Shown: in pieces, positions 1 through 64,000 of the stretch | How positions within the stretch are numbered: the stretch's first letter is position 1 | Layout of the letters: each line of letters begins with the position of its first letter | Source of the DNA: Rhodospirillaceae bacterium | GTDB lineage: Bacteria; Pseudomonadota; Alphaproteobacteria; Kiloniellales; DSM-21159 | Length of the DNA: 64,000 nt | Direction: 5' to 3' | Assembly (NCBI GenBank): GCA_029265995.1 | Contig: JAJUFM010000003.1 | Coordinates: 1-64,000, forward strand | Notes under the pieces: model-generated | What the model was told of the DNA's origin: nothing | Seen by the model: only the letters and a program-made list of their open reading frames with translations | The model's database searches: none | Translations under genes and position numbers: made by a program

Positions 1-588
1 AAGAATAAAGAGATCTTTGCGCCGCACATCAGCCAGTTGATCGGCACGCCGAATCGAATTCGGCTCTACCAGGTGGACGCGCGGACGCATCTTGCGCAGG
101 TGAAACTCCAGATGTCGGGCCGCCACATCGGTGAAGTCACCACCGAGCAGATAGACATCTCTGCGCTCGTCGCTCAAAGCTTCCACGAAGCGCTGCAATT
201 CGTGTCGATCGCACATGGTCAAGGTGTCGTGGATGGTGGCCGACAAGCGGTTCCCCAGCACCGCCAGCCCTGACGAGGCCGTGTCTCTTTCAGGAGGGCG
301 TGTTAGAGGATACTGCGACTGCGCCTCGAGCTCCTCTCGCAGCGCACTCCTGAAGTCCCCATAGCCTTCAAATCCGAGCTTGGCGATAAAGCGGAGGATC
401 GTGGGACCGCTCACGCCCGCCCGTTCTGCGAAGTGGGCGACGGTTTCCATCCCAGCAGTGGGATAGCGCGCGAGCAGGGCCCGGGCGGCGCGCCGTTCCG
501 CATTGGTCAGGGACGGAAGGCTCGCCGTGATACGGTCTGCCAATGTCGGTACGCGTTCGCCAGAGCGCAGAGACAAGAGCTCCTCCCA
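1..588 (-). CDS. MurR/RpiR family transcriptional regulator (partial, C-terminus off the window; start uncertain)
   Basis: Minus-strand frame not listed as an ORF because it runs off the edge: ...ADRITASLPSLTNAERRAARALLARYPTAGMETVAHFAERAGVSGPTILRFIAKLGFEGYGDFRSALREEL...; RpiR HTH followed by SIS-like region. Confidence 0.8.
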
Positions 589-714
589 CGGGTTTTGCCG
601 TGTCCACGTTACGGGATTGCCCAAATAGAGCAAACCTGTAATTTACGTTCCAGCTTGTTTACCCACTTTGGCGCCCTCTCTTGGGGTGCGCGCCTATTAC
701 TCTGGAGGTCTGTC

Positions 715-1398
715 ATGGCGCAGTCGCTGCCCCCGGTTGATGCAGCCGGTGGCATTTATCGTGAAAGAGAGATCGTCCCGGCGCGCACCGCCTTGCTCTC
801 CGTGGACATGCAGAACGCCGAGTACAGCGCCGAGCTGCTCGCCCGCGCACGCACTCCAGGGGAGGCCGAGGCGGAGAAGCTCTATTTCCTGGAGCGTCTG
901 GAGCGCACCGTTCTGCCGAACCAGCAGCGCCTGCAGGCAGCCGCAAGAGAAGCGGGGATCGAGGTGATCTACACCGTGATCGAGAGCCTCACCCAGGATG
1001 GGCGGGACCGTAGCCTTGACCACAAGATCTCCCGGCTTCATCACCCCAAGGGCTCGTGGGAAGCTCAGGTCATTCCGGAAGTGGCGCCCCAGGGCGATGA
1101 GATCATCATTCCCAAGACCTCATCCGGCATCTTCAACTCGACCAACGTCGATTACGTACTGCACAACCTCGGCATCGAGTTTTTGATCGTCTACGGCGTC
1201 ATGACCGATCAATGTGTGGAATCCACGATTCGCGACGCTGCCGACCGCAGCTATCTCGTGACGCAGATCGAGGACGCCTGCGCCGCAGAAACGGAAGAGG
1301 GGCACCTTCGCTCTATCGAGGCAATGAAGGGGCACTACTGCCGCACCCGCTCGACAGACGAGATGATCGCCGAAATCCTTAAGCTGAGCGGCAAGTAG
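715..1398 (+). CDS. Cysteine hydrolase / isochorismatase family protein
   Basis: VPARTALLSVDMQNAEY... IIIPKTSSGIFNSTNVDYVLHNLGIEFLIVYGVMTDQCVESTIRDAADRSY; start taken at internal ATG 715. Confidence 0.85.
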   Translation: MAQSLPPVDAAGGIYREREIVPARTALLSVDMQNAEYSAELLARARTPGEAEAEKLYFLERLERTVLPNQQRLQAAAREAGIEVIYTVIESLTQDGRDRSLDHKISRLHHPKGSWEAQVIPEVAPQGDEIIIPKTSSGIFNSTNVDYVLHNLGIEFLIVYGVMTDQCVESTIRDAADRSYLVTQIEDACAAETEEGHLRSIEAMKGHYCRTRSTDEMIAEILKLSGK

Positions 1399-1478
1399 AT
1401 CCTATCAAGTCACGCGAAACCAGGCCCCATGCAGTGGAGTTCAGCCCTTGATGCTGCGCTCTACTGCTTTGGCCTCCC

Positions 1479-1916
1479 CTACTCCTCCATCGTCTCGCCA
1501 GTGCCGCCGATTTCCGCCGGAAAATCCTTTAACTTGGGAAGCCCGTCCTTGATGGGTAGAACGGCTGACGCATAGTTGACGTGGAGGTCCGGCTTGAAAG
1601 GCAAGCTCGGCAGGATGGCGGCGTAGACATCCACGAAGTTTCCCGGGACGTGGTTGGTCAAGACGTGGCCGCCACAGCGGGTACAGAAGCGCCGATCACT
1701 GCTTCCGCTCTTGTCGTAGCTGCCGAGCAATTCCTCGCCGCGCGTCACCTCTACCTTCTCAGGCTCCCACAGGGTGAAGGCGTTGACCGGTCCGGCACTC
1801 CAGGCTCGGCAGTCGTGACAGTGACAGTAGCCCATGGTGAAAGGGGCTCCGCGCGCGGTAACCTCCACGGCGCCACAAAAGCAGGTGCCCCGATGGGTCG
1901 TCTCTTGATCGCTCAT
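1479..1916 (-). CDS. GFA family protein (glutathione-dependent formaldehyde-activating-like, zinc binding)
   Basis: TCFCGAVEVTARG...GYCHCHDCRAWS...RRFCTRCGGHV CxC/CxxC pattern. Confidence 0.88.
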   Translation of the reverse strand: MSDQETTHRGTCFCGAVEVTARGAPFTMGYCHCHDCRAWSAGPVNAFTLWEPEKVEVTRGEELLGSYDKSGSSDRRFCTRCGGHVLTNHVPGNFVDVYAAILPSLPFKPDLHVNYASAVLPIKDGLPKLKDFPAEIGGTGETMEE

Positions 1917-1957
1917 GACATACTCCCCGTTCAAGTGGCTGGAACACGCAAACTGGC

Positions 1958-3169
1958 CTAACGGGGCGCGCAAACCTCGAACAATCCGGCTGCGCCCATG
2001 CCGCCGCCTACGCACATCGTCACGACAACATGGCGAGCGCCGCGACGGCGCCCTTCCAGTAGAGCATGCCCCACCAGGCGCGCGCCAGTCATTCCATAAG
2101 GATGGCCGATGGCGATAGAGCCGCCATTGACATTCATCCGCTCCAGCGGAAGGCCAAGCCGCTCCTGGCAGTAAACCACCTGGCAGGCAAAGGCCTCATT
2201 CAGCTCCCAGAGGTCGATATCCTCGAGCGTCAAGCCGTGGTTCTGCAGCAGCTTTGGCACGGCGAAGACAGGGCCGATGCCCATCTCTTCCGGATCGCAG
2301 CCGGCGACTGCCATACCGCGATAGATCCCCAGCGGTTCGAGGCCTCGTCGTTCCGCTTCCCGTGCCTCCATTAGTAGAAGGGCGCTGGCGCCATCGGACA
2401 GCTGAGAGGCGTTACCCGCGGTAATGAAGCGGCCCATTCCAATCTTCTGCCCGTCGCGGAACACCGGCTTCAGCCGGGCGAGATCCTCCAGGGATGTCTC
2501 TGGCCGATTGCACTCGTCCCGCGCAAGACTGACCTCCTCTTCCCAGGTTTCCCCGCTCTCTCGATCACGACAGAGCTTCCGGGTACCGAGGGGCACGATC
2601 TCCTCATCAAAGCGACCAGCAGCCTGCGCGGCAGCGGTCCGCTGCTGCGACAGCAGCGCATAGGCATCCTGGCGCTCGCGGCTGATCTCATAGCGCTCGG
2701 CTACAATCTCCGCCGTTTCCAGCATCGACATGAAGACATCGGGACGCTGCTCGAGCAGCCAGGGATCGTGCCAGTGCGCGCGGTTCAACGTCTCGGTCTG
2801 CACCAGGGAAATCTGCTCGACCCCGCCAGCTACCGCGATGGTCATTTCCCCCAGCGCGATTTGCTTGGCCGCCGTTGCAACAGTCATCAAACCGGACGCG
2901 CACTGGCGATCGATGGTCATCGCGGCGACCGTTGTGGGGAGACCCGCCCTCAAGGCAGCCTGGCGCGCCACGTTCATGTGCGTCGTCCCTTGCTGCAAGG
3001 CCGCGCCGAGCAGCACATCCTCGACCTCTTCAGGCGCCACCTTCGCCCGCGCCACTGCGTGCGCGATGGCGTGCCCCGCCAGGCGGGGCGCCGTAGTCTG
3101 GTTGAAGGCGCCGCGATAGGACTTGGCCAGCGGCGTACGGGCGGTGGAGACGATGACGGCTTCTCGCAT
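1958..3169 (-). CDS. Thiolase family protein (acetyl-CoA acyltransferase)
   Basis: [21 protein letters not shown]...[15 protein letters not shown]...[19 protein letters not shown]...[14 protein letters not shown]. Confidence 0.93.
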
Positions 3170-3286
3170 CTTGAACCTGTTATTCTGACCCGAATGGCTT
3201 TTGGAGTGAAGCGGATTCAACGTTGAGCTGACACCGAAAACTCTCTTCAATATCACACGACTAGAGAAGAATATTAAGAGTTACTG

Positions 3287-4906
3287 CTAACGATTGAGAC
3301 GCAGGCCCTCGGCCTCGCGATCCCAGGTGTCTTCAGTGATGCCTTCGCTGCGCAGCACGTGCTTCTGCAACTTGCCGCTGGCAGTCTTCGGCAGCTCTAC
3401 CGTGACCCTGACATAGCGCGGCACCATGAAGCGCGGCAGCCGTTCGGCCAGGAAGAGCACCAGTTCTCGCGGGTCCACCTGCGCGCCGGCCACCGGCGTC
3501 ACCACAACCAGCACTTCATCCTCGCTGTGCTCGCTTGGCACGGCAACGGCCACGGCCTCTCGCACCGCTGGATGAGCAAGCACCTCCCCCTCCAGTTCGA
3601 AGGAAGAGATGTTTTCCCCACGCCGGCGGATCACATCCTTCAAGCGATCGACAAAGAAGAAGCGCCCGTCTTCGGCCTGCCGAAACGCATCGCCGGTGTG
3701 AAACCAGCCGTTGCGCATGGCGTCTACCGTCGCCTCCGCATTCCGGTAATAGCCCTTCATTAAGGCCCAGGGCCGATGGCTGCGCACGAGCAATTCGCCC
3801 ACTTCGCCCCGCGCCACCTCTTGATCCTGGGCATCCGCCACCCTCAGCTCGAACCAGGGTCTGGGCCGACCGGCAAGCCCTAGCACATCATCACCCGCCC
3901 GGATCGGCCCGGCGCTGATCGGGCTGGCGATCTCCGTCATGTTGTAGACGGTATAGAGTTCCACGCCGAAGCGATCTCGGAAGAGAGGCGCATCCTCTCC
4001 GAAAGGGACAATGAAGACCTTGCGCAAGGGGTGATCCCGGTCGCGCGGCGTTGGCTGCTGCTTCAGGAGAAAGCTGGCCATCACCCCAAGCAGCAGAACC
4101 AGGCTGCTCTCGGTTTCCCGCACCGCATCCCAAAAGCTGCTGGTCTTGAACTCCCGAATCATCGCGATCCGCCCGCCGATGGCCAACATGGCGTAGACGT
4201 AGAGGGTCGACCCGCAATGAAAGATCGGCCCGGCGATCATGCAGCAGTCGTCCTGGGAGATGCAGTCGAAGGCATCCGGCCCCATGGTGTAGAGCTGGAC
4301 ATAGGAAGAGACGACTCCCTTGGAAGCGCCAGTCGTACCTGAGGTGTACATGATGGCCTGGGTGTCCCACGGCTCGATCGGGCGCTGGAGTGCCAGAAGC
4401 TCCTCGGTGGGGTGGACCTCTGCGTCCCGTAGCGGCGCCACGGTCACTGTGCTCAGCGAGGCGGGGCTTTCTGCCGGGCCGGTCAGCAAGATATGCTCCA
4501 GCTTTCCCGGTGCCAGATCACGCAGCCGCTCGATCAGTTCTGGCTCGGCGATCATCAGGCGCGCGTCGGCGTTGTCGAGGATGTGCTCGAGAGGGCGACC
4601 CCGCGCCGCCGTGTTGACGGGAATGTAGACCGCGCCCAGGTAGTTGATCGCGAACCAGCTCGTCAGTAGGTCCGGGCCGTTGCCCATCCAGCAGAGCACA
4701 TGATCGCCCTGCCCTACACCGGCCTGGCGCAACGCCGCGGCTCGCCGCTGCACCCGGACGAGCGTTTCGGCATAGCTCCAGCTCTCCCCCGGCCAGAAGC
4801 GCACGAAAGGCGCCTCAGGCCGCCGCGCCGCCCAACCCTCCAGCATATAGCGAAGCACACAAAGCTCGCGTGCCGGGATATCCGACACTGCCGCTGCCTG
4901 GCTCAT
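3287..4906 (-). CDS. AMP-binding acyl-CoA ligase (crotonobetaine/carnitine-CoA ligase-like)
   Basis: MYTSGTTGASKGVVSSY; GWFHTGDAFRQAEDGRFFFVDRLKDVIRRRGENISSFELE. Confidence 0.88.
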   Translation of the reverse strand: MSQAAAVSDIPARELCVLRYMLEGWAARRPEAPFVRFWPGESWSYAETLVRVQRRAAALRQAGVGQGDHVLCWMGNGPDLLTSWFAINYLGAVYIPVNTAARGRPLEHILDNADARLMIAEPELIERLRDLAPGKLEHILLTGPAESPASLSTVTVAPLRDAEVHPTEELLALQRPIEPWDTQAIMYTSGTTGASKGVVSSYVQLYTMGPDAFDCISQDDCCMIAGPIFHCGSTLYVYAMLAIGGRIAMIREFKTSSFWDAVRETESSLVLLLGVMASFLLKQQPTPRDRDHPLRKVFIVPFGEDAPLFRDRFGVELYTVYNMTEIASPISAGPIRAGDDVLGLAGRPRPWFELRVADAQDQEVARGEVGELLVRSHRPWALMKGYYRNAEATVDAMRNGWFHTGDAFRQAEDGRFFFVDRLKDVIRRRGENISSFELEGEVLAHPAVREAVAVAVPSEHSEDEVLVVVTPVAGAQVDPRELVLFLAERLPRFMVPRYVRVTVELPKTASGKLQKHVLRSEGITEDTWDREAEGLRLNR

Positions 4907-5020
4907 AATAGGCCGCCCCTGTTCGTCTTAGTCAGGTCAGTGAGTCAGATTGATCAAGCTGACATTCAGAGCGTGGAAATGTGCCGCACGGCAAGCAGGC
5001 TGTCAAAAACCCCATAGAGA

Positions 5021-5044
5021 AAGGGCGCCCCAAGGGACGCCCTT
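5021..5044 (-). terminator. Candidate intrinsic terminator downstream of ndk
   Basis: AAGGGCG...CGCCCTT hairpin; on the minus strand it is followed by a T-rich stretch (TTTCTCTATGGGGTTTTT). Confidence 0.5.
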
Positions 5045-5058
5045 CACTAACGATCCTT

Positions 5059-5118
5059 AGACCGGATCGCGTTTGATCTGAACCACTTTGGGGTTCAGCA
5101 AACGCGTGAATCCGGTCT
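5059..5118 (-). repeat. REP-like long hairpin 1
   Basis: AGACCGGAT/ATCCGGTCT, CGCGTTTG/CAAACGCG and CTGAACC/GGTTCAG stems, with a TGA bulge (TCA on the minus strand). Confidence 0.7.
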
Positions 5119-5131
5119 ACATTAAATGGAT

Positions 5132-5192
5132 AGAGCAGATTCACGCGCCAAATCGGATCACTTCGTGAATCTGATTTGGCGCGATCTGCTCT
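5132..5192 (+). repeat. REP-like long hairpin 2
   Basis: AGAGCAGAT/ATCTGCTCT and CGCGCCAAATC/GATTTGGCGCG stems, TCA bulge, inner GATCAC/GTG(A)ATC. Confidence 0.7.
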
Positions 5193-5203
5193 AAAGCCAA
5201 GCT

Positions 5204-5626
5204 TCAGCCGACGATTTCGCACTGGGAGAAGAAGTAGGCGATCTCGATGGCGGCGTTTTCGGCGCTGTCGGAGCCGTGCACAGAGTTAGCCTCGATCGAC
5301 TCAGCGAAATCTTTGCGGATCGTGCCGTCCGCGGCGTTCTCCGGATTGGTGGCGCCCATGACCTCACGGTTCTTCGCCACGGCGTCCTCGCCTTCCAGCA
5401 CCTGCACAACCACCGGGCCGGAGATCATGAAGCTGACCAGATCATTGAAGAACGGCCGCTCCCGGTGCACGGCGTAGAAGCCCTCCGCCTGCTCCTTCGT
5501 CAGCTGGATCCGCTTCTGCGCGACGACGCGCAGGCCGGCGGTCTCCAGACGGTCGATGATCTTGCCGGTGAGGTTACGGCGGGTGGCGTCAGGTTTGATG
5601 ATGGACAGCGTGCGTTCGCTCGCCAT
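5204..5626 (-). CDS. ndk: Nucleoside diphosphate kinase
   Basis: [25 protein letters not shown]...[35 protein letters not shown]. Confidence 0.97.
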
Positions 5627-5781
5627 AGCGGCTCTCCTGTTGCGGTTGATTTGCGGGCACAAAAATCGGTTGGAAGGGTTGCGGCGCCTTATAAAGGGGG
5701 TGGAGCTAGACGGCAACCATAGCTGCAACTCTTCGAAACCGGCCCTCGAATCAGCGCCGGCGCACTGCTATCACTGGCGCT

Positions 5782-7680
5782 ATGCTGCAGATCAACAATC
5801 TCCTCTATCGGGTCGAAGGGCGGGCGCTTTTTCAGCAGGCGTCGGCCACGATCAACCGCGGCTGGCGGGTTGGGCTGGTTGGACGTAACGGCACCGGGAA
5901 GTCGACCCTGCTTAAGCTGATCATGGGGCAGCTTTCCCCCGATGAAGGATCTGTCGAGATCATCGGTCGCCAGCGCATCGGGACAGTGGCCCAGGAAGCC
6001 CCAGGCGGCGAGCGGAGCCTGGTCGACACGGTACTGGCCGCAGATACAGAGCGAGCGGCGCTACTCCAGGAAGCCGAAACAGCGACCGACCCAACCCGGA
6101 TCGCCGAAATCCACGACCGGCTGGCGACCATCAGGGCGGAGACCGCCCCCGCCCGCGCCGCCCGCATCCTCGCGGGGCTTGGCTTTGATGAGGAGGCGCA
6201 GCAACGCCCCTGCGCCTCCTTCTCAGGTGGCTGGCGGATGCGCGTCGCCCTAGCCGCCCTGCTGTTTGTCGAACCCGACATCCTGCTGCTCGACGAACCG
6301 ACAAACCACCTGGATCTGGAAGCCTCCCTCTGGCTGGAAGGCCATCTGGCGAGCTATCCCGGCACGCTGCTGCTGGTCAGTCATGATCGCGACCTGCTCA
6401 ATCGCGCGGTCGACCGCATCCTTCATCTGGAGGGCCGCAAGCTCACGCTTTACGGGGGAAACTACGACACCTTCGAGCGGACGCGCCGCGAACGGCTGGA
6501 GCATGAAGCCGCTCAGAATGCGCGGATCGAGGCCCAGCGCAAACACATCCAGACCTTTGTCGATCGCTTCCGCTACAAGGCGAGCAAGGCGCGGCAAGCG
6601 CAGTCGCGCATGAAAATGCTGGAGAAACTGCAGCCGAGCGTGACCCTCGTTGAGGATGCTTCGCTCGCGCTCAATTTCCCTGCTCCAGAGCCCCTGGCCC
6701 CGCCCATCCTGCAACTTGAACAGGCGGCCGTCGGCTACGAACCTGGGCGGCCGATCCTCAGAGGCCTCAATCTCCGGCTCGACATGGACGACCGCATTGC
6801 CTTGCTGGGGGCGAACGGAAACGGCAAGTCCACGCTCGCTAGGCTGCTCGCCGGCAAGCTCGAACCACAGGAAGGGGCGTGCCGTCGCGACCGCAAGCTG
6901 CGTATCGGCTATTTCGCCCAGGATCAGGCCGAGGCCCTAGATCTTTCCCTTTCCGCGATGGACAACTTGGCGCGTCATATGCCCGAGGCTGCTGCGCATC
7001 AGCTGCGCGACCACCTGGCGCGCTTTGGCCTGGGCGGCGATCGGGCGACGACCAAAGCCGGGGACTTGTCCGGCGGGGAAAAGGCGCGCCTGCTTTTTGC
7101 GATCATAAGCCGCAACGCCCCGCACCTGCTGATCCTGGATGAGCCGACCAACCATCTCGATATAGACGCGCGCGACGCCCTGGTGCAGGCCCTGGGGGCC
7201 TATGAAGGCGCTGTGGTGCTGGTCAGCCATGACCCGCGGCTGGTGGAACTGGTCGCAGATCGCCTGTGGCTGGTTCAGGACGGGCGCGTGCGCAGTTTCG
7301 ACGGCGACATGAACGACTATCGCCAGCTGCTTCTGGAACAGCGCAGAGCGGAACGACGCGAGCTACGCAACGAGAAGCCAAAGGAAAGCGCGCCCAACCG
7401 CAAGGACCAGCGGCGGGCCGCTGCGGAAATCCGCGCAGCCACAGCCAACCTGCGCAAGGCGGCGCAGCAGGCAGAAAGGCGCCTCGAACAGCTGGCGCGC
7501 GACCGTGCCGCGGTGGAAGCGGAACTGGCCGACCCCGAACTTTACGAGAAGACCTCAGCCCGCATCCCGCAGCTGCAAAAGCGGCTGGGCGAACTCGATA
7601 AGGAGATCGCGGCCGCAGAAGCCGCCTGGCTGGAAGCCGAAGAGGCCATAGAAGCCGCTTTTGCCGAGGCGGGGGCGTAG
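5782..7680 (+). CDS. ABC-F family ATP-binding cassette protein (Uup/YheS-like)
   Basis: Two ATPase domains: GLVGRNGTGKSTLLKL, FSGGWRMRVALAALLF, LLDEPTNHLDLEA; ALLGANGNGKSTLARLL, LSGGEKARLLFA, LDEPTNHLDIDARDAL; C-terminal coiled coil. Confidence 0.93.
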   Translation: MLQINNLLYRVEGRALFQQASATINRGWRVGLVGRNGTGKSTLLKLIMGQLSPDEGSVEIIGRQRIGTVAQEAPGGERSLVDTVLAADTERAALLQEAETATDPTRIAEIHDRLATIRAETAPARAARILAGLGFDEEAQQRPCASFSGGWRMRVALAALLFVEPDILLLDEPTNHLDLEASLWLEGHLASYPGTLLLVSHDRDLLNRAVDRILHLEGRKLTLYGGNYDTFERTRRERLEHEAAQNARIEAQRKHIQTFVDRFRYKASKARQAQSRMKMLEKLQPSVTLVEDASLALNFPAPEPLAPPILQLEQAAVGYEPGRPILRGLNLRLDMDDRIALLGANGNGKSTLARLLAGKLEPQEGACRRDRKLRIGYFAQDQAEALDLSLSAMDNLARHMPEAAAHQLRDHLARFGLGGDRATTKAGDLSGGEKARLLFAIISRNAPHLLILDEPTNHLDIDARDALVQALGAYEGAVVLVSHDPRLVELVADRLWLVQDGRVRSFDGDMNDYRQLLLEQRRAERRELRNEKPKESAPNRKDQRRAAAEIRAATANLRKAAQQAERRLEQLARDRAAVEAELADPELYEKTSARIPQLQKRLGELDKEIAAAEAAWLEAEEAIEAAFAEAGA

Positions 7681-7792
7681 CACGGAACAGTGAAGCAGTC
7701 AGCGCCCTCGGCGCGGCAACTGGACCGCTACAGCCTGAACCGTTATCACAGAAGAACCCCTTCAACCGAAAAACAAGCGAGATGATCGCCCC

Positions 7793-9379
7793 ATGCGGGA
7801 TTTCCAGAAGAACGGACGCTCTGCCCTCTACGTCGGCACGGCCGCGGTCGCTACCTCCCATCCTTTAGCGTCCATGGCGGCGATCGATATGCTGCGAGCC
7901 GGCGGGAATGCCGTTGATGCCGCCATTGCAGCTTCTGCCGTTCTCTGCGTGGTTGAACCCCATATGACCGGCCTCGGCGGCGACTGCTTCGCTCTCTACG
8001 CGCCGGCCGGCGCTTCGGAACCCATAGCGATCAACGGGTCGGGACGTGCGCCTCAGGGTGCCTCGATCGAGTGGTACCGCGACCAGGGCTTCACTGCCAT
8101 GCCCGAGGAGGGCGCGCACGCTGTCGTCGTACCGGGAGCGATCGCTGCCTGGTGCAAGCTGGTCAGCGACCACGGCCGCAAGGACATCGGGGAAATCCTG
8201 GCGCCGGCGATCCGCTATGCGGAAGAAGGCTATGTGATTACCCCCCGCGTGTCCTGGGATTGGCAGAAACTGGAGCCGCGCCTGGGAGGAGACGAGGTGG
8301 CTCGAGAACTGCTGCTGGTCAACCGCAAGGCGCCCCAATTGGGCGCGCGCCATGCGCAGCCAAAGCTGGGCAATACCCTCCGCCGCATCGCGCTCGATGG
8401 TGCGCGCGCCTTCTACACCGGACCCGTGGCTGAAGACTTGGTCGCGCGGCTTCAAGCACTCGGCGGTCGCCACACGCTGGAGGATTTCGCCGCCGTCGAG
8501 GCCGACTATGTGCAACCGATATCCGCCGACTATCGCGGCTGCCGCGTCTATCAATGCCCGCCGAACGGCCAGGGCATCATCGCGCTGATGATCTTGAACA
8601 TTCTCTCGGGCTTCGAGATGGATGGTCTGGATGAGGTGACGCGAACCCACCTGATCGCTGAAGCGACCAAAGTCGCCTATGCCCATCGCGACGCCTACGT
8701 TTCCGACCCGGAAGCCATGGCGGTAGCCGTCGAAAAGCTGCTGTCGGAAGCCACCGCGCAGGAGCTGCGCCAGCGCGTCGACCCGCAGCGGGCCAAGGAA
8801 CCAGAGGTGCTGGACCTGGGGGGGGCCGAACACAAGGATACCATCTGCCTGTCTGTGGTTGATGGAGACGGCAATGCCATCTCCTTCATCAATTCCCTTT
8901 TCCATGGCTTCGGCAGCTGCGTGATTGGGCCGGAATCCGGCGTGGTTCTGAACAACCGCGCCTCTTCCTTCAGCCTCGATCCGAGCCATGTGAATGCCTT
9001 GGCGCCGGGCAAGCGACCGATGCACACGATCATTCCCGGCATGGTGATGCAGGATGGCCAGGCCGTTATGCCCTACGGCGTTATGGGCGGCCAGTATCAG
9101 GCCAGCGGCCACGCCGCCTTCCTGACCTCCGTCATCGATGACAAGATGAATCTGCAGTGCGCCATCGATCGGCCGCGCAGCTTTGCACACAAGGGCGTGC
9201 TTACGCTGGAAACGGGATTCAGCGAAACCGAGGCCGAGGCTCTGCGCCACCTGGGGCACACTGTCGAGTTCGCCCAGGCTCCGCACGGCGGCGGCCAGGC
9301 CGTCCTGATCGACCGGGAACGCGCCGTCCTAATCGCAGCCTCCGACCCGCGCAAGGATGGCTGCGCCCTCGGCTGGTAA
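7793..9379 (+). CDS. Gamma-glutamyltransferase family protein
   Basis: GGNAVDAAIAASAVLCVVEPHMTGLGGDCFAL; HKDTICLSVVDGDGNAISFINSLFHGFGSCV; VMGGQYQASGHAAFLT. Confidence 0.9.
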   Translation: MRDFQKNGRSALYVGTAAVATSHPLASMAAIDMLRAGGNAVDAAIAASAVLCVVEPHMTGLGGDCFALYAPAGASEPIAINGSGRAPQGASIEWYRDQGFTAMPEEGAHAVVVPGAIAAWCKLVSDHGRKDIGEILAPAIRYAEEGYVITPRVSWDWQKLEPRLGGDEVARELLLVNRKAPQLGARHAQPKLGNTLRRIALDGARAFYTGPVAEDLVARLQALGGRHTLEDFAAVEADYVQPISADYRGCRVYQCPPNGQGIIALMILNILSGFEMDGLDEVTRTHLIAEATKVAYAHRDAYVSDPEAMAVAVEKLLSEATAQELRQRVDPQRAKEPEVLDLGGAEHKDTICLSVVDGDGNAISFINSLFHGFGSCVIGPESGVVLNNRASSFSLDPSHVNALAPGKRPMHTIIPGMVMQDGQAVMPYGVMGGQYQASGHAAFLTSVIDDKMNLQCAIDRPRSFAHKGVLTLETGFSETEAEALRHLGHTVEFAQAPHGGGQAVLIDRERAVLIAASDPRKDGCALGW

Positions 9380-9471
9380 GGAAGATCTTTCCTGATGTCG
9401 CTTTAGTGACGCGCAGGCGTCGTCCCAGGATTATCGCTGCTTCTCAATAAAGCCTTAGCTTCAAAGCATCT

Positions 9472-9620
9472 TTACGGCGGTGGCAAACAAGCGAGCCACT
9501 CAACGAACGCCGCTTGTTCACCATCGCCGTAAGCTGGAGCGGCGCGTGTTACGGCTTACGCGCGCCGCCACGGCCAGCGCCAATGGTGGCGATGGCAAGC
9601 AAGGTAGAAGCGGCGCAAGC
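9472..9620 (+). promoter_or_regulatory. Structured leader with alternative pairings upstream of soxB
   Basis: 9472-9493 pairs with 9511-9532 (20 pairs, one G-U, CA/CA internal loop); 9527-9534 can instead pair with 9549-9560 and 9521-9528 with 9588-9595; last element abuts the soxB ribosome-binding region. Confidence 0.5.
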
Positions 9621-10874
9621 ATGAGTCATTATTCCGTCTTCAGCTTGGCGCGGAACGCCCTCCGCGGACCGGAAGCCTGGACCCCGGCCTGGCGGGACCC
9701 AGAGCCAAAGTCTTTCTACGACGTGATTATCGTTGGCGCAGGCGGTCACGGCCTCGCCACTGCCTACTACCTCGCCAAGGAACATGGCATAACCAACGTT
9801 GCCGTGTTGGAAAAGGGCTGGTTGGGCGGCGGAAACGTCGGGCGCAATACCACCATTGTGCGCTCCAACTACCTCTTGGAAGGCAACGCGCACTTCTATG
9901 AATGGTCATTGAAGCTCTGGGAAAACCTGAGCCACGACCTGAACTACAATGTGATGTTCAGCCAGCGGGGGGTGCTGAACCTGGCCCACTCCGACCCACA
10001 GATGGACGCCTTCCGTCGCCGTGGGAATGCGATGCGGCTGAACGGCATCGACGCGGTTCTGCTCGATCGTGACGGAGTTCGGGACATGGTTCCCGACCTC
10101 AACATCGATAACGCCCGTTTCCCCATCTACGGCGGCCTGCTGCAGCCGCGCGGCGGGACGGCGCGCCATGATGCCGTCGCCTGGGGCCTGGCCCGCGGAG
10201 CGGATAGTCGCGGCGTCGACATCATCCAGAACTGCGAAGTGACGGGCATTCGGCGCGAGGGCGGGCGCGTGACAGGTGTCGAGACTACCCGCGGCTTCAT
10301 CGGCGCCCGAAAGATCGGGCTGGCGGTTGCGGGGAACACCTCCCGCCTCGCCGAAATGGCAGGCCTGCGCCTGCCAATCGAAAGCCACCTTCTGCAGGCT
10401 TTCGTTTCAGAAGCACTGAAGCCGGTCATCAACACCGTTGTCACCTATGGCGCCCACCACCTCTATATCAGCCAGTCGGACAAGGGCAGCCTGGTCTTCG
10501 GCGGCGACCTGGATGGCTATAACTCCTATGCGCAGCGGGGGAATTTGCCGCTGGTGGAGGACGTGGTCACCGCCGGCCTCTCACTCTTCCCCCACCTCTC
10601 ACGGGTGAAGCTGCTCCGCCACTGGGGCGGCGTCATGGATATGTCCATGGATGGCAGCCCGATCATCGGCAAGCTGCCGATCGAGGGGCTCTACCTCAAC
10701 GCCGGCTGGTGCTATGGCGGCTTCAAGGCGACACCAGGATCCGGATGGGTCTTCGCCTACACCATCGCTAACGACCGACCCCATGCCCTAAACCAAGCGC
10801 TGTCGTTAGAACGCTTCGCGACCGGCGCGGTCCTGGACGAAAAGGGCGCCGGCCCGGTCCCCGGTTATCACTGA
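9621..10874 (+). CDS. soxB: Sarcosine oxidase subunit beta
   Basis: YDVIIVGAGGHGLATAYYLAKEHGITNVAVLEKGWLGGGNVGRNTTIVRSNYL; gene order B-D-A-G. Confidence 0.93.
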   Translation: MSHYSVFSLARNALRGPEAWTPAWRDPEPKSFYDVIIVGAGGHGLATAYYLAKEHGITNVAVLEKGWLGGGNVGRNTTIVRSNYLLEGNAHFYEWSLKLWENLSHDLNYNVMFSQRGVLNLAHSDPQMDAFRRRGNAMRLNGIDAVLLDRDGVRDMVPDLNIDNARFPIYGGLLQPRGGTARHDAVAWGLARGADSRGVDIIQNCEVTGIRREGGRVTGVETTRGFIGARKIGLAVAGNTSRLAEMAGLRLPIESHLLQAFVSEALKPVINTVVTYGAHHLYISQSDKGSLVFGGDLDGYNSYAQRGNLPLVEDVVTAGLSLFPHLSRVKLLRHWGGVMDMSMDGSPIIGKLPIEGLYLNAGWCYGGFKATPGSGWVFAYTIANDRPHALNQALSLERFATGAVLDEKGAGPVPGYH

Positions 10875-10886
10875 GGCACAGCAAAG

Positions 10887-11189
10887 ATGCGACTACCCTG
10901 CCCCTGGTGCGGCGAACGCGACCATTCGGAATTCAACTATGGCGGAGACGCAACGCGTCGCCGTCCGGCAGATGATGCGCCGATGGAAGAGTGGATCGAC
11001 TACGTTTACTTCCGCGACAACCCGCGCGGGCGTCATCACGAACACTGGCAGCATATCCAGGGTTGCCGGGCCTGGATCGTGATCGAGCGAGACACCCTTA
11101 CCCATGAGGTCAGCGGCTGCTGGACCGCTGAGGACTATGCGCGTGGTTTCGCGGAGGCTACGGACGTGCAGAAGGGAGCACAATCATGA
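10887..11189 (+). CDS. soxD: Sarcosine oxidase subunit delta
   Basis: MRLPCPWCGERDHSEFNYGGDA...YVYFRDNPRGRHHEHWQHIQGCRAWIVIERDTLTHEV. Confidence 0.93.
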   Translation: MRLPCPWCGERDHSEFNYGGDATRRRPADDAPMEEWIDYVYFRDNPRGRHHEHWQHIQGCRAWIVIERDTLTHEVSGCWTAEDYARGFAEATDVQKGAQS

Positions 11190-14100
11190 GCGCCCAAGCA
11201 AACATCTCTCCGCCTGCCGGAGGGGCCATGCGGCTGGCCTCCGGCGGCCGGATCGACCGGACTCAGCCGCTGAGCTTCCGCTTCGACGGAAAGGTTTATC
11301 AGGGTGTTGCTGGCGATAGCCTGGCGTCCGCGCTGCTTGCCAATGGTGTCAAACTGTTCGGGCGAAGCTTCAAGTACCATCGTCCGCGTGGACTTCTGGC
11401 CGCCGGCGTCGAGGAGCCGAACGCTCTTGTAGAGCTGAGAAGCGGCCCACGGCATGAGCCCAACGTGAGGGCCACAGTTGCCGAGCTTTATGACGGCCTG
11501 GAAGCCAACAGCCAAAACCGCTGGCCGTCCCTTGCCTTTGACGTCAGCGGCATCAACGATGTCTTCTCGCCCTTCCTGGGTGCCGGCTTCTATTACAAGA
11601 CCTTCATGGGGCCGACCCGTGGCTCCTGGCACTTCTATGAGCGGATCATTCGCAAGGCCGCGGGCCTTGGTACCGCCCCGGCCTTGCCGGACCCGGACCG
11701 CTACGAAAAGACCAATGCCCACTGCGACCTGCTCGTGGTCGGCGCCGGCGCGGCCGGTCTGGCGGCGGCCCTGGTCGCAGCTCGCGCAGGCGTAAAGGTA
11801 ATGCTGGTCGAACAGGACAAGGACCTGGGTGGCGCCTTGCTTGGAGAAAAAAGCGAGCAGCTCGATGAGTGGGTAGCAGCCACAGTTGGCGAGCTTGCCA
11901 ACAGCCCAAACGTGCGCCTGCTCACCCGCGCCACCGCCTTCGGGTATTACGACCACAATGTTGTAGGACTGGTCGAACGAGTAGCCGACCACCTGCCCCA
12001 GCCTGCTACTCACCAGCCGCGCCAACGGCTCTGGACTGTGCGAGCCAAGCAGGTTGTGCTGACAACCGGCGCCCACGAACGTCCTCTGCTCTTTGGCAAC
12101 AATGATCTGCCAGGCGTGATGCTGGCCGGGGCCGTTCGCACCTACCTGAACCGCTGGGCGGTCCTGCCGGGACGCCAGCCCTTAGTGTTCGCCAATCATG
12201 ACGAGGCTTATCTCACGGCGATCGATCTGGCCGATGCCGGGGCGACAGTGGCCGCTGTTGTGGACCCTCGACCGATCGCGAACCCCGATCTGGTCACCGC
12301 TCTTGCACAAAGGGGCATTGAGCACCTTCCAGGCCATGTCGTCGTGAAGGCCCGGGGCGGACGCTTCATCAATGCTGCTGAAGTTGCCGCCCTCGATGCG
12401 AACGGGGAGGCGACGGAGCCGCGTCGAGTGATTATCTGTGATCTGCTGGCGATGTCGGGCGGTTGGAACCCGGCGGTGCAGCTCCATGCGCAATCGGGCG
12501 GCAAGCCGCGCTGGGATCAGCGGCTGAGCACCTTCGTACCGGGAGAGAGCAAGCAGGCGGAACGTTCAGCGGGCGCCGCCGGAGGACAGCTAACGCTGCG
12601 GGCCGCCCTGGCAAGCGGCGCAGAGGCCGGTTTCGAACTCACCAGCCTGCTTGGGGGAAATGCCACTCCCCTTTCCCTTCCAGAAGTGGAGCCGGAGCCG
12701 GAGGCAGTGCCGGCAGAGCTTTGGGAAGTTCCCGGAAGCCGTGGCAAGAGCTTCGTAGATTTTCAGCACGACGTAACTACGAAGGATCTGAAACAAGCCG
12801 TTCAGGAAGGCTATCGATCCCCCGAGCATGCCAAGCGTTACACGACCTTGGGTATGGCGACGGATCAGGGCAAGACGTCAAACGTCAACGCCCTGGATGT
12901 TCTGGCCCGCGCTCAAGGTCGCTCGCGCGCAGCCCTTGCGCAGACCGGCTTCCGTCCCCCCTTCACCCCCGTAACTCTGGGCGCCCTTGCAGGCCGAGAC
13001 GTCGGCAGAAACTACAAGCCCATCCGCCGAACCCCGCTTCACGACTGGCATGAGGCCGCGGGAGCCGTGATGGTGGAAACCGGCCCTTGGCTGCGCGCCC
13101 GCTACTATCCGCGCGACGGGGAAGGCCTATTCGAGGCAATGAACCGCGAGACGCGGCATGTGCGTGAAAAGGTTGGCATGGTCGACGTCTCGACGTTGGG
13201 AAAAATCGACGTTCAAGGGCCTGACGCCGGTGAGTTCCTCAATCGGATTTATGCCAACGGCTTCAAGAAGCTGCCCGTCGGCAGAGCTCGTTATGGCCTC
13301 ATGCTTCGCGAAGATGGTCACGCCTTTGACGACGGGACCTGCTCTCGCTTGTCTGAGAACCATTTCCTGGTGACGACTACCACGGCACAGGCTGCGGCCG
13401 TCCTGAGCCACATGGAATATTATCACCAGACCTGTTGGCCGGACCTGCGGGTGCATCTCGCCTCTGTCACGGACCAGTTCGCCTCCATGGCCATTGCCGG
13501 TCCCCGCTCCCGCGCGGTCCTTCAGAAAGCAGTGGAAGGCGCCAGTGTCACCAATGAGGACCTGCCCTTCATGGGTGTGGTTCAGGCGCGTGTCGCCGGC
13601 TGCCCCATCATTCTCTTCCGCATCTCCTTCTCCGGTGAACTGGCTTATGAAATTGCTACCGGGGCGGACCACGGAAAGGCTGTGTGGGAGGCTTTGATGG
13701 CGGCTGGCCGGGAAGAGGAGATCATCCCCTACGGTACAGAAGCCATGGCGGTGATGCGGATTGAAAAGGGCCACGCAGCTGGCCCCGAATTGAGCGGACA
13801 GACGACGGCTCAGGATCTCGGTCTGGGCAAGCTTTGCTCCACAAAGAAGCCCTACATCGGGCACCGGCTCAAGGATCGCCCGGCCACCGCTGACCCGCAT
13901 CGTCCGGCACTCGTCGGCCTCGTCTCCCTCGAGCCCGGCAAGCGGATCCCCGGCGGCGCGCAGCTTGTGGAAGACCCAAATCACAAGGCGCCGATACCCA
14001 TGCTGGGCTACGCAACGAGCCCGACCTATTCCATTACCCTCGACAAGTATATTGCCCTTGCTCTCCTAAAGGATGGCAAGGAAAGGGAAGGGACGACCCT

Positions 14101-14194
14101 CTATGCCGCTAATCCCTTAGGCAACACGACCACAAAGGTTCAGGTCGTTTCTCCGCAGTTCTTTGACCCTGAAGGAACGCGCCTCCATGCCTGA
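11186..14194 (+). CDS. soxA: Sarcosine oxidase subunit alpha
   Basis: GGRIDRTQPLSFRFDGKVYQG...FGRSFKYHRPRGLLAAGVEEPNALV...; C-terminal GcvT-like domain (GRARYGLMLREDGHAFDDGTCSRLSENHFLVTTTT). Confidence 0.94.
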   Translation: MSAQANISPPAGGAMRLASGGRIDRTQPLSFRFDGKVYQGVAGDSLASALLANGVKLFGRSFKYHRPRGLLAAGVEEPNALVELRSGPRHEPNVRATVAELYDGLEANSQNRWPSLAFDVSGINDVFSPFLGAGFYYKTFMGPTRGSWHFYERIIRKAAGLGTAPALPDPDRYEKTNAHCDLLVVGAGAAGLAAALVAARAGVKVMLVEQDKDLGGALLGEKSEQLDEWVAATVGELANSPNVRLLTRATAFGYYDHNVVGLVERVADHLPQPATHQPRQRLWTVRAKQVVLTTGAHERPLLFGNNDLPGVMLAGAVRTYLNRWAVLPGRQPLVFANHDEAYLTAIDLADAGATVAAVVDPRPIANPDLVTALAQRGIEHLPGHVVVKARGGRFINAAEVAALDANGEATEPRRVIICDLLAMSGGWNPAVQLHAQSGGKPRWDQRLSTFVPGESKQAERSAGAAGGQLTLRAALASGAEAGFELTSLLGGNATPLSLPEVEPEPEAVPAELWEVPGSRGKSFVDFQHDVTTKDLKQAVQEGYRSPEHAKRYTTLGMATDQGKTSNVNALDVLARAQGRSRAALAQTGFRPPFTPVTLGALAGRDVGRNYKPIRRTPLHDWHEAAGAVMVETGPWLRARYYPRDGEGLFEAMNRETRHVREKVGMVDVSTLGKIDVQGPDAGEFLNRIYANGFKKLPVGRARYGLMLREDGHAFDDGTCSRLSENHFLVTTTTAQAAAVLSHMEYYHQTCWPDLRVHLASVTDQFASMAIAGPRSRAVLQKAVEGASVTNEDLPFMGVVQARVAGCPIILFRISFSGELAYEIATGADHGKAVWEALMAAGREEEIIPYGTEAMAVMRIEKGHAAGPELSGQTTAQDLGLGKLCSTKKPYIGHRLKDRPATADPHRPALVGLVSLEPGKRIPGGAQLVEDPNHKAPIPMLGYATSPTYSITLDKYIALALLKDGKEREGTTLYAANPLGNTTTKVQVVSPQFFDPEGTRLHA

Positions 14195-14792
14195 CCGAGT
14201 TTCCTCTCTCGTCTCTGCCTATCGTCCCGGCCCCTATGGAGCTATCGGCGCAACCGGCCCGGGGCTTACCTTGAGCGAACGACGAGGCCTCACCATGCTC
14301 CTGCTGGCTTGTTTTTCAGAAGACAGGCCAGCGCTCTCGGCTATCGTTCACGAGCGTTTCGGCCTAGAGCTACCCAATGTCGGCAAGGCCCAGGTTGCCA
14401 ACGGCGTCGAGCTGCTCTGGCAGGGCCCTTCACGCTGGCTGCTGCAGGCGCGCGAGCGACAGCACCCGGAACTCTTCGCCACGCTCACGCAAGCTGCTGC
14501 GGCCTACCCGGCTATCGCCGTCACCGACCTTAGCCACGCGCGCAGCGTTATTCGTTTAAGCGGTCCTTGTGGCCGGGCACTGCTAGCGAAAGGCTGTGGC
14601 CTGGATCTGGAAAACGGCTTCAATAGCGGGGACTGCGTGATGACTCGCTTCAGCCACTACGCCGTCACGCTTCATGCGAGTGGTGCAGACCAGATCGACC
14701 TCTACGTCACACGCAGCTTTGCCCTCGCCCTCTGGGAAGAGCTGCTGGATCTCGGGGCGGAGTACGGACTGAGGGTCGCCGAGGCCGGTTAA
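14187..14792 (+). CDS. soxG: Sarcosine oxidase subunit gamma
   Basis: Position after soxA with 8-bp overlap; TDLSHARSVIRLSGPCGRALLAKGCGLDLENGFNSGDCVMTRFSHYAVTLHASGADQIDLYVTRSFALALWEELL. Confidence 0.9.
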   Translation: MPDRVSSLVSAYRPGPYGAIGATGPGLTLSERRGLTMLLLACFSEDRPALSAIVHERFGLELPNVGKAQVANGVELLWQGPSRWLLQARERQHPELFATLTQAAAAYPAIAVTDLSHARSVIRLSGPCGRALLAKGCGLDLENGFNSGDCVMTRFSHYAVTLHASGADQIDLYVTRSFALALWEELLDLGAEYGLRVAEAG

Positions 14793-14946
14793 CGGGCGGG
14801 ACGGGAAGTGGGCTGGGTCACCTGCCTCATATCCTTGTAATTGTGGTGGATTCGCGCGCCAGATGCGGGAGCTGGGAGTTCCCCATCAGGCGCAATCCGC
14901 TATAGTCCCGGAAAAATGGCACAACAGAGGCATCAGCTACGTGAAG

Positions 14947-16989
14947 ATGAACGGTGATCCACTGCTTCAGCCCTACACTTTGAAGCACCTCACGCTCCGC
15001 AACCGGATCATGTCGACGGCCCATGAGCCAGCCTACTCTGAAGAGGGGCTACCCAAGGACCGCTACCGCCTCTATCACGTGGAGAAGGCCCGCGGCGGCA
15101 TTGCGCTGACCATGACTGCGGGCTCAGCCGTGGTTTCTCCCGATTCCCCCGAAGCTTTCGGCAACCTGCACGCCTATCGGGATGAGATCGTGCCGTGGCT
15201 GCGCCGCCTCACTGACGAGTGCCACGAGTTGGGCGCGGCGGTGATGATTCAGATCACCCACCTGGGGCGCCGCACCACCTGGAGCCAGGGCGAGTGGTTG
15301 CCGATCCTGGCACCCTCCCCAATTCGGGAGCCCGCCCATCGCGCCTTTCCCAAGGAAGCGGAAGACTGGGACATCGAGCGGATCATCAAGGATTATGCCG
15401 CCGCCGCGCAGCGGATGCAGGAAGCAGGCCTCGACGGCATTGAGATCGAAGCCTATGGCCATCTCCTTGACGGCTTCTGGTCGCCCGCTACCAACAAGCG
15501 GACAGACGACTATGGCGGTAGCCTGGAAAACCGCCTGCGTTTCACTTACCGGGTGCTCGAGGCCATCCGAACCGCAGTAGGGCCGGACTTCATCGTCGGC
15601 CTGCGGATGGTTGCGGACGAAGATTGGAAGCAAGGGCTGACGCGAGAGGAAGGCGTCGAGATCGCCCGGCGGATGGTGGCGACCGGCCAGGTCGACTTTC
15701 TCAACATCATCCGCGGCCATATCGATACCGACCCGGCGCTGACCCGGGTCATTCCGATCCACGGCATGCGCTCGGCGCCACATCTCGACTTTGCTGGTGA
15801 GGTGCGGGCGGAAACGAAATTTCCGGTCTTTCATGCGGCGCGCATAAACGACGTCGCCACCGCCCGCCATGCCATCGCCGAGGGCAAGCTGGACATGGTG
15901 GGCATGACCCGTGCCCACATCGCCGACCCACACATCGCCCTTAAGGTAATGGAGGGCCGCGAAGAGGAAATCCGCCCCTGCGTCGGGGCCACCTACTGTC
16001 TCGATCGTATTTACGAAGGCGGCGGCGCGCTCTGCATCCACAATCCGGCAACCGGCCGGGAAGCCACCATGCCCCATGTCATCCGGCCAGCTGAAGGTCC
16101 GGCGCGCAAGGTTGTAGTCGTCGGCGCGGGCCCGGCGGGACTGGAGGCAGCGCGGGTGGCGGCGGAGCGCGGTCACAACGTCGTGGTTTTCGAAGCTGCC
16201 GCCGAAGCCGGCGGTCAGGTTCGCCTGGCGGCACGCAGCCGGCGCCGCAGCGAGCTCATCGGCATCATAGATTGGCGCCTGGAGCGTTGCGCGGCAGCGG
16301 GCGTCGAGTTCCGCTACAACCTCCTGGCCGAAGCGCAGGATGTTCTGGCCGAGGATCCCGACATCGTCCTGGTCGCCACCGGCGGACTTCCGAATACCGA
16401 GGTTCTGGAGGACGGCAACGACTTCGTCGTCTCGACCTGGGACATCCTGTCCGGCGACGTAAAGCCGGCAGCCGACGTACTGCTGTTCGACGACAATGGG
16501 AGCCATCCCGGCCTGCAGGCAGCGGAGGCCATGGGAGAAACTGGCTCCAGCGTGGAGCTTGTCACGCCCGAGCGCTTCTTCGCGCCGGAGGTAGGCGGCC
16601 TCAACCACGCTGCCTACGCCGAAAGTTTCCAGCGCCATGGCGTGCGCATCACCATCGCCCGCCGCTTGCTGGGCGTAAAGCGGGCAGGCAATCGACTGAT
16701 CGCGCGCATTGGCAGCGACTATGCAGAGGGGGTCGAGGAACTTCGCGAAGTCGATCAGGTAGTGGTCGAACACGGCACCCTCCCCCTGGACGAGCTCTAC
16801 TTCGCGCTGAAGGAGGGCTCGCAGAACCGGGGCGAGGTCGACTATCCGGCGCTGATCGCGGGAAAGCCTCAGGCAATCCAGACAAATCCGGAAGGGAGCT
16901 ATCAGCTCTTCCGCATCGGCGACGCCGTCACCTCCCGCAACATCCACGCCGCCATCTACGATGGCCTCAGGTTCGCCAAGGATTTCTAG
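14947..16989 (+). CDS. NADH:flavin oxidoreductase / FAD-dependent oxidoreductase (dimethylglycine / N-methylproline demethylase type, DgcA-like)
   Basis: OYE-type barrel (LLQPYTLKHLTLRNRIMSTAHEPAYSEEGLP...GLDGIEIEAYGHLLDGFWSPATNKRTDDYGGSLENRLRF) plus C-terminal VVVVGAGPAGLEAARVAAERGHNV. Confidence 0.85.
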   Translation: MNGDPLLQPYTLKHLTLRNRIMSTAHEPAYSEEGLPKDRYRLYHVEKARGGIALTMTAGSAVVSPDSPEAFGNLHAYRDEIVPWLRRLTDECHELGAAVMIQITHLGRRTTWSQGEWLPILAPSPIREPAHRAFPKEAEDWDIERIIKDYAAAAQRMQEAGLDGIEIEAYGHLLDGFWSPATNKRTDDYGGSLENRLRFTYRVLEAIRTAVGPDFIVGLRMVADEDWKQGLTREEGVEIARRMVATGQVDFLNIIRGHIDTDPALTRVIPIHGMRSAPHLDFAGEVRAETKFPVFHAARINDVATARHAIAEGKLDMVGMTRAHIADPHIALKVMEGREEEIRPCVGATYCLDRIYEGGGALCIHNPATGREATMPHVIRPAEGPARKVVVVGAGPAGLEAARVAAERGHNVVVFEAAAEAGGQVRLAARSRRRSELIGIIDWRLERCAAAGVEFRYNLLAEAQDVLAEDPDIVLVATGGLPNTEVLEDGNDFVVSTWDILSGDVKPAADVLLFDDNGSHPGLQAAEAMGETGSSVELVTPERFFAPEVGGLNHAAYAESFQRHGVRITIARRLLGVKRAGNRLIARIGSDYAEGVEELREVDQVVVEHGTLPLDELYFALKEGSQNRGEVDYPALIAGKPQAIQTNPEGSYQLFRIGDAVTSRNIHAAIYDGLRFAKDF

Positions 16990-17072
16990 CCGGGCTCCCC
17001 TGCCCCGTCTTCCTGAACGAAGTGGGAAACTTCGTCGGCCGGAGTACTGGGGTCCGGGTTCTTTGCTGGCGC

Positions 17073-17888
17073 TCAGAGTGACGGGGGTGAGTGGTGGCGC
17101 TCGCCCGCGCGCCCCTGCTCATGCTGCCGGATGGCCGCGCGTTCGAGCATGTAACGCTCGGCTTCCTCCATGTGCTGGCGCATGAGCTCCCGCGCGCGCT
17201 GAGCGTCCCCGGCTTTCAACACGCGGATGAGCTGGACCTGGTAGTTCAGCGCGGTTTCCCGAAGCGCCGGATTGGGCGTCATGTAGATCGCGCGGCAGAC
17301 CGCCATGTCGCGCAGGAGCCTCTGAAGGAAAACGCAGACGAAGGCCAGCAACCGATTCTCGGAGAAGCTGGCCAAGACGGAGTGGAAATCCAGCTCCGAG
17401 AGGCGCTGCTGAAACTCCTCCTCGACAGTCTCCGGCTCCCTCTCGTAAAGGCGTATGGTCGCCCGCAGCTCTTCGAGGGCCGCCTCGTCCAGGCGGCCCG
17501 CGAGTCCGGCCGCCAGTTCCGGCTCCAGCTGCTTCCGCAGCGCGTAGATGTCCGCGATGCTCGGCCGCTCGAAGAGAAACAGGTTGCTCAGCAGGTCGAT
17601 CGCCTGCTCGCCCGAAAGTGCTGTCACGAAGGCACCGCCACCCGGTCCAGTGCGAGTCCGGATGAGGCCTTGGGTCTGCAGCGCCTTCATCGCTTCGCGC
17701 ACTGTCCCCTTGGACGCCTGCAGGAACTCCTCAGAGAGCCATTCTGGCGGTAGGCGATCACCGGGCTTCAACCCATGCAGGGAGATCAGATCACGAATTT
17801 GGGCCGTGATCGCATCAGCGCGATTGCGCGGGCGCGGGCGGGCCACGATCGCGCGTCCTGCCAGGGAACTCGCCTCGGCCTCACTCAT
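17073..17888 (-). CDS. FadR/GntR family (FCD domain) transcriptional regulator
   Basis: RADAITAQIRDLISLHGLKPGDRLPPEWLSEEFLQASKGTVREAMKALQTQGLIRTRTGPGGGAFV + FCD domain. Confidence 0.9.
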   Translation of the reverse strand: MSEAEASSLAGRAIVARPRPRNRADAITAQIRDLISLHGLKPGDRLPPEWLSEEFLQASKGTVREAMKALQTQGLIRTRTGPGGGAFVTALSGEQAIDLLSNLFLFERPSIADIYALRKQLEPELAAGLAGRLDEAALEELRATIRLYEREPETVEEEFQQRLSELDFHSVLASFSENRLLAFVCVFLQRLLRDMAVCRAIYMTPNPALRETALNYQVQLIRVLKAGDAQRARELMRQHMEEAERYMLERAAIRQHEQGRAGERHHSPPSL

Positions 17889-18879
17889 GCGCTGTAGACC
17901 CGACCGGAGGGTGATAGCAGGCAGCCAGGTGCTTGGGCGCGCCCGCCGGTTCCAGTGCCGGGTGGCGCGTGCGACACAACTCATCAGCGGCGGGACAGCG
18001 CGCCGCAAAGGCGCAGCCGACAGGCGGATTATAGGGGTCGGGCAACTCACCACTCTCCGATTCCGGCACCATGATCGCTTTGCCCGGCGCTGGTGCGGAG
18101 TCAAGCAGGAGGCGGGTGTAGTGGTGCCGAGGCTGTGTGAAGATTCGTTGCGCCGGCCCGATCTCCGCCAGACGGCCGAAATACATCACCGCCACGCGAT
18201 CGCTGATCGTTTCCACGACAGCCAGATCGTGACTGATGAAGAGGTAGGTCAGGCCAAAACGCGCTTTGAGGTCATCCAGCAGGTTGAGAACCTGCGCCTG
18301 GACTGAGACGTCCAGCGCCGAAACCGGCTCATCAAGGACGATCAGCTTCGGTTCGGCGGCAAGCGCTCGAGCGATGGCGATCCGCTGGGCTTGCCCGCCG
18401 GAGAACTCGTGAGGATAGCGATCCAGATGCTCCGGTCGCAGATTGACCGCATCGATCACCTTTTGAAGGCGTCTTTCACGCTCTTCCCGACCCAGCCCCA
18501 GCAGGCGGCGCAAGGGCGTTTCCAGTATCGCCCGCACCGTCTTGCGCGGGTTCAGGGACGAAAGGGGATCCTGGAAGACATACTGGATCTGGCGCGCCAC
18601 CGCCTTGAAGTCACGCCGTACCGCCGCAGCCAGATCCTGCCCCTGAAACAGCACCTTGCCGGCGCTAGCCTGGTCCAGACCTGCCAGAATCCGGGCCAGA
18701 GTCGACTTGCCGCAGCCGGATTCGCCAACGATCCCAAGGATTTCGCCCTTGCGAACCGCGAAACTAACCCCCTGCACCGCATGCACGGCGGGCTTGGGAC
18801 GGCCCAGCAGGGTTCGTCCGGCGCCGAACAGGCGTTCGACATCCTGTGCCTGCAGCATGGGCTCAGTCTGCTCATGCAT
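17881..18879 (-). CDS. Dipeptide/oligopeptide ABC transporter ATP-binding protein (DppF/OppF type)
   Basis: GIVGESGCGKSTLARILAGL; FSGGQAQRIAIARALAAEPKLIVLDEPVSALDVSVQAQVLNLL; C-terminal oligopeptide-type extension. Confidence 0.93.
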   Translation of the reverse strand: MHEQTEPMLQAQDVERLFGAGRTLLGRPKPAVHAVQGVSFAVRKGEILGIVGESGCGKSTLARILAGLDQASAGKVLFQGQDLAAAVRRDFKAVARQIQYVFQDPLSSLNPRKTVRAILETPLRRLLGLGREERERRLQKVIDAVNLRPEHLDRYPHEFSGGQAQRIAIARALAAEPKLIVLDEPVSALDVSVQAQVLNLLDDLKARFGLTYLFISHDLAVVETISDRVAVMYFGRLAEIGPAQRIFTQPRHHYTRLLLDSAPAPGKAIMVPESESGELPDPYNPPVGCAFAARCPAADELCRTRHPALEPAGAPKHLAACYHPPVGSTAHE

Positions 18880-20797
18880 GGACCAGCGCCTCGCGCTTCA
18901 CGTCGAGGGGAAAGAGGCAGCGAACCTCCCGCTCTGCATCCAGAGGCTGCAGCGCAATTTCCCCGCGTTTGCATGCGTCCCGCGCAAAGGCGCAGCGGGG
19001 CGCAAAGGCGCAGCCGGGCGGGCGCTCGCCGGTGGCGGGGGGGCCTCCCTCGATCGCGTCGAGCTGGCGATCGCCTTGCCCCAACACGGGCACACAGTCG
19101 ATCAGCTTGCGCGTATAGGGATGGGCGGGGGACTCCAGCACCTCCTTCGTCGGCCCGCTTTCCACAATCTGCCCGGCGTACATCACGGCAACGCGGTCGG
19201 AGAGGGCGGAGATAACGCCAAAATCGTGGGTAATGAAGAGGATGGAGGTCTCCTTCTCATGGCGCAGCTTGTTCATCAGCATTAGAATTTGAGCCTGCAC
19301 CGTGACGTCCAGCGCGGTGGTCGGCTCGTCGGCAATGATCAGCTCCGCATCATTGGCCAACGCCATGGCGATGCAGACCCTCTGGCGCATACCGCCGGAC
19401 AGTTCATGCGGATAGGCCTGCAAGCGCCGCCGCGGATTAGGGATGCGCACCAGCTCGAGTAGTTCTTCAGCCTTCTTCTCGGCCTGTGGGCGGCGTAGCG
19501 GCTGATGCGCCCGGATTGCCTCTACAAGCTGATCACCCACGGTGAAGAGCGGATGCAAGGTGGTCAGCGGATCCTGGAAGACATGGCTGACGGGACCACC
19601 ACGCAGTTCGCGAATTCGCCGATCGTTGGCCTCCAGAAGATCCTCGCCCTGGAAGTAGATCGATCCGCCGACAATGCGCCCAGGCGGCGTGGGCACCAGC
19701 CCCATGATCGACATGGCCGTTATCGACTTTCCGGAACCGGACTCTCCCACCAGTCCCAGGCACTCCTGGCGACCGATGTGCAGATCGATTCCCGAAATCG
19801 CCTCGATCTGCCGCTGCCCAAGGCCGAATGCAGTGCGTAACCCGGAGAGTGAAAGAACAGCATCCTTGGCCGTCGCAGGTTTCTCCGGCACCGACTCACG
19901 TTCGACCGCCGTGCGTGCCATGGGGCGCGCCAGCGCGCCCGATTTGAGGCGAGGATCCAGAACATCGCGAATGCCGTCGCCCAGGAGGTTGATGCTCATC
20001 ACCAACAGGAAGATGAGGACGCCCGGGATGATCGCCACATGCGGCGCATTGAAGAGAACGCTACGCCCGTCACCGAGCATCGACCCCAGATCCGCTTGCG
20101 GCGGCTGAGCACCCAATCCAAGGAAGCTCAGCCCCGCGGTTTCCAGGATCATCCAGCCAATGGTGGTGGACATGGTGATGACGATGATCGGCAGCACGTT
20201 GGGCAGGATCTCAGTGAAGAGAATGGCAGCGCGCGATTTGCCCGAGAGGCGGGCTGCATCAATGAACTCGCGCCGTGCCAGGCCCAGGGTGACGCCACGG
20301 ATATTGCGCGCGAAGAAGGGAATGTTGATCAGGGCGATTGCATAGAGCGCGTTGATGAGCCCCGGCCCTAGAACCGCCACGATAGCCAGGGCCAACAGGA
20401 TATAGGGGAAGGCCATCAGCATGTCGATGCCGCGCATCATCAGGCTGTCCGCCCACCCCCGCGCGTAACCCGACAACAGGCCGATCAGCGAACCAAAGAA
20501 AGCGGCGATCAGGGTGGCCGAAACGCCGACTGCAATGCTAACCCGCGCGCCGTGAAGCAGCCGCGACAGCAGATCCCGACCCAGGGCATCGGTACCTAGC
20601 AAGTGCCCGTCGGAGAGTGGTGGGAGCAGCCGATTGGCCGGCGAGGTTGCATTGGGATCCAGCAGAGGTAGCAGCGGCGCAATGAGCGCAAGGAGCAGGA
20701 TGGTCACCAGCACAACCAGGCCCGCGGTCGCCAGGCGATTGTTCAGGAGAAGTCCGAGAGCGGAGACACGTCCTTGGGAGGCGGCAGAACTGCTCAT
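18872..20797 (-). CDS. Fused dipeptide/oligopeptide ABC transporter permease (DppC-like) and ATP-binding protein (DppD-like)
   Basis: N-term permease ([60 protein letters not shown]) continuous with ATPase ([60 protein letters not shown]). Confidence 0.93.
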
Positions 20798-21741
20798 CGG
20801 CGCAGCCTTGGATCAAGGCTCGATTGCGCGACGTCAGCGGCAAGGTTGAAGAGCACGTAGCTAGCCGCCACCACCAGCACACCGCCTTGCACAAGGAGGA
20901 TATCCCGGGTCGAGATTGCCTTCACCAGCATCGCGCCGATGCCCGGCCACTGGAAAACGGTCTCGATATAGACGGCACCGCCGAGGACAAATCCCGCCTG
21001 AATGCCGATGACCGGCACTACCGCGACCAGCGCTGCCTTGGCCGCATGAAGATAGACAACGCGCCGTTCGGACAGACCCTTTGCCCTCGCGGTGCGGATG
21101 TAGTCCTGGCGCAACACCTCGAGCATGGCTGTTCGTGTCAAGCGCGCGATGACGCCGGTGGCCACGACCGCGAGCGTTACCGCCGGCAGCAGCAGATGTC
21201 GCAGCAGGTCCGGAAGGTCTCCGCCGCCGTAGATGGCGTACATGCCGCTGGCTGGTAGCAACCCGAGGTTCACCGCGAAAACGAGAATTAGCAGAAGACC
21301 GAGAAAGAAGGAGGGCGTGGAGAGGCCGATCAACACGAAGAAGGTCACGATGCGGTCGGTCCAGCCGAATTGCCGGACGGCAGAGACGATGCCCGCGAGC
21401 AACCCGAAGATCGATGCCAGGATCAGTGCGCTGCCCGCCAGGATCAAGGTCGCCGAAAAGCGCTCGAGGACCTCGTCCAGAACGGGACGATTCAACGAGT
21501 AGGAGCGCCCGAAGTCGCCCTCCAGCAGATTGCCGAGCCAGAGCAGATACTGTTCCGGCAAGGGCCTATTCAGTCCGAGCTGCTGATTGAGCCGCTCCAC
21601 ATTTTCGGGCGTGGCATAGGAGCCAAGAATCGCCGTGGCAGGGTCGCCTGGAATTGCCGCCATGATCAGGAAGACGATCAGGGTCAGCCCCAGCAATACC
21701 GGCACCAGGGCTAAGAGGCGCTTCAGGATATAGGCTGCCAC
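20794..21741 (-). CDS. Dipeptide/oligopeptide ABC transporter permease (DppB-like)
   Basis: MAAYILKRLLALVPVLLGLTLIVFLIMAAIPGDPA... TRTAMLEVLRQDYIRTARAKGLSERRVVYLHAAKAALVAVV. Confidence 0.94.
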   Translation of the reverse strand: MAAYILKRLLALVPVLLGLTLIVFLIMAAIPGDPATAILGSYATPENVERLNQQLGLNRPLPEQYLLWLGNLLEGDFGRSYSLNRPVLDEVLERFSATLILAGSALILASIFGLLAGIVSAVRQFGWTDRIVTFFVLIGLSTPSFFLGLLLILVFAVNLGLLPASGMYAIYGGGDLPDLLRHLLLPAVTLAVVATGVIARLTRTAMLEVLRQDYIRTARAKGLSERRVVYLHAAKAALVAVVPVIGIQAGFVLGGAVYIETVFQWPGIGAMLVKAISTRDILLVQGGVLVVAASYVLFNLAADVAQSSLDPRLRR

Positions 21742-21771
21742 GGGATCTCCACCGGCCGCTGATAGTGCCTG

Positions 21772-23340
21772 CTACTGCTTCGTTACGTCGTGAAGCATGA
21801 GAAAGAAGGACGGCTGAAGCCCGAAGTTCTGAACCGCAGCGGTGGTTACGGCTCCCTGCTTCCAGTTGGCGATGAATGCCCAGGGCGCGTCTTCGTAAAC
21901 GATTTCCTGCATCTGACGGTAAAGCTCCGCCCGCTCCTCCGGGTCGGTCGAGGCCCGGGCCTGGTTGAGGAGCTCGTCCACCTCCTCATTGGAATAGTAG
22001 CCGGAATTGAAGCCGCCGGATTCGGGAAAAGCTTCGGTCCTTAGGGTCAGGAACGGCAGGGTATCCGGATCGTTGGTCATCCAGGCCATCTCGGCCATGT
22101 CGGCCTTGCCCTCCAGCCCCGGGTTCACGCGGTCCAGGAAGGTATTCCACTCATAGGTCTCAATTTCGACGTTCATGCCGACTTCGGCCAGATCCGCCTG
22201 GATTGCGGTTCCCATGGCGACCGGGTCAAGCATGCCTGAGCCCCCTTCGGTGACGTAGAAGGTCACCGTGTCCCCTTCGTAGCCGGCCTCTTCCAGCAGT
22301 TGCCGCGCGCGCTCCGGATCATAGGGATAGGGCTCCAGCTCCTCGTTATAAGCCCAGGCGAAGGCCGGTGCGATCGGTCCGCTGGCGACGTCTGCCGTAC
22401 CCTGCAGCACATCCTCAACGAGCGTCTGCTTGTCGATCGCATAGTTCACCGCCTGGCGTGCTGCCTTCTCCGTGAAGGGCCCTTCGCGCATGTTGAGGAT
22501 CAGGAACCAGAGGTGAGGCCCAGCCTGCTCGTAAACCTGAAAATCGTCTGCCTGGCGAAAATCGTTCATGGCATCCGGCGGCACTTCGACCATGAGATCC
22601 AGCCCGCCAGAAAGCATTTCCGCCACTCGTGTGTTCGCATCGGTGATCGGCCGGAAGACGACAGCTTCCAGTTCCGGCGCGCCGCCCCAATAGTCCTCAT
22701 TGCGCGTGACAACGACACGCTGATTGCTCGCCCATTCCTCGAAACGGTAGGCACCCGTACCTGAAGGATTGCGGCCGAAGTCCTCGCCATGCTGCTCGAC
22801 GGCGGCTGGCGAAACGATCAAGCCGGTCGGGTAGGCCAGGTTCGACAGGAAGGGTGCGTAGGGCTCGCTGAGGGTGAATTCCACCGTGAGTTCATCCACC
22901 GCCTCGACGTTCTCGATAGCGGAGAAGAAGAAGGATAGCGGAAACGGCCCGGTGTCGTGATAGGGATGCTCTTCGTCGAGCATGCGGTCAAAGTTGAACT
23001 TAACTGCTTCCGCATTCAGGGGCGCCCCGTCATGGAAAGTGACCCCGTCACGCAACTCGAAGCGATAGGTCAGGCCGTCTTCTGAGACCTCCCAGGATTC
23101 GGCCAGCGCTGGCTCTACCTCCAGGGTCCCGTCCGCGTAGCGCACCAGCCCGTCATAGACGTTCATCAAGATGCGAAAGTCGTTTACCGCGGTCACTGCG
23201 TGGGGATCCAGCGATTGCGGTTCCGCGATCTGTCCGACGATCAACACGTTGGGCGGCGTTTGCGCCGCACTCTCCGATGGATAGGCCAGGACCATCATCG
23301 CAGCCGCAGCCATGGGGAACAGGTGCTTGGCACAGCGCAT
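21772..23340 (-). CDS. Peptide ABC transporter substrate-binding protein (SBP_bac_5 type)
   Basis: Signal peptide; EPQSLDPHAVTAVNDFRILMNVYDGLVRYADGTLEVEPALAESWEVSEDGLTYRFELRDGVTFHDG. Confidence 0.95.
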   Translation of the reverse strand: MRCAKHLFPMAAAAMMVLAYPSESAAQTPPNVLIVGQIAEPQSLDPHAVTAVNDFRILMNVYDGLVRYADGTLEVEPALAESWEVSEDGLTYRFELRDGVTFHDGAPLNAEAVKFNFDRMLDEEHPYHDTGPFPLSFFFSAIENVEAVDELTVEFTLSEPYAPFLSNLAYPTGLIVSPAAVEQHGEDFGRNPSGTGAYRFEEWASNQRVVVTRNEDYWGGAPELEAVVFRPITDANTRVAEMLSGGLDLMVEVPPDAMNDFRQADDFQVYEQAGPHLWFLILNMREGPFTEKAARQAVNYAIDKQTLVEDVLQGTADVASGPIAPAFAWAYNEELEPYPYDPERARQLLEEAGYEGDTVTFYVTEGGSGMLDPVAMGTAIQADLAEVGMNVEIETYEWNTFLDRVNPGLEGKADMAEMAWMTNDPDTLPFLTLRTEAFPESGGFNSGYYSNEEVDELLNQARASTDPEERAELYRQMQEIVYEDAPWAFIANWKQGAVTTAAVQNFGLQPSFFLMLHDVTKQ

Positions 23341-23452
23341 TTGAGCCTCCCTTCATTCTTTATGCGGCTATTTAATCCCGAACATTGCCTGACATGCAAG
23401 CATTGATCATTATAAATAGGCAGAAGCAACCGCAGACAGACAGGAGACGGCA

Positions 23453-24709
23453 ATGATCGAGGCGCCACGGGTCCGGATTAAGGAAGAGCGCCTGAAGCAA
23501 CTCCTGGAAGGCATCAACCAGTTCGGTCGCAATCCCTCGACCGGGGGATTCAACCGCATGGGCTTCTCAAAAGCTGACATGGCGGCCCGAGACTGGCTGG
23601 CCGAAGTTATGGCGGTCGAGGGGCTGTCGGTTCATCGGGATGCGGCGACCAACGTCTTCGGCCGCTATGGCCCCCCCGCAGGCTCCTGCGTCATGGTCGG
23701 GTCGCATCTGGATACGGTGCCAGAAGGTGGTGCCCTCGACGGCGCTCTCGGTGTGGCGGCAGGTCTGGAGTGTGTTCTGGCTTTACGTGACGCGGGAATC
23801 TCTCTCGATCATCCGGTGGAGGTCGTTGCCACTAGTGAGGAAGAGGGCCGCTTTGGCGGGATGCTCGGTTCCCAGGCGATCGTGGGCGATCTCGACCCTC
23901 AATGGCTGCAACAGGCGACCGCCGCCGACGGGCTGCGGCTCGCGGATGCGATGCGGGCCCAGGGGCTGGATCCTTCCCTTCTGCCCACGGCACAGCGCGC
24001 CAAGGGAAGTATAAAGGCCTTCCTGGAACTACACATTGAACAGGGCCCTATACTGGAAGCCTCGGGTCTTTCAATCGGTGTGGCCGACAGGATTTCCGGC
24101 GTGGTCAATTGGTCTGTAAAGCTCCGCGGCGCGGCCAACCACTCGGGCACCACCCCGATGAACCTCCGCGCGGACGCCTTCGCCGGTCTGGCAGAGGTGT
24201 CCGTGGCCATACCCAAAATCATTCGCCGGGTCGGCACCGAGTATTCGCGCGTTACCATCGGCAAGGTAGACGTCGAGCCGAACTTTCCTCACACAATTCC
24301 CGGCACAGCCAACTTCTCTCTGGTGATTCGAGACAATCATGCCTCCGCGATGGATGCGCTGTGTGTGGCCTTACGGGATCAGATACACGCGACCTGCCAC
24401 GCGCATGGTCTCACCTACACCTTGATCGAGCACAGTCGCCTGCCCCCGGTCGAGCTCGATCCCGCTCTCGCGCAACTCCTTCTGGAGGAAGCTCGTGCCC
24501 TGGGCGTGCCCCATCAAGTCATGCCTTCGGGAGCAGGACATGATGCCCAGACCATGCAGGCACTCTGCCCGGCAGGGCTCATCTTCGTACCCAGCCGCGG
24601 CGGCATCAGCCACGCGCCGGAAGAGTGGACCGATTGGTCCGATATCTACGCCGGCGCGCAGCTGCTGCTCAACTCGGTTCTGCGCCTCGCTATCCCCTCC
24701 CGGCAGTAG
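23453..24709 (+). CDS. Zn-dependent M20 family hydrolase (N-carbamoyl-L-amino acid hydrolase / allantoate amidohydrolase type)
   Basis: VMVGSHLDTVPEGGALDGALGVAAGLE; VVATSEEEGRFGGMLGSQAIVGDL; MPSGAGHDAQTMQALCPAGLIFVPSRGGISHAPEE. Confidence 0.92.
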   Translation: MIEAPRVRIKEERLKQLLEGINQFGRNPSTGGFNRMGFSKADMAARDWLAEVMAVEGLSVHRDAATNVFGRYGPPAGSCVMVGSHLDTVPEGGALDGALGVAAGLECVLALRDAGISLDHPVEVVATSEEEGRFGGMLGSQAIVGDLDPQWLQQATAADGLRLADAMRAQGLDPSLLPTAQRAKGSIKAFLELHIEQGPILEASGLSIGVADRISGVVNWSVKLRGAANHSGTTPMNLRADAFAGLAEVSVAIPKIIRRVGTEYSRVTIGKVDVEPNFPHTIPGTANFSLVIRDNHASAMDALCVALRDQIHATCHAHGLTYTLIEHSRLPPVELDPALAQLLLEEARALGVPHQVMPSGAGHDAQTMQALCPAGLIFVPSRGGISHAPEEWTDWSDIYAGAQLLLNSVLRLAIPSRQ

Positions 24710-24727
24710 GAGTCAGCCGGACGCTGC

Positions 24728-25819
24728 TCAGCTTTCGACTTTGACGGAGATGAACCAGACGTTCATCGGATCGTGAGTCAACCGATGGTGCTGGATATTG
24801 GAGAAGCCGGCTGCCTCCAGCATGGAGCACGCCGTCTCCCAGCCCCACATGGTTCCGAGACCTGCCCCGCCCTGCCCCAACGAAACAGGCATGCAATGGA
24901 AGCAGGATACGGCATAGAGCAGCGTCGCCAGCGGGAAGTCCCTGTTGTTCTCCAGACGAGCGGACGCTCCAATATCCTGCATCAGGTAGGTGCCGCCGGG
25001 CTTCAACGCCCGATAGAGCGATCGCAGAAGCGACTGCGGGTTCTTCTGATCGTGAACGGCGTCAAAGGTGGTGATGAAGTCATAGCGTTGGTCCTCGTCG
25101 AAGTGGCTCAGATCTCTCTGTTCGAAACGGATATTCGCTAGCCCCGCCTCAGCCACGCGTACTTGTGCGAACGCGATGGCGTCGTGCCCGAGGTCGTAGC
25201 CGGTAAAGGAACTCCGAGGATAACGCCGCGCCATCTCGAGCAGAGCCACCCCCCTTCCACAACCGGCATCCAGCACGTCGATCCCCGCCTCTAGCTGCTC
25301 CATGACGCCTGGAGCCAAGGGCAGGATGACGTCGAAAAGCTGAGCCACCACCGTCTGCCCGCTATCCTCCGCCATGATCTGGTGAAAGCAGGGATAGTCC
25401 TCATAGGCGGTCCCCCCGCCGGTCTTGAAGCAGTCGAGCACCCGATCCTGGACCTGCCCGAGCAGCGCGATGTGCTGTCCCAGGAAAGCCATGTTCCCCA
25501 AAGGGGCGTCGGCCGTGAGGCAGGCTGCGTGCTCGGCGGGGAGATGATAGCTGCTGTTGGCGGGGTAGAAGCGGACAATATCCGCCATTACGAGAGCGGC
25601 CAACCACTCCCGTACATAGCGTTCCGCCAGCCCGGCACGATCAGCGATCTCCTTGCTGCTCGCGGGGGGCTTCCCGGCCATGGCTTCGAACAGGCCGGTG
25701 CGGTGGCCAATCGATAGCATGATCGCTGCCGCACCACCCTCGAGCATTCCGCAGACCCGCTCGACAAAGGCCTCGCCTGCTGCGGCATCGAACGCAGCTT
25801 GCTTGGTAACCGTAGACAT
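24728..25819 (-). CDS. Class I SAM-dependent methyltransferase with N-terminal winged-helix-like domain
   Basis: GIDVLDAGCGRGVALLEMARRYPRSSFTGYDLGHDAIAFAQ...FITTFDAVHDQKNPQSLLRSLYRALKPGGTYLMQDIGAS. Confidence 0.88.
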   Translation of the reverse strand: MSTVTKQAAFDAAAGEAFVERVCGMLEGGAAAIMLSIGHRTGLFEAMAGKPPASSKEIADRAGLAERYVREWLAALVMADIVRFYPANSSYHLPAEHAACLTADAPLGNMAFLGQHIALLGQVQDRVLDCFKTGGGTAYEDYPCFHQIMAEDSGQTVVAQLFDVILPLAPGVMEQLEAGIDVLDAGCGRGVALLEMARRYPRSSFTGYDLGHDAIAFAQVRVAEAGLANIRFEQRDLSHFDEDQRYDFITTFDAVHDQKNPQSLLRSLYRALKPGGTYLMQDIGASARLENNRDFPLATLLYAVSCFHCMPVSLGQGGAGLGTMWGWETACSMLEAAGFSNIQHHRLTHDPMNVWFISVKVES

Positions 25820-25884
25820 GAAGCTGTCCTCCAGGTTTTGTCACTTCTGCACCTGCCTCCGAAGGCGCCAAGCAGCACTACTCC

Positions 25885-27021
25885 TTGATTTGCTGCGACG
25901 TGAGTGCGGAAATGGACAACAACAGGCCGCTTGGGACACTCTTGCCCATGGCTCACACCTCACCCCTTTCAGTCAGCCTTCTGGCGCTCCCGGAATCGAC
26001 GGTTGGGACGCTTTACAGCCTTTATGAAGTTTTCGCGGCCGCCGGCGTGGCCTGGAGGGAAGCTACTGGCGAAGGTGCGGGAGAACCCTTCATGGAGCCG
26101 CGCATCCTGTCTTACGACGGCCGGAGCTATGTCTCTCCTTGCGGTCCCGTAATCGCGCCCCAGGCTCGCCTGGGCGACTTCTCGCATAGCGACATCGTCG
26201 TCATCGGTGACCTGCAGTTTGCTCCGCATGAAGATGTACGCGGCCGCTGGCCCGAAGAAGCTGCCTGGTGTCGCGAACAGTACGAAAAGGGTGCGCTTCT
26301 CTGCTCCGTCTGCACTGGTTCCGTCTTTCTCGCAGACACCGGTGTACTAAACGGGAGCGAAGCGACCTCACACTGGGCCGCCGCCGACCTCTTCACGCAA
26401 CTTTATCCAGAGGTAACGCTTCTACCAGATCGCGTACTCGTCCTCTCGGGAGAAGATCAGCGGATCATCACGAGCGGCGGTGCTTCCTCCTGGCAGGATC
26501 TTGCTCTTTACCTCATCGGGCGATTCTGCGGCGCGTCAGAGGCCATTCACATAGCCAAGTTATTTCTGCTGAGTAATCACGGCGAAGGCCAGCTCCCTTA
26601 TGCGGCCATGACGAAACGGCCTCTGCGGGATGATCCCGTGATCGCGCAGTGTCAGACCTGGCTGGCCGACCATTACCATCAAGCGCACCCGGTAAAGCAG
26701 ATGATCGGTCTCTCAGGTTTCAAGGAGCGAACCTTCAAGCGTCGCTTCCAGGCGGCGACCGGCTATAGCCCGATGGGCTACGTCCAGGCCCTGCGCATCG
26801 AGGAGGCAAAGCAACTTCTGGAGACGACCGACGAAGCGATCGACGAGATCGCCGCCCAGATCGGCTATGAGGACAGTGCCTTCTTCCGCAGGCTCTTCAA
26901 GCGCTCCACCGGTATCACGCCCGGGCGCTATCGCCAGCGCTTCCAGTCCATCGGCAGGCAACTTTCACATCCCTTGCCTGAAGCGGGGCAAGCAGGCATC
27001 AAGCGACCGAGTGGACTTTGA
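25885..27021 (+). CDS. GlxA family transcriptional regulator (DJ-1/PfpI-like domain + AraC HTH)
   Basis: CSVCTGSVFLADTGVLNGSEATSHWAAADLFTQLYPEV...; C-term FKERTFKRRFQAATGYSPMGYVQALRIEEAKQLLETTDEAIDEIAAQIGYEDSAFFRRLFKRSTGITPGRYRQRF; start may be internal. Confidence 0.9.
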   Translation: MICCDVSAEMDNNRPLGTLLPMAHTSPLSVSLLALPESTVGTLYSLYEVFAAAGVAWREATGEGAGEPFMEPRILSYDGRSYVSPCGPVIAPQARLGDFSHSDIVVIGDLQFAPHEDVRGRWPEEAAWCREQYEKGALLCSVCTGSVFLADTGVLNGSEATSHWAAADLFTQLYPEVTLLPDRVLVLSGEDQRIITSGGASSWQDLALYLIGRFCGASEAIHIAKLFLLSNHGEGQLPYAAMTKRPLRDDPVIAQCQTWLADHYHQAHPVKQMIGLSGFKERTFKRRFQAATGYSPMGYVQALRIEEAKQLLETTDEAIDEIAAQIGYEDSAFFRRLFKRSTGITPGRYRQRFQSIGRQLSHPLPEAGQAGIKRPSGL

Positions 27022-27099
27022 CGCTCTGCAAGTGCTCGCCTATAGCAGAAGAGCCGAGAGACACATTTCAGCGAAGAAGCCGGGAAGCGAAAGCGCCGC

Positions 27100-27498
27100 A
27101 TGATCGACTACTACCTGGAACTGCGCCATCTCCACATCACCGCGGTTGCGCTCAGCGGAAGCCTCTTTTTTCTGCGAGGCCTCGGCATATTTGCCGGCGC
27201 AGATTGGCCCAAACTCGCCCCCGTTCGCTACGCGAGCTATGTCATCGACACGCTGCTCCTGGTCGCGGCGCTGCTCCTGACCGTGGCCGTTCACCAGTAT
27301 CCCTTCGTACACGGCTGGCTAACGGTGAAGGTGCTGCTGCTCGTCGTCTACATCGCGCTCGGCATCCTGGCGTTTCGCGAGGGTCGCCCCCTGCCCTTGC
27401 GCATCGGCTTTTGGCTCCTGGCCCTTACGACATTCCTCTTCATTATTTCGGTCGCGATCACGCATCATCCGCTTGGCATCTTCAGCGGCCTGATGTGA
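27100..27498 (+). CDS. SirB family integral membrane protein
   Basis: YLELRHLHITAVALSGSLFFLRGL...VIDTLLLVAALLLTVAVHQYPF...GWLTVKVLLLVVYIALG. Confidence 0.85.
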   Translation: MIDYYLELRHLHITAVALSGSLFFLRGLGIFAGADWPKLAPVRYASYVIDTLLLVAALLLTVAVHQYPFVHGWLTVKVLLLVVYIALGILAFREGRPLPLRIGFWLLALTTFLFIISVAITHHPLGIFSGLM

Positions 27499-27576
27499 GT
27501 CGGCGGATCAGACAGCCCTAACCACAGCGTCCGCCCCCTGCTCACCTCCTTATCCCCTTGGAGTTAATCTATCGCC

Positions 27577-28905
27577 ATGGGTCCCATCGTAGATCCTGTC
27601 ACTTCAGATCGAGAACTTCCGCATAAGGTAGATGTGGTTGTGATCGGTGCAGGCATCGTCGGCGTCTGCACCAGCCTCTATCTTGCCGAGCGCGGCCTCA
27701 GCGTGGCGCTTTGCGAAAAGGGCGAGGTGGCCGGAGAGCAGTCGAGCCGGAATTGGGGTTGGGTCCGCACGACTGGCCGCGACAGCCGGGAAATGCCCCT
27801 GATCCTGGAGGCGCAGCGGCTGTGGGACGAGTTGCGCGAGCGAACGGGAGTCGATCTCGGCCTGCGACGCCAGGGGGTAGCCTATCTCGCCGAAACCGAG
27901 GAGAAGGTGGCAGGCTTCGAACGCTGGCTGGCGATGGCGCAACCCTACCAGACCGGCTCGAGATTGCTGATCGGTTCGGAGCTTGCAGCCCTCACGCCCG
28001 GCGCGTCGACCTCCTTCAAGGGAGCTCTCTTTACGCCAAACGACGGGCGCGCAGAGCCGCAGAAGGCTGCTCCGGCCATCGCCGAGGAGGCCCGGCGCCA
28101 CGGGGTCAAGCTGTTTACCCACTGTGCTGTGCGCGGTCTCGAAACGGCAGCTGGAAGAGTCTCCGAGGTCGTCACCGAACGTGGTCCGATCGCCTGCGAA
28201 GCGGTAGTGCTCGCTGGAGGCGCCTGGTCGCGCCTGTTCTGCCGTCGCCATCGCATCACCCTCCCACAGCTGAAAGTCCGGGCCTCGGTATTCCGAACCT
28301 CTCCCGTAGAGGACGGCCCCACGGCGAACCTCTGGTCCTCTAAGGTCGCGCTGCGCAAGCGCCTGGACGGCGGCTACACCATCGCCAACGGCCATGACAA
28401 CGTGGTGGATCTCGTGCCTGACCACGCGGCCTTCTTCTTCGACTTCCTGCCGGCCCTTCGAATGGAATGGGACAGTCTGCGCCTGCGCCTGAACCGCCGA
28501 TTCATCGAGGAATGGCGCCAACCGCGGAATTGGGCATTGGATGCGCCCACTCCTTTCGAGCTGGATCGGGTGCTGGATCCCTCACCGGAGGCATCAGTCA
28601 ACAACGAAGCCTGGCGGGAGCTACAGCGTCTCTTCCCGGTCTTCCAGAGCGCGCGTATCGAACAGGCGTGGGCGGGTATGATCGATGTGACGCCTGATGC
28701 CGTTCCGGTCATCTCCAGCGTCGACAGCCTGCCCGGCTTCTTCATTGCGACTGGCTTTTCAGGCCACGGCTTCGGAATCGGCCCGGGTGCCGGCCAGCTG
28801 ATGGCCGATCTTGTAACCGGCAGCCGGAGCCTCGTCGACCCTACCCCCTTCCGTTTCAGCCGCTTTTCCGATGGCTCACGTCCGCTACCTGAGAGCGGCT
28901 ACTAA
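27577..28905 (+). CDS. NAD(P)/FAD-dependent oxidoreductase (DAO family)
   Basis: HKVDVVVIGAGIVGVCTSLYLAERGLSVALCEKGEVAGEQSSRNWGWVRTTGRD...GFFIATGFSGHGFGIGPGAGQLMADLV. Confidence 0.9.
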   Translation: MGPIVDPVTSDRELPHKVDVVVIGAGIVGVCTSLYLAERGLSVALCEKGEVAGEQSSRNWGWVRTTGRDSREMPLILEAQRLWDELRERTGVDLGLRRQGVAYLAETEEKVAGFERWLAMAQPYQTGSRLLIGSELAALTPGASTSFKGALFTPNDGRAEPQKAAPAIAEEARRHGVKLFTHCAVRGLETAAGRVSEVVTERGPIACEAVVLAGGAWSRLFCRRHRITLPQLKVRASVFRTSPVEDGPTANLWSSKVALRKRLDGGYTIANGHDNVVDLVPDHAAFFFDFLPALRMEWDSLRLRLNRRFIEEWRQPRNWALDAPTPFELDRVLDPSPEASVNNEAWRELQRLFPVFQSARIEQAWAGMIDVTPDAVPVISSVDSLPGFFIATGFSGHGFGIGPGAGQLMADLVTGSRSLVDPTPFRFSRFSDGSRPLPESGY

Positions 28906-29049
28906 CCCGGCCTCCCGGGACTTGTAAGTGCCGGGAAGGAACAACAGTGCGTGTTTGTTGTTCAGCTTGCGAGAGCATCTAGCCGGTTCACCTGCTCTGC
29001 TCTGGCTGATGGGTGCCGTCTGCCAACCACAGAACTTGCAGGGGTTGAA

Positions 29050-30348
29050 ATGAAGCGTCTGACACTTCTTCTCGCCGGGAGCGCCCTTACGGCCGCTCTT
29101 GCGGCAACTTCCGCTTACGCCCAGACCGACGAGACTACCCCGGAGGAGGAGGTGAGCGCGGGAGAAGCTCCGGCGAGCGGCGCCGAGGGTCCCGGTCCCG
29201 GCGAGCCCGTGGAAACCCAGCCGACGACCGCTCCGAACAAGGAGCCTGCTTTCGAGGGCCAAACCAGAGCGCCGCAGCCCGAAGAAATGCCGGAGGTGGC
29301 GCACGAGGTCATAGCTGAGGACTTGCCGCAGCTTTGGGCGATGGAGTTTCTGCCCGAGGGCGACATGCTCGTCACGGCCAAGGAAGGCACGATGCACATC
29401 GTGTCGGCGGATGGCGAGATCGGTCCGGCGCTTGAAGGGGTTCCGGAGGTCGACGCTCGGGGCCAGGGTGGTCTCCTGGACGTTGCCCTCGCTCCGGATT
29501 TCGATAGCTCCAACCAGATCTACTTTACCTTCGCCGAACCACGGGAAGGCGGAAACGGCACGTCGCTTGCTCGAGCCACCCTTGGCCGAGATGAGTCGGG
29601 CGGCGGAACGCTGGAGGACGTCAGCGTGATCTTTCAGCAGATGCCGACTTACGACGGCGATAAACACTTCGGCTCGCGCATCGTCTTTGGTCCCGATGGT
29701 GAGCTCTACCTCGGTGTGGGTGAGCGCTCCGATGCGGAGGTGCGCGAGCAGTCGCAGGATCTTGCGAGCGGCCTCGGCAAGGTGTTCCGCCTTGACAGCG
29801 ATGGCCAGCCGCTGGACGACAATCCCTTTGTCGGAGACGACAACGCCCAGCCGGAAATCTGGAGCTATGGCCACCGCAACATCCAGGCGGCCGCCCTGGA
29901 TGGTGAGGGCCGGCTATGGACTGTGGAGCATGGACCAGCCGGCGGCGATGAACTCAACAAGCCCGAGCCCGGCCTCAACTACGGGTGGCCCATCATCACC
30001 TACGGGGTGGAATACACCGGCGAGGAGATCGGAGAGGGTATTACCCAGCAGGAAGGGCTGGAGCAGCCCGTCTACTATTGGGATCCAGTCATCGGCCCCT
30101 CCGGCATGGCCCTTTACAGCGGTGATGAGTTTCCGGAATGGGAGGGTGCCTTCCTGATCGGTGGTCTGGTCTCCACCGGCATCGTAATCCTTCACCTCGA
30201 AGCCGACCGCGTCGCCTACGAGGAGCGAGTGTCCCTGGAAGCTCGGATCCGCGACGTGAAGGTGGCATCAGACGGCTCGGTCTATGCGGTCACCGAGGAT
30301 CCCGGTGCGCAAGCCTCCGCCATCCTGCGTCTGACCAGCGGCAACTAG
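29050..30348 (+). CDS. PQQ-dependent sugar dehydrogenase (soluble aldose dehydrogenase family), secreted
   Basis: Signal peptide; LWAMEFLPEGDMLVTAKEGTMHIVSADGEIG...GGLLDVALAPDFDSSNQIYFTFAEP...WSYGHRNIQAAALDGEGRLWTVEHGPAGGDELN. Confidence 0.9.
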   Translation: MKRLTLLLAGSALTAALAATSAYAQTDETTPEEEVSAGEAPASGAEGPGPGEPVETQPTTAPNKEPAFEGQTRAPQPEEMPEVAHEVIAEDLPQLWAMEFLPEGDMLVTAKEGTMHIVSADGEIGPALEGVPEVDARGQGGLLDVALAPDFDSSNQIYFTFAEPREGGNGTSLARATLGRDESGGGTLEDVSVIFQQMPTYDGDKHFGSRIVFGPDGELYLGVGERSDAEVREQSQDLASGLGKVFRLDSDGQPLDDNPFVGDDNAQPEIWSYGHRNIQAAALDGEGRLWTVEHGPAGGDELNKPEPGLNYGWPIITYGVEYTGEEIGEGITQQEGLEQPVYYWDPVIGPSGMALYSGDEFPEWEGAFLIGGLVSTGIVILHLEADRVAYEERVSLEARIRDVKVASDGSVYAVTEDPGAQASAILRLTSGN

Positions 30349-30366
30349 TTGAGAGCAGTTAAGGCG

Positions 30367-30975
30367 TCACCCGTATAGCCAGGGCTGGCTCGCTCGCTGC
30401 CGCTCTTCGAAGGTTTCGATTTGGGGTGCGCGCTGCAGCGTCTGGCCGATATCGTCAAGACCGTTCAGCAGACAGTGCTTCTTCCACTGGTCGACCTCGA
30501 AGTGGAAGACCTCGCCGTCGGGCCCCTCTACCGTCTGCTCTTCCAGATCCACGCTGATTGTGGCGTTGGCGCCCCGGCTCGCGGCTTCCATGAGCTTGTC
30601 GATCTGTTCCTGCGGCAGGACGACCGGCAGGATTCCGTTCTTGAAGCAGTTGTTGTGGAAGATGTCAGCGAAGGATGGGCCGATGACGCAGCGGATGCCG
30701 GCATCAAGGAGTGCCCAGGGCGCGTGCTCGCGGGAGGAGCCGCAGCCAAAGTTCTCTCCCACTACAAGGATCTTGGCGTCCTTGTAGGCCGGCCGATCGA
30801 GGACGAAATCCTTCTTGCTGCCATCCTGGTTGTGGCGAAGGGCGTAGAAGAGCCCCTCGGCCAGGCCCGTGCGCTTGATCGTCTTCAGAAAGCGAGCTGG
30901 GATGATCATGTCGGTGTCGACATTGACCATCGGCAGCGGCGCGGCGACAGCAGTCAGCTTGGTGAACTTTTCCAT
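30367..30975 (-). CDS. leuD: 3-isopropylmalate dehydratase small subunit
   Basis: [26 protein letters not shown]...[46 protein letters not shown]. Confidence 0.97.
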
Positions 30976-30996
30976 CTTTATCTCCCCTGTCGCCCT

Positions 30997-32406
30997 TTAG
31001 CAGGCCAGTTCGCGCACATCGGCCAGACGACCGTAGATCGCGGCCGCGGCAGCCATCGCTGGGCTCATCAAGTGCGTGCGGCCTCCCGGCCCCTGGCGTC
31101 CCTCGAAGTTACGGTTCGAGGTGGAGGCACAACGCTCGCCTGGCTTCAACTTGTCGGCGTTCATCGCCAAACACATGGAGCAGCCCGGCTCGCGCCAGTC
31201 GAAGCCGGCTTCTCGGAAGATGCGATCCAGTCCTTCGGACTCGGCCTGCTCCTTTACCAGGCCAGAGCCCGGAACGATCATCGCATAGACGTTCTCTGCC
31301 ACCCTGCGGCCCTCGACGACCTGTGCAACCTCTCGCAGGTCCTCGATCCGCCCATTGGTGCAGGAGCCGATGAACACCTTGTCGATGGCGACGTCCGTCA
31401 GGTTCATCCCCGCCTGCAAGCCCATGTATTCCAGCGAACGCTCGATCGCTTTCGCCTTGTTCTCGTCTCGCGCGCTTTCTGGCCCCGGCACCTTCGCAGT
31501 GATCGGCAGCACATCCTCCGGCGAGGTCCCCCAGGTCACCAGCGGCTCGATCTCCGAGGCGTTCAGTGTGACTTCCTGGTCGTAGCGCGCTCCTTCATCC
31601 GACGGCAGGCTGCGCCACATGGCAACCGCCTGCTCCCAGGCGGCACCCTTGGGCGAGAAAACCCGGCCCTTCAGATACTCAAACGTCGTCTCGTCGGGAG
31701 CGATCAGCCCTGCGCGGGCACCGGCCTCGATCGACATGTTGCAGATAGTCATCCGGCCTTCCATGGAAAGCGCACGAATGGCCTCGCCCGCATACTCGAT
31801 CACATGACCTGTGCCGCCGGCGGTGCCGAGCCGACCGATGATCGCCAGGATCAAGTCCTTCGCGGTAATACCGACGGGCAACGGTCCATCCACAGTGACT
31901 CGCATGTTCTTGGCCGGCCGCTGGTATAGGGTCTGGGTCGCGAGGACGTGCTCCACCTCGCTGGTGCCGATACCGAATGCCAGCGCGCCAAAGGCACCGT
32001 GGGTTGAGGTATGGCTGTCGCCGCAGACGATAGTCATGCCCGGCTGCGTCAGCCCCTGTTCCGGGCCGATAATGTGGACGATCCCCTGCCGGACGTCGTT
32101 CATCGGGATAAAGGGCACATCGAAGTCGGAGCAGTTCTTCGCGAGCGTCTCCACCTGCAGGCGGCTTTCCGGATCTTCGATCCCCTGCTCGCGATCGCTC
32201 GTCGGCACATTGTGATCGGGTACGGCGAGTGTTGCTTCCGGGCGCCGCACCTTCCGACCTGCGAGGCGAAGCCCCTCGAACGCCTGGGGCGACGTCACTT
32301 CGTGCACTAGGTGGCGATCGATATAGAGCAGGCAAGTTCCGTCTTCCTGCCGCTCTACCAGATGCGCATCCCAGATCTTGTCGAACAGCGTTCGCGGCGC
32401 AGCCAT
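30997..32406 (-). CDS. leuC: 3-isopropylmalate dehydratase large subunit
   Basis: [43 protein letters not shown]...[34 protein letters not shown]. Confidence 0.97.
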
Positions 32407-32643
32407 CTTTCTCTCCAACTGGGCTCTCATATTCTATCTTGGCCCAACCTGCTCGCTCAGAAGCGAATAGACGATAAGGGTTCTTCACCCCGTGAGCGCA
32501 AGCCACGCGGCGCTTCACTTCAGAGCGGTTCGGACGTTGCAGGCTGGTCCTGCGGTGGCGGAGAATAGCCTTTGCCCCGGCGGGTCGCAATTCTCAAGAG
32601 CTATGCAGCCACCTCATGGGAAATGCGACGCGAACAGCCTCGA

Positions 32644-32691
32644 GCAACATGATCTGGAGGCAACATGATTTGGGGGCAACATGATTGGGCG
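32644..32691. repeat. Three tandem copies of a 16-mer
   Basis: gcaacatgatctggag / gcaacatgatttgggg / gcaacatgattgggcg. Confidence 0.8.
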
Positions 32692-32779
32692 GATCCGGAT
32701 TTGACGAAGCGGGCCGCATCCACAATGTTCTGGTCGGCTTCGGGAAAGTCCCGCAGCAGGAGACACGGCGCGCGGAGGA

Positions 32780-33175
32780 ATGACAGCAATGACGGCGCAG
32801 AAGGCAAACATTTTCCAGCTCGTGGAACGCGGCGACCGCCAGGCCGTCTCAGCCATGCTGGCTGAAGGGACTGACATAAACCTGCGCGATCGCTTCGGCG
32901 TTGGGTTACTGCACCGAGCGGCTGCCGGGGGTGATACCGAAATGCTCCGGTTATTGATGGAGAATGGTGCCTCCCCCAACGCAACAAGCGAAGTCGGCAA
33001 CACCCCGCTCATGCTGGCGTCCGCCAATGGTCATCTGGCCGCAGTAGAACTTCTACTGTCTCAAGGCGCTGACCCCGAAATGAAGAATCGTTGGGGCTAT
33101 TCCGCCGCAGCTTGGGCCGACTGGGCTCCGGCGGGAGCAGACATCAAAGCTGTCCTACAGGCGGCTCACGCTTAG
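32780..33175 (+). CDS. Ankyrin repeat domain-containing protein
   Basis: NIFQLVERGDRQAVSAMLAEGTDINLRDRFGVGLLHRAAAGGDTEMLRLLMENGASPNATSEVGNTPLMLASANGHLAAVELLLSQGADPEMKNRWGYSA. Confidence 0.92.
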   Translation: MTAMTAQKANIFQLVERGDRQAVSAMLAEGTDINLRDRFGVGLLHRAAAGGDTEMLRLLMENGASPNATSEVGNTPLMLASANGHLAAVELLLSQGADPEMKNRWGYSAAAWADWAPAGADIKAVLQAAHA

Positions 33176-33266
33176 CAGGCGCCTGCGGCTTTCCGAAGCT
33201 TGAATATGGCGGAACACGCGCCATCTGATCATTTCGATTCACGGTCTCCGGCGCCCGCCGCCGGTT

Positions 33267-33281
33267 TGCTGCAATGCAGCA
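33267..33281. promoter_or_regulatory. PhaR-like TGC-rich palindrome (TGCTGCAATGCAGCA)
   Basis: Perfect 6-bp arms around AAT; fits CTGC-N3-GCAG; weaker TGC-rich relatives at 33357-33372 and 33386-33398. Confidence 0.5.
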
Positions 33282-33399
33282 TCGCACATAATCCGCACAA
33301 GCTCTTCATATACCACCTGATTTGCAGAAATTTCATGGCGACAGCCAATTTTTCTGTTGCAGTGCGGCGCAGCCTCTGTCATATATTGCAACGCGGCAT

Positions 33400-33486
33400 C
33401 GAGCGACCCACGTTGCTCTGCCGTACGTCTCTAAGGGCGTTTCCTCCCTAGACTTGGGCCGTGCCGTTGGCACGGCCTTTTTTTTT
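33400..33486 (+). ncRNA. mmgR: Candidate MmgR / alpha-r8 (suhB-type) trans-acting sRNA; 5' end approximate
   Basis: GGGCGTTTCCTCCCTAGACTT followed by intrinsic terminator; exact 10-mer TTTCCTCCCT at 33440-33449; N-formylglutamate amidohydrolase gene about 1.2 kb away. Confidence 0.8.
33457..33486 (+). terminator. Intrinsic terminator of the sRNA candidate
   Basis: GGCCGTGCC-GTT-GGCACGGCC followed by nine T. Confidence 0.92.
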
Positions 33487-33508
33487 AACTGTGCCGCCGA
33501 CGCACCTT

Positions 33509-34018
33509 CTATTCCTTGAGCTTGAGCGCCTTCTTCTCCAGCTTCCCGAGAACGATCATTACGAGAAGGCCAAGGACGACGGCGATAGCCGCAATCATCC
33601 ACAGGCCGAGGCCGCAGGCGACCCCCGTCGCGCCGGATAGCCACAGGCCGGCCCCCGTCGTTACGCCGGTCACACTGCCACGCGATTGTATGATGGTGCC
33701 GGCGGCGAGGAAGGCTACACCCGACGTTACAGCCTCAATCATGCGGATGGGATCGGCGCGGATGCTATCGCCCTGCACGATGTCGGCGTGGACGATTTCC
33801 AAGGTCAGGATCGAGAAAAGAGCGCTTGCTACCGCTACCAGTATATTGGTTCGCAGGCCTGCGGGACGCTGGCGCCACTCGCGCTCGACTCCGATGGCCG
33901 CGCCCATTACCGCGGCCAGGAGCAAACGCGCTATGATCGTGCCTATGGGAAGCACGGGCCACGAGGTTACATCGAGCACAGCGCTTTCCATATGCACCTC
34001 CATAGATAGAACAGTCAT
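33509..34018 (-). CDS. MgtC/SapB family membrane protein
   Basis: IIARLLLAAVMGAAIGVEREWRQRPAGLRTNILVAVASALFSILT...AVTSGVAFLAAGTIIQSRGSVTGVTTGAGLWLSGATGVACGLG. Confidence 0.93.
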   Translation of the reverse strand: MTVLSMEVHMESAVLDVTSWPVLPIGTIIARLLLAAVMGAAIGVEREWRQRPAGLRTNILVAVASALFSILTLEIVHADIVQGDSIRADPIRMIEAVTSGVAFLAAGTIIQSRGSVTGVTTGAGLWLSGATGVACGLGLWMIAAIAVVLGLLVMIVLGKLEKKALKLKE

Positions 34019-34127
34019 TACGGACAGATAACGGAGTCCGGGTCGATCACTCCCGCCCCTAGATGAGCCGAGCTGGTCTTGAAGATGACAATCGCGGGCG
34101 GGCTCTGCCGTTCCCGGCTCTGCTCAG

Positions 34128-34673
34128 TTACTCGCGTTGACGGGGCTCTGATTGCTCAATGAGAGGCCGTTGCATCAGGAGGGTGTCTAGCCAACAGTCA
34201 AACTTGAAGCCAACCTCTGCTAGAGTCCCCACGTGCCGAAATCCCAGCTTTTCGTGAAGTGCGACAGAACCACTGTTCGCGCTTCGCGTGATTACCGCCA
34301 ACATCTGGCGTTTCCCGGCGGCAGTGGCAGCTTTGATGACAGCTTTTAGCAGCTCGCTACCGATGCCCCGGCGTTGCGCCGAGGGATCTACATAAACCGA
34401 ATCTTCGACCGTGAAGCGATAGGCAGGGCGCGGTCGATAGGTTGACGCATAGGCATAACCCTTTACCTCACCCTCCGCCTCGGCAACGATCCAAGGCAGG
34501 CCGGCGTCGCGCACCGCCTGAATGCGGCGGGAGAATTCTTCCAAATCCGGTGGCGTAAGTTCGAAAGAAGCCGCACTGCAGAGCACGTGGTGCGCGTAGA
34601 TCCGATGCATGGCCTCCAGGTCGGCCGCCGTTGCGTCGCGCAGGCGGACCGAAGCGGGCAAATTTGCGCTCAT
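34128..34673 (-). CDS. GNAT family N-acetyltransferase (phosphinothricin acetyltransferase-like)
   Basis: VRLRDATAADLEAMHRIYAHHVLCSAASFELTPPDLEEFSRR...EDSVYVDPSAQRRGIGSELLKAVIKAA...GSVALHEKLGFRHVGTLAEVGFKFDCWLDTLLMQR. Confidence 0.9.
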   Translation of the reverse strand: MSANLPASVRLRDATAADLEAMHRIYAHHVLCSAASFELTPPDLEEFSRRIQAVRDAGLPWIVAEAEGEVKGYAYASTYRPRPAYRFTVEDSVYVDPSAQRRGIGSELLKAVIKAATAAGKRQMLAVITRSANSGSVALHEKLGFRHVGTLAEVGFKFDCWLDTLLMQRPLIEQSEPRQRE

Positions 34674-35566
34674 CGCGGTAGGAGCTCCTCTTCTGGAACT
34701 CCAGAAAGAGCTTCCAGCAGTCGTGGTGCGAAGGCTGCCAGCTTGCGCAGTCCCGGCCGACGCCGGATCCGAGCTTCGTCCATGTATAGCGCCCGATTTA
34801 TTTCGATCTGCAGGGCGTGTACGCCTTTATCCGGCCGCCCATAGTGACGCGTTACAAAGCCACCCGAATAGGGGCGATTGCGGCTGACCCTGAAGCCCGC
34901 TTGCGACAAGGTATCGCTCGCCCGCTCGAGAACAATCTGGGCACAGGCGGTGCCGTGACAGTCACCCAGAACGAAATCTACTCGATGTTTCGCCGACCCT
35001 GCATCGTGACCGCTGGCGCTAGAGGGCATGGAGTGGCAATCAAGCAGAATGCAGTAGCCAAAGCGCCGGCGGGTTTCCGCCACCAGGTCGCTCAGGCTGC
35101 GATGGTAGGGGTAGTAATGAATGCGAATGCGCTCGAGCGCCTCGCTCAGGGGCAACTTCTGTCGGTAGATCTCGGCACCATTTGCAACGACCCTTGCGAT
35201 CGTACCCAAGCCTGCCGCGACGCGTGGAGACTTCGTGTTGGCGAAGTGCGGCAAAGGCCCGTCGAACATCGTCGGGTCCAGCTCATAAGGCTCCCGGTTA
35301 GGATCCACATAGGCGCGAGGAAAAAGGGCGCGCAGCAGGGGAGCGCCAAGGTCAGGAGCGCACGCGAAGATCTCGTCGACAAAGCTGTCTTCCGAGCGCC
35401 GTAACATCAGCGGATCGAGTCTGGAGGCCGCCAGAAAATGCGGTGGATAATCCGAACCGCTGTGTGGCGAGGAAATCACCAGCGGCAGGCTTTGGCGAAG
35501 TGGCTGGAGCACCTCGTGGGAAGGCGTGCTTGCCTGGGCAGAGGCAATGGAGACGTCCATTGGCAT
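34670..35566 (-). CDS. N-formylglutamate amidohydrolase family protein
   Basis: LPLVISSPHSGSDYPPHFLAASRLDPLMLRRSEDSFVDEIF...GYCILLDCHSMPSS...FVLGDCHGTACAQIV...RNRPYSGGFVTRHYGRPDKGVHALQIEINRALYMDE. Confidence 0.93.
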   Translation of the reverse strand: MPMDVSIASAQASTPSHEVLQPLRQSLPLVISSPHSGSDYPPHFLAASRLDPLMLRRSEDSFVDEIFACAPDLGAPLLRALFPRAYVDPNREPYELDPTMFDGPLPHFANTKSPRVAAGLGTIARVVANGAEIYRQKLPLSEALERIRIHYYPYHRSLSDLVAETRRRFGYCILLDCHSMPSSASGHDAGSAKHRVDFVLGDCHGTACAQIVLERASDTLSQAGFRVSRNRPYSGGFVTRHYGRPDKGVHALQIEINRALYMDEARIRRRPGLRKLAAFAPRLLEALSGVPEEELLPR

Positions 35567-35803
35567 CCGATACTAAAAAAGCTTCTGGCACAAGGTTTAC
35601 GGCAATGAGGTTCTGAAGTCACTCGTCCTGAGACACTGCAGCCGCCACGGCTTGCCGAACCAAGGGCAGGTGATTAGACCCCCACTCACTTGGCCTCTAT
35701 CATGGCTACCCCGTAACTCTACCGCGCCTGCAGAGGAAACAGCAGAGTAGATCCTCTTTCGAATGTCGATCGTTTCCATTCCGCCTGAGAACCCACCACA
35801 GTC

Positions 35804-36544
35804 ATGAAAATTCCATCGCCGCTTTTTCGCGGGCGACTTATCCGGCGTTACAAACGCTTCTTGGTGGACGTCCGACTGGACGATGGCTTGGAAGTGACGG
35901 CCCACTGTCCCAATCCCGGCTCAATGCTTGGGCTGCTCGAAGATGAGGCAGAGGTGTGGCTCTCGAAGAGCAATAATCCTCGCCGCAAGCTCCAGTGGTC
36001 ATGGGAACTGATCCACAGTGCTGGAACCCTCGTTCCGGTCAACACCAGCAATCCCAATCGCATTGTCGCGGAAGCCCTCGCCAATGAGGCGATTGCAGAA
36101 CTGTGCGGCTACCAAGATATCCGCCCAGAGGTTCGCTATGGAAAAGGCAGTCGGATCGATTTTCTGCTGACCTCTCCAGAACGCTCCCCCTGCTATGTCG
36201 AAATAAAGAACGTGCATCTGCGCCGGGATCGACGCGCAGAATTTCCCGACTGCGTTACAGCGCGAGGTGCGCGTCACCTGCGAGAACTTTCCCTGATGCG
36301 CAGAGCAGGTGCACGAGCGGTCATTCTGTTTGTGGTGCAACGAGAAGATTGCACTGCTTTTGCACCGGCCGCCGATCTCGATCCCACTTATGCTCAGGAA
36401 CTCTTGCGAGCGCGGGACGCGGGAGTCGAAGTTCTCTGCTATGACTGCGCTGTCACCTTTGAGCAAGTGCACCTGCGTCGCCCGCTGCCCCTTGAGTTGC
36501 CTAAAACGCCGCTCGTACACGCCGACCAGTTGCCCTCTGCCTAA
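35804..36544 (+). CDS. sfsA: DNA/RNA nuclease / sugar fermentation stimulation protein SfsA
   Basis: GRLIRRYKRFLVDVRLDDGLEVTAHCPNPGSMLGLLEDEAEVWLS...CYVEIKNVHLRRDRRAEFPDCVTARGARHLREL. Confidence 0.95.
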   Translation: MKIPSPLFRGRLIRRYKRFLVDVRLDDGLEVTAHCPNPGSMLGLLEDEAEVWLSKSNNPRRKLQWSWELIHSAGTLVPVNTSNPNRIVAEALANEAIAELCGYQDIRPEVRYGKGSRIDFLLTSPERSPCYVEIKNVHLRRDRRAEFPDCVTARGARHLRELSLMRRAGARAVILFVVQREDCTAFAPAADLDPTYAQELLRARDAGVEVLCYDCAVTFEQVHLRRPLPLELPKTPLVHADQLPSA

Positions 36545-37287
36545 CGAGGTTGGGGGCGCCAATTCCTCGCGTATCGAGGATGACTCACAGGCACCTGTGC
36601 CAAGGGGGGACCGCCCATTTCCCGGATCAATTTCATGCGTATCGCGCGAGCGAAGTCTTCATAGTCCACAGCGGTGATTATGAAGGCACCTGGCCCTCCG
36701 ATCACCTGATTGCGGTAATGGAGATCCAAACCGGGATCCTCGTTCAGGATCGCAAGGGCGTTAATCGTCATTCCCGCCGCCAAGGCGACGTCACGACCAC
36801 TGCTCGATGTTTGACCCTGATTGCTGCGTCCATCGCCGGATAGGTCTATCAGCTGGCGACTTCCCCTGTAGGGGCTGCTCATCAGCAGTCGCGTGGCGAA
36901 AACCAGAGCGTTGCCGATCGCCGTGCTACCGCCTTCTATGTATCGCGGCGTCTGATCGACCGCTGCAGCAAAGCGTTCAGCAGTCCCGGCGTCGAACACC
37001 AGCATCCAGTCGACGGCCACAACTTGATGAGTCTGACTAGCCCACTGCACAAGGCTGACCGCCACCCCCAGATCACCAACGCTCCTGATTGCCCCCTGCA
37101 CTTCCTCGTCTCGAAAGGCTGCCGAGATGCCGCTCATCTGCAAGTTGAACTCGTTCGGATTGACCGAGGAGGAGGCGTCCACCAGCAACACCAGTTCGAG
37201 ATCTACCGGAACCTGCGCCCGCGCCCCCTGGCTTCCAGACGCGCACGTCAGGAACAGGATCGAGAAGAAGAGAAGGAGCGCTTTCAT
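36541..37287 (-). CDS. DUF1194 domain-containing secreted (vWA-like) protein
   Basis: VPVDLELVLLVDASSSVNPNEFNLQMSGISAAFRDEEVQGAI...LIDLSGDGRSNQG...YRNQVIGGPGAFIITAVDYEDFARAIRMKLIREM. Confidence 0.88.
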   Translation of the reverse strand: MKALLLFFSILFLTCASGSQGARAQVPVDLELVLLVDASSSVNPNEFNLQMSGISAAFRDEEVQGAIRSVGDLGVAVSLVQWASQTHQVVAVDWMLVFDAGTAERFAAAVDQTPRYIEGGSTAIGNALVFATRLLMSSPYRGSRQLIDLSGDGRSNQGQTSSSGRDVALAAGMTINALAILNEDPGLDLHYRNQVIGGPGAFIITAVDYEDFARAIRMKLIREMGGPPLAQVPVSHPRYARNWRPQPR

Positions 37288-37342
37288 CGCCTGAGTATAG
37301 CCGCAGCCTTCGCTCCCGCAGAAGACCGCGTGCTACCCGAAA

Positions 37343-39157
37343 TTACGGGGCAAAAGCGGCATCGTCTACGAGAAGCTGTGTCGCCTCAGCTCCCGACCAG
37401 GCATCGGCGCGCAGTTTTCCAGCAAGGTGAACCAGCCTTCCCTGACCACAGCTCTGCAGAGCCTCCCCCAGCGGACTCTCAAAGGCACGGAATGCGATGG
37501 CTTTGAGCCGGTGCCCGTCTTCTCCACAAGCGATCATCCGCAGGTGAGCGCCGTCGCGGCCCACCGGGTCAGCACGCACAAGCCGAACGTGAGATAACGC
37601 CCATCGTGGTTCAGGATTGGCAGTACCAAAGGGGCCCAAGCGTTCCAGACTTTCCAGCAGCCTGTTGTGGGCGCCGCGTGGCGCCAAGGCGCCATCCAGC
37701 CCTAGAGCTGGTCGCCAGGCAAGTTGTTCAAGTTCTGCCGCAAGCCGCGGCTGTAAAAACAACTGGAGCGCCGTCACCTGATCTCTGCGCACCGTAAGCC
37801 CGGCCGCCATGGGATGCCCGCCGCCGTTCACGAGCAGCCCCGCCTGGCGAGCGGCCAGGACGGCCGCCCCCAGGTCGAGCCCGCGGACCGACCGGCCCGA
37901 TCCCTTCGCGAGCCCATCTTCCTGGAGTGCGAGCACCAGGGCCGGCAAGCCATAGCGCTCCTTCAGGCGGCTGGCGACGATGCCGATCACCCCCGGGTGC
38001 CACCCCTCGCCCGCCACGAAGATCAGACCTTCTGGCGGGGGCCCCGCCTCCACCTGCTCGATCGCCTGCTCGAGCACCTGAGCCTCGGTTGCCCGTCGCT
38101 CCTCGTTCCAGGCTTCGAGCTTTGCAGCGATCGCCACCGCTTCAGCTGGGTCATCGATACTGAGCAGGCGCGCTCCAAGCCCGGCCTCGCCGACACGCCC
38201 GCCAGCGTTCACCCGCGGCCCAAGCAGGAACCCCAGGTGGTAAGCCGACGGCTTTTCGTCGAGACGCGCCACGTCAGCAAGCGCTCTGAGTCCAGCACTC
38301 CGGCGACTTGCCATTACCTTAAGGCCCTGGGCGACCAGCGCGCGATTAAGCCCGGTCAAAGGCACCACGTCGCAGACGGTGCCGAGAGCAACCAGATCCA
38401 GCCAGTGCAGGAGGTTCGGTTCGCGCCGTCGCTCGTTGTACCAGCCCGACCGGCGCAAAGCCCGATTCACGGCGACCACCAGGAGGAATGCAACCCCCAC
38501 AGCGGCCAAGTTGCCCAGGCCGCTATCGTCATCCAGGCGGTTAGGATTGACCACGGCAACCGCCGGGGGCAGTCGGGGTTCAGCCGCGTGATGATCCACC
38601 ACAATAACTTCCAAACCGGCGTCCCGAGCTGCTTCCAAGGGTTCGAACGCCGTGATGCCACAGTCGACGGTAACGACCAGTGCCACACCCTGACGCTTCA
38701 GATTCAGAAGCGCCTCGGTGTTCGGGCCATAGCCCTCCCGCAGGCGGTCCGGCACGTAAATTTGCACCGGCAGCCCCACGTTCGAGAAAAAGCGGCTCAA
38801 CAGGGCGGCAGAGGTGGCGCCGTCTACGTCGTAGTCGCCGAAGACGGCCACCCTTTCCCCGCGCCGCACAGCCGCAGCCAGGCGATCAGCCGCTTCATCC
38901 ATCCCCTTCAGGCAAGAAGGATTGGGAAGTTGTTCTCGAAGGCTGGGATTCAGGAAGCGCTCTGCGCTCTCCTCGTCAACCCCACGAGCCTCCAGCGCCC
39001 GCGCTACCGGCTCTGGAAGCCCCAGCCGCTGCGCAAGGCCGAGCGCCCGCCGGTCATCCCGGCATCGCCATTCCCACCTCTTTCCAGTGAGGGATCGCTC
39101 TACTGACAGCACACAGGCCCTCGCCGCGGGCGAAGAGGCTTCGAGAACAAGGCTCAC
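37343..39157 (-). CDS. recJ: Single-stranded-DNA-specific exonuclease RecJ
   Basis: VAVFGDYDVDGATSAALLSRFF...VTVDCGITAFEPLEAARDAGLEVIVVDHHAAEPRLP...GPRVNAGGRVGEAGLGARLLSIDD. Confidence 0.96.
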   Translation of the reverse strand: MSLVLEASSPAARACVLSVERSLTGKRWEWRCRDDRRALGLAQRLGLPEPVARALEARGVDEESAERFLNPSLREQLPNPSCLKGMDEAADRLAAAVRRGERVAVFGDYDVDGATSAALLSRFFSNVGLPVQIYVPDRLREGYGPNTEALLNLKRQGVALVVTVDCGITAFEPLEAARDAGLEVIVVDHHAAEPRLPPAVAVVNPNRLDDDSGLGNLAAVGVAFLLVVAVNRALRRSGWYNERRREPNLLHWLDLVALGTVCDVVPLTGLNRALVAQGLKVMASRRSAGLRALADVARLDEKPSAYHLGFLLGPRVNAGGRVGEAGLGARLLSIDDPAEAVAIAAKLEAWNEERRATEAQVLEQAIEQVEAGPPPEGLIFVAGEGWHPGVIGIVASRLKERYGLPALVLALQEDGLAKGSGRSVRGLDLGAAVLAARQAGLLVNGGGHPMAAGLTVRRDQVTALQLFLQPRLAAELEQLAWRPALGLDGALAPRGAHNRLLESLERLGPFGTANPEPRWALSHVRLVRADPVGRDGAHLRMIACGEDGHRLKAIAFRAFESPLGEALQSCGQGRLVHLAGKLRADAWSGAEATQLLVDDAAFAP

Positions 39158-39166
39158 GCCGGCTGC

Positions 39167-40150
39167 TCACAAAGTCGGGATGTGGTCGTACCAGGTCTTG
39201 CGCGTGAAATTATGTTCCGTCTCCACCCGGCGCACTGTGCCCGAACGAGAGCGCATGACCAGCGAATGGGTGCTCGCCCCACCTGCGAAGCGACGGACGC
39301 CGCGCAGCATCGAACCGTCGGTAACCCCCGTACAGGCGAACATCACGTCGTCGCCGCGCGCCAGGTCCTCCAACTTGTACTTACGGTTTAGGTCCGTGAT
39401 ACCCGCCTTCGCCGCGCGTGCGCGCTCGTCGTCGTTGCGGAACAGCAAGCGGCCCTGGAACTGGCCGCCAATGGCGCAGAAAGCGGCTGCTGCGAGCACA
39501 CCTTCCGGCGCCCCTCCACTGCCCATATAGATGTCCACGCCGCTGTCCGGAAGCGACGTCGCAATGGCTGCCGAGACATCTCCATCGCCGATGAGCATGA
39601 TGCGAGCGCCCGCCGCACGTACCCTCGCGATCAGTTCTTCATGGCGCGGCCGGTCCAGGATGCAGACGACCAGGTCCTCGACGTCCATCTTCTTGGCCTT
39701 GGCCAACTCGCGCAGGTTTTCCTCGGGCGCGGCATCGAGATCCACAATGTCTTCCGGCAGATCCCCGCCGATGGCGATCTTGTCCATATAGACATCCGGA
39801 GCGTGAAGGAATCCGCCCTCTCCCGCCAACGCAATGACCGCCATGGCATTCGGGCCGCCCTTGGCCGTGATGGTCGTGCCTTCCAGCGGATCCAGTGCAA
39901 TGTCGACCTTCGGACCGCCACTGCCTACCCTTTCACCGATGTAAAGCATCGGCGCCTCGTCGCGCTCGCCTTCCCCGATCACTACGGTGCCGTCGATCGT
40001 CAGGCTGTTAAGGCCAGCGCGCATGGCGGTGACAGCAGCCTGATCCGCGGCTTTCTCGTCGCCCCGGCCCATCAAGCGCGCCGCCGCCAAGGCCGCGAGT
40101 TCAGTTACACGAACGACCTCCAGAGCAAGGTTGCGGTCCAGAGTGCTCAC
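39167..40150 (-). CDS. glpX: Class II fructose-bisphosphatase
   Basis: LALEVVRVTELAALAAARLMGRGDEKAADQAAVTAMRAGLNSLTIDGTVVIGEGERDEAPMLYIGERVG...IALDPLEGTTI. Confidence 0.96.
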   Translation of the reverse strand: MSTLDRNLALEVVRVTELAALAAARLMGRGDEKAADQAAVTAMRAGLNSLTIDGTVVIGEGERDEAPMLYIGERVGSGGPKVDIALDPLEGTTITAKGGPNAMAVIALAGEGGFLHAPDVYMDKIAIGGDLPEDIVDLDAAPEENLRELAKAKKMDVEDLVVCILDRPRHEELIARVRAAGARIMLIGDGDVSAAIATSLPDSGVDIYMGSGGAPEGVLAAAAFCAIGGQFQGRLLFRNDDERARAAKAGITDLNRKYKLEDLARGDDVMFACTGVTDGSMLRGVRRFAGGASTHSLVMRSRSGTVRRVETEHNFTRKTWYDHIPTL

Positions 40151-40183
40151 AATATTTTCCTCCTTGTTCTTTCGCCCGGCACG

Positions 40184-41464
40184 TCAGGGCTGCTCGATGC
40201 GAATCATGCGCGGCGGCTCCAGGCAGCTTTCCAGTGCCTCGATACGAGCAAGAGAACGCCGCATCTGCGCTTCGCTGGTTTCATGGGTAACGATCACCAC
40301 GGGAACGGCTTCTCCTGGCGCGCGTCCTCGCTGCACCATGGCCTCGACGGAGATTCCCTCATCTCGCAAGGCCGCGGCCACATCGGCGATGACGCCCGGC
40401 TTGTCGACCACGAGCAGCCGTAGATAGTAGGCACCCCGGTGCTCCTCCATCGGCAGCGTCGGCAACTTCTCCAGTTCGCTTGCCGGTACCCCGAAGGTCG
40501 CGATCGAGGTCCCGCGCGCCAGATCAAGGAGATCTGCCACCACCGCTGATGCGGTAGGGCGCTCGCCAGCCCCTGGCCCTTCAATCATGATCCGACCGAC
40601 AAAATCGGCTTCGGCATGAACGGCGTTGAAGACGCCCTCGACCCCGGCGATGGGCGCCTGTTTAGGTACCATGCAGGGGTGAACCCGCTGCTCGACTGCG
40701 TCGCCTCGCCGCTGCGCGATCCCCAGCAACTTGATCCGAAAACCCAGTTCCTCGGCATAGGCGATGTCGATTGCGCTGATCCGCCGAATTCCCTCTACAT
40801 GGATGGCATCGAAATCAACCGCACAGCCAAAGGCCAGCGCCGTGATAATTGCCAACTTGTGGGCAGCATCGATCCCATCCACATCAAAGCTTGGGTCCGC
40901 TTCCGCGTAGCCAAGTTTTTGCGCTTCCTCGAGCACCTCGCCGAATTCACGGCCGCTCTCTCGCATGGTCGAGAGGATATAGTTGCAGGTGCCGTTCAGG
41001 ATCCCGTGCACCCGTTGGATCCGGTTGCCCGCCAGGCCCTCCCGCAGCGTCTTGATCGCCGGAATGCCGCCCGCCACCGATGCCTCGTAGGAGAGAGTCA
41101 CGCCCTGTTTCTCGGCCAGGCGTGCGAGCGCTGTGCCATGCTGAGCCAGCAGCGCCTTGTTGGCCGTCACCACGTGCTTACCCGCAGCCAGGGCGGCCTC
41201 GACAGTTGCCCGGGCAACCCCCTCCGCTCCCCCGATCACCTCGACCACCACATCGAGTTCCGGGTCTTTCGCCATGGCGACAGGATCTTCGAACCAGCGC
41301 GCGCCTTCGAGGTTCAAGCCACGCTGCTTGCGCCGATCCCGGGCCGATACGGCCGATACCACCAGCGGGCGACCACAGCGTTGCGCCAGCAAGGGCCCGT
41401 TGGCTTCGATCAGACGACAGACACCGCCGCCTACCGTTCCCAGGCCGGCCACCCCGATCTTCAT
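40184..41464 (-). CDS. hom: Homoserine dehydrogenase
   Basis: KIGVAGLGTVGGGVCRLIEAN...VVTANKALLAQHG...GILNGTCNYILSTMRESGREFGEVLEEAQKLGYAEADPSFDVDGIDAAHKLAIITALAFG; C-terminal ACT domain. Confidence 0.96.
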   Translation of the reverse strand: MKIGVAGLGTVGGGVCRLIEANGPLLAQRCGRPLVVSAVSARDRRKQRGLNLEGARWFEDPVAMAKDPELDVVVEVIGGAEGVARATVEAALAAGKHVVTANKALLAQHGTALARLAEKQGVTLSYEASVAGGIPAIKTLREGLAGNRIQRVHGILNGTCNYILSTMRESGREFGEVLEEAQKLGYAEADPSFDVDGIDAAHKLAIITALAFGCAVDFDAIHVEGIRRISAIDIAYAEELGFRIKLLGIAQRRGDAVEQRVHPCMVPKQAPIAGVEGVFNAVHAEADFVGRIMIEGPGAGERPTASAVVADLLDLARGTSIATFGVPASELEKLPTLPMEEHRGAYYLRLLVVDKPGVIADVAAALRDEGISVEAMVQRGRAPGEAVPVVIVTHETSEAQMRRSLARIEALESCLEPPRMIRIEQP

Positions 41465-41686
41465 TGAACCCGTCACTCGACCTTCCTCATTGCACTTCGG
41501 CTCCGCGGACAGGCATAGCGCGTCTGGCCCCGCCGGAAAAGCGACCGGCTCCTGCTCGCTGAAACTTCGCGCTGCCCGCCGTACATTCGATCAGAACACG
41601 GCAATCTACATCGGCAGTGGATCCGCTCTAGCGCCCTCCTCCGAGTCTCGCCCAACTTCCTGGCGAGAGCGCTCGAGGAGAGGCAG

Positions 41687-42361
41687 CTACATCAGGAAGA
41701 TCTCCACGCGCCGGTTTCCAGCTTCCCCGGTCGGGCTCGTTTCCTGGTACTGCAGGTCACGGTCGCCAAGCGCCTGGATTTGCAAGTCTTCCGGCGCCAC
41801 CCCTGCCCTGCGCAATCCATCAGCCACCGCATTGGCGCGCCGCTCCGACATCTTCAGGTTCGCTTCAGCCTGTTCCGGGCCTTCGTCGCTGCCCACCGAA
41901 GAGTGTCCAACCACCAGCACAGGCGTTCCTCGCTCTTGCTGTAGATGCGCAACCTCCACAAGAATCTCCTGGTCCCGCTCGTCGAGCGAGGCCGACCCGA
42001 AGGCAAACTGAATAACGGCGGCCAGTTCCCTCTGCGCTCCGTCCTGGGGCGACGCCTCGCGGGCGCCCATCGCAGCCTGAGCGCTTGCACGATCCGCACG
42101 AAGCTGCTGTTGCAGCGCCAGTCGCTCCTCCAGCGGCGTCACGCTGGGGGCCTGCGCAGGAACCGAGGTTAGTTCCGGCGCCTCCTCTTCCTCCAGGGCC
42201 TGCCCGTCGATCGGGATCCGCTCTGGGCGTGCTTCATTCTCCGCAAAGGGCCCGCTGGTGCAGCTTGCCAGCAGCAGACCCGCAGCCAAGGTAAAAAGAG
42301 ATGCCCGCATTCTCCGGTGAAAGGGGCGGATCGGGCGGAACGAACGACTGAGCATCGTCAT
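41687..42361 (-). CDS. OmpA family lipoprotein
   Basis: LFTLAAGLLLASCTSGP lipobox; VIQFAFGSASLDERDQEILVEVAHLQQERGTPVLVVGHSSVGSDEGPEQAEANLKMSERRANAVADGLRRAGVAPEDLQIQALGD. Confidence 0.85.
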   Translation of the reverse strand: MTMLSRSFRPIRPFHRRMRASLFTLAAGLLLASCTSGPFAENEARPERIPIDGQALEEEEAPELTSVPAQAPSVTPLEERLALQQQLRADRASAQAAMGAREASPQDGAQRELAAVIQFAFGSASLDERDQEILVEVAHLQQERGTPVLVVGHSSVGSDEGPEQAEANLKMSERRANAVADGLRRAGVAPEDLQIQALGDRDLQYQETSPTGEAGNRRVEIFLM

Positions 42362-42604
42362 CACCTTGATTCCCTTTTTAGAGGTTGAACTTTGTATTGA
42401 TGCTAGAATGCAAAGGTGAGCTAACAAGCATAGCACCTGAAGCACCAGCTAACTGTTACCAAAATCGGAAGCGTCCCATCCCTGCAGCCCCGGTTGCAGA
42501 GGCTTTGCCAGCAGATCATATGTCCAGGTGACTAGAAGGCGGTAAGGCATAGGGCCCTGGTTGGCGGCAGAAGCAACTGGCACCCGGACCAGCAGGAGAA
42601 AACT

Positions 42605-44437
42605 ATGACCGATCAGCAGGGCAAGAAAAGTAGCGACGTTCATGTGCCGGATCCGGTGGCGGTCAGCAAAAGCATGGCTGACATCATGGAACGCAGCCAA
42701 CGCGTGGTTGGCGAGTTCCTGCGGCGCCAGGCCAGCACTCCAAGTGATCCCCCCTCACCCGACCCGCTGAACATCGGCAGCGCCTTCATGGAGATGACTG
42801 CGAGACTGATGGCCGATCCCGTCCGCCTGATGCAGGCGCAGGCGGAGCTCTGGCAGGACTACGTGCGCCTTTGGCAGGCAACCAGTTTGCGGATGATGGG
42901 CCAGCCGACAGAGCCTGTTGTGGAGCCTGAACGAGGCGACCGCCGCTTCCGCGATCCAGCATGGGAGGAAAGCCACCTTTTTGACTACATCAAGCAGTCC
43001 TATCTCTTGAGCGCGCGATGGCTTCAGGCGCAGGTTCGAGAGGTCGAGGGCCTGGATCCACAGACAGCCCGGAAGCTCGATTTCTACACGCGCCAATTCA
43101 CCGACGCTTTGTCGCCCAGCAATTTTCTAATGACGAATCCGGAGGTGCTGCGGGCGACTCTGGAAAGTGGCGGAGAGAACCTGATCAAGGGGTTGCAAAA
43201 CCTCCTAGATGACTTAGAGCGTGGAAAGGGGCAGCTTCAGATATCGATGACCGATCCAAAAGCCTTCGAAGTCGGAGGCAACCTGGCACTGACACCCGGC
43301 AAGGTCATTTACCAGAACGATCTGATCCAGCTGCTCCAGTACAACCCGCGCACCGAGAAGGTCTACAAACGCCCGCTTCTCATCATTCCGCCCTGGATTA
43401 ACAAGTTCTACATCCTCGATCTTCGCGAAAAGAACTCCTTCGTGAAGTGGGCGGCCGATCAGGGCCACACCGTGTTTGTCGTCTCGTGGGTCAATCCGGA
43501 CGAGGAGCTCGCCCAAAAGTCCTTTGAAGACTACATGGTCGAGGGCCTCTTCGCCACGATCGACGCGGTGGAAGAGGCAACCGGTGAAAAGGAGCTCAAC
43601 CTGATCGGTTACTGCCTCGGCGGAACGCTTTTAGCGGCTGCCCTCGCCTATCTTCATGCAAAGCCGCCGAAAAAGCCGGGCCCAGATCCGAAACGCATCA
43701 AGAGCGCCACCTTCTTCACCACAATGACGGATTTCGAGGAGGCAGGGGAACTTTCGGTCTTCATCGATGAGGAGCAGCTCAAGGCCCTTGAACGGCGGAT
43801 GGAAGACAAGGGGTATCTCGAGGGCGCTGCCATGGCGACCACCTTCAACATGCTCCGCGCCAACGATCTGATCTGGTCCTTCGTTGTCAACAATTACCTG
43901 CTCGGCAAGGACCCTTTCCCCTTCGACCTCCTCTACTGGAACAGTGACTCCACGCGCATGCCTGCGGCGATGCATTCCTTCTATCTCCGCGAAATGTATC
44001 AGGAAAACCTGCTCGTGCAGCCAGGGGGCATTGAGCTCCTGGGGGTGCCCATCGACCTTGGCACCATCAAGACGCCGATCTTCATGGTGTCAGCGCGAGA
44101 GGATCATATCGCGCCCTGGCGATCGACCTACGCCCTTACTCAACAAGTTGCGGGGCCTAAACGCTTCGTGTTGGCGGCTTCAGGACATATTGCAGGGGTG
44201 ATCAATCCTCCCGAGGCCAATAAATACAGCCATTGGACCAACGAAAAGTGCCCTCGCACGCCCGAGGAATGGCTGGCTGGTGCAGAAGAGCAACCGGGCT
44301 CCTGGTGGCCCACCTGGGGCCGTTGGATGAACAGCAAGGGCGGCGCTCGGGTCCCTGCGCGGCAGCCTGGCGATGGTAAGCTGCAGCCACTGGAGGATGC
44401 GCCGGGCTCCTACGTCAAGGTGAGGGCGATCGATTGA
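42605..44437 (+). CDS. phaC: Class I poly(R)-hydroxyalkanoate synthase
   Basis: LLIIPPWINKFYILDLREKNSFVKWAADQGHTVFVVSWVNPDEELAQKSFEDYM...LNLIGYCLGGTLLAAALAYLHAK...ASGHIAGVINPPEANKYSHWTNE. Confidence 0.97.
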   Translation: MTDQQGKKSSDVHVPDPVAVSKSMADIMERSQRVVGEFLRRQASTPSDPPSPDPLNIGSAFMEMTARLMADPVRLMQAQAELWQDYVRLWQATSLRMMGQPTEPVVEPERGDRRFRDPAWEESHLFDYIKQSYLLSARWLQAQVREVEGLDPQTARKLDFYTRQFTDALSPSNFLMTNPEVLRATLESGGENLIKGLQNLLDDLERGKGQLQISMTDPKAFEVGGNLALTPGKVIYQNDLIQLLQYNPRTEKVYKRPLLIIPPWINKFYILDLREKNSFVKWAADQGHTVFVVSWVNPDEELAQKSFEDYMVEGLFATIDAVEEATGEKELNLIGYCLGGTLLAAALAYLHAKPPKKPGPDPKRIKSATFFTTMTDFEEAGELSVFIDEEQLKALERRMEDKGYLEGAAMATTFNMLRANDLIWSFVVNNYLLGKDPFPFDLLYWNSDSTRMPAAMHSFYLREMYQENLLVQPGGIELLGVPIDLGTIKTPIFMVSAREDHIAPWRSTYALTQQVAGPKRFVLAASGHIAGVINPPEANKYSHWTNEKCPRTPEEWLAGAEEQPGSWWPTWGRWMNSKGGARVPARQPGDGKLQPLEDAPGSYVKVRAID

Positions 44438-44439
44438 TA

Positions 44440-44997
44440 ATGCTCTGGACCAAGTGGAGCGCAAGCCGATGGTTGCGCCTGGGGCCCGTGTTCGCGGCCG
44501 CCTTTCTGGCGTTAGCGCCCTCTACTGGCGCCGCGACCACGCCACTCATTCCCAGCAGCAATCAGTTCAACCAGTTGGTAGCGATCGGCAGCCTTCTCTG
44601 CACGGAAGCTCCGGCGCAAGACTGCGTTGAGCACGGTTGGCGCTTCACGGATGCCAATCGAAACGGCAGCCTGGATGTCGAGGAATTGACAGCGGTGCGG
44701 GCCGGTTTTCTTGAGTGGGCAGCTGAGGTTCAGGAAAGCCTCTCCGGCCGCGACCGGCTGATACTGAATCTTGGGCGCAACCTGCTAAGGATCGTTCCGC
44801 TGACACCTCTTTTTGCGCTTTATGACGAGAATGAAGACGGCGAACTGAGCCAGGAGGAGCTGCTGGTAGACATTCAGATGGACCAGCGTCCAATGTCCGT
44901 CATCCTCGCCGACCGCAACGCCACAGACTGGAATGCCATCCGGGGCCGCCTTGGACGAGGCGCGGCGCTCTTGCAAATGCTGGGTCTGCCGCAGTAG
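44440..44997 (+). CDS. Secreted EF-hand domain-containing protein
   Basis: Signal peptide; DANRNGSLDVEEL and DENEDGELSQEELL calcium-binding loops; ATG 44440 two bases after the phaC stop. Confidence 0.8.
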   Translation: MLWTKWSASRWLRLGPVFAAAFLALAPSTGAATTPLIPSSNQFNQLVAIGSLLCTEAPAQDCVEHGWRFTDANRNGSLDVEELTAVRAGFLEWAAEVQESLSGRDRLILNLGRNLLRIVPLTPLFALYDENEDGELSQEELLVDIQMDQRPMSVILADRNATDWNAIRGRLGRGAALLQMLGLPQ

Positions 44998-45084
44998 AGC
45001 CAGCGGACAGGAAGCTTCCTCTCGCGCAGGTCCTCTGCCACGGGCGCTGCATCCACATGGCTCAAGGCCACGATTCCAAGTCTG

Positions 45085-45699
45085 ATGCCTCTCAATCACA
45101 TTGATATTGCGGCACTCGTCGCCGGAAAACGGGAAGCCTGGGAAGGTTTTATCCGCGCTGCCGCGCCGCTCGTCTTGGCCGCAGTGCGAAGAGCTCTGGC
45201 GCGAGCGGGTCGGAACGACGAGGCAGAAGATGTCGTTCAACAGGTATTCGAGCGTCTTTGCCGAGAAGACTTCCGATTATTGAGAACCTATGATCCTGGA
45301 CGCGCCAAGCTTTCAACCTGGCTTTCCGTGGTGGCCAACTCAACAGCTCTCGATCATCTCCGCCGTCTGCAGCGCGTACCGGAGCCCCGCGAGATACTGC
45401 CGGAAGCGGAAAACCCCGAACCGCCTAGTCAGCGAGACCCCCTACCGATCCCGCGCAATCTATTGACAGCACGCCAAGCGTCGATCATGGCGCTTCTCTA
45501 TGAGCAGGAACTGGATGTCAGCGATGTGGCCGAACTGCTGGGCATCACAGAGCAGACGGTACGCTCGGCTCACCACAAGGCTATCACCCGGCTACGCGGA
45601 TATTTTGCGGAAGAGTTTCCAGAATTGAGCAGGGATGAATCGCCGCCGCGAGGCGTACCATCAAGGAGCGAGAGGAAGGATAAGGATGTCCAGCTATAG
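45085..45699 (+). CDS. ECF-type RNA polymerase sigma factor
   Basis: DEAEDVVQQVFERLCREDFRLLRTYDPGRAKLSTWLSVVANSTALDHLRRLQR...ARQASIMALLYEQELDVSDVAELLGITEQTVRSAHHKAITRLRGYF. Confidence 0.9.
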   Translation: MPLNHIDIAALVAGKREAWEGFIRAAAPLVLAAVRRALARAGRNDEAEDVVQQVFERLCREDFRLLRTYDPGRAKLSTWLSVVANSTALDHLRRLQRVPEPREILPEAENPEPPSQRDPLPIPRNLLTARQASIMALLYEQELDVSDVAELLGITEQTVRSAHHKAITRLRGYFAEEFPELSRDESPPRGVPSRSERKDKDVQL

Positions 45700-46198
45700 C
45701 CAGTTCAGTGGCGCTAAGAGTGAAAAGGCCGCCTGGCTCGCCGTCGCTGATGCCTTGCGCCGAAGCGATGAGCAGAGCGAGCCGGATGCCCTGCTCCTAG
45801 CCGAATGGCTGGAGGGGCGCCTTGATGAGGCGGAGGCAGCGCCGATTGAGAAGTGGATCGCCCGGGATCCGAAGGCAGCGCACGCGCGGATAGTCGACTT
45901 GCGCGCGAGCTTGGCTGAGGAAGCGCCGACGGTTCCGGCTCGGTTGCTGCTACGTCTGCGCGCGATAGCGCCACGGCGCGCCTCTTCCGGTTCATCCAAC
46001 GTGGTTCGTCTGTGGCGGCGACTGCCCGAAGTGGCTGCACTGGCGGCCGCAATCGCGCTCGGCACCTTTGGCGCCTATGGCGGCTACGAGATGGGAATGA
46101 AGGCAGCCCTCGCCCATGAGCAGTCGCAATCGGCATCGCTTCAGGTAGACCCGGCCGACGACTTCATCCTGCCGCAGGAAGACTTCTTCTTTGATTAA
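45686..46198 (+). CDS. Putative anti-sigma factor, single-TM protein
   Basis: Overlaps the ECF sigma gene; cytoplasmic N-terminus LLLAEWLEGRLDEAEAAPIEKWIARDP, TM near VAALAAAIALGTFGAYGGYEMG. Confidence 0.6.
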   Translation: MSSYSQFSGAKSEKAAWLAVADALRRSDEQSEPDALLLAEWLEGRLDEAEAAPIEKWIARDPKAAHARIVDLRASLAEEAPTVPARLLLRLRAIAPRRASSGSSNVVRLWRRLPEVAALAAAIALGTFGAYGGYEMGMKAALAHEQSQSASLQVDPADDFILPQEDFFFD

Positions 46199-46226
46199 AT
46201 CGACTATTTGAAGAAACCACGATTTC

Positions 46227-46712
46227 ATGAAGCGCAGCCTCCCCTGGATCCTTTTGGTCATATCCCTCTTCGTGAATGTCGGCTTTGTCTACGGCGCCTG
46301 GCAGGCGCAGCAGCGCGCCGACAGGCTGGCCCACGCGGCAGACGTGCAGGCGCAGGAAGTTGTGGAGCGCCTAGAACTGGACAGCGCCCAGCAACAAGCG
46401 TTGGAACGAACGCGAGATGCGCTTCAGAAGCGCCGTCAAGCTGATCGCGACGATGGAGCGCGCCAGGAGCGGCAGCGAGCCGTCCTCGAGGCGCTGCTGG
46501 AGCCCGACTTCGACCGCGCTCAGCTAAAGGACATGCTGGAGGTGGATAGCGCGCAGCGGCTCGAGCGCTGGCTCGATATGAGCGAGACCGTACATGCCTT
46601 TTTGCAGCAACTCGATCCCGACCAACAGCAGGCGTTCCTGGAGTTGACAGAAAGTGACCGCGGCTGGCTAAGGGCGCTGTTCTTTCCGCGGCCGGACCAG
46701 GCAGGTGATTGA
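46227..46712 (+). CDS. Periplasmic heavy-metal-sensor-like protein (CnrX/ZraP/Spy-like helical hairpin)
   Basis: N-terminal anchor MKRSLPWILLVISLFVNVGFVYGAW, then helical region with LELDSAQQQALERTRDALQKRRQADRDDGARQERQRAVLEALLEPDFDRAQLKDML. Confidence 0.7.
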   Translation: MKRSLPWILLVISLFVNVGFVYGAWQAQQRADRLAHAADVQAQEVVERLELDSAQQQALERTRDALQKRRQADRDDGARQERQRAVLEALLEPDFDRAQLKDMLEVDSAQRLERWLDMSETVHAFLQQLDPDQQQAFLELTESDRGWLRALFFPRPDQAGD

Positions 46713-46821
46713 TCTTTCTTTGAGAACGCGCATAACCTTCCCCTCCCTGGAGTAGACCGGAGCCAGCCCCCGGAACCTCGGTCCGCTTGACTTGCTCGGC
46801 TACTCCATTCGGTACAGGTCT

Positions 46822-46868
46822 GCGGATGTTGCTGCTCGGCCCTGCCGGCTTAGAGCAGCAACATCCGC
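46822..46868 (+). promoter_or_regulatory. 16-bp perfect inverted repeat upstream of lysK
   Basis: GCGGATGTTGCTGCTC-N15-GAGCAGCAACATCCGC, 24 nt before the lysK ATG, overlapped at its 3' edge by CGCTTAAGCG. Confidence 0.6.
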
Positions 46869-46892
46869 TTAAGCGCTGTGGAGCGGTTGATC

Positions 46893-48461
46893 ATGACGAG
46901 CGAGAGAGAGTTGGCATTGAACGCGAAGGCCTGGCCCTTCGAGGAAGCACGAAAGCTTCTCGCTCGCCTTGATGGCAAAGTCCCTGAGAAGGGCTACGTC
47001 CTCTTCGAGACGGGCTATGGCCCCTCGGGTCTGCCTCATATCGGAACCTTTGGCGAGGTCGTGCGGACGACCATGGTGCGCCATGCCTTCGAAACGATGT
47101 CGGATATCCCGACCCGCCTCTTTTGCTTCTCCGACGATATGGACGGTCTGCGCAAGGTGCCGGACAACGTTCCCAATCAGGAGATGCTGCGCGAGCACTT
47201 AGGCAAGCCGCTGACGGCGGTGCCTGATCCCTTCGGCGAATATGAGTCCTTTGGACATCACAACAACGCTCGCTTGCGGCAATTCCTGGACTCCTTTGGC
47301 TTCGAGTACCAATTCCACTCTTCGACAGAATGGTACCGTTCCGGCGGCTTCGATCAAATGTTGCTGAGGGTGCTTCGCAACTACGACGCCGTGATGGACG
47401 TTATGTTGCCGACCCTGAGGGAGGAGCGTCAGCAGACCTACAGTCCCTTCCTGCCCGTTTCTCCGCAAACAGGTCAGGTGCTCCAGGTTCCGATTCTGGC
47501 GCACGATCCCGAAGCCGGAACGATTGTTTTCGAGGATGTCGATGGCAGCCGCACCGAGCTCCCGGTGACGGGCGGCAACTGTAAGCTTCAGTGGAAACCC
47601 GATTGGGGCATGCGCTGGGCGGCGCTTGGCGTCGACTACGAAATGAGCGGCAAGGATCTCATTCCGTCGGTACAGCTCGCCTCGAAGATCTGCCGCATTC
47701 TTGGGGCACGACCACCAGAGGGATTCAACTATGAGCTATTCCTGGACGAGAAGGGGCAAAAGATCTCGAAGTCCAAGGGGAACGGCCTTTCGGTAGAGGA
47801 ATGGCTGGCCTATGCACCGCCGGAAAGCCTCTCCCTCTTCATGTTTCAGAAGCCGCGCACCGCAAAGCGCCTCTACTTCGACGTCATCCCTCGCACAGTG
47901 GATGACTACCTGACCTTCCTCTCGAAGTTTCCTGAGGAAGAGGCGGCGAAGAAGCTCGAAAATCCTGCGTGGCACATTCACGAAGGCAAGCCGCCAGCTC
48001 AGGTTCCCCCGATTACCTTCTCGCTTCTGCTCAACCTTGTCGGCACGGTGAATGCTGACGAGCCATCTGTCATCTGGGGCTACATCAGCAGCTATGCACC
48101 TGGGGCATCGGCGGAAAGCGATCCGCTCCTGGACCGCATGGTGTCGCACGCGATTGCCTACTATCGCGATTTTGTGAAGCCCACCAAGCGGTACCGCGCG
48201 CCAGAGGAGATGGAACGTCGCGCCCTGGAAGAACTGCTGCAGGAACTGGGGAAATTGCCCGCCGACAGCGACGCGGAGACGATCCAAAACCAGGTCTACG
48301 AGGTCGGCAAACGTCACCCCTTCCCGAGCCTGCGCGACTGGTTCAAGGCGTGCTACGAGATCCTGCTCGGCCAGGAGCAGGGCCCGCGCCTCGGCTCCTT
48401 CTTCGCTCTCTACGGGCTGGAAAACTCCAAAGCCCTTATCAAAGAGGCACTGGCCCGATAA
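46893..48461 (+). CDS. lysK: Class I lysyl-tRNA synthetase
   Basis: [30 protein letters not shown]...[23 protein letters not shown] (KMSKS-like). Confidence 0.96.
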
Positions 48462-48479
48462 ACGACAGTAAACTGTGCC

Positions 48480-49862
48480 TCAGCGAAACCGGAAGTCCTC
48501 GGCAATGATCCTGTCGCGGGAAAGGCCGAGGCTCTGGAACTGGCGCCGCATGTCTTCAACGAATGCGGGCGTTCCACACAGCATGACCGCGTAGTCGTCC
48601 AGGGGCGCGACCGCTTCCATGACCTGGGCAGCCGTCAGGCGGCCGCGAGAGGAACTGTCCCAGAGCTCATAATCGACATAGGAATCAGCCTCCTCCACGC
48701 TCTGCCGCAACTCCGCATCGTAGGGGGCAGCCCCTTCGTTACGCACCACGTACCAGAGCCATATTCGGCGGAAGTCGTTGTTCGTCGCTTCGAAGCGGAG
48801 CATGGCCAGGAAGGGCGTGATGCCGATGCCCGCACCAATGCACACGAGGCGTCGATAGCCTGCATAGCGATGCGGGGTAAAACCGCCGAAGGGTCCGAAA
48901 ACCTCGACGGGTTCGCCTGGCTCAAGGTTCGTGAGGCGTCGGGTGAAATCTCCAGCCATCCGAACCGAAAGCCGCAGGTCACGCTCTGTCGGAGAGGAGG
49001 AGATTGAAAAGGGATGCAGTTCCCACCCTTTTCGATCCTGACCCGGTCGATTGACGAACACGAAGGTGCCCGGCTCGTGAAGTACGCGCCGGTCCACCGG
49101 CCGCAGACTGATATCCAGTGTATCGTCCTCCAGTTGGGTCAAGGACTGAAGGCTGTAGTTGAAGCGTGGTGCGACCCAACGATAGAGCAGCGCCCGGTAG
49201 ATCCAGGCTCCTAGCCCAACCAGCAGCAGAAACCACATCCAAAAGCGAAGTGGCTCATAGGCTGCGATGGTCGTGCCCTCCTCCAAAAAGCTGAGACCTG
49301 CGCCAATAAGGAAAATCGGCCCGATCAGAGTGTGGAGGGAAAGCCAGCCTTCGTAGCTCAACCATTTGGCATAGGCGAGGCCGGTCCAGATCAAGAGGGC
49401 GATCAAGGCCAGAGATTCAGCGGTTGCCGCATCCGCCGACCAGAAGGGAATGAGGAGGTCACCGACGGAGCCGCCCGCCTCCATCACCACCGGTACCAGC
49501 AGAATGACATGAACGACGACGGCACCTACCGCCAGCGGCGCAAGCTGACGATGCAAACGAATGGCGCGATCCAGACCCCCGAAAAGCGGCTCGATCATCC
49601 GACTGCGGGCGGTGGCAAGCAGGATGATGGCCATGAGCGCGACGCCCCACACGGACAGCAGCAAACTTGGCCCCATCCAAGGCCAGAAGGCGTGAGCATG
49701 CGCCACCTCCTCGCGACCCAAGAACCATAGCAGGGTCGTGATGCCCAGCACGGCCAAAACCAGCCGCCATCCCGGAGAGACTGAAGCTAATCCAAAACCC
49801 TTGCCTCTTGCCGGAGCCACCGGCATCGGAAAGGTCGGCGGCGACTTTTCGGTCGTGGCCAC
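48480..49862 (-). CDS. Ferric reductase-like transmembrane protein with FAD/NAD-binding domain
   Basis: Multiple TM helices; GTFVFVNRPGQDRKGWELHPFSISSSPTERDLRLSVRMAGDFTRRL...YRRLVCIGAGIGITPFLAMLRFE...VMLCGTPAFVEDMRRQF. Confidence 0.88.
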   Translation of the reverse strand: MATTEKSPPTFPMPVAPARGKGFGLASVSPGWRLVLAVLGITTLLWFLGREEVAHAHAFWPWMGPSLLLSVWGVALMAIILLATARSRMIEPLFGGLDRAIRLHRQLAPLAVGAVVVHVILLVPVVMEAGGSVGDLLIPFWSADAATAESLALIALLIWTGLAYAKWLSYEGWLSLHTLIGPIFLIGAGLSFLEEGTTIAAYEPLRFWMWFLLLVGLGAWIYRALLYRWVAPRFNYSLQSLTQLEDDTLDISLRPVDRRVLHEPGTFVFVNRPGQDRKGWELHPFSISSSPTERDLRLSVRMAGDFTRRLTNLEPGEPVEVFGPFGGFTPHRYAGYRRLVCIGAGIGITPFLAMLRFEATNNDFRRIWLWYVVRNEGAAPYDAELRQSVEEADSYVDYELWDSSSRGRLTAAQVMEAVAPLDDYAVMLCGTPAFVEDMRRQFQSLGLSRDRIIAEDFRFR

Positions 49863-50146
49863 AGGGCGATCCTCCCATCCAAATTTCTTCTTCGGCTACA
49901 GCCTCGCAGTTTCGAAATCGTCCATTCGCTGCGTAAGCTGACTTGTGCCGGCAGGGCATTGAAAGACTCGTGACCACCGCCGCCGATTCTCGCTTAGATT
50001 GAATTCTATTACGGCGAGCTACGGGCTCTCACAAGCCAATTCGCTTCTGGCATTCGATGCGATTCGATCTGCCCCGACCTCCGGCCAGATCAACTTCAAT
50101 TAAACTCGATCGAGCCAGGAGACCAGGCTTGCCGGTCGGTAGAGGA

Positions 50147-51532
50147 TCAGCCGGGTAGTTCTTCTGGAAGACCAACCTTTTGCAAGGCCTGCCGTTGGCG
50201 CTCCGCCAAGCGCGCGGTGTCGAAGTCGGCAATGAGATCATGGAAAAGCTGGTACCAGTTGATCTCAGCCTTCAGATGCATAAAGACTGCGCCCAATCCG
50301 ATCGCAGCGCGATCCATCAGCACGAATTCCCGGGGCGGTTTGATGCCGCCCAGGCGACGCAATTCCTTGTGAACCCGACTGATCGCTTCCGCCCCAGCGG
50401 CGCCGCCAGATCCCTCGAGGATGGGTTGTTCTCGATCTTCCAGCAGAGGACCGTAGACGAAGCGTGCCCAGATGTTGAGGGCATCCACCAGCTCCGGATT
50501 GGAAGCCGCCAGCTCGAAGCCCCAGATCCGATAAGCGTGAATGGCAAGATCACGATCATCGTCGCGAATAGCCCGATAGAGCTCGATCACCCCCTGCACG
50601 AAATCCGGCCGGAAGACGCGGATACAACCGAAATCCAGCAGATTGATCGAAGCGTCATCATTTACCGTGTAGTTGCCGAGATGCGGATCTCCATGGATGA
50701 CGCCGTAGTAGTAGAAGGGTGTGTACCAGGCGCGAAACATGTTGTAGGCGACCTGATTGCGGAGCTGCTGGTCGGGGTGCTTCGCGATGTAGTCCAGCAG
50801 CCGCTGCCCCTCCAACCACGTCATGGTCAGAAGCCGAGGTGTTGTCAGCTCGAGAAGCGGCTCGGGTACGTGAACCGCCGGCTCCTCCGCCAGCATGTGG
50901 CGGTAAAGGAGCATGTGACGAGCCTCGCGCTCGTAATCGAGCTCTTCCGTCAGGCGCTCGGTCAGCTCCTTGTAAATATCGGATGTATCGATGGCTGGAT
51001 CGTAGCGACGATAAGCGGCAAAGGCCCAGCGAAGTTGCTGGACATCCGCCGCCACGGCGGAAGCCATATCCGGATACTGCAGCTTGACGGCGAGCTGGCG
51101 CCCATCCAGTTCCGCACGATGAACCTGCCCTAATGAGGCCGCCGCCGCGGCCTCTCGTTCGAAGCGGTCAAAGCGCTTCTCCCAGCCTGGCCCCAATTCC
51201 GTGCGCATCCGTCGCCTCACGAAAGGCCACCCCATGGGAGGCGCATTCGACTGCAATTGGCGTAGCTCCTCGGCGTATTCGCGCGGCAGCGCGTCGGGGA
51301 TCGAAGCGAGGATCTGCGCCGCCTTCATGAGCGGCCCCTTCAGCCCTCCGAGGGCGGCCTTGAGATCGGCCGAGTGTCTTCCCCGGTCGAGCTTCCGGCC
51401 GAGAACCCTTGCGCTGGCCAGCTGCGCCGCCAGAACCCCTACTTCACTTCCTACTTTAGCATAGCGACGCAACCGCCCGCCAAAACGAGCACCTTCGTCG
51501 TGAAAGACCTTCTCATCATCTTGATTTGCCAT
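50147..51532 (-). CDS. ABC1/AarF/UbiB family kinase-like protein
   Basis: GPLMKAAQILASIPDALPREYAEELRQLQSNAPPMGWPFVRRRM...AAAASLGQVHRAELDGRQLAVKLQYPDM...GVIHGDPHLGNYTVNDDASINLLDFG. Confidence 0.93.
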   Translation of the reverse strand: MANQDDEKVFHDEGARFGGRLRRYAKVGSEVGVLAAQLASARVLGRKLDRGRHSADLKAALGGLKGPLMKAAQILASIPDALPREYAEELRQLQSNAPPMGWPFVRRRMRTELGPGWEKRFDRFEREAAAAASLGQVHRAELDGRQLAVKLQYPDMASAVAADVQQLRWAFAAYRRYDPAIDTSDIYKELTERLTEELDYEREARHMLLYRHMLAEEPAVHVPEPLLELTTPRLLTMTWLEGQRLLDYIAKHPDQQLRNQVAYNMFRAWYTPFYYYGVIHGDPHLGNYTVNDDASINLLDFGCIRVFRPDFVQGVIELYRAIRDDDRDLAIHAYRIWGFELAASNPELVDALNIWARFVYGPLLEDREQPILEGSGGAAGAEAISRVHKELRRLGGIKPPREFVLMDRAAIGLGAVFMHLKAEINWYQLFHDLIADFDTARLAERQRQALQKVGLPEELPG

Positions 51533-51634
51533 GGCAAACAGATTGGCCCTCGGAAGGCGCAAGTCCAGCGCTACTCCTTGGCGCTCCGGACTCGCGCAGG
51601 CGCTCTGACACTTGGCGGTGCGGAATTCCGACGA

Positions 51635-53452
51635 TTACGCTCTGGAATCAAGTTCCTCCAGCTCATCGATCATGCCTTCCACAACCGCAAGCCCCCGGCG
51701 CCAGAAGGCCGGATCAGATGCGTCCAGTCCGAAAGGCGCCAGGAGTTCCTTGTGTCGCTTGCTGCCTCCTGCCCTCAGCAAATCAAGATAGCGATCCGCA
51801 AAACCCTCATGCGCCTGTTCGTAGACAGCGTAGAGGGAATTGACCAGGCAATCGCCGAAGGCATAGGCGTAGACGTAAAAGGGCACGTGGATGAAATGCG
51901 GCACATAAGACCAATAGATCGCATAGTCGGGATCAAGATCGAACGCCGGGCCCAGTGCTTCTCGTTGCGTCTCCATCCAGTGGTGGCCTAGCTGCTCTGG
52001 CAGCAGTTCTCCCTCGCGGCGCTCCGCATGAACCCGTGTTTCGAACCGGTGGAAGGCGATTTGGCGAACCACGGTGTTCAGCATGTCTTCGACCTTCCCG
52101 GCAAGCATGACCCGACGCCGTACAGGATCAGTCGTCTGAGCCAGGACGGCCCTGAAGGTCAGCATCTCGCCAAAGACACTCGCCGTCTCGGCCAAAGTGA
52201 GCGGCGTACTTGCCAGCAGCAGTCCTTGTTGCTGGCCGGCCAGAACCTGGTGCACGCCATGCCCCAGCTCATGGGCCAGTGTCATGACATCACGAACGCG
52301 GCCTTGATAGTTCAGCAGCAGATAAGGGTGCGCCGATGGCACCGTGGGGTGCGCAAAGGCGCCGGAAGTCTTCCCCGGACGCACCGGCGCGTCGATCCAC
52401 GGCTTCTCGAAGAAGCGCCGCCCAACGCTCGCCAGTTCGGGCGAGAAGGCAGCATAGGCTTGCAGAACCGTGTCCCGGGCCTCCTCCCAAGGGATGCGGC
52501 GATCATCGCTTTCCGGGAGTGGTGCATTGCGATCCCAGTGGGCAAGCTTATCCAGCCCCAGCCATCTGGCCTTTAGCCGGTAGTAGCGGTGGGAGAGCTG
52601 TGGGTAAGCATCCACCACGGCCTCGACCAGAGCATCCACCACCTCGTCCTCAACAAGGTTGGCGAGGTTTCGGGAGGATACGGGGCGCTCGAAGCCCCGC
52701 CACCCATCCTCCAAGGCCTTATCTCGCGCCAGGGTATTGGTGATGAGAGCAAAAAGGCGCTCATGTTGCTTGAGCCCCGCGCCAAAGCTACGCGCTGCGC
52801 TTTCCCGCAAGCTGCGATCAGGCTCGGTCAGCTTGTCCAGTATCTCGGTCTCAGACAGCTTCTCGCCGTCCAAGTCGAAGCGCAGGCTGCTCATGGTCTC
52901 GTCAAACAAGCGGGTCCAGGCAGCGCGCCCAGTCACCTGCTTCTCGTGGAGCACGCGCTCGACCGAATCCTCCAGCTGATAAGGACGCCAGGCGCGCTGA
53001 TCGCGCAACCACGGCTCCCAACGTAAAAGCGCCGGTTCCGCCAGCTTATCCTTCAGGACAGACTCATCGATCCGATTTATCTCGAGGGTGAAGAACAGCA
53101 GCAGGCTGGAGATGCCTGTCACCTTCTCTTGCATGGCTTGATAGAATCGACCGATGTTCGCGTCGCTCATGTCGGCAGAGTAGAGCAGCTGAGCGTAGGA
53201 TATGACGCGCCCCAAACACTCTTGCAGCCGCTCGTAGTCAGTTATTGCCTGCGCCAAGGCAGCTCCATCGCTAGAGGCGAGCCTGCCTTGCCACTGCTCG
53301 GCGAAGCGTCGCGCTTCCGCTTCCACGTCGCCCAGGTCGCGCTTCAACTCGGGCGCATCCGGTGACGTGTAGAGGTCGGAAAGATCCCACTCCGGAAGCT
53401 TTCCCAAATTGGTCGCGACGTCTGACGAGTGGATAGCGGCAGGGTTTGTCAT
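51635..53452 (-). CDS. pepF: M3 family oligoendopeptidase F
   Basis: WDLSDLYTSPDAPELKRDL...VMTLAHELGHGVHQVLAGQQQGLLLASTPLTLAETASVFGEML. Confidence 0.94.
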   Translation of the reverse strand: MTNPAAIHSSDVATNLGKLPEWDLSDLYTSPDAPELKRDLGDVEAEARRFAEQWQGRLASSDGAALAQAITDYERLQECLGRVISYAQLLYSADMSDANIGRFYQAMQEKVTGISSLLLFFTLEINRIDESVLKDKLAEPALLRWEPWLRDQRAWRPYQLEDSVERVLHEKQVTGRAAWTRLFDETMSSLRFDLDGEKLSETEILDKLTEPDRSLRESAARSFGAGLKQHERLFALITNTLARDKALEDGWRGFERPVSSRNLANLVEDEVVDALVEAVVDAYPQLSHRYYRLKARWLGLDKLAHWDRNAPLPESDDRRIPWEEARDTVLQAYAAFSPELASVGRRFFEKPWIDAPVRPGKTSGAFAHPTVPSAHPYLLLNYQGRVRDVMTLAHELGHGVHQVLAGQQQGLLLASTPLTLAETASVFGEMLTFRAVLAQTTDPVRRRVMLAGKVEDMLNTVVRQIAFHRFETRVHAERREGELLPEQLGHHWMETQREALGPAFDLDPDYAIYWSYVPHFIHVPFYVYAYAFGDCLVNSLYAVYEQAHEGFADRYLDLLRAGGSKRHKELLAPFGLDASDPAFWRRGLAVVEGMIDELEELDSRA

Positions 53453-53560
53453 GTTGCTCCGGTCGGCTTGGCGTTCACAAAAGGTCTCTGGCATATAGGC
53501 CAGAGGCGTTTCAGCGCCAAGGCTAGCCAGTTCAGCGGACAGCCCGTGAAAGGGGAGCAG

Positions 53561-55354
53561 ATGGATTATCAACGAGCGACGAGCCTGCCGCAGATCTTGT
53601 TCAAGCAAGCTCAAAAGCTCGGCGACCAACCCTTTCTCTGGGCGAAGGATGAAGGTGAGTATCGCCCCTGGTCCTGGTCAAAGATTAAGCGCCATGTGAT
53701 CTGCCTGGCGAACGCGCTGATCCGGCTCGGTGTTAGCCCCGGAGATCGGGTTCTTCTGGTATCGGAGAACCGGCCTGAGTGGTTCATTGCGGACTTTGCC
53801 ATCATGACGCTGGGTGCCATTACGGTACCGGCCTACACCACGAACCGCGCCCGCGACCATCTGCACCTGCTGGAAGATTCAGGAGCTTGCGCGGCGATCG
53901 TTTCCAATCAGCAACTCGCGAAGCCCCTCTGTGAAGCGCTGCAACAAGCGCCCGATTGCCGACACCTCATCACGATTGAAGAGTTCGAAGAGGTAGGCGC
54001 AGGACCTTCGGCCGAGGTGCACGCTTGGCAAAAGCTGACGGAAGAAGGCGATGAGGACGCTACCGAGATCGAACGACGTGTAACCTCGATCCGCCGCGAA
54101 GATGTGGCGTGCCTGATCTACACCTCGGGGACGGGCGGCGCCCCAAAGGGCGTCATGTTAAGCCACGGCAACATCCTGGCCAACTGCCTCTCCGCCTATG
54201 ATCTGCTGGAAGAGTATGGTCTTGGCCATGAAATCTTCCTGTCCTTCCTACCGCTGTCTCACTCCTACGAACACACCGCCGGCCACGTCTTCCCCATGAC
54301 GATCGGGGCGGAAATCTACTACGCTGAGGGGGTGGAGGCATTGCTGCCCAACCTTGCAGAAGTGCGCCCGACGATCATGACGGCCGTACCACGGCTCTAT
54401 GAGGCCATGTATCAGCGCATCAAGCGAGGCCTTAGGAAGGAACCGAGCTACAAGCAGAAGATTTTTGCCGACGCAGAGCGGCTTGGGCGAAAACGCTATG
54501 CGGATCCCAAGGGTCTTTCCCTTTGGGAAAGGCTATACGACCCGATTCTCGAGAGACTGGTCCGGGACAAGGTGCGCGCACGCTTTGGCGGCCGCCTCAA
54601 GGCCATGATCTCTGGCGGCGCTGCGCTCAATCCGGAAGTGGGCCTCTTCTTCCACGCCTTGGGCTTGCGCATCCTCCAAGGCTACGGTCAGACGGAATCA
54701 TCTCCGGTGATCAGTGCCAACCGTCCTCACAAGATCAAGATTCACACCGTCGGCCCGCCCTTGAAGGGAGTAGAGGTCAAGCTAGCGGATGACGGTGAGC
54801 TGCTGGTTCGCGGCGAGCTCGTGATGCGCGGCTATTGGAACAACCCGGAAGCCACAGAGGCTGCCATTCGGAATGGCTGGCTGCACACCGGCGATATCGC
54901 CTCTATCGATGAGGATGGCTACATCACCATATCCGATCGCAAGAAGGACATCATCGTCCTGTCCGGCGGAGATAACGTTTCCCCTGCGCGGGTTGAAGCC
55001 TTCCTGACCTTGCAACCGGAAATCGCGCAAGCAATCGTCCTCGGCGATTCTCATCCACACCTCGTGGCTCTTCTGGTACCGGATGAAGCGTGGCTGCGCG
55101 ACTGGGCGCGGGTTGCCGGAAAGCCCACGGACATCGGGAGATTGAGCGAAGACGCGGGCCTGCGCGCGGCGATCGGTGAAGCCGTCGAACGGGTCAATCG
55201 CAGCCTCTCCACGATCGAGCGGGTTCGCCGTTTCCTTCTATTGCCAGAGCCCTTTTCCGTGGCCAACGGCATGATGACTCCGACTTTGAAAGTGCGTCGT
55301 CATGCGGTTAAGGCCACCTACGGACCCGAAGTGGAGGCCCTCTTCCGCAGGTAG
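53561..55354 (+). CDS. AMP-dependent long-chain acyl-CoA synthetase
   Basis: LIYTSGTGGAPKGVMLSHGNILANC...LSFLPLSHSYEHTAGHVFPM...GYGQTESSPVISANRP...GWLHTGDIASIDEDGYITISDRKKDIIVLSGGDNVSP. Confidence 0.94.
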   Translation: MDYQRATSLPQILFKQAQKLGDQPFLWAKDEGEYRPWSWSKIKRHVICLANALIRLGVSPGDRVLLVSENRPEWFIADFAIMTLGAITVPAYTTNRARDHLHLLEDSGACAAIVSNQQLAKPLCEALQQAPDCRHLITIEEFEEVGAGPSAEVHAWQKLTEEGDEDATEIERRVTSIRREDVACLIYTSGTGGAPKGVMLSHGNILANCLSAYDLLEEYGLGHEIFLSFLPLSHSYEHTAGHVFPMTIGAEIYYAEGVEALLPNLAEVRPTIMTAVPRLYEAMYQRIKRGLRKEPSYKQKIFADAERLGRKRYADPKGLSLWERLYDPILERLVRDKVRARFGGRLKAMISGGAALNPEVGLFFHALGLRILQGYGQTESSPVISANRPHKIKIHTVGPPLKGVEVKLADDGELLVRGELVMRGYWNNPEATEAAIRNGWLHTGDIASIDEDGYITISDRKKDIIVLSGGDNVSPARVEAFLTLQPEIAQAIVLGDSHPHLVALLVPDEAWLRDWARVAGKPTDIGRLSEDAGLRAAIGEAVERVNRSLSTIERVRRFLLLPEPFSVANGMMTPTLKVRRHAVKATYGPEVEALFRR

Positions 55355-55528
55355 TCCAGCGCCCAGCACATCTAATTTTACGTGCTGCCCCCTTCTCCTC
55401 CGGATGGGGACCAACAACGGCTTCCCACTTTCGACAAGCTTCCTGTATTGTTTCTACATAAGCTGCCGCTAAGGCCTCAATAGGGGGTTTGGGCACGCGC
55501 TGCACGAAAGAACGAAAGGGGAGACTTC

Positions 55529-56560
55529 ATGGTAAACTCGCTGCGGAGCGGCCTTGTCCGCTCCTCTCTTTTAGGTGGTTTTGTCGCCGCCTTCGCTACC
55601 GCATCAGTAGCACATGCCGATTCCATCACCGTCTACACCTCTTATGAAGAGGATGAGCTGTCGGCGTTTCTGGAGCGTATGGAAGATACCCTTCCGGACC
55701 TGGAGGTGAACGTGCTCCGTCTCTCCACCGGAGACCTCCACGCGCGCATGCTGGCGGAGGCTGACAATCCACAGCATGACGTCATCTGGGGGTGGGCGCT
55801 TACCTCAATGGTCGACCCACGTATTCTCGACATGCTGGAGCCTTACGCGCCGAAAAACATCGACCGCGTGCCGGAACGCTTCAGAGACCCTGAGGAACGC
55901 TGGTTCGCCGTGACAGGCTACATGGGTGCATTCTGCGTCAACAATGACGTTCTTGAAGGCAAAGGGCTTCCCATGCCCAGCTCCTGGGAGGATTTGCTGG
56001 ATCCCGTCTATGAAGGCGAGATCGTCATGCCGAACCCGGCGAGTTCCGGCACAGGTTACTTGCAGATCGCATCACTTCTTCAGATGAAGGGTGAAGAGGA
56101 AGGCTGGGAGTTCCTGCGCGCCCTCGACAAGAACATGGCGCAGTACATCAAGAGCGGGTCGCGCCCGTGTAACGTCGCCAGCCAGGGCGAGTACGCGATC
56201 GGTTCGTCCTTTGCCTTGCGCGCCATCAAAAACATCAACGAGGGCTATCCCATCACCATGGTGATTCCGGCTGAAGGCGCGGGTAATGAGCTGGAAGCCA
56301 ATGCCCTGATGGCGAGCTCTGAGAACAAGGAAGCGGCCAAGCGCTTTCTCGATTGGACGCTCAGCGACGCGGCCGTAGAGGAATACTACACCTGGAAGGA
56401 GATCGTAACCGTCTCCGGTGGCCAGATTCCCCAAAGCTTCCTCGACGCGGGCCTTCCAGAGGACATCAGCTCGGTCATGTATGACATGGACTTTTCCTGG
56501 TCTGCCGAGAACCGCGACCGCATCCTCGAACAGTGGCAGAGCGAGTTCGAGACCGAGTAA
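55529..56560 (+). CDS. ABC transporter substrate-binding protein (2-aminoethylphosphonate / Fe3+ type)
   Basis: Signal peptide; DSITVYTSYEEDELSAFLERMEDTLPDLEVNVLRLSTGDLHARMLAEADNPQHDVIWGWALTSM. Confidence 0.85.
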   Translation: MVNSLRSGLVRSSLLGGFVAAFATASVAHADSITVYTSYEEDELSAFLERMEDTLPDLEVNVLRLSTGDLHARMLAEADNPQHDVIWGWALTSMVDPRILDMLEPYAPKNIDRVPERFRDPEERWFAVTGYMGAFCVNNDVLEGKGLPMPSSWEDLLDPVYEGEIVMPNPASSGTGYLQIASLLQMKGEEEGWEFLRALDKNMAQYIKSGSRPCNVASQGEYAIGSSFALRAIKNINEGYPITMVIPAEGAGNELEANALMASSENKEAAKRFLDWTLSDAAVEEYYTWKEIVTVSGGQIPQSFLDAGLPEDISSVMYDMDFSWSAENRDRILEQWQSEFETE

Positions 56561-56662
56561 CAGCGCCGGCTAACCGGTCGCTTAAAGTGGCGGACGGACT
56601 CGCTGAAGCGGCGTTGCCTGGTCGGCGTCGTCCGCCACCTTCCAGATAAAGCGGAGCGTTAT

Positions 56663-57718
56663 ATGTCCCTGCGCATTCGCAGCGTGGTGAAGCAATTCGG
56701 TAATGTAACCGCCCTCAACCAGGTATCGCTCGACGTCGACGCGGGGGAATTCGTCTGCTTCCTCGGACCTTCAGGATGCGGCAAGACCACACTTCTGCGG
56801 GTGATTGCCGGCCTGGAACAGGCAGACGCCGGGGATGTGCTTCTCGACGACAGAAACTTGATCGATGTGCCGGCGCGTCTGCGGAATTTCGGCGTGGTGT
56901 TCCAATCCTACTCCCTCTTTCCCAACATGAGCGCCGCGCGCAACATCGCCTATGGCCTGGAATGTCGGCGCTGGGCGAAACAGCGCACGCAAGCGCGGGT
57001 TAAGGAAATGCTCGACCTGGTCGCGCTAAGGGATCAAGCGGAAAAGCTGCCCAGCCAGATGTCCGGCGGGCAGCAGCAGCGCATTGCGCTTGGGCGCGCC
57101 CTGGCCCCTGATCCTGAGGTCCTTCTGCTGGATGAACCTCTTTCCGCGCTGGATGCGAAGGTTCGAGAGGATCTCCGTCTAGAAATCCGCGCCCTCCAGC
57201 AGCGCCTCGGCATTACGACGATCATGGTTACTCATGATCAAGAAGAAGCCCTTACCATGGCGGATCGTATCGTCGTGATGAACGCCGGCCGAATTGAACA
57301 GGTAGGAACCGCTCAAGAGCTTTATCACGCTCCAACAAGCAGGTTCGTCGCCGAGTTCATTGGAAGGATGAACGTCATACCTGTGGAAGGCAGTGCCGAC
57401 GCGCTGCGATTTGCGGGTCGCCCAATCGAGCTCCCAGCTAAGGAACGCGAGGGAACCCCCGCGGTCCTTGGGCTGCGTCCCGAAGACGTGCTGGTACGCC
57501 ACGGAGATGAGTTTGTGGGCCAGTCGAACCTGCTGAAAGCGCGGGTGAGACAATCCCTATTCCTGGGGAATATCACCCAGCTGCTACTGGAAGTTTCGGA
57601 CAACGCGCCACCGCTTCTCGCCGAAGTTCATGCTGCCCACGCTTTCGCCCTTCAGAATGGTGCAACGTTGCAAATCGAGCTGCCACCGCACGCCCTGAAG
57701 GTGCTGGAATGGCGCTGA
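56663..57718 (+). CDS. ABC transporter ATP-binding protein (2-aminoethylphosphonate / Fe3+ type)
   Basis: FLGPSGCGKTTLLRVIAGL; MSGGQQQRIALGRALAPDPEVLLLDEPLSALDAKVREDLRLEIRALQQRLGITTIMVTHDQEEALTMADRI. Confidence 0.92.
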   Translation: MSLRIRSVVKQFGNVTALNQVSLDVDAGEFVCFLGPSGCGKTTLLRVIAGLEQADAGDVLLDDRNLIDVPARLRNFGVVFQSYSLFPNMSAARNIAYGLECRRWAKQRTQARVKEMLDLVALRDQAEKLPSQMSGGQQQRIALGRALAPDPEVLLLDEPLSALDAKVREDLRLEIRALQQRLGITTIMVTHDQEEALTMADRIVVMNAGRIEQVGTAQELYHAPTSRFVAEFIGRMNVIPVEGSADALRFAGRPIELPAKEREGTPAVLGLRPEDVLVRHGDEFVGQSNLLKARVRQSLFLGNITQLLLEVSDNAPPLLAEVHAAHAFALQNGATLQIELPPHALKVLEWR

Positions 57719-59397
57719 GTCAAAGTTTGGGACAAGCCGTGTCCCGTACGAGCCGCCGAACCCCTCAGGACCGGCTGCCCATGGTCATTGCCAGCCTGTT
57801 GGTTGGCGCGCCGCTGCTGCTATTCATCGTTTATCCGCTCTCCTTCATTCTGGGCCGCAGCTTTTCCACCGGAGAGGGCTTCGGCTTCGACAACTATGTG
57901 TCGATGCTGACCACCGCGCGTTTCCTGCGCATCGTTTATAATTCATTCGAAGTGACGCTAGTCTCCACGCTCCTCGCGGTGGGCATTGCCTACGCCTTTG
58001 CCTACGGAATCCAGCGAACGCGCATGCCTGGGCAGAACGTCATGCGCATCGTTGCGCTTGTACCGCTCTTCGCACCTTCGCTCGTTCAGGCTCAGGGACT
58101 GGTGCTGCTGTTTGGCCGGAACGGCCTGATCAACCGTACCTTTGGCACGCAAATCGACATCTATGGCTACTGGGGAATCGTCATCGCGATGGTTCTCTAC
58201 GTCTTCCCATACGCCTTTCTAATTCTCTCGGCGGCCTTGGCCGTCGCGGACGCGCGGCTCTACGAATCGGCAAGAATGCTCGGCGCCGGAGCATGGCGAA
58301 GCTTCCGGACGGTAACCCTTCCCTCCACCAAGTACGGCCTGGCCGCCTCCATCTTCGTGTGCTTCACCCTGGTGATCACCGACTTCGGCAACCCAATGGT
58401 CATCGGCGCCAACTACAACGTACTGGCAACCGAGGTCTACAATCAGGTCATCGGACAGGCGAACTTCGAGCGTGGAACGGTGATCGGAATGGTTCTTCTG
58501 ATTCCGGCCGCCGTCGCTGCGATCCTGGAAAAGTACATCAGCCGACGGCAGTACAGCCTGGTTTCGGACCAGTCGCGCCCTCTGGAGCTCCATCGCGAAC
58601 GCCGGCGCGATCTTGTTTTTGCAGCCTTCTGCTCGTTCATTTGCCTGGCGATCCTGTCGATCGTCGCCGTCGTGATCTTTGCCAGCTTCGTCCATCTCTG
58701 GCCCTATCGCATGACCTTTTCCACGCGCCATTACCAGTTCGATGTCCAGAACGGGATCCAGCCCCTGTGGAACTCGATCTACATCTCGCTGATGGCCGCC
58801 GGCCTGGGGGTCGTGGTCGTGATGGCTGCCGCCTACGTGGTCGAGAAGTTCAAGTCGCCCGCCAGCCGGACGATCTATTTCCTGTCCATTCTTCCGGCGG
58901 CAGTACCTGGCATGGTGCTCGGCCTCGGCTACATCCTTGCCTTCAACAATCCGTCTAACCCGGTGTACCTGATCTACGGCACCCTGGTGATCATCGCCAT
59001 TGCCAACGTCTATTACTACCATGCTCAGGGATTTCTGATCGCCTCCACATCGCTGAAGCAGATCAGCAGTACCTTTGATGAGGCCTCCGCAACACTTGGT
59101 GGGACCCGGCTGCAGACTCTGCGGAAGGTCACTTTGCCCTTGATGGCACCGACCCTCATTGGCGTGGCGGTCTTCTTTTTCATGCGCTCGATGGTAACGC
59201 TGTCAGCCGTAATCTTTCTGATCACGCCGCAAACTCAGGTGGCCGCGGTTTCAGTACTCCTTCTGGAAGATCGCGGCGCCACCAACCAGGCAGCGGCCTT
59301 CTCGGTCTGCATCATGGTGACGGTCGTAAGCGCACTGCTGCTGGTGCGCCTTCTCCTGCGTCTTACGGGAATTCGGGGGCTCCGCTTAATCCGTTAG
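57709..59397 (+). CDS. ABC transporter permease, fused double-BPD type (2-aminoethylphosphonate / Fe3+ family)
   Basis: 562 aa; two inner-membrane permease modules; overlaps the ATPase gene; ESARMLGAGAWRSFRTVTLPSTKYGL and DEASATLGGTRLQTLRKVTLPLMAPTL EAA loops. Confidence 0.9.
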   Translation: MALSQSLGQAVSRTSRRTPQDRLPMVIASLLVGAPLLLFIVYPLSFILGRSFSTGEGFGFDNYVSMLTTARFLRIVYNSFEVTLVSTLLAVGIAYAFAYGIQRTRMPGQNVMRIVALVPLFAPSLVQAQGLVLLFGRNGLINRTFGTQIDIYGYWGIVIAMVLYVFPYAFLILSAALAVADARLYESARMLGAGAWRSFRTVTLPSTKYGLAASIFVCFTLVITDFGNPMVIGANYNVLATEVYNQVIGQANFERGTVIGMVLLIPAAVAAILEKYISRRQYSLVSDQSRPLELHRERRRDLVFAAFCSFICLAILSIVAVVIFASFVHLWPYRMTFSTRHYQFDVQNGIQPLWNSIYISLMAAGLGVVVVMAAAYVVEKFKSPASRTIYFLSILPAAVPGMVLGLGYILAFNNPSNPVYLIYGTLVIIAIANVYYYHAQGFLIASTSLKQISSTFDEASATLGGTRLQTLRKVTLPLMAPTLIGVAVFFFMRSMVTLSAVIFLITPQTQVAAVSVLLLEDRGATNQAAAFSVCIMVTVVSALLLVRLLLRLTGIRGLRLIR

Positions 59398-59493
59398 GGT
59401 CGAGCGTGTCACGGCAAAGACGCTTGTGTGTTCGCCGTGCCCACCCCTAACTTCCAATCTGGAAACATTGAGACGGATTCAGGAGGCGGGAGA

Positions 59494-60351
59494 GTGGCAC
59501 AAGGCGCATTTCTATCAACGGCCTCTCTCGCTGCCTTCTGCCTGATTCTACTTGGAGCCTGTTCCACCGATGAAGAGTTGCCCCCTCCTGTGGTGGCAAC
59601 ACCTGTTCAGCAAGCCCGTCCGCTGCCGCCTCCCGCGGAAGCCCCAAAATCCCGCCTGCTGATCGCAGCCGCCTCCCCGGAAGCCGACGAGGCGGAGGAA
59701 TCCACTGAAGCGCCAGAGAGTGCCCCGGAGAGTGAACCTGCGACACCAAGCGCTCCTATCCCGCGCCCTCCGGCTCCCTCGCCGCCTGCTGCGGAAGTAG
59801 CAGTACCTCCCGCCCCTCCTCAGAAACCCCAGGCCAGCGCTCCCACTTCCCCGGTAGAGGAAGCGACACCTCCGGAAGCAGAAGAGGTGTCGCAGATGGC
59901 GGAGGAAGCAAGCACTGCTCCAGAGCCCTCCTCAGAACAGGCTGATCCGCCCCAGGAAGATGATGGCGGCGAGCAAAGCACGGAACTGGAAGAGATAGAA
60001 ATCGAAGACCAGCAAGCGGTCCTGCCCCCAGGAGACGCGCCGGAGAGGCTGCGTCTTCAGTTTCAGGCGGGCGAGGTCGAGCTGACGGAGGCCATGCAGG
60101 ACCAACTGCTGCAGGTTGCGCAACAACTGAGGACGCACGAGGAGGAGCGTATACAGCTTCTCGCCTACGCTTCCGGTTATGAGGAGGACATCAGCCGGGC
60201 GCGGCGGCTCTCCCTGGCTCGAGCTCTTGCTGTACGGGCCTTTTTGCTGGACCAGGGTATCCGCTCAACGCGGATGGACGTGCGCGCCCTCGCGCGCAGT
60301 GAGGGGAACGCGCCAGCGGACCGGGTAGACGTCGTACCTCAGGGTGAATAG
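59494..60351 (+). CDS. Lipoprotein with Pro/Glu-rich linker and OmpA-like C-terminal domain (GTG start)
   Basis: SD AGGAGGCGGGA before GTG 59494; lipobox LILLGACS; C-term EERIQLLAYASGYEEDISRARRLSLARALAVRAFLLDQGIRSTRMDVRALA. Confidence 0.75.
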   Translation: MAQGAFLSTASLAAFCLILLGACSTDEELPPPVVATPVQQARPLPPPAEAPKSRLLIAAASPEADEAEESTEAPESAPESEPATPSAPIPRPPAPSPPAAEVAVPPAPPQKPQASAPTSPVEEATPPEAEEVSQMAEEASTAPEPSSEQADPPQEDDGGEQSTELEEIEIEDQQAVLPPGDAPERLRLQFQAGEVELTEAMQDQLLQVAQQLRTHEEERIQLLAYASGYEEDISRARRLSLARALAVRAFLLDQGIRSTRMDVRALARSEGNAPADRVDVVPQGE

Positions 60352-60494
60352 CAGCGCGATTGAGCTGGCCGATCTCACTGCGTGTGGTTGGCGCACACGG
60401 CACCCGTGGGATCCCGCGGAAACTTCTTGTTTTAGATTAATCACGATCCGGTCTAGGCTGCGGCGCCGGTTATGAACAAGAGCAGCTTGGGGCA

Positions 60495-61652
60495 ATGACG
60501 CGTCCGCAGACCTACCTGATCCGCATGGGCATTTTTCTTGCCCTCGTGCTTGCTGCAGCGGCAGCGCTTTATCCGCAGCTATCGGATGCCTTCTTTGCCA
60601 ATGCCGTGCTGAACGGCATGATTCTGGCCGTCCTTCTGCTGGGCATCATCTATTCCTTTCGCCAGGTACTGCTCCTGCGCAACGAGATCGCCTTTATGGC
60701 GCAACTGAAGCGGGAAAGCAGCGGAGGCCTGATCTTCCCCGGACAGATGACGCAGTTGGAGGCGCCGCGGCTGCTGGGGCCGATGGCGCGGATGCTGCGT
60801 GAGCGCAAGGGACGGATCACGCTCTCCACCCTTTCAATGCGCACGCTCCAGGATGGGATTCGCCTGCGCATCGACGAAAGCCACGACATCTCGCGCTATC
60901 TCGTAGGTCTGCTTATCTTCCTCGGCCTGCTCGGTACCTTCTGGGGGTTGGTCGAAACCGTGAACTCAGTGGGACAAACAATCGGATCCCTCTCCCTCGC
61001 AGGAAGCGACCCAGGCACACTTTTCGGCGAACTGCAGGAAGGCCTCCAGCGACCGCTCGGCGGCATGGGCACGGCCTTCTCCTCCTCTCTCTTCGGCCTG
61101 GCCGGCTCGCTGGTGCTGGGCTTCCTCGAACTACAATCCGGCCAGGCGCACAACCGCTTCATGAACGAGATGGAAGAATGGCTCTCGGGCATGACGCGAA
61201 TCAGCGGCGGCGGCTTTGCGGGTGGCGATGGAGAGGCATCGGTGCCAGCCTATCTGCAGGCGCTGCTGGAACAGACCGCCGACAGTCTCGCCAGCTTGCA
61301 GCAAACCATCCAGGCAGGCGAGGAAGACCGACAGGTCGCCAACCGCAATCTCGTTACGCTGACGGAACGCCTGACCTTACTTACCGACCAGATGCGCACG
61401 GAGCAGGAAGTGCTACGCCGCCTGGCGGAAACCCATGCCGCCATCCGCCCCTTGCTCGCCCAGATCAGCGACAGCAAGTTCTCCTCTGGTGAGCTGGATG
61501 AGGTAACCCGCGATCATATCCGCAGCATCAATCTGAACCTGGGCCGCGTGGCCGACGAACTGCGCGGAGGCCGCGAACAGACCGTAGAACAGATTCGCAG
61601 CGAAATCCGCCTTCTGGCGAGAACCATTGCAGCGCTGGCGGAAGAGGGTTGA
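60495..61652 (+). CDS. MotA/TolQ/ExbB-like proton channel family protein
   Basis: Four TM-type segments; SRYLVGLLIFLGLLGTFWGLVETVNSVGQTIGSL...GELQEGLQRPLGGMGTAFSSSLFGLAGSLVLGFLELQSGQAHNRFMNEMEEWL. Confidence 0.85.
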   Translation: MTRPQTYLIRMGIFLALVLAAAAALYPQLSDAFFANAVLNGMILAVLLLGIIYSFRQVLLLRNEIAFMAQLKRESSGGLIFPGQMTQLEAPRLLGPMARMLRERKGRITLSTLSMRTLQDGIRLRIDESHDISRYLVGLLIFLGLLGTFWGLVETVNSVGQTIGSLSLAGSDPGTLFGELQEGLQRPLGGMGTAFSSSLFGLAGSLVLGFLELQSGQAHNRFMNEMEEWLSGMTRISGGGFAGGDGEASVPAYLQALLEQTADSLASLQQTIQAGEEDRQVANRNLVTLTERLTLLTDQMRTEQEVLRRLAETHAAIRPLLAQISDSKFSSGELDEVTRDHIRSINLNLGRVADELRGGREQTVEQIRSEIRLLARTIAALAEEG

Positions 61653-61667
61653 GCGGGACGAGACTAG

Positions 61668-63434
61668 ATGTATTCGCTTAACCGCAGCGGCAGAACGCGT
61701 TCGACCAACATTTGGCCGGGCTTTGTCGATGGCCTGGCGACCCTGCTGCTCGTCGTCATTTTCGTGCTTATGGTCTTCGTCATCGCGCAGTACTACCTCT
61801 CGGTAGCTCTCTCGGGGCGCGACGAACAACTGGCACGGCTCGACCGACAGATCAGCGAACTGAGCGAACTACTCGCCCTAGAACGCACGACCAGCAGCAA
61901 CCTGCGCGACACGCTGGACAGCCTAACGATGGAATTCCAGGCCTCCGTCGAAGTGCGGGACGCACTCGTCCAGGAGTTGGCGCGCCTCGAGGAGCAGCGT
62001 GATAGCCTGTCGGATCAGCTCGCGGGGCTGATGCAGGAACAGGAAGAGACGGAAGGGGAACTCCTCGCCCTGGCGGAGAACCGCGACGCCCTCCGCCAAC
62101 GCTTGACCGAAGCGGAGCAGCGCGGGGATACGCTGGCGATCGATCTTGCTGAGGCGGAGCAAACGATCGAAGCGGATAAGGAAACGATCGAGACCCAGCT
62201 GGCCGAAATGGCGCTGCTCCGTGACATCAGAGAAGAGCTTGAGCAGCAGGTCGCAGAGCGGGAGCGTGATCTGCGGGCTACTGAGGCACTGCTCGAGGCG
62301 AGCCGTGCTACGCTGAATGATTTGGAGCAAGAGGTTGCTCGACAGGCCGCGCGCCTCGCCCAGCAGGACGAAGAACTTACGCAGACACGCGAAACGCTAT
62401 CCGAGACCCAGATTGCGCTTAGCGAAGCGGAAGCAACGGTAGCTCGGCAGGCTGAAGAGATTGCCTCCCAAGCTGACGAGATCCAGCTTTCTAGCGTGAC
62501 GCTTGAACGCCTGGAAGCGATGTTGGCCGCCAGGGAAGCGACCCTGGCCGAGCGAGAGGAATCTCTCCAGGCCCGAGCTCAAGAACTTGCGCTCAGCGAA
62601 CAAACTTTGGAACGCGTGCGAGAGCAACTGGCCGAGCGTGATCGCCGGATCGACGAGTTGGAAGCACAGCTTGCAGCCCTCGACGAAAGCAATGAGCAGC
62701 GTGCAAGCGAGCTGGAGACGATCCGTGCAGCGCGCGACGCGCTGATGCAGCGGCTGCAGGAGCGCGCGGCACAGCTCACCCAGCAAGAGCAGGTGTCAGA
62801 AGAAGCGCAGCAGCGGGTCGACTTGCTGAACAGCCAGATCGCGGCCCTTCGTCGGCAGCTGACCAGCCTTCAGGCGGCCTTGGAAGCCTCGGAAGAGCGT
62901 GAGCGCGAACAGGAGGTCCAGATCGCCGATCTCGGCAGGCGCCTGAACATGGCCTTGGCAAGCCGGGTTCAAGAGCTTGCTCGCTATCGCTCAGAGTTTT
63001 TCGGCCGGCTACGGGAAATTCTGGGGGATGACAATCCGGATATAGAAATCGTCGGCGACCGCTTCGTGTTTCAGGCAGAAGTTCTCTTTCCCAGCGGTTC
63101 CGATGCCCTGCAACCCGAGGGCCGCCAGCAAATCCGCCAGTTGGCAGTCTTGTTGCGCGATCTAGCCGACCGGATACCCGATGATATCGATTGGGTGCTC
63201 CGAGTGGATGGTCACACAGACCGTCGCCCTATCGCGACACCCGACTTCCCATCGAACTGGGAGCTCTCCAGCGCTCGCGCAATATCGGTCGTCAGGCTAT
63301 TGCTGAACGAAGGCATCCCGGCCAACCGTCTGGTCGCAGCCGGCTTTGGGGAGCACCAACCGCTCGACCCACGCAACACCCTCGACGCCTACGACCGCAA
63401 CCGCCGCATCGAGCTCAAGCTGACGGAGAGATAG
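61668..63434 (+). CDS. MotB-like peptidoglycan-binding (OmpA C-terminal) protein with long coiled coil
   Basis: WPGFVDGLATLLLVVIFVLMVFVIAQYYLS TM with Asp; about 370 aa Glu/Gln/Arg/Leu coiled coil; C-term LRVDGHTDRRPIATPDFPSNWELSSARAISVVRLLLNEGIPANRLVAAGFGEHQPL. Confidence 0.9.
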   Translation: MYSLNRSGRTRSTNIWPGFVDGLATLLLVVIFVLMVFVIAQYYLSVALSGRDEQLARLDRQISELSELLALERTTSSNLRDTLDSLTMEFQASVEVRDALVQELARLEEQRDSLSDQLAGLMQEQEETEGELLALAENRDALRQRLTEAEQRGDTLAIDLAEAEQTIEADKETIETQLAEMALLRDIREELEQQVAERERDLRATEALLEASRATLNDLEQEVARQAARLAQQDEELTQTRETLSETQIALSEAEATVARQAEEIASQADEIQLSSVTLERLEAMLAAREATLAEREESLQARAQELALSEQTLERVREQLAERDRRIDELEAQLAALDESNEQRASELETIRAARDALMQRLQERAAQLTQQEQVSEEAQQRVDLLNSQIAALRRQLTSLQAALEASEEREREQEVQIADLGRRLNMALASRVQELARYRSEFFGRLREILGDDNPDIEIVGDRFVFQAEVLFPSGSDALQPEGRQQIRQLAVLLRDLADRIPDDIDWVLRVDGHTDRRPIATPDFPSNWELSSARAISVVRLLLNEGIPANRLVAAGFGEHQPLDPRNTLDAYDRNRRIELKLTER

Positions 63435-64000
63435 GAGCAGTGCGATCAAGGATGCTTAGCGCTTGTTCGCCTTGAGAAATCAGAAAACGAGCAAGCTCTT
63501 TCCGGTTCTTCTCTAGCTTCAATCGATGTTTTTTTGACGGTGCCGATTGATAGCGCTTGATGATAAGGGGCAGGATACGAACAACTTCGACAAACGAGCG
63601 AAGGTAATAGTACCTTTCAATGACAGAGCGCTCCACTTCCGGCAGAAAAGAGCAGATCCCATCCAAGTATTCAGAAAGCAAAAAGCTTTCTAGCTCAGTA
63701 TATTCAGCGAACTTGCCTCCCCTTCCCAGGATGTGCGTCCATGGCGCTGCTACCTTCACCAAATCGTATCCCAGGCGGGAGCTAGATGCTTTCCCCCAGT
63801 CGATAAGGTAAAGTCGCCGATCCTTCTCGGAAATCAAGATGTTCCCGGCATGCGTGTCGCCATGGGCTAAGGTGGGTGGCGTAACAGCTTCAATCTGGCC
63901 AAGCTTATTGGCCCCTTGCGCCACATTCCGTACTATCCCTAGCAAGCGCTCTCGATCTTCATGCTCCGCAAAGAAGGCCTGAATGGCATTGTTCAATGCA
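63415..64000 (-). CDS. Phosphotransferase (aminoglycoside phosphotransferase-like kinase), partial at window end
   Basis: TPPTLAHGDTHAGNILISEKDRRLYLIDWGKASSSRLGYDLVKVAAPW (HGDxHxxN...D-W motif). Confidence 0.8.
   Translation of the reverse strand, partial: ALNNAIQAFFAEHEDRERLLGIVRNVAQGANKLGQIEAVTPPTLAHGDTHAGNILISEKDRRLYLIDWGKASSSRLGYDLVKVAAPWTHILGRGGKFAEYTELESFLLSEYLDGICSFLPEVERSVIERYYYLRSFVEVVRILPLIIKRYQSAPSKKHRLKLEKNRKELARFLISQGEQALSILDRTAPISPSA

Follow-up and report, generated by a model that had tools for sequence, protein, structure and literature searches.

A candidate mmgR (alpha-r8) small RNA gene with PhaR-type promoter motifs in a relative of Aquibaculum arenosum

The locus at positions 33393–33486 (+) of the 64-kb stretch of DNA analysed here (hereafter the window) is, by its covariance match, structure and synteny, the single mmgR (alpha-r8, Rfam suhB) gene of its host, an alphaproteobacterium of the same genus as Aquibaculum arenosum (Rhodospirillales, Rhodovibrionaceae). 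In the full reading, to which we give a probability of about 0.9, this mmgR gene would encode a trans-acting RNA of ~94 nt that represses through its seed and is transcribed from a PhaR-repressed promoter. A known small RNA (sRNA) family gains a member here, and some regulatory detail is added in the form of PhaR motifs at the promoter.

Family assignment, terminator and seed

The original prediction, made from the sequence, had named the element a candidate MmgR/alpha-r8 sRNA and proposed a scan with the Rfam suhB/mmgR covariance model. That scan (Rfam release 15, with the curated gathering threshold applied over the 64-kb window) bore the candidate out, giving a match to RF00519 (suhB/mmgR) at 33408–33493 (+) that spanned the full model length with 56.3 bits, well above the cut-off of 41, and an E value of 6.4e-9 over the 64 kb, a value that chance would hardly give. 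RF00519 was the sole Rfam family above threshold in the window, and this was its sole match above the cut-off genome-wide, so that the genome holds one full alpha-r8 copy. Two further genome matches of 24 bits (contigs C168 and C80) were rejected as G + C-rich terminators without the 10-mer. At the same spot as the RF00519 match, the Rfam families Betaproteobacteria toxic sRNA, SorY, SorX, anti-hemB, and sbrA scored far under their own cut-offs and were likewise discarded.

The alpha-r8 10-mer TTTCCTCCCT, an anti-Shine-Dalgarno-like seed reading UUUCCUCCCU in RNA, was read directly at 33440–33449 (+), followed by AGACTT as predicted, and occurs once in the window with both strands counted. A Rho-independent terminator occupies 33456–33486 (+) by sequence, terminator scan, and fold, and the 9-bp perfect stem, 3-nt loop, and T9 first described by eye were thereby recovered: the arm GGCCGTGCC lies at 33457–33465, the loop GTT at 33466–33468, the arm GGCACGGCC at 33469–33477, and the T9 at 33478–33486, with an extra G33456–T33478 wobble closing the stem. 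Folded by itself, the stem reached a predicted −19.7 kcal/mol, whereas shuffled sequences averaged −8.0. Alignment of 22 relatives showed no variation in GGCGTTTCCTCCCT or in the terminator core, and compensatory changes were found in three terminator pairs across the 22 homologs. The family traits on which the prediction drew, namely the 10-mer, the terminator, synteny with a gene for N-formylglutamate amidohydrolase (FGase), and regulation of polyhydroxybutyrate (PHB) in Sinorhizobium meliloti, agree with the published accounts (PMC12559287, PMC8401924).

The likely sRNA transcript extends over 33393–33486 (+), with its end placed at the T run. Its 5′ end is probably near 33393, giving ~94 nt, rather than at 33400 as had been proposed. 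The 94-nt RNA had a predicted fold of −47.0 kcal/mol (z −5.6), in which a 5′ hairpin of 13 pairs takes up 33393–33424 (+). A weak hairpin, ACGUC/GGCGU, follows at 33425–33440 (+), directly 5′ of the 10-mer and including its first U, according to the RNAalifold consensus and pair counts; 97.3% of cells in these counts were paired. Arms of at least four pairs preceded the 10-mer in 71 of 76 distinct homologs, compared with ~39% of shuffles, and the consensus hairpin is ACGUC/GGCGU here and GCCC/GGGC in most other lineages. The single-sequence fold of the window RNA favours another pairing than ACGUC/GGCGU. A weak hairpin 5′ of the 10-mer fits the description of alpha-r8 RNAs in PMC12559287. Reading the Rfam first stem with a 15-nt insertion here was set aside as probably an alignment artefact, since the local hairpin fits better.

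The 10-mer had been described as single-stranded. Its sequence stood, but a fully unpaired state is not what folding predicts here: its CCCU is predicted to pair with GUCUCUAAGGG in the window species, with an unpaired probability of 0.04–0.06 against means of 0.72–0.85 at the same positions over 79 homologs. The mean unpaired probability over the whole 10-mer in these homologs was 0.63–0.92 by position. The AGAC 3′ of the 10-mer can pair with a GUCU 5′ of it in the window species and in three loci (L005, L006, and L010) from A. arenosum and a sister genus, and in that fold most of CCCU is predicted to be paired. Part of the seed may therefore be inaccessible when Hfq is absent. The paired 3′ half of the seed, together with a score of 56.3 bits that lies below the best copies of the class (up to 78.7), could also indicate a degenerate or silent alpha-r8 copy. 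We consider such decay highly improbable, as this is the sole full copy in the genome, nothing in its seed, terminator, or promoter elements is disrupted, and the lower score accompanies a longer 5′ part that is common to the family.

Genomic neighbourhood and distribution among relatives

The two small ORFs over the sRNA region (33200–33451 and 33322–33519) had no Pfam match, and the genes on either side stop at 33175 (+) and 33509 (−), so that no credible ORF explains the region, as the original prediction had held. Upstream and co-directional lies an ankyrin gene (32780–33175, +). Downstream and convergent to the sRNA are genes for MgtC (33509–34018, −) and a GNAT protein (34128–34673), followed by the FGase gene (34670–35566, −; Pfam PF05013, 255 bits), the syntenic marker of alpha-r8, while a phaC gene is found at 42605–44437 in the same window. 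The earlier assignments of these genes, with GNAT and mgtC between FGase and the RNA, were thus confirmed. FGase linkage is frequent but not universal in the alpha-r8 family, and sisA of Caulobacter crescentus is likewise downstream of FGase. The convergent order FGase–GNAT–sRNA was common in related orders, and an intervening MgtC gene was seen only in Aquibaculum.

The sRNA scored above the cut-off in all 12 family genomes searched, the window genome included, and was usually convergent with FGase. Class-wide, under filters stricter than those of the smaller searches, an alpha-r8 RNA was found in 129 of 290 genomes. The sRNA region of a same-genus genome (G004) was identical to that of A. 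arenosum CAU 1616, the two loci (L005 and L020) agreeing over 1 kb. Weak matches of 30–32 bits in relatives were rejected, as they lacked the exact 10-mer.

Several other arrangements were observed among the loci collected. Two 3-kb loci from two related genomes (L152 and L155) each carried three alpha-r8 copies in a tandem array with a PhaR-type motif upstream of each copy, and another (L074, 4448–4477, −) had two 10-mers 20 nt apart with one terminator, possibly a double-seed alpha-r8 RNA. Near the middle of L017, L018, and L019, a recurrent weak match consisted of a conserved CTACGTCTCCCAGACGTGAAGCCTCCCTGTTCAACTTG followed by a terminator, which is possibly a separate sRNA of Rhodovibrionaceae with a CCTCCCT-type seed.

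The co-directional ankyrin gene ends ~280 nt before the terminator, and no strong sigma-70 consensus precedes the sRNA; both points would suit an element that merely terminates the ankyrin mRNA at its 3′ end, or a 3′-UTR-derived RNA processed from that mRNA. Most family relatives, however, retain the sRNA together with the −10/operator region although a divergent SLT transglycosylase gene lies upstream. Such a gene cannot read through into the sRNA, which must have its own promoter in these genomes. Given also the full suhB/mmgR covariance match, we regard an origin in the ankyrin mRNA as very unlikely. The original prediction had stated that it would fall if the terminator served the ankyrin mRNA alone, and the conserved promoter elements and the relatives with a divergent gene make this improbable.

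Promoter region and PhaR-type motifs

The mmgR-type gene is preceded by a candidate −35 element, TTGCAG (33357–33362, +), assigned by its position, and a candidate −10 element, CATATA (33380–33385, +), separated by a 17-nt spacer. A generic sigma-70 scan gave no promoter above threshold here, CATATA included; CATATT or CATATA was common at the −10 place in homologs.

Upstream of the 10-mer, PhaR/AniA-type motifs (YGCRNYGCR) were located at distances of 170, 82, and 53 nt; these matches start at 33270, 33358, and 33387, and another at 33363 overlaps the one at 33358. The 333-nt gap thus contains four matches (two of them overlapping), where 0.23 would be expected from the window's own density. 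The proximal operator candidate TGCAACGCG (33387–33395, no strand assigned) lies between the −10 element and the likely start, and a second motif found by the motif scan, TGCAGTGCG (33358–33366), overlaps the −35 element. A. arenosum showed a like arrangement over the −35 element, with TGCATTGCA at −82. The distal site, recovered by a genome pattern search, is a PhaR-like perfect palindrome, TGCTGCAATGCAGCA (33267–33281, no strand assigned), the core of which at 33270 precedes the proximal site by 117 nt.

Among 79 homologous copies, 68 carried the proximal motif between −75 and −35 relative to the 10-mer, and 86 motif matches fell in the bins from −80 to −41 compared with ~2–3 per 20-nt bin further upstream; as the homologs share ancestry, these counts are not independent. 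A second peak appeared 106–136 bp further upstream of the proximal site, in 31 of the copies. In relatives, the distal motif recurs ~120 bp ahead of the proximal one. The genome search gave three palindromes of the strict TGYTGCANTGCARCA type: one at the sRNA promoter, one ~100 bp ahead of the ATG of the phasin gene, and one upstream of a fumarase-like gene. The last is a perfect PhaR-type palindrome, TGTTGCANTGCAACA, on contig C119 at 20334–20348 (L129).

PhaR (AniA) is a PHB-sensing repressor with the motif core YGCRNYGCR in S. meliloti, where the mmgR promoter binds PhaR in EMSA at a comparable site, CAATTGTGCACCGCAGCATTA (PMC12542648). The window motifs equal this consensus, and we infer from their sequence that they are candidate PhaR operators. 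An alternative that concerns the PhaR part alone accepts the RNA as described but supposes that the motifs bind a different regulator or no regulator at all, or assigns the distal palindrome to the divergent neighbour of the relatives. In relatives, the palindrome may indeed act on that gene and not on the sRNA, as it lies near the start of the divergent transglycosylase gene in most of the family, and A. arenosum has no distal motif. The window, on the other hand, has the co-directional ankyrin gene and no divergent gene upstream, and the palindrome is nonetheless kept; a palindrome of the same type precedes the phasin gene, and PhaR binding to the mmgR promoter of S. meliloti is established in vitro. 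We therefore consider this alternative unlikely, though worth bearing in mind.

Known systems, possible targets, and proposed role

With MmgR of S. meliloti, the window RNA shares the 10-mer, the terminator, FGase synteny as a family trait, the covariance match, a PhaR-type operator in the promoter, and the presence of PHB genes. MmgR of S. meliloti is 77 nt long, whereas ~94 nt are predicted here, the 5′ hairpin being larger. The window locus has additional PhaR-type motifs over the −35 element and 117 bp ahead of the proximal site, and GNAT and MgtC genes stand between FGase and the RNA. With SisA–D of C. crescentus (PMC12559287), it shares the seed, the weak hairpin before the seed, and the terminator, but C. 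crescentus has four alpha-r8 copies and the window genome one.

Seed function has been demonstrated for SisA of Caulobacter, the 10-mer of which blocks translation by pairing, on Hfq, with Shine-Dalgarno regions (PMC12559287). In S. meliloti, MmgR regulates PHB, reducing both its accumulation and the level of phasin, and is reported to be under the control of NtrC, being activated on nitrogen depletion (PMC8401924). The window genome has hfq, phaR, phasin, and phaC genes. Predicted seed pairing with the start regions of phasin (−14.7 kcal/mol) and phaC (−11.0 kcal/mol) was no better than that with genes of the window (−8.7 to −23.4 kcal/mol), and pairing at this background level does not support the PHB genes as direct targets. 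Exact seed complements, AGGGAGGAAA, were found at 13 genome sites, this locus included. Three of nine other sites inspected sit just before real ORFs, which were named by eye as 3-hydroxyisobutyrate dehydrogenase-like, solute-binding, and sugar dehydrogenase-like. Enrichment of AGGGAGGAAA is expected from ordinary Shine-Dalgarno sites, whatever the sRNA does.

In the mechanism that we propose, the promoter at ~33357–33385 would give rise to a trans-acting RNA of ~94 nt, with its 3′ end at the T run, which probably binds Hfq via its U tail. The UUUCCUCCCU seed would pair with Shine-Dalgarno regions of mRNAs and repress them, as extrapolated from SisA of Caulobacter. By analogy with S. meliloti, PhaR over the promoter probably represses the sRNA gene and would be released when PHB granules capture it. 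The sRNA would then be co-induced with phasin and hold back the translation of some carbon-storage and uptake genes. We infer the expression, PhaR binding, Hfq binding, targets, and PHB effect of the sRNA in this organism, in which the putative link to PHB is drawn from the operator motifs.

At the level of sequence, the recurrence of these motifs suggests that PhaR control of the mmgR RNA is widespread in Alphaproteobacteria. A bolder proposal, tentative and in our estimate somewhat short of even odds, is that this control is conserved across the class and is not a rhizobial peculiarity, that in Rhodovibrionaceae and related lineages an operator pair ~120 bp apart may allow repression by looping or joint control of the sRNA and a divergent cell-wall gene, and that together with the phasin operator it would make up a PHB-sensing feed-forward circuit.

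The locus places MmgR in a little-studied lineage, where a single copy would make a simple system for testing the role of the RNA, and the recurrent PhaR-type operators suggest that PHB sensing and this RNA were coupled early in the history of the class.
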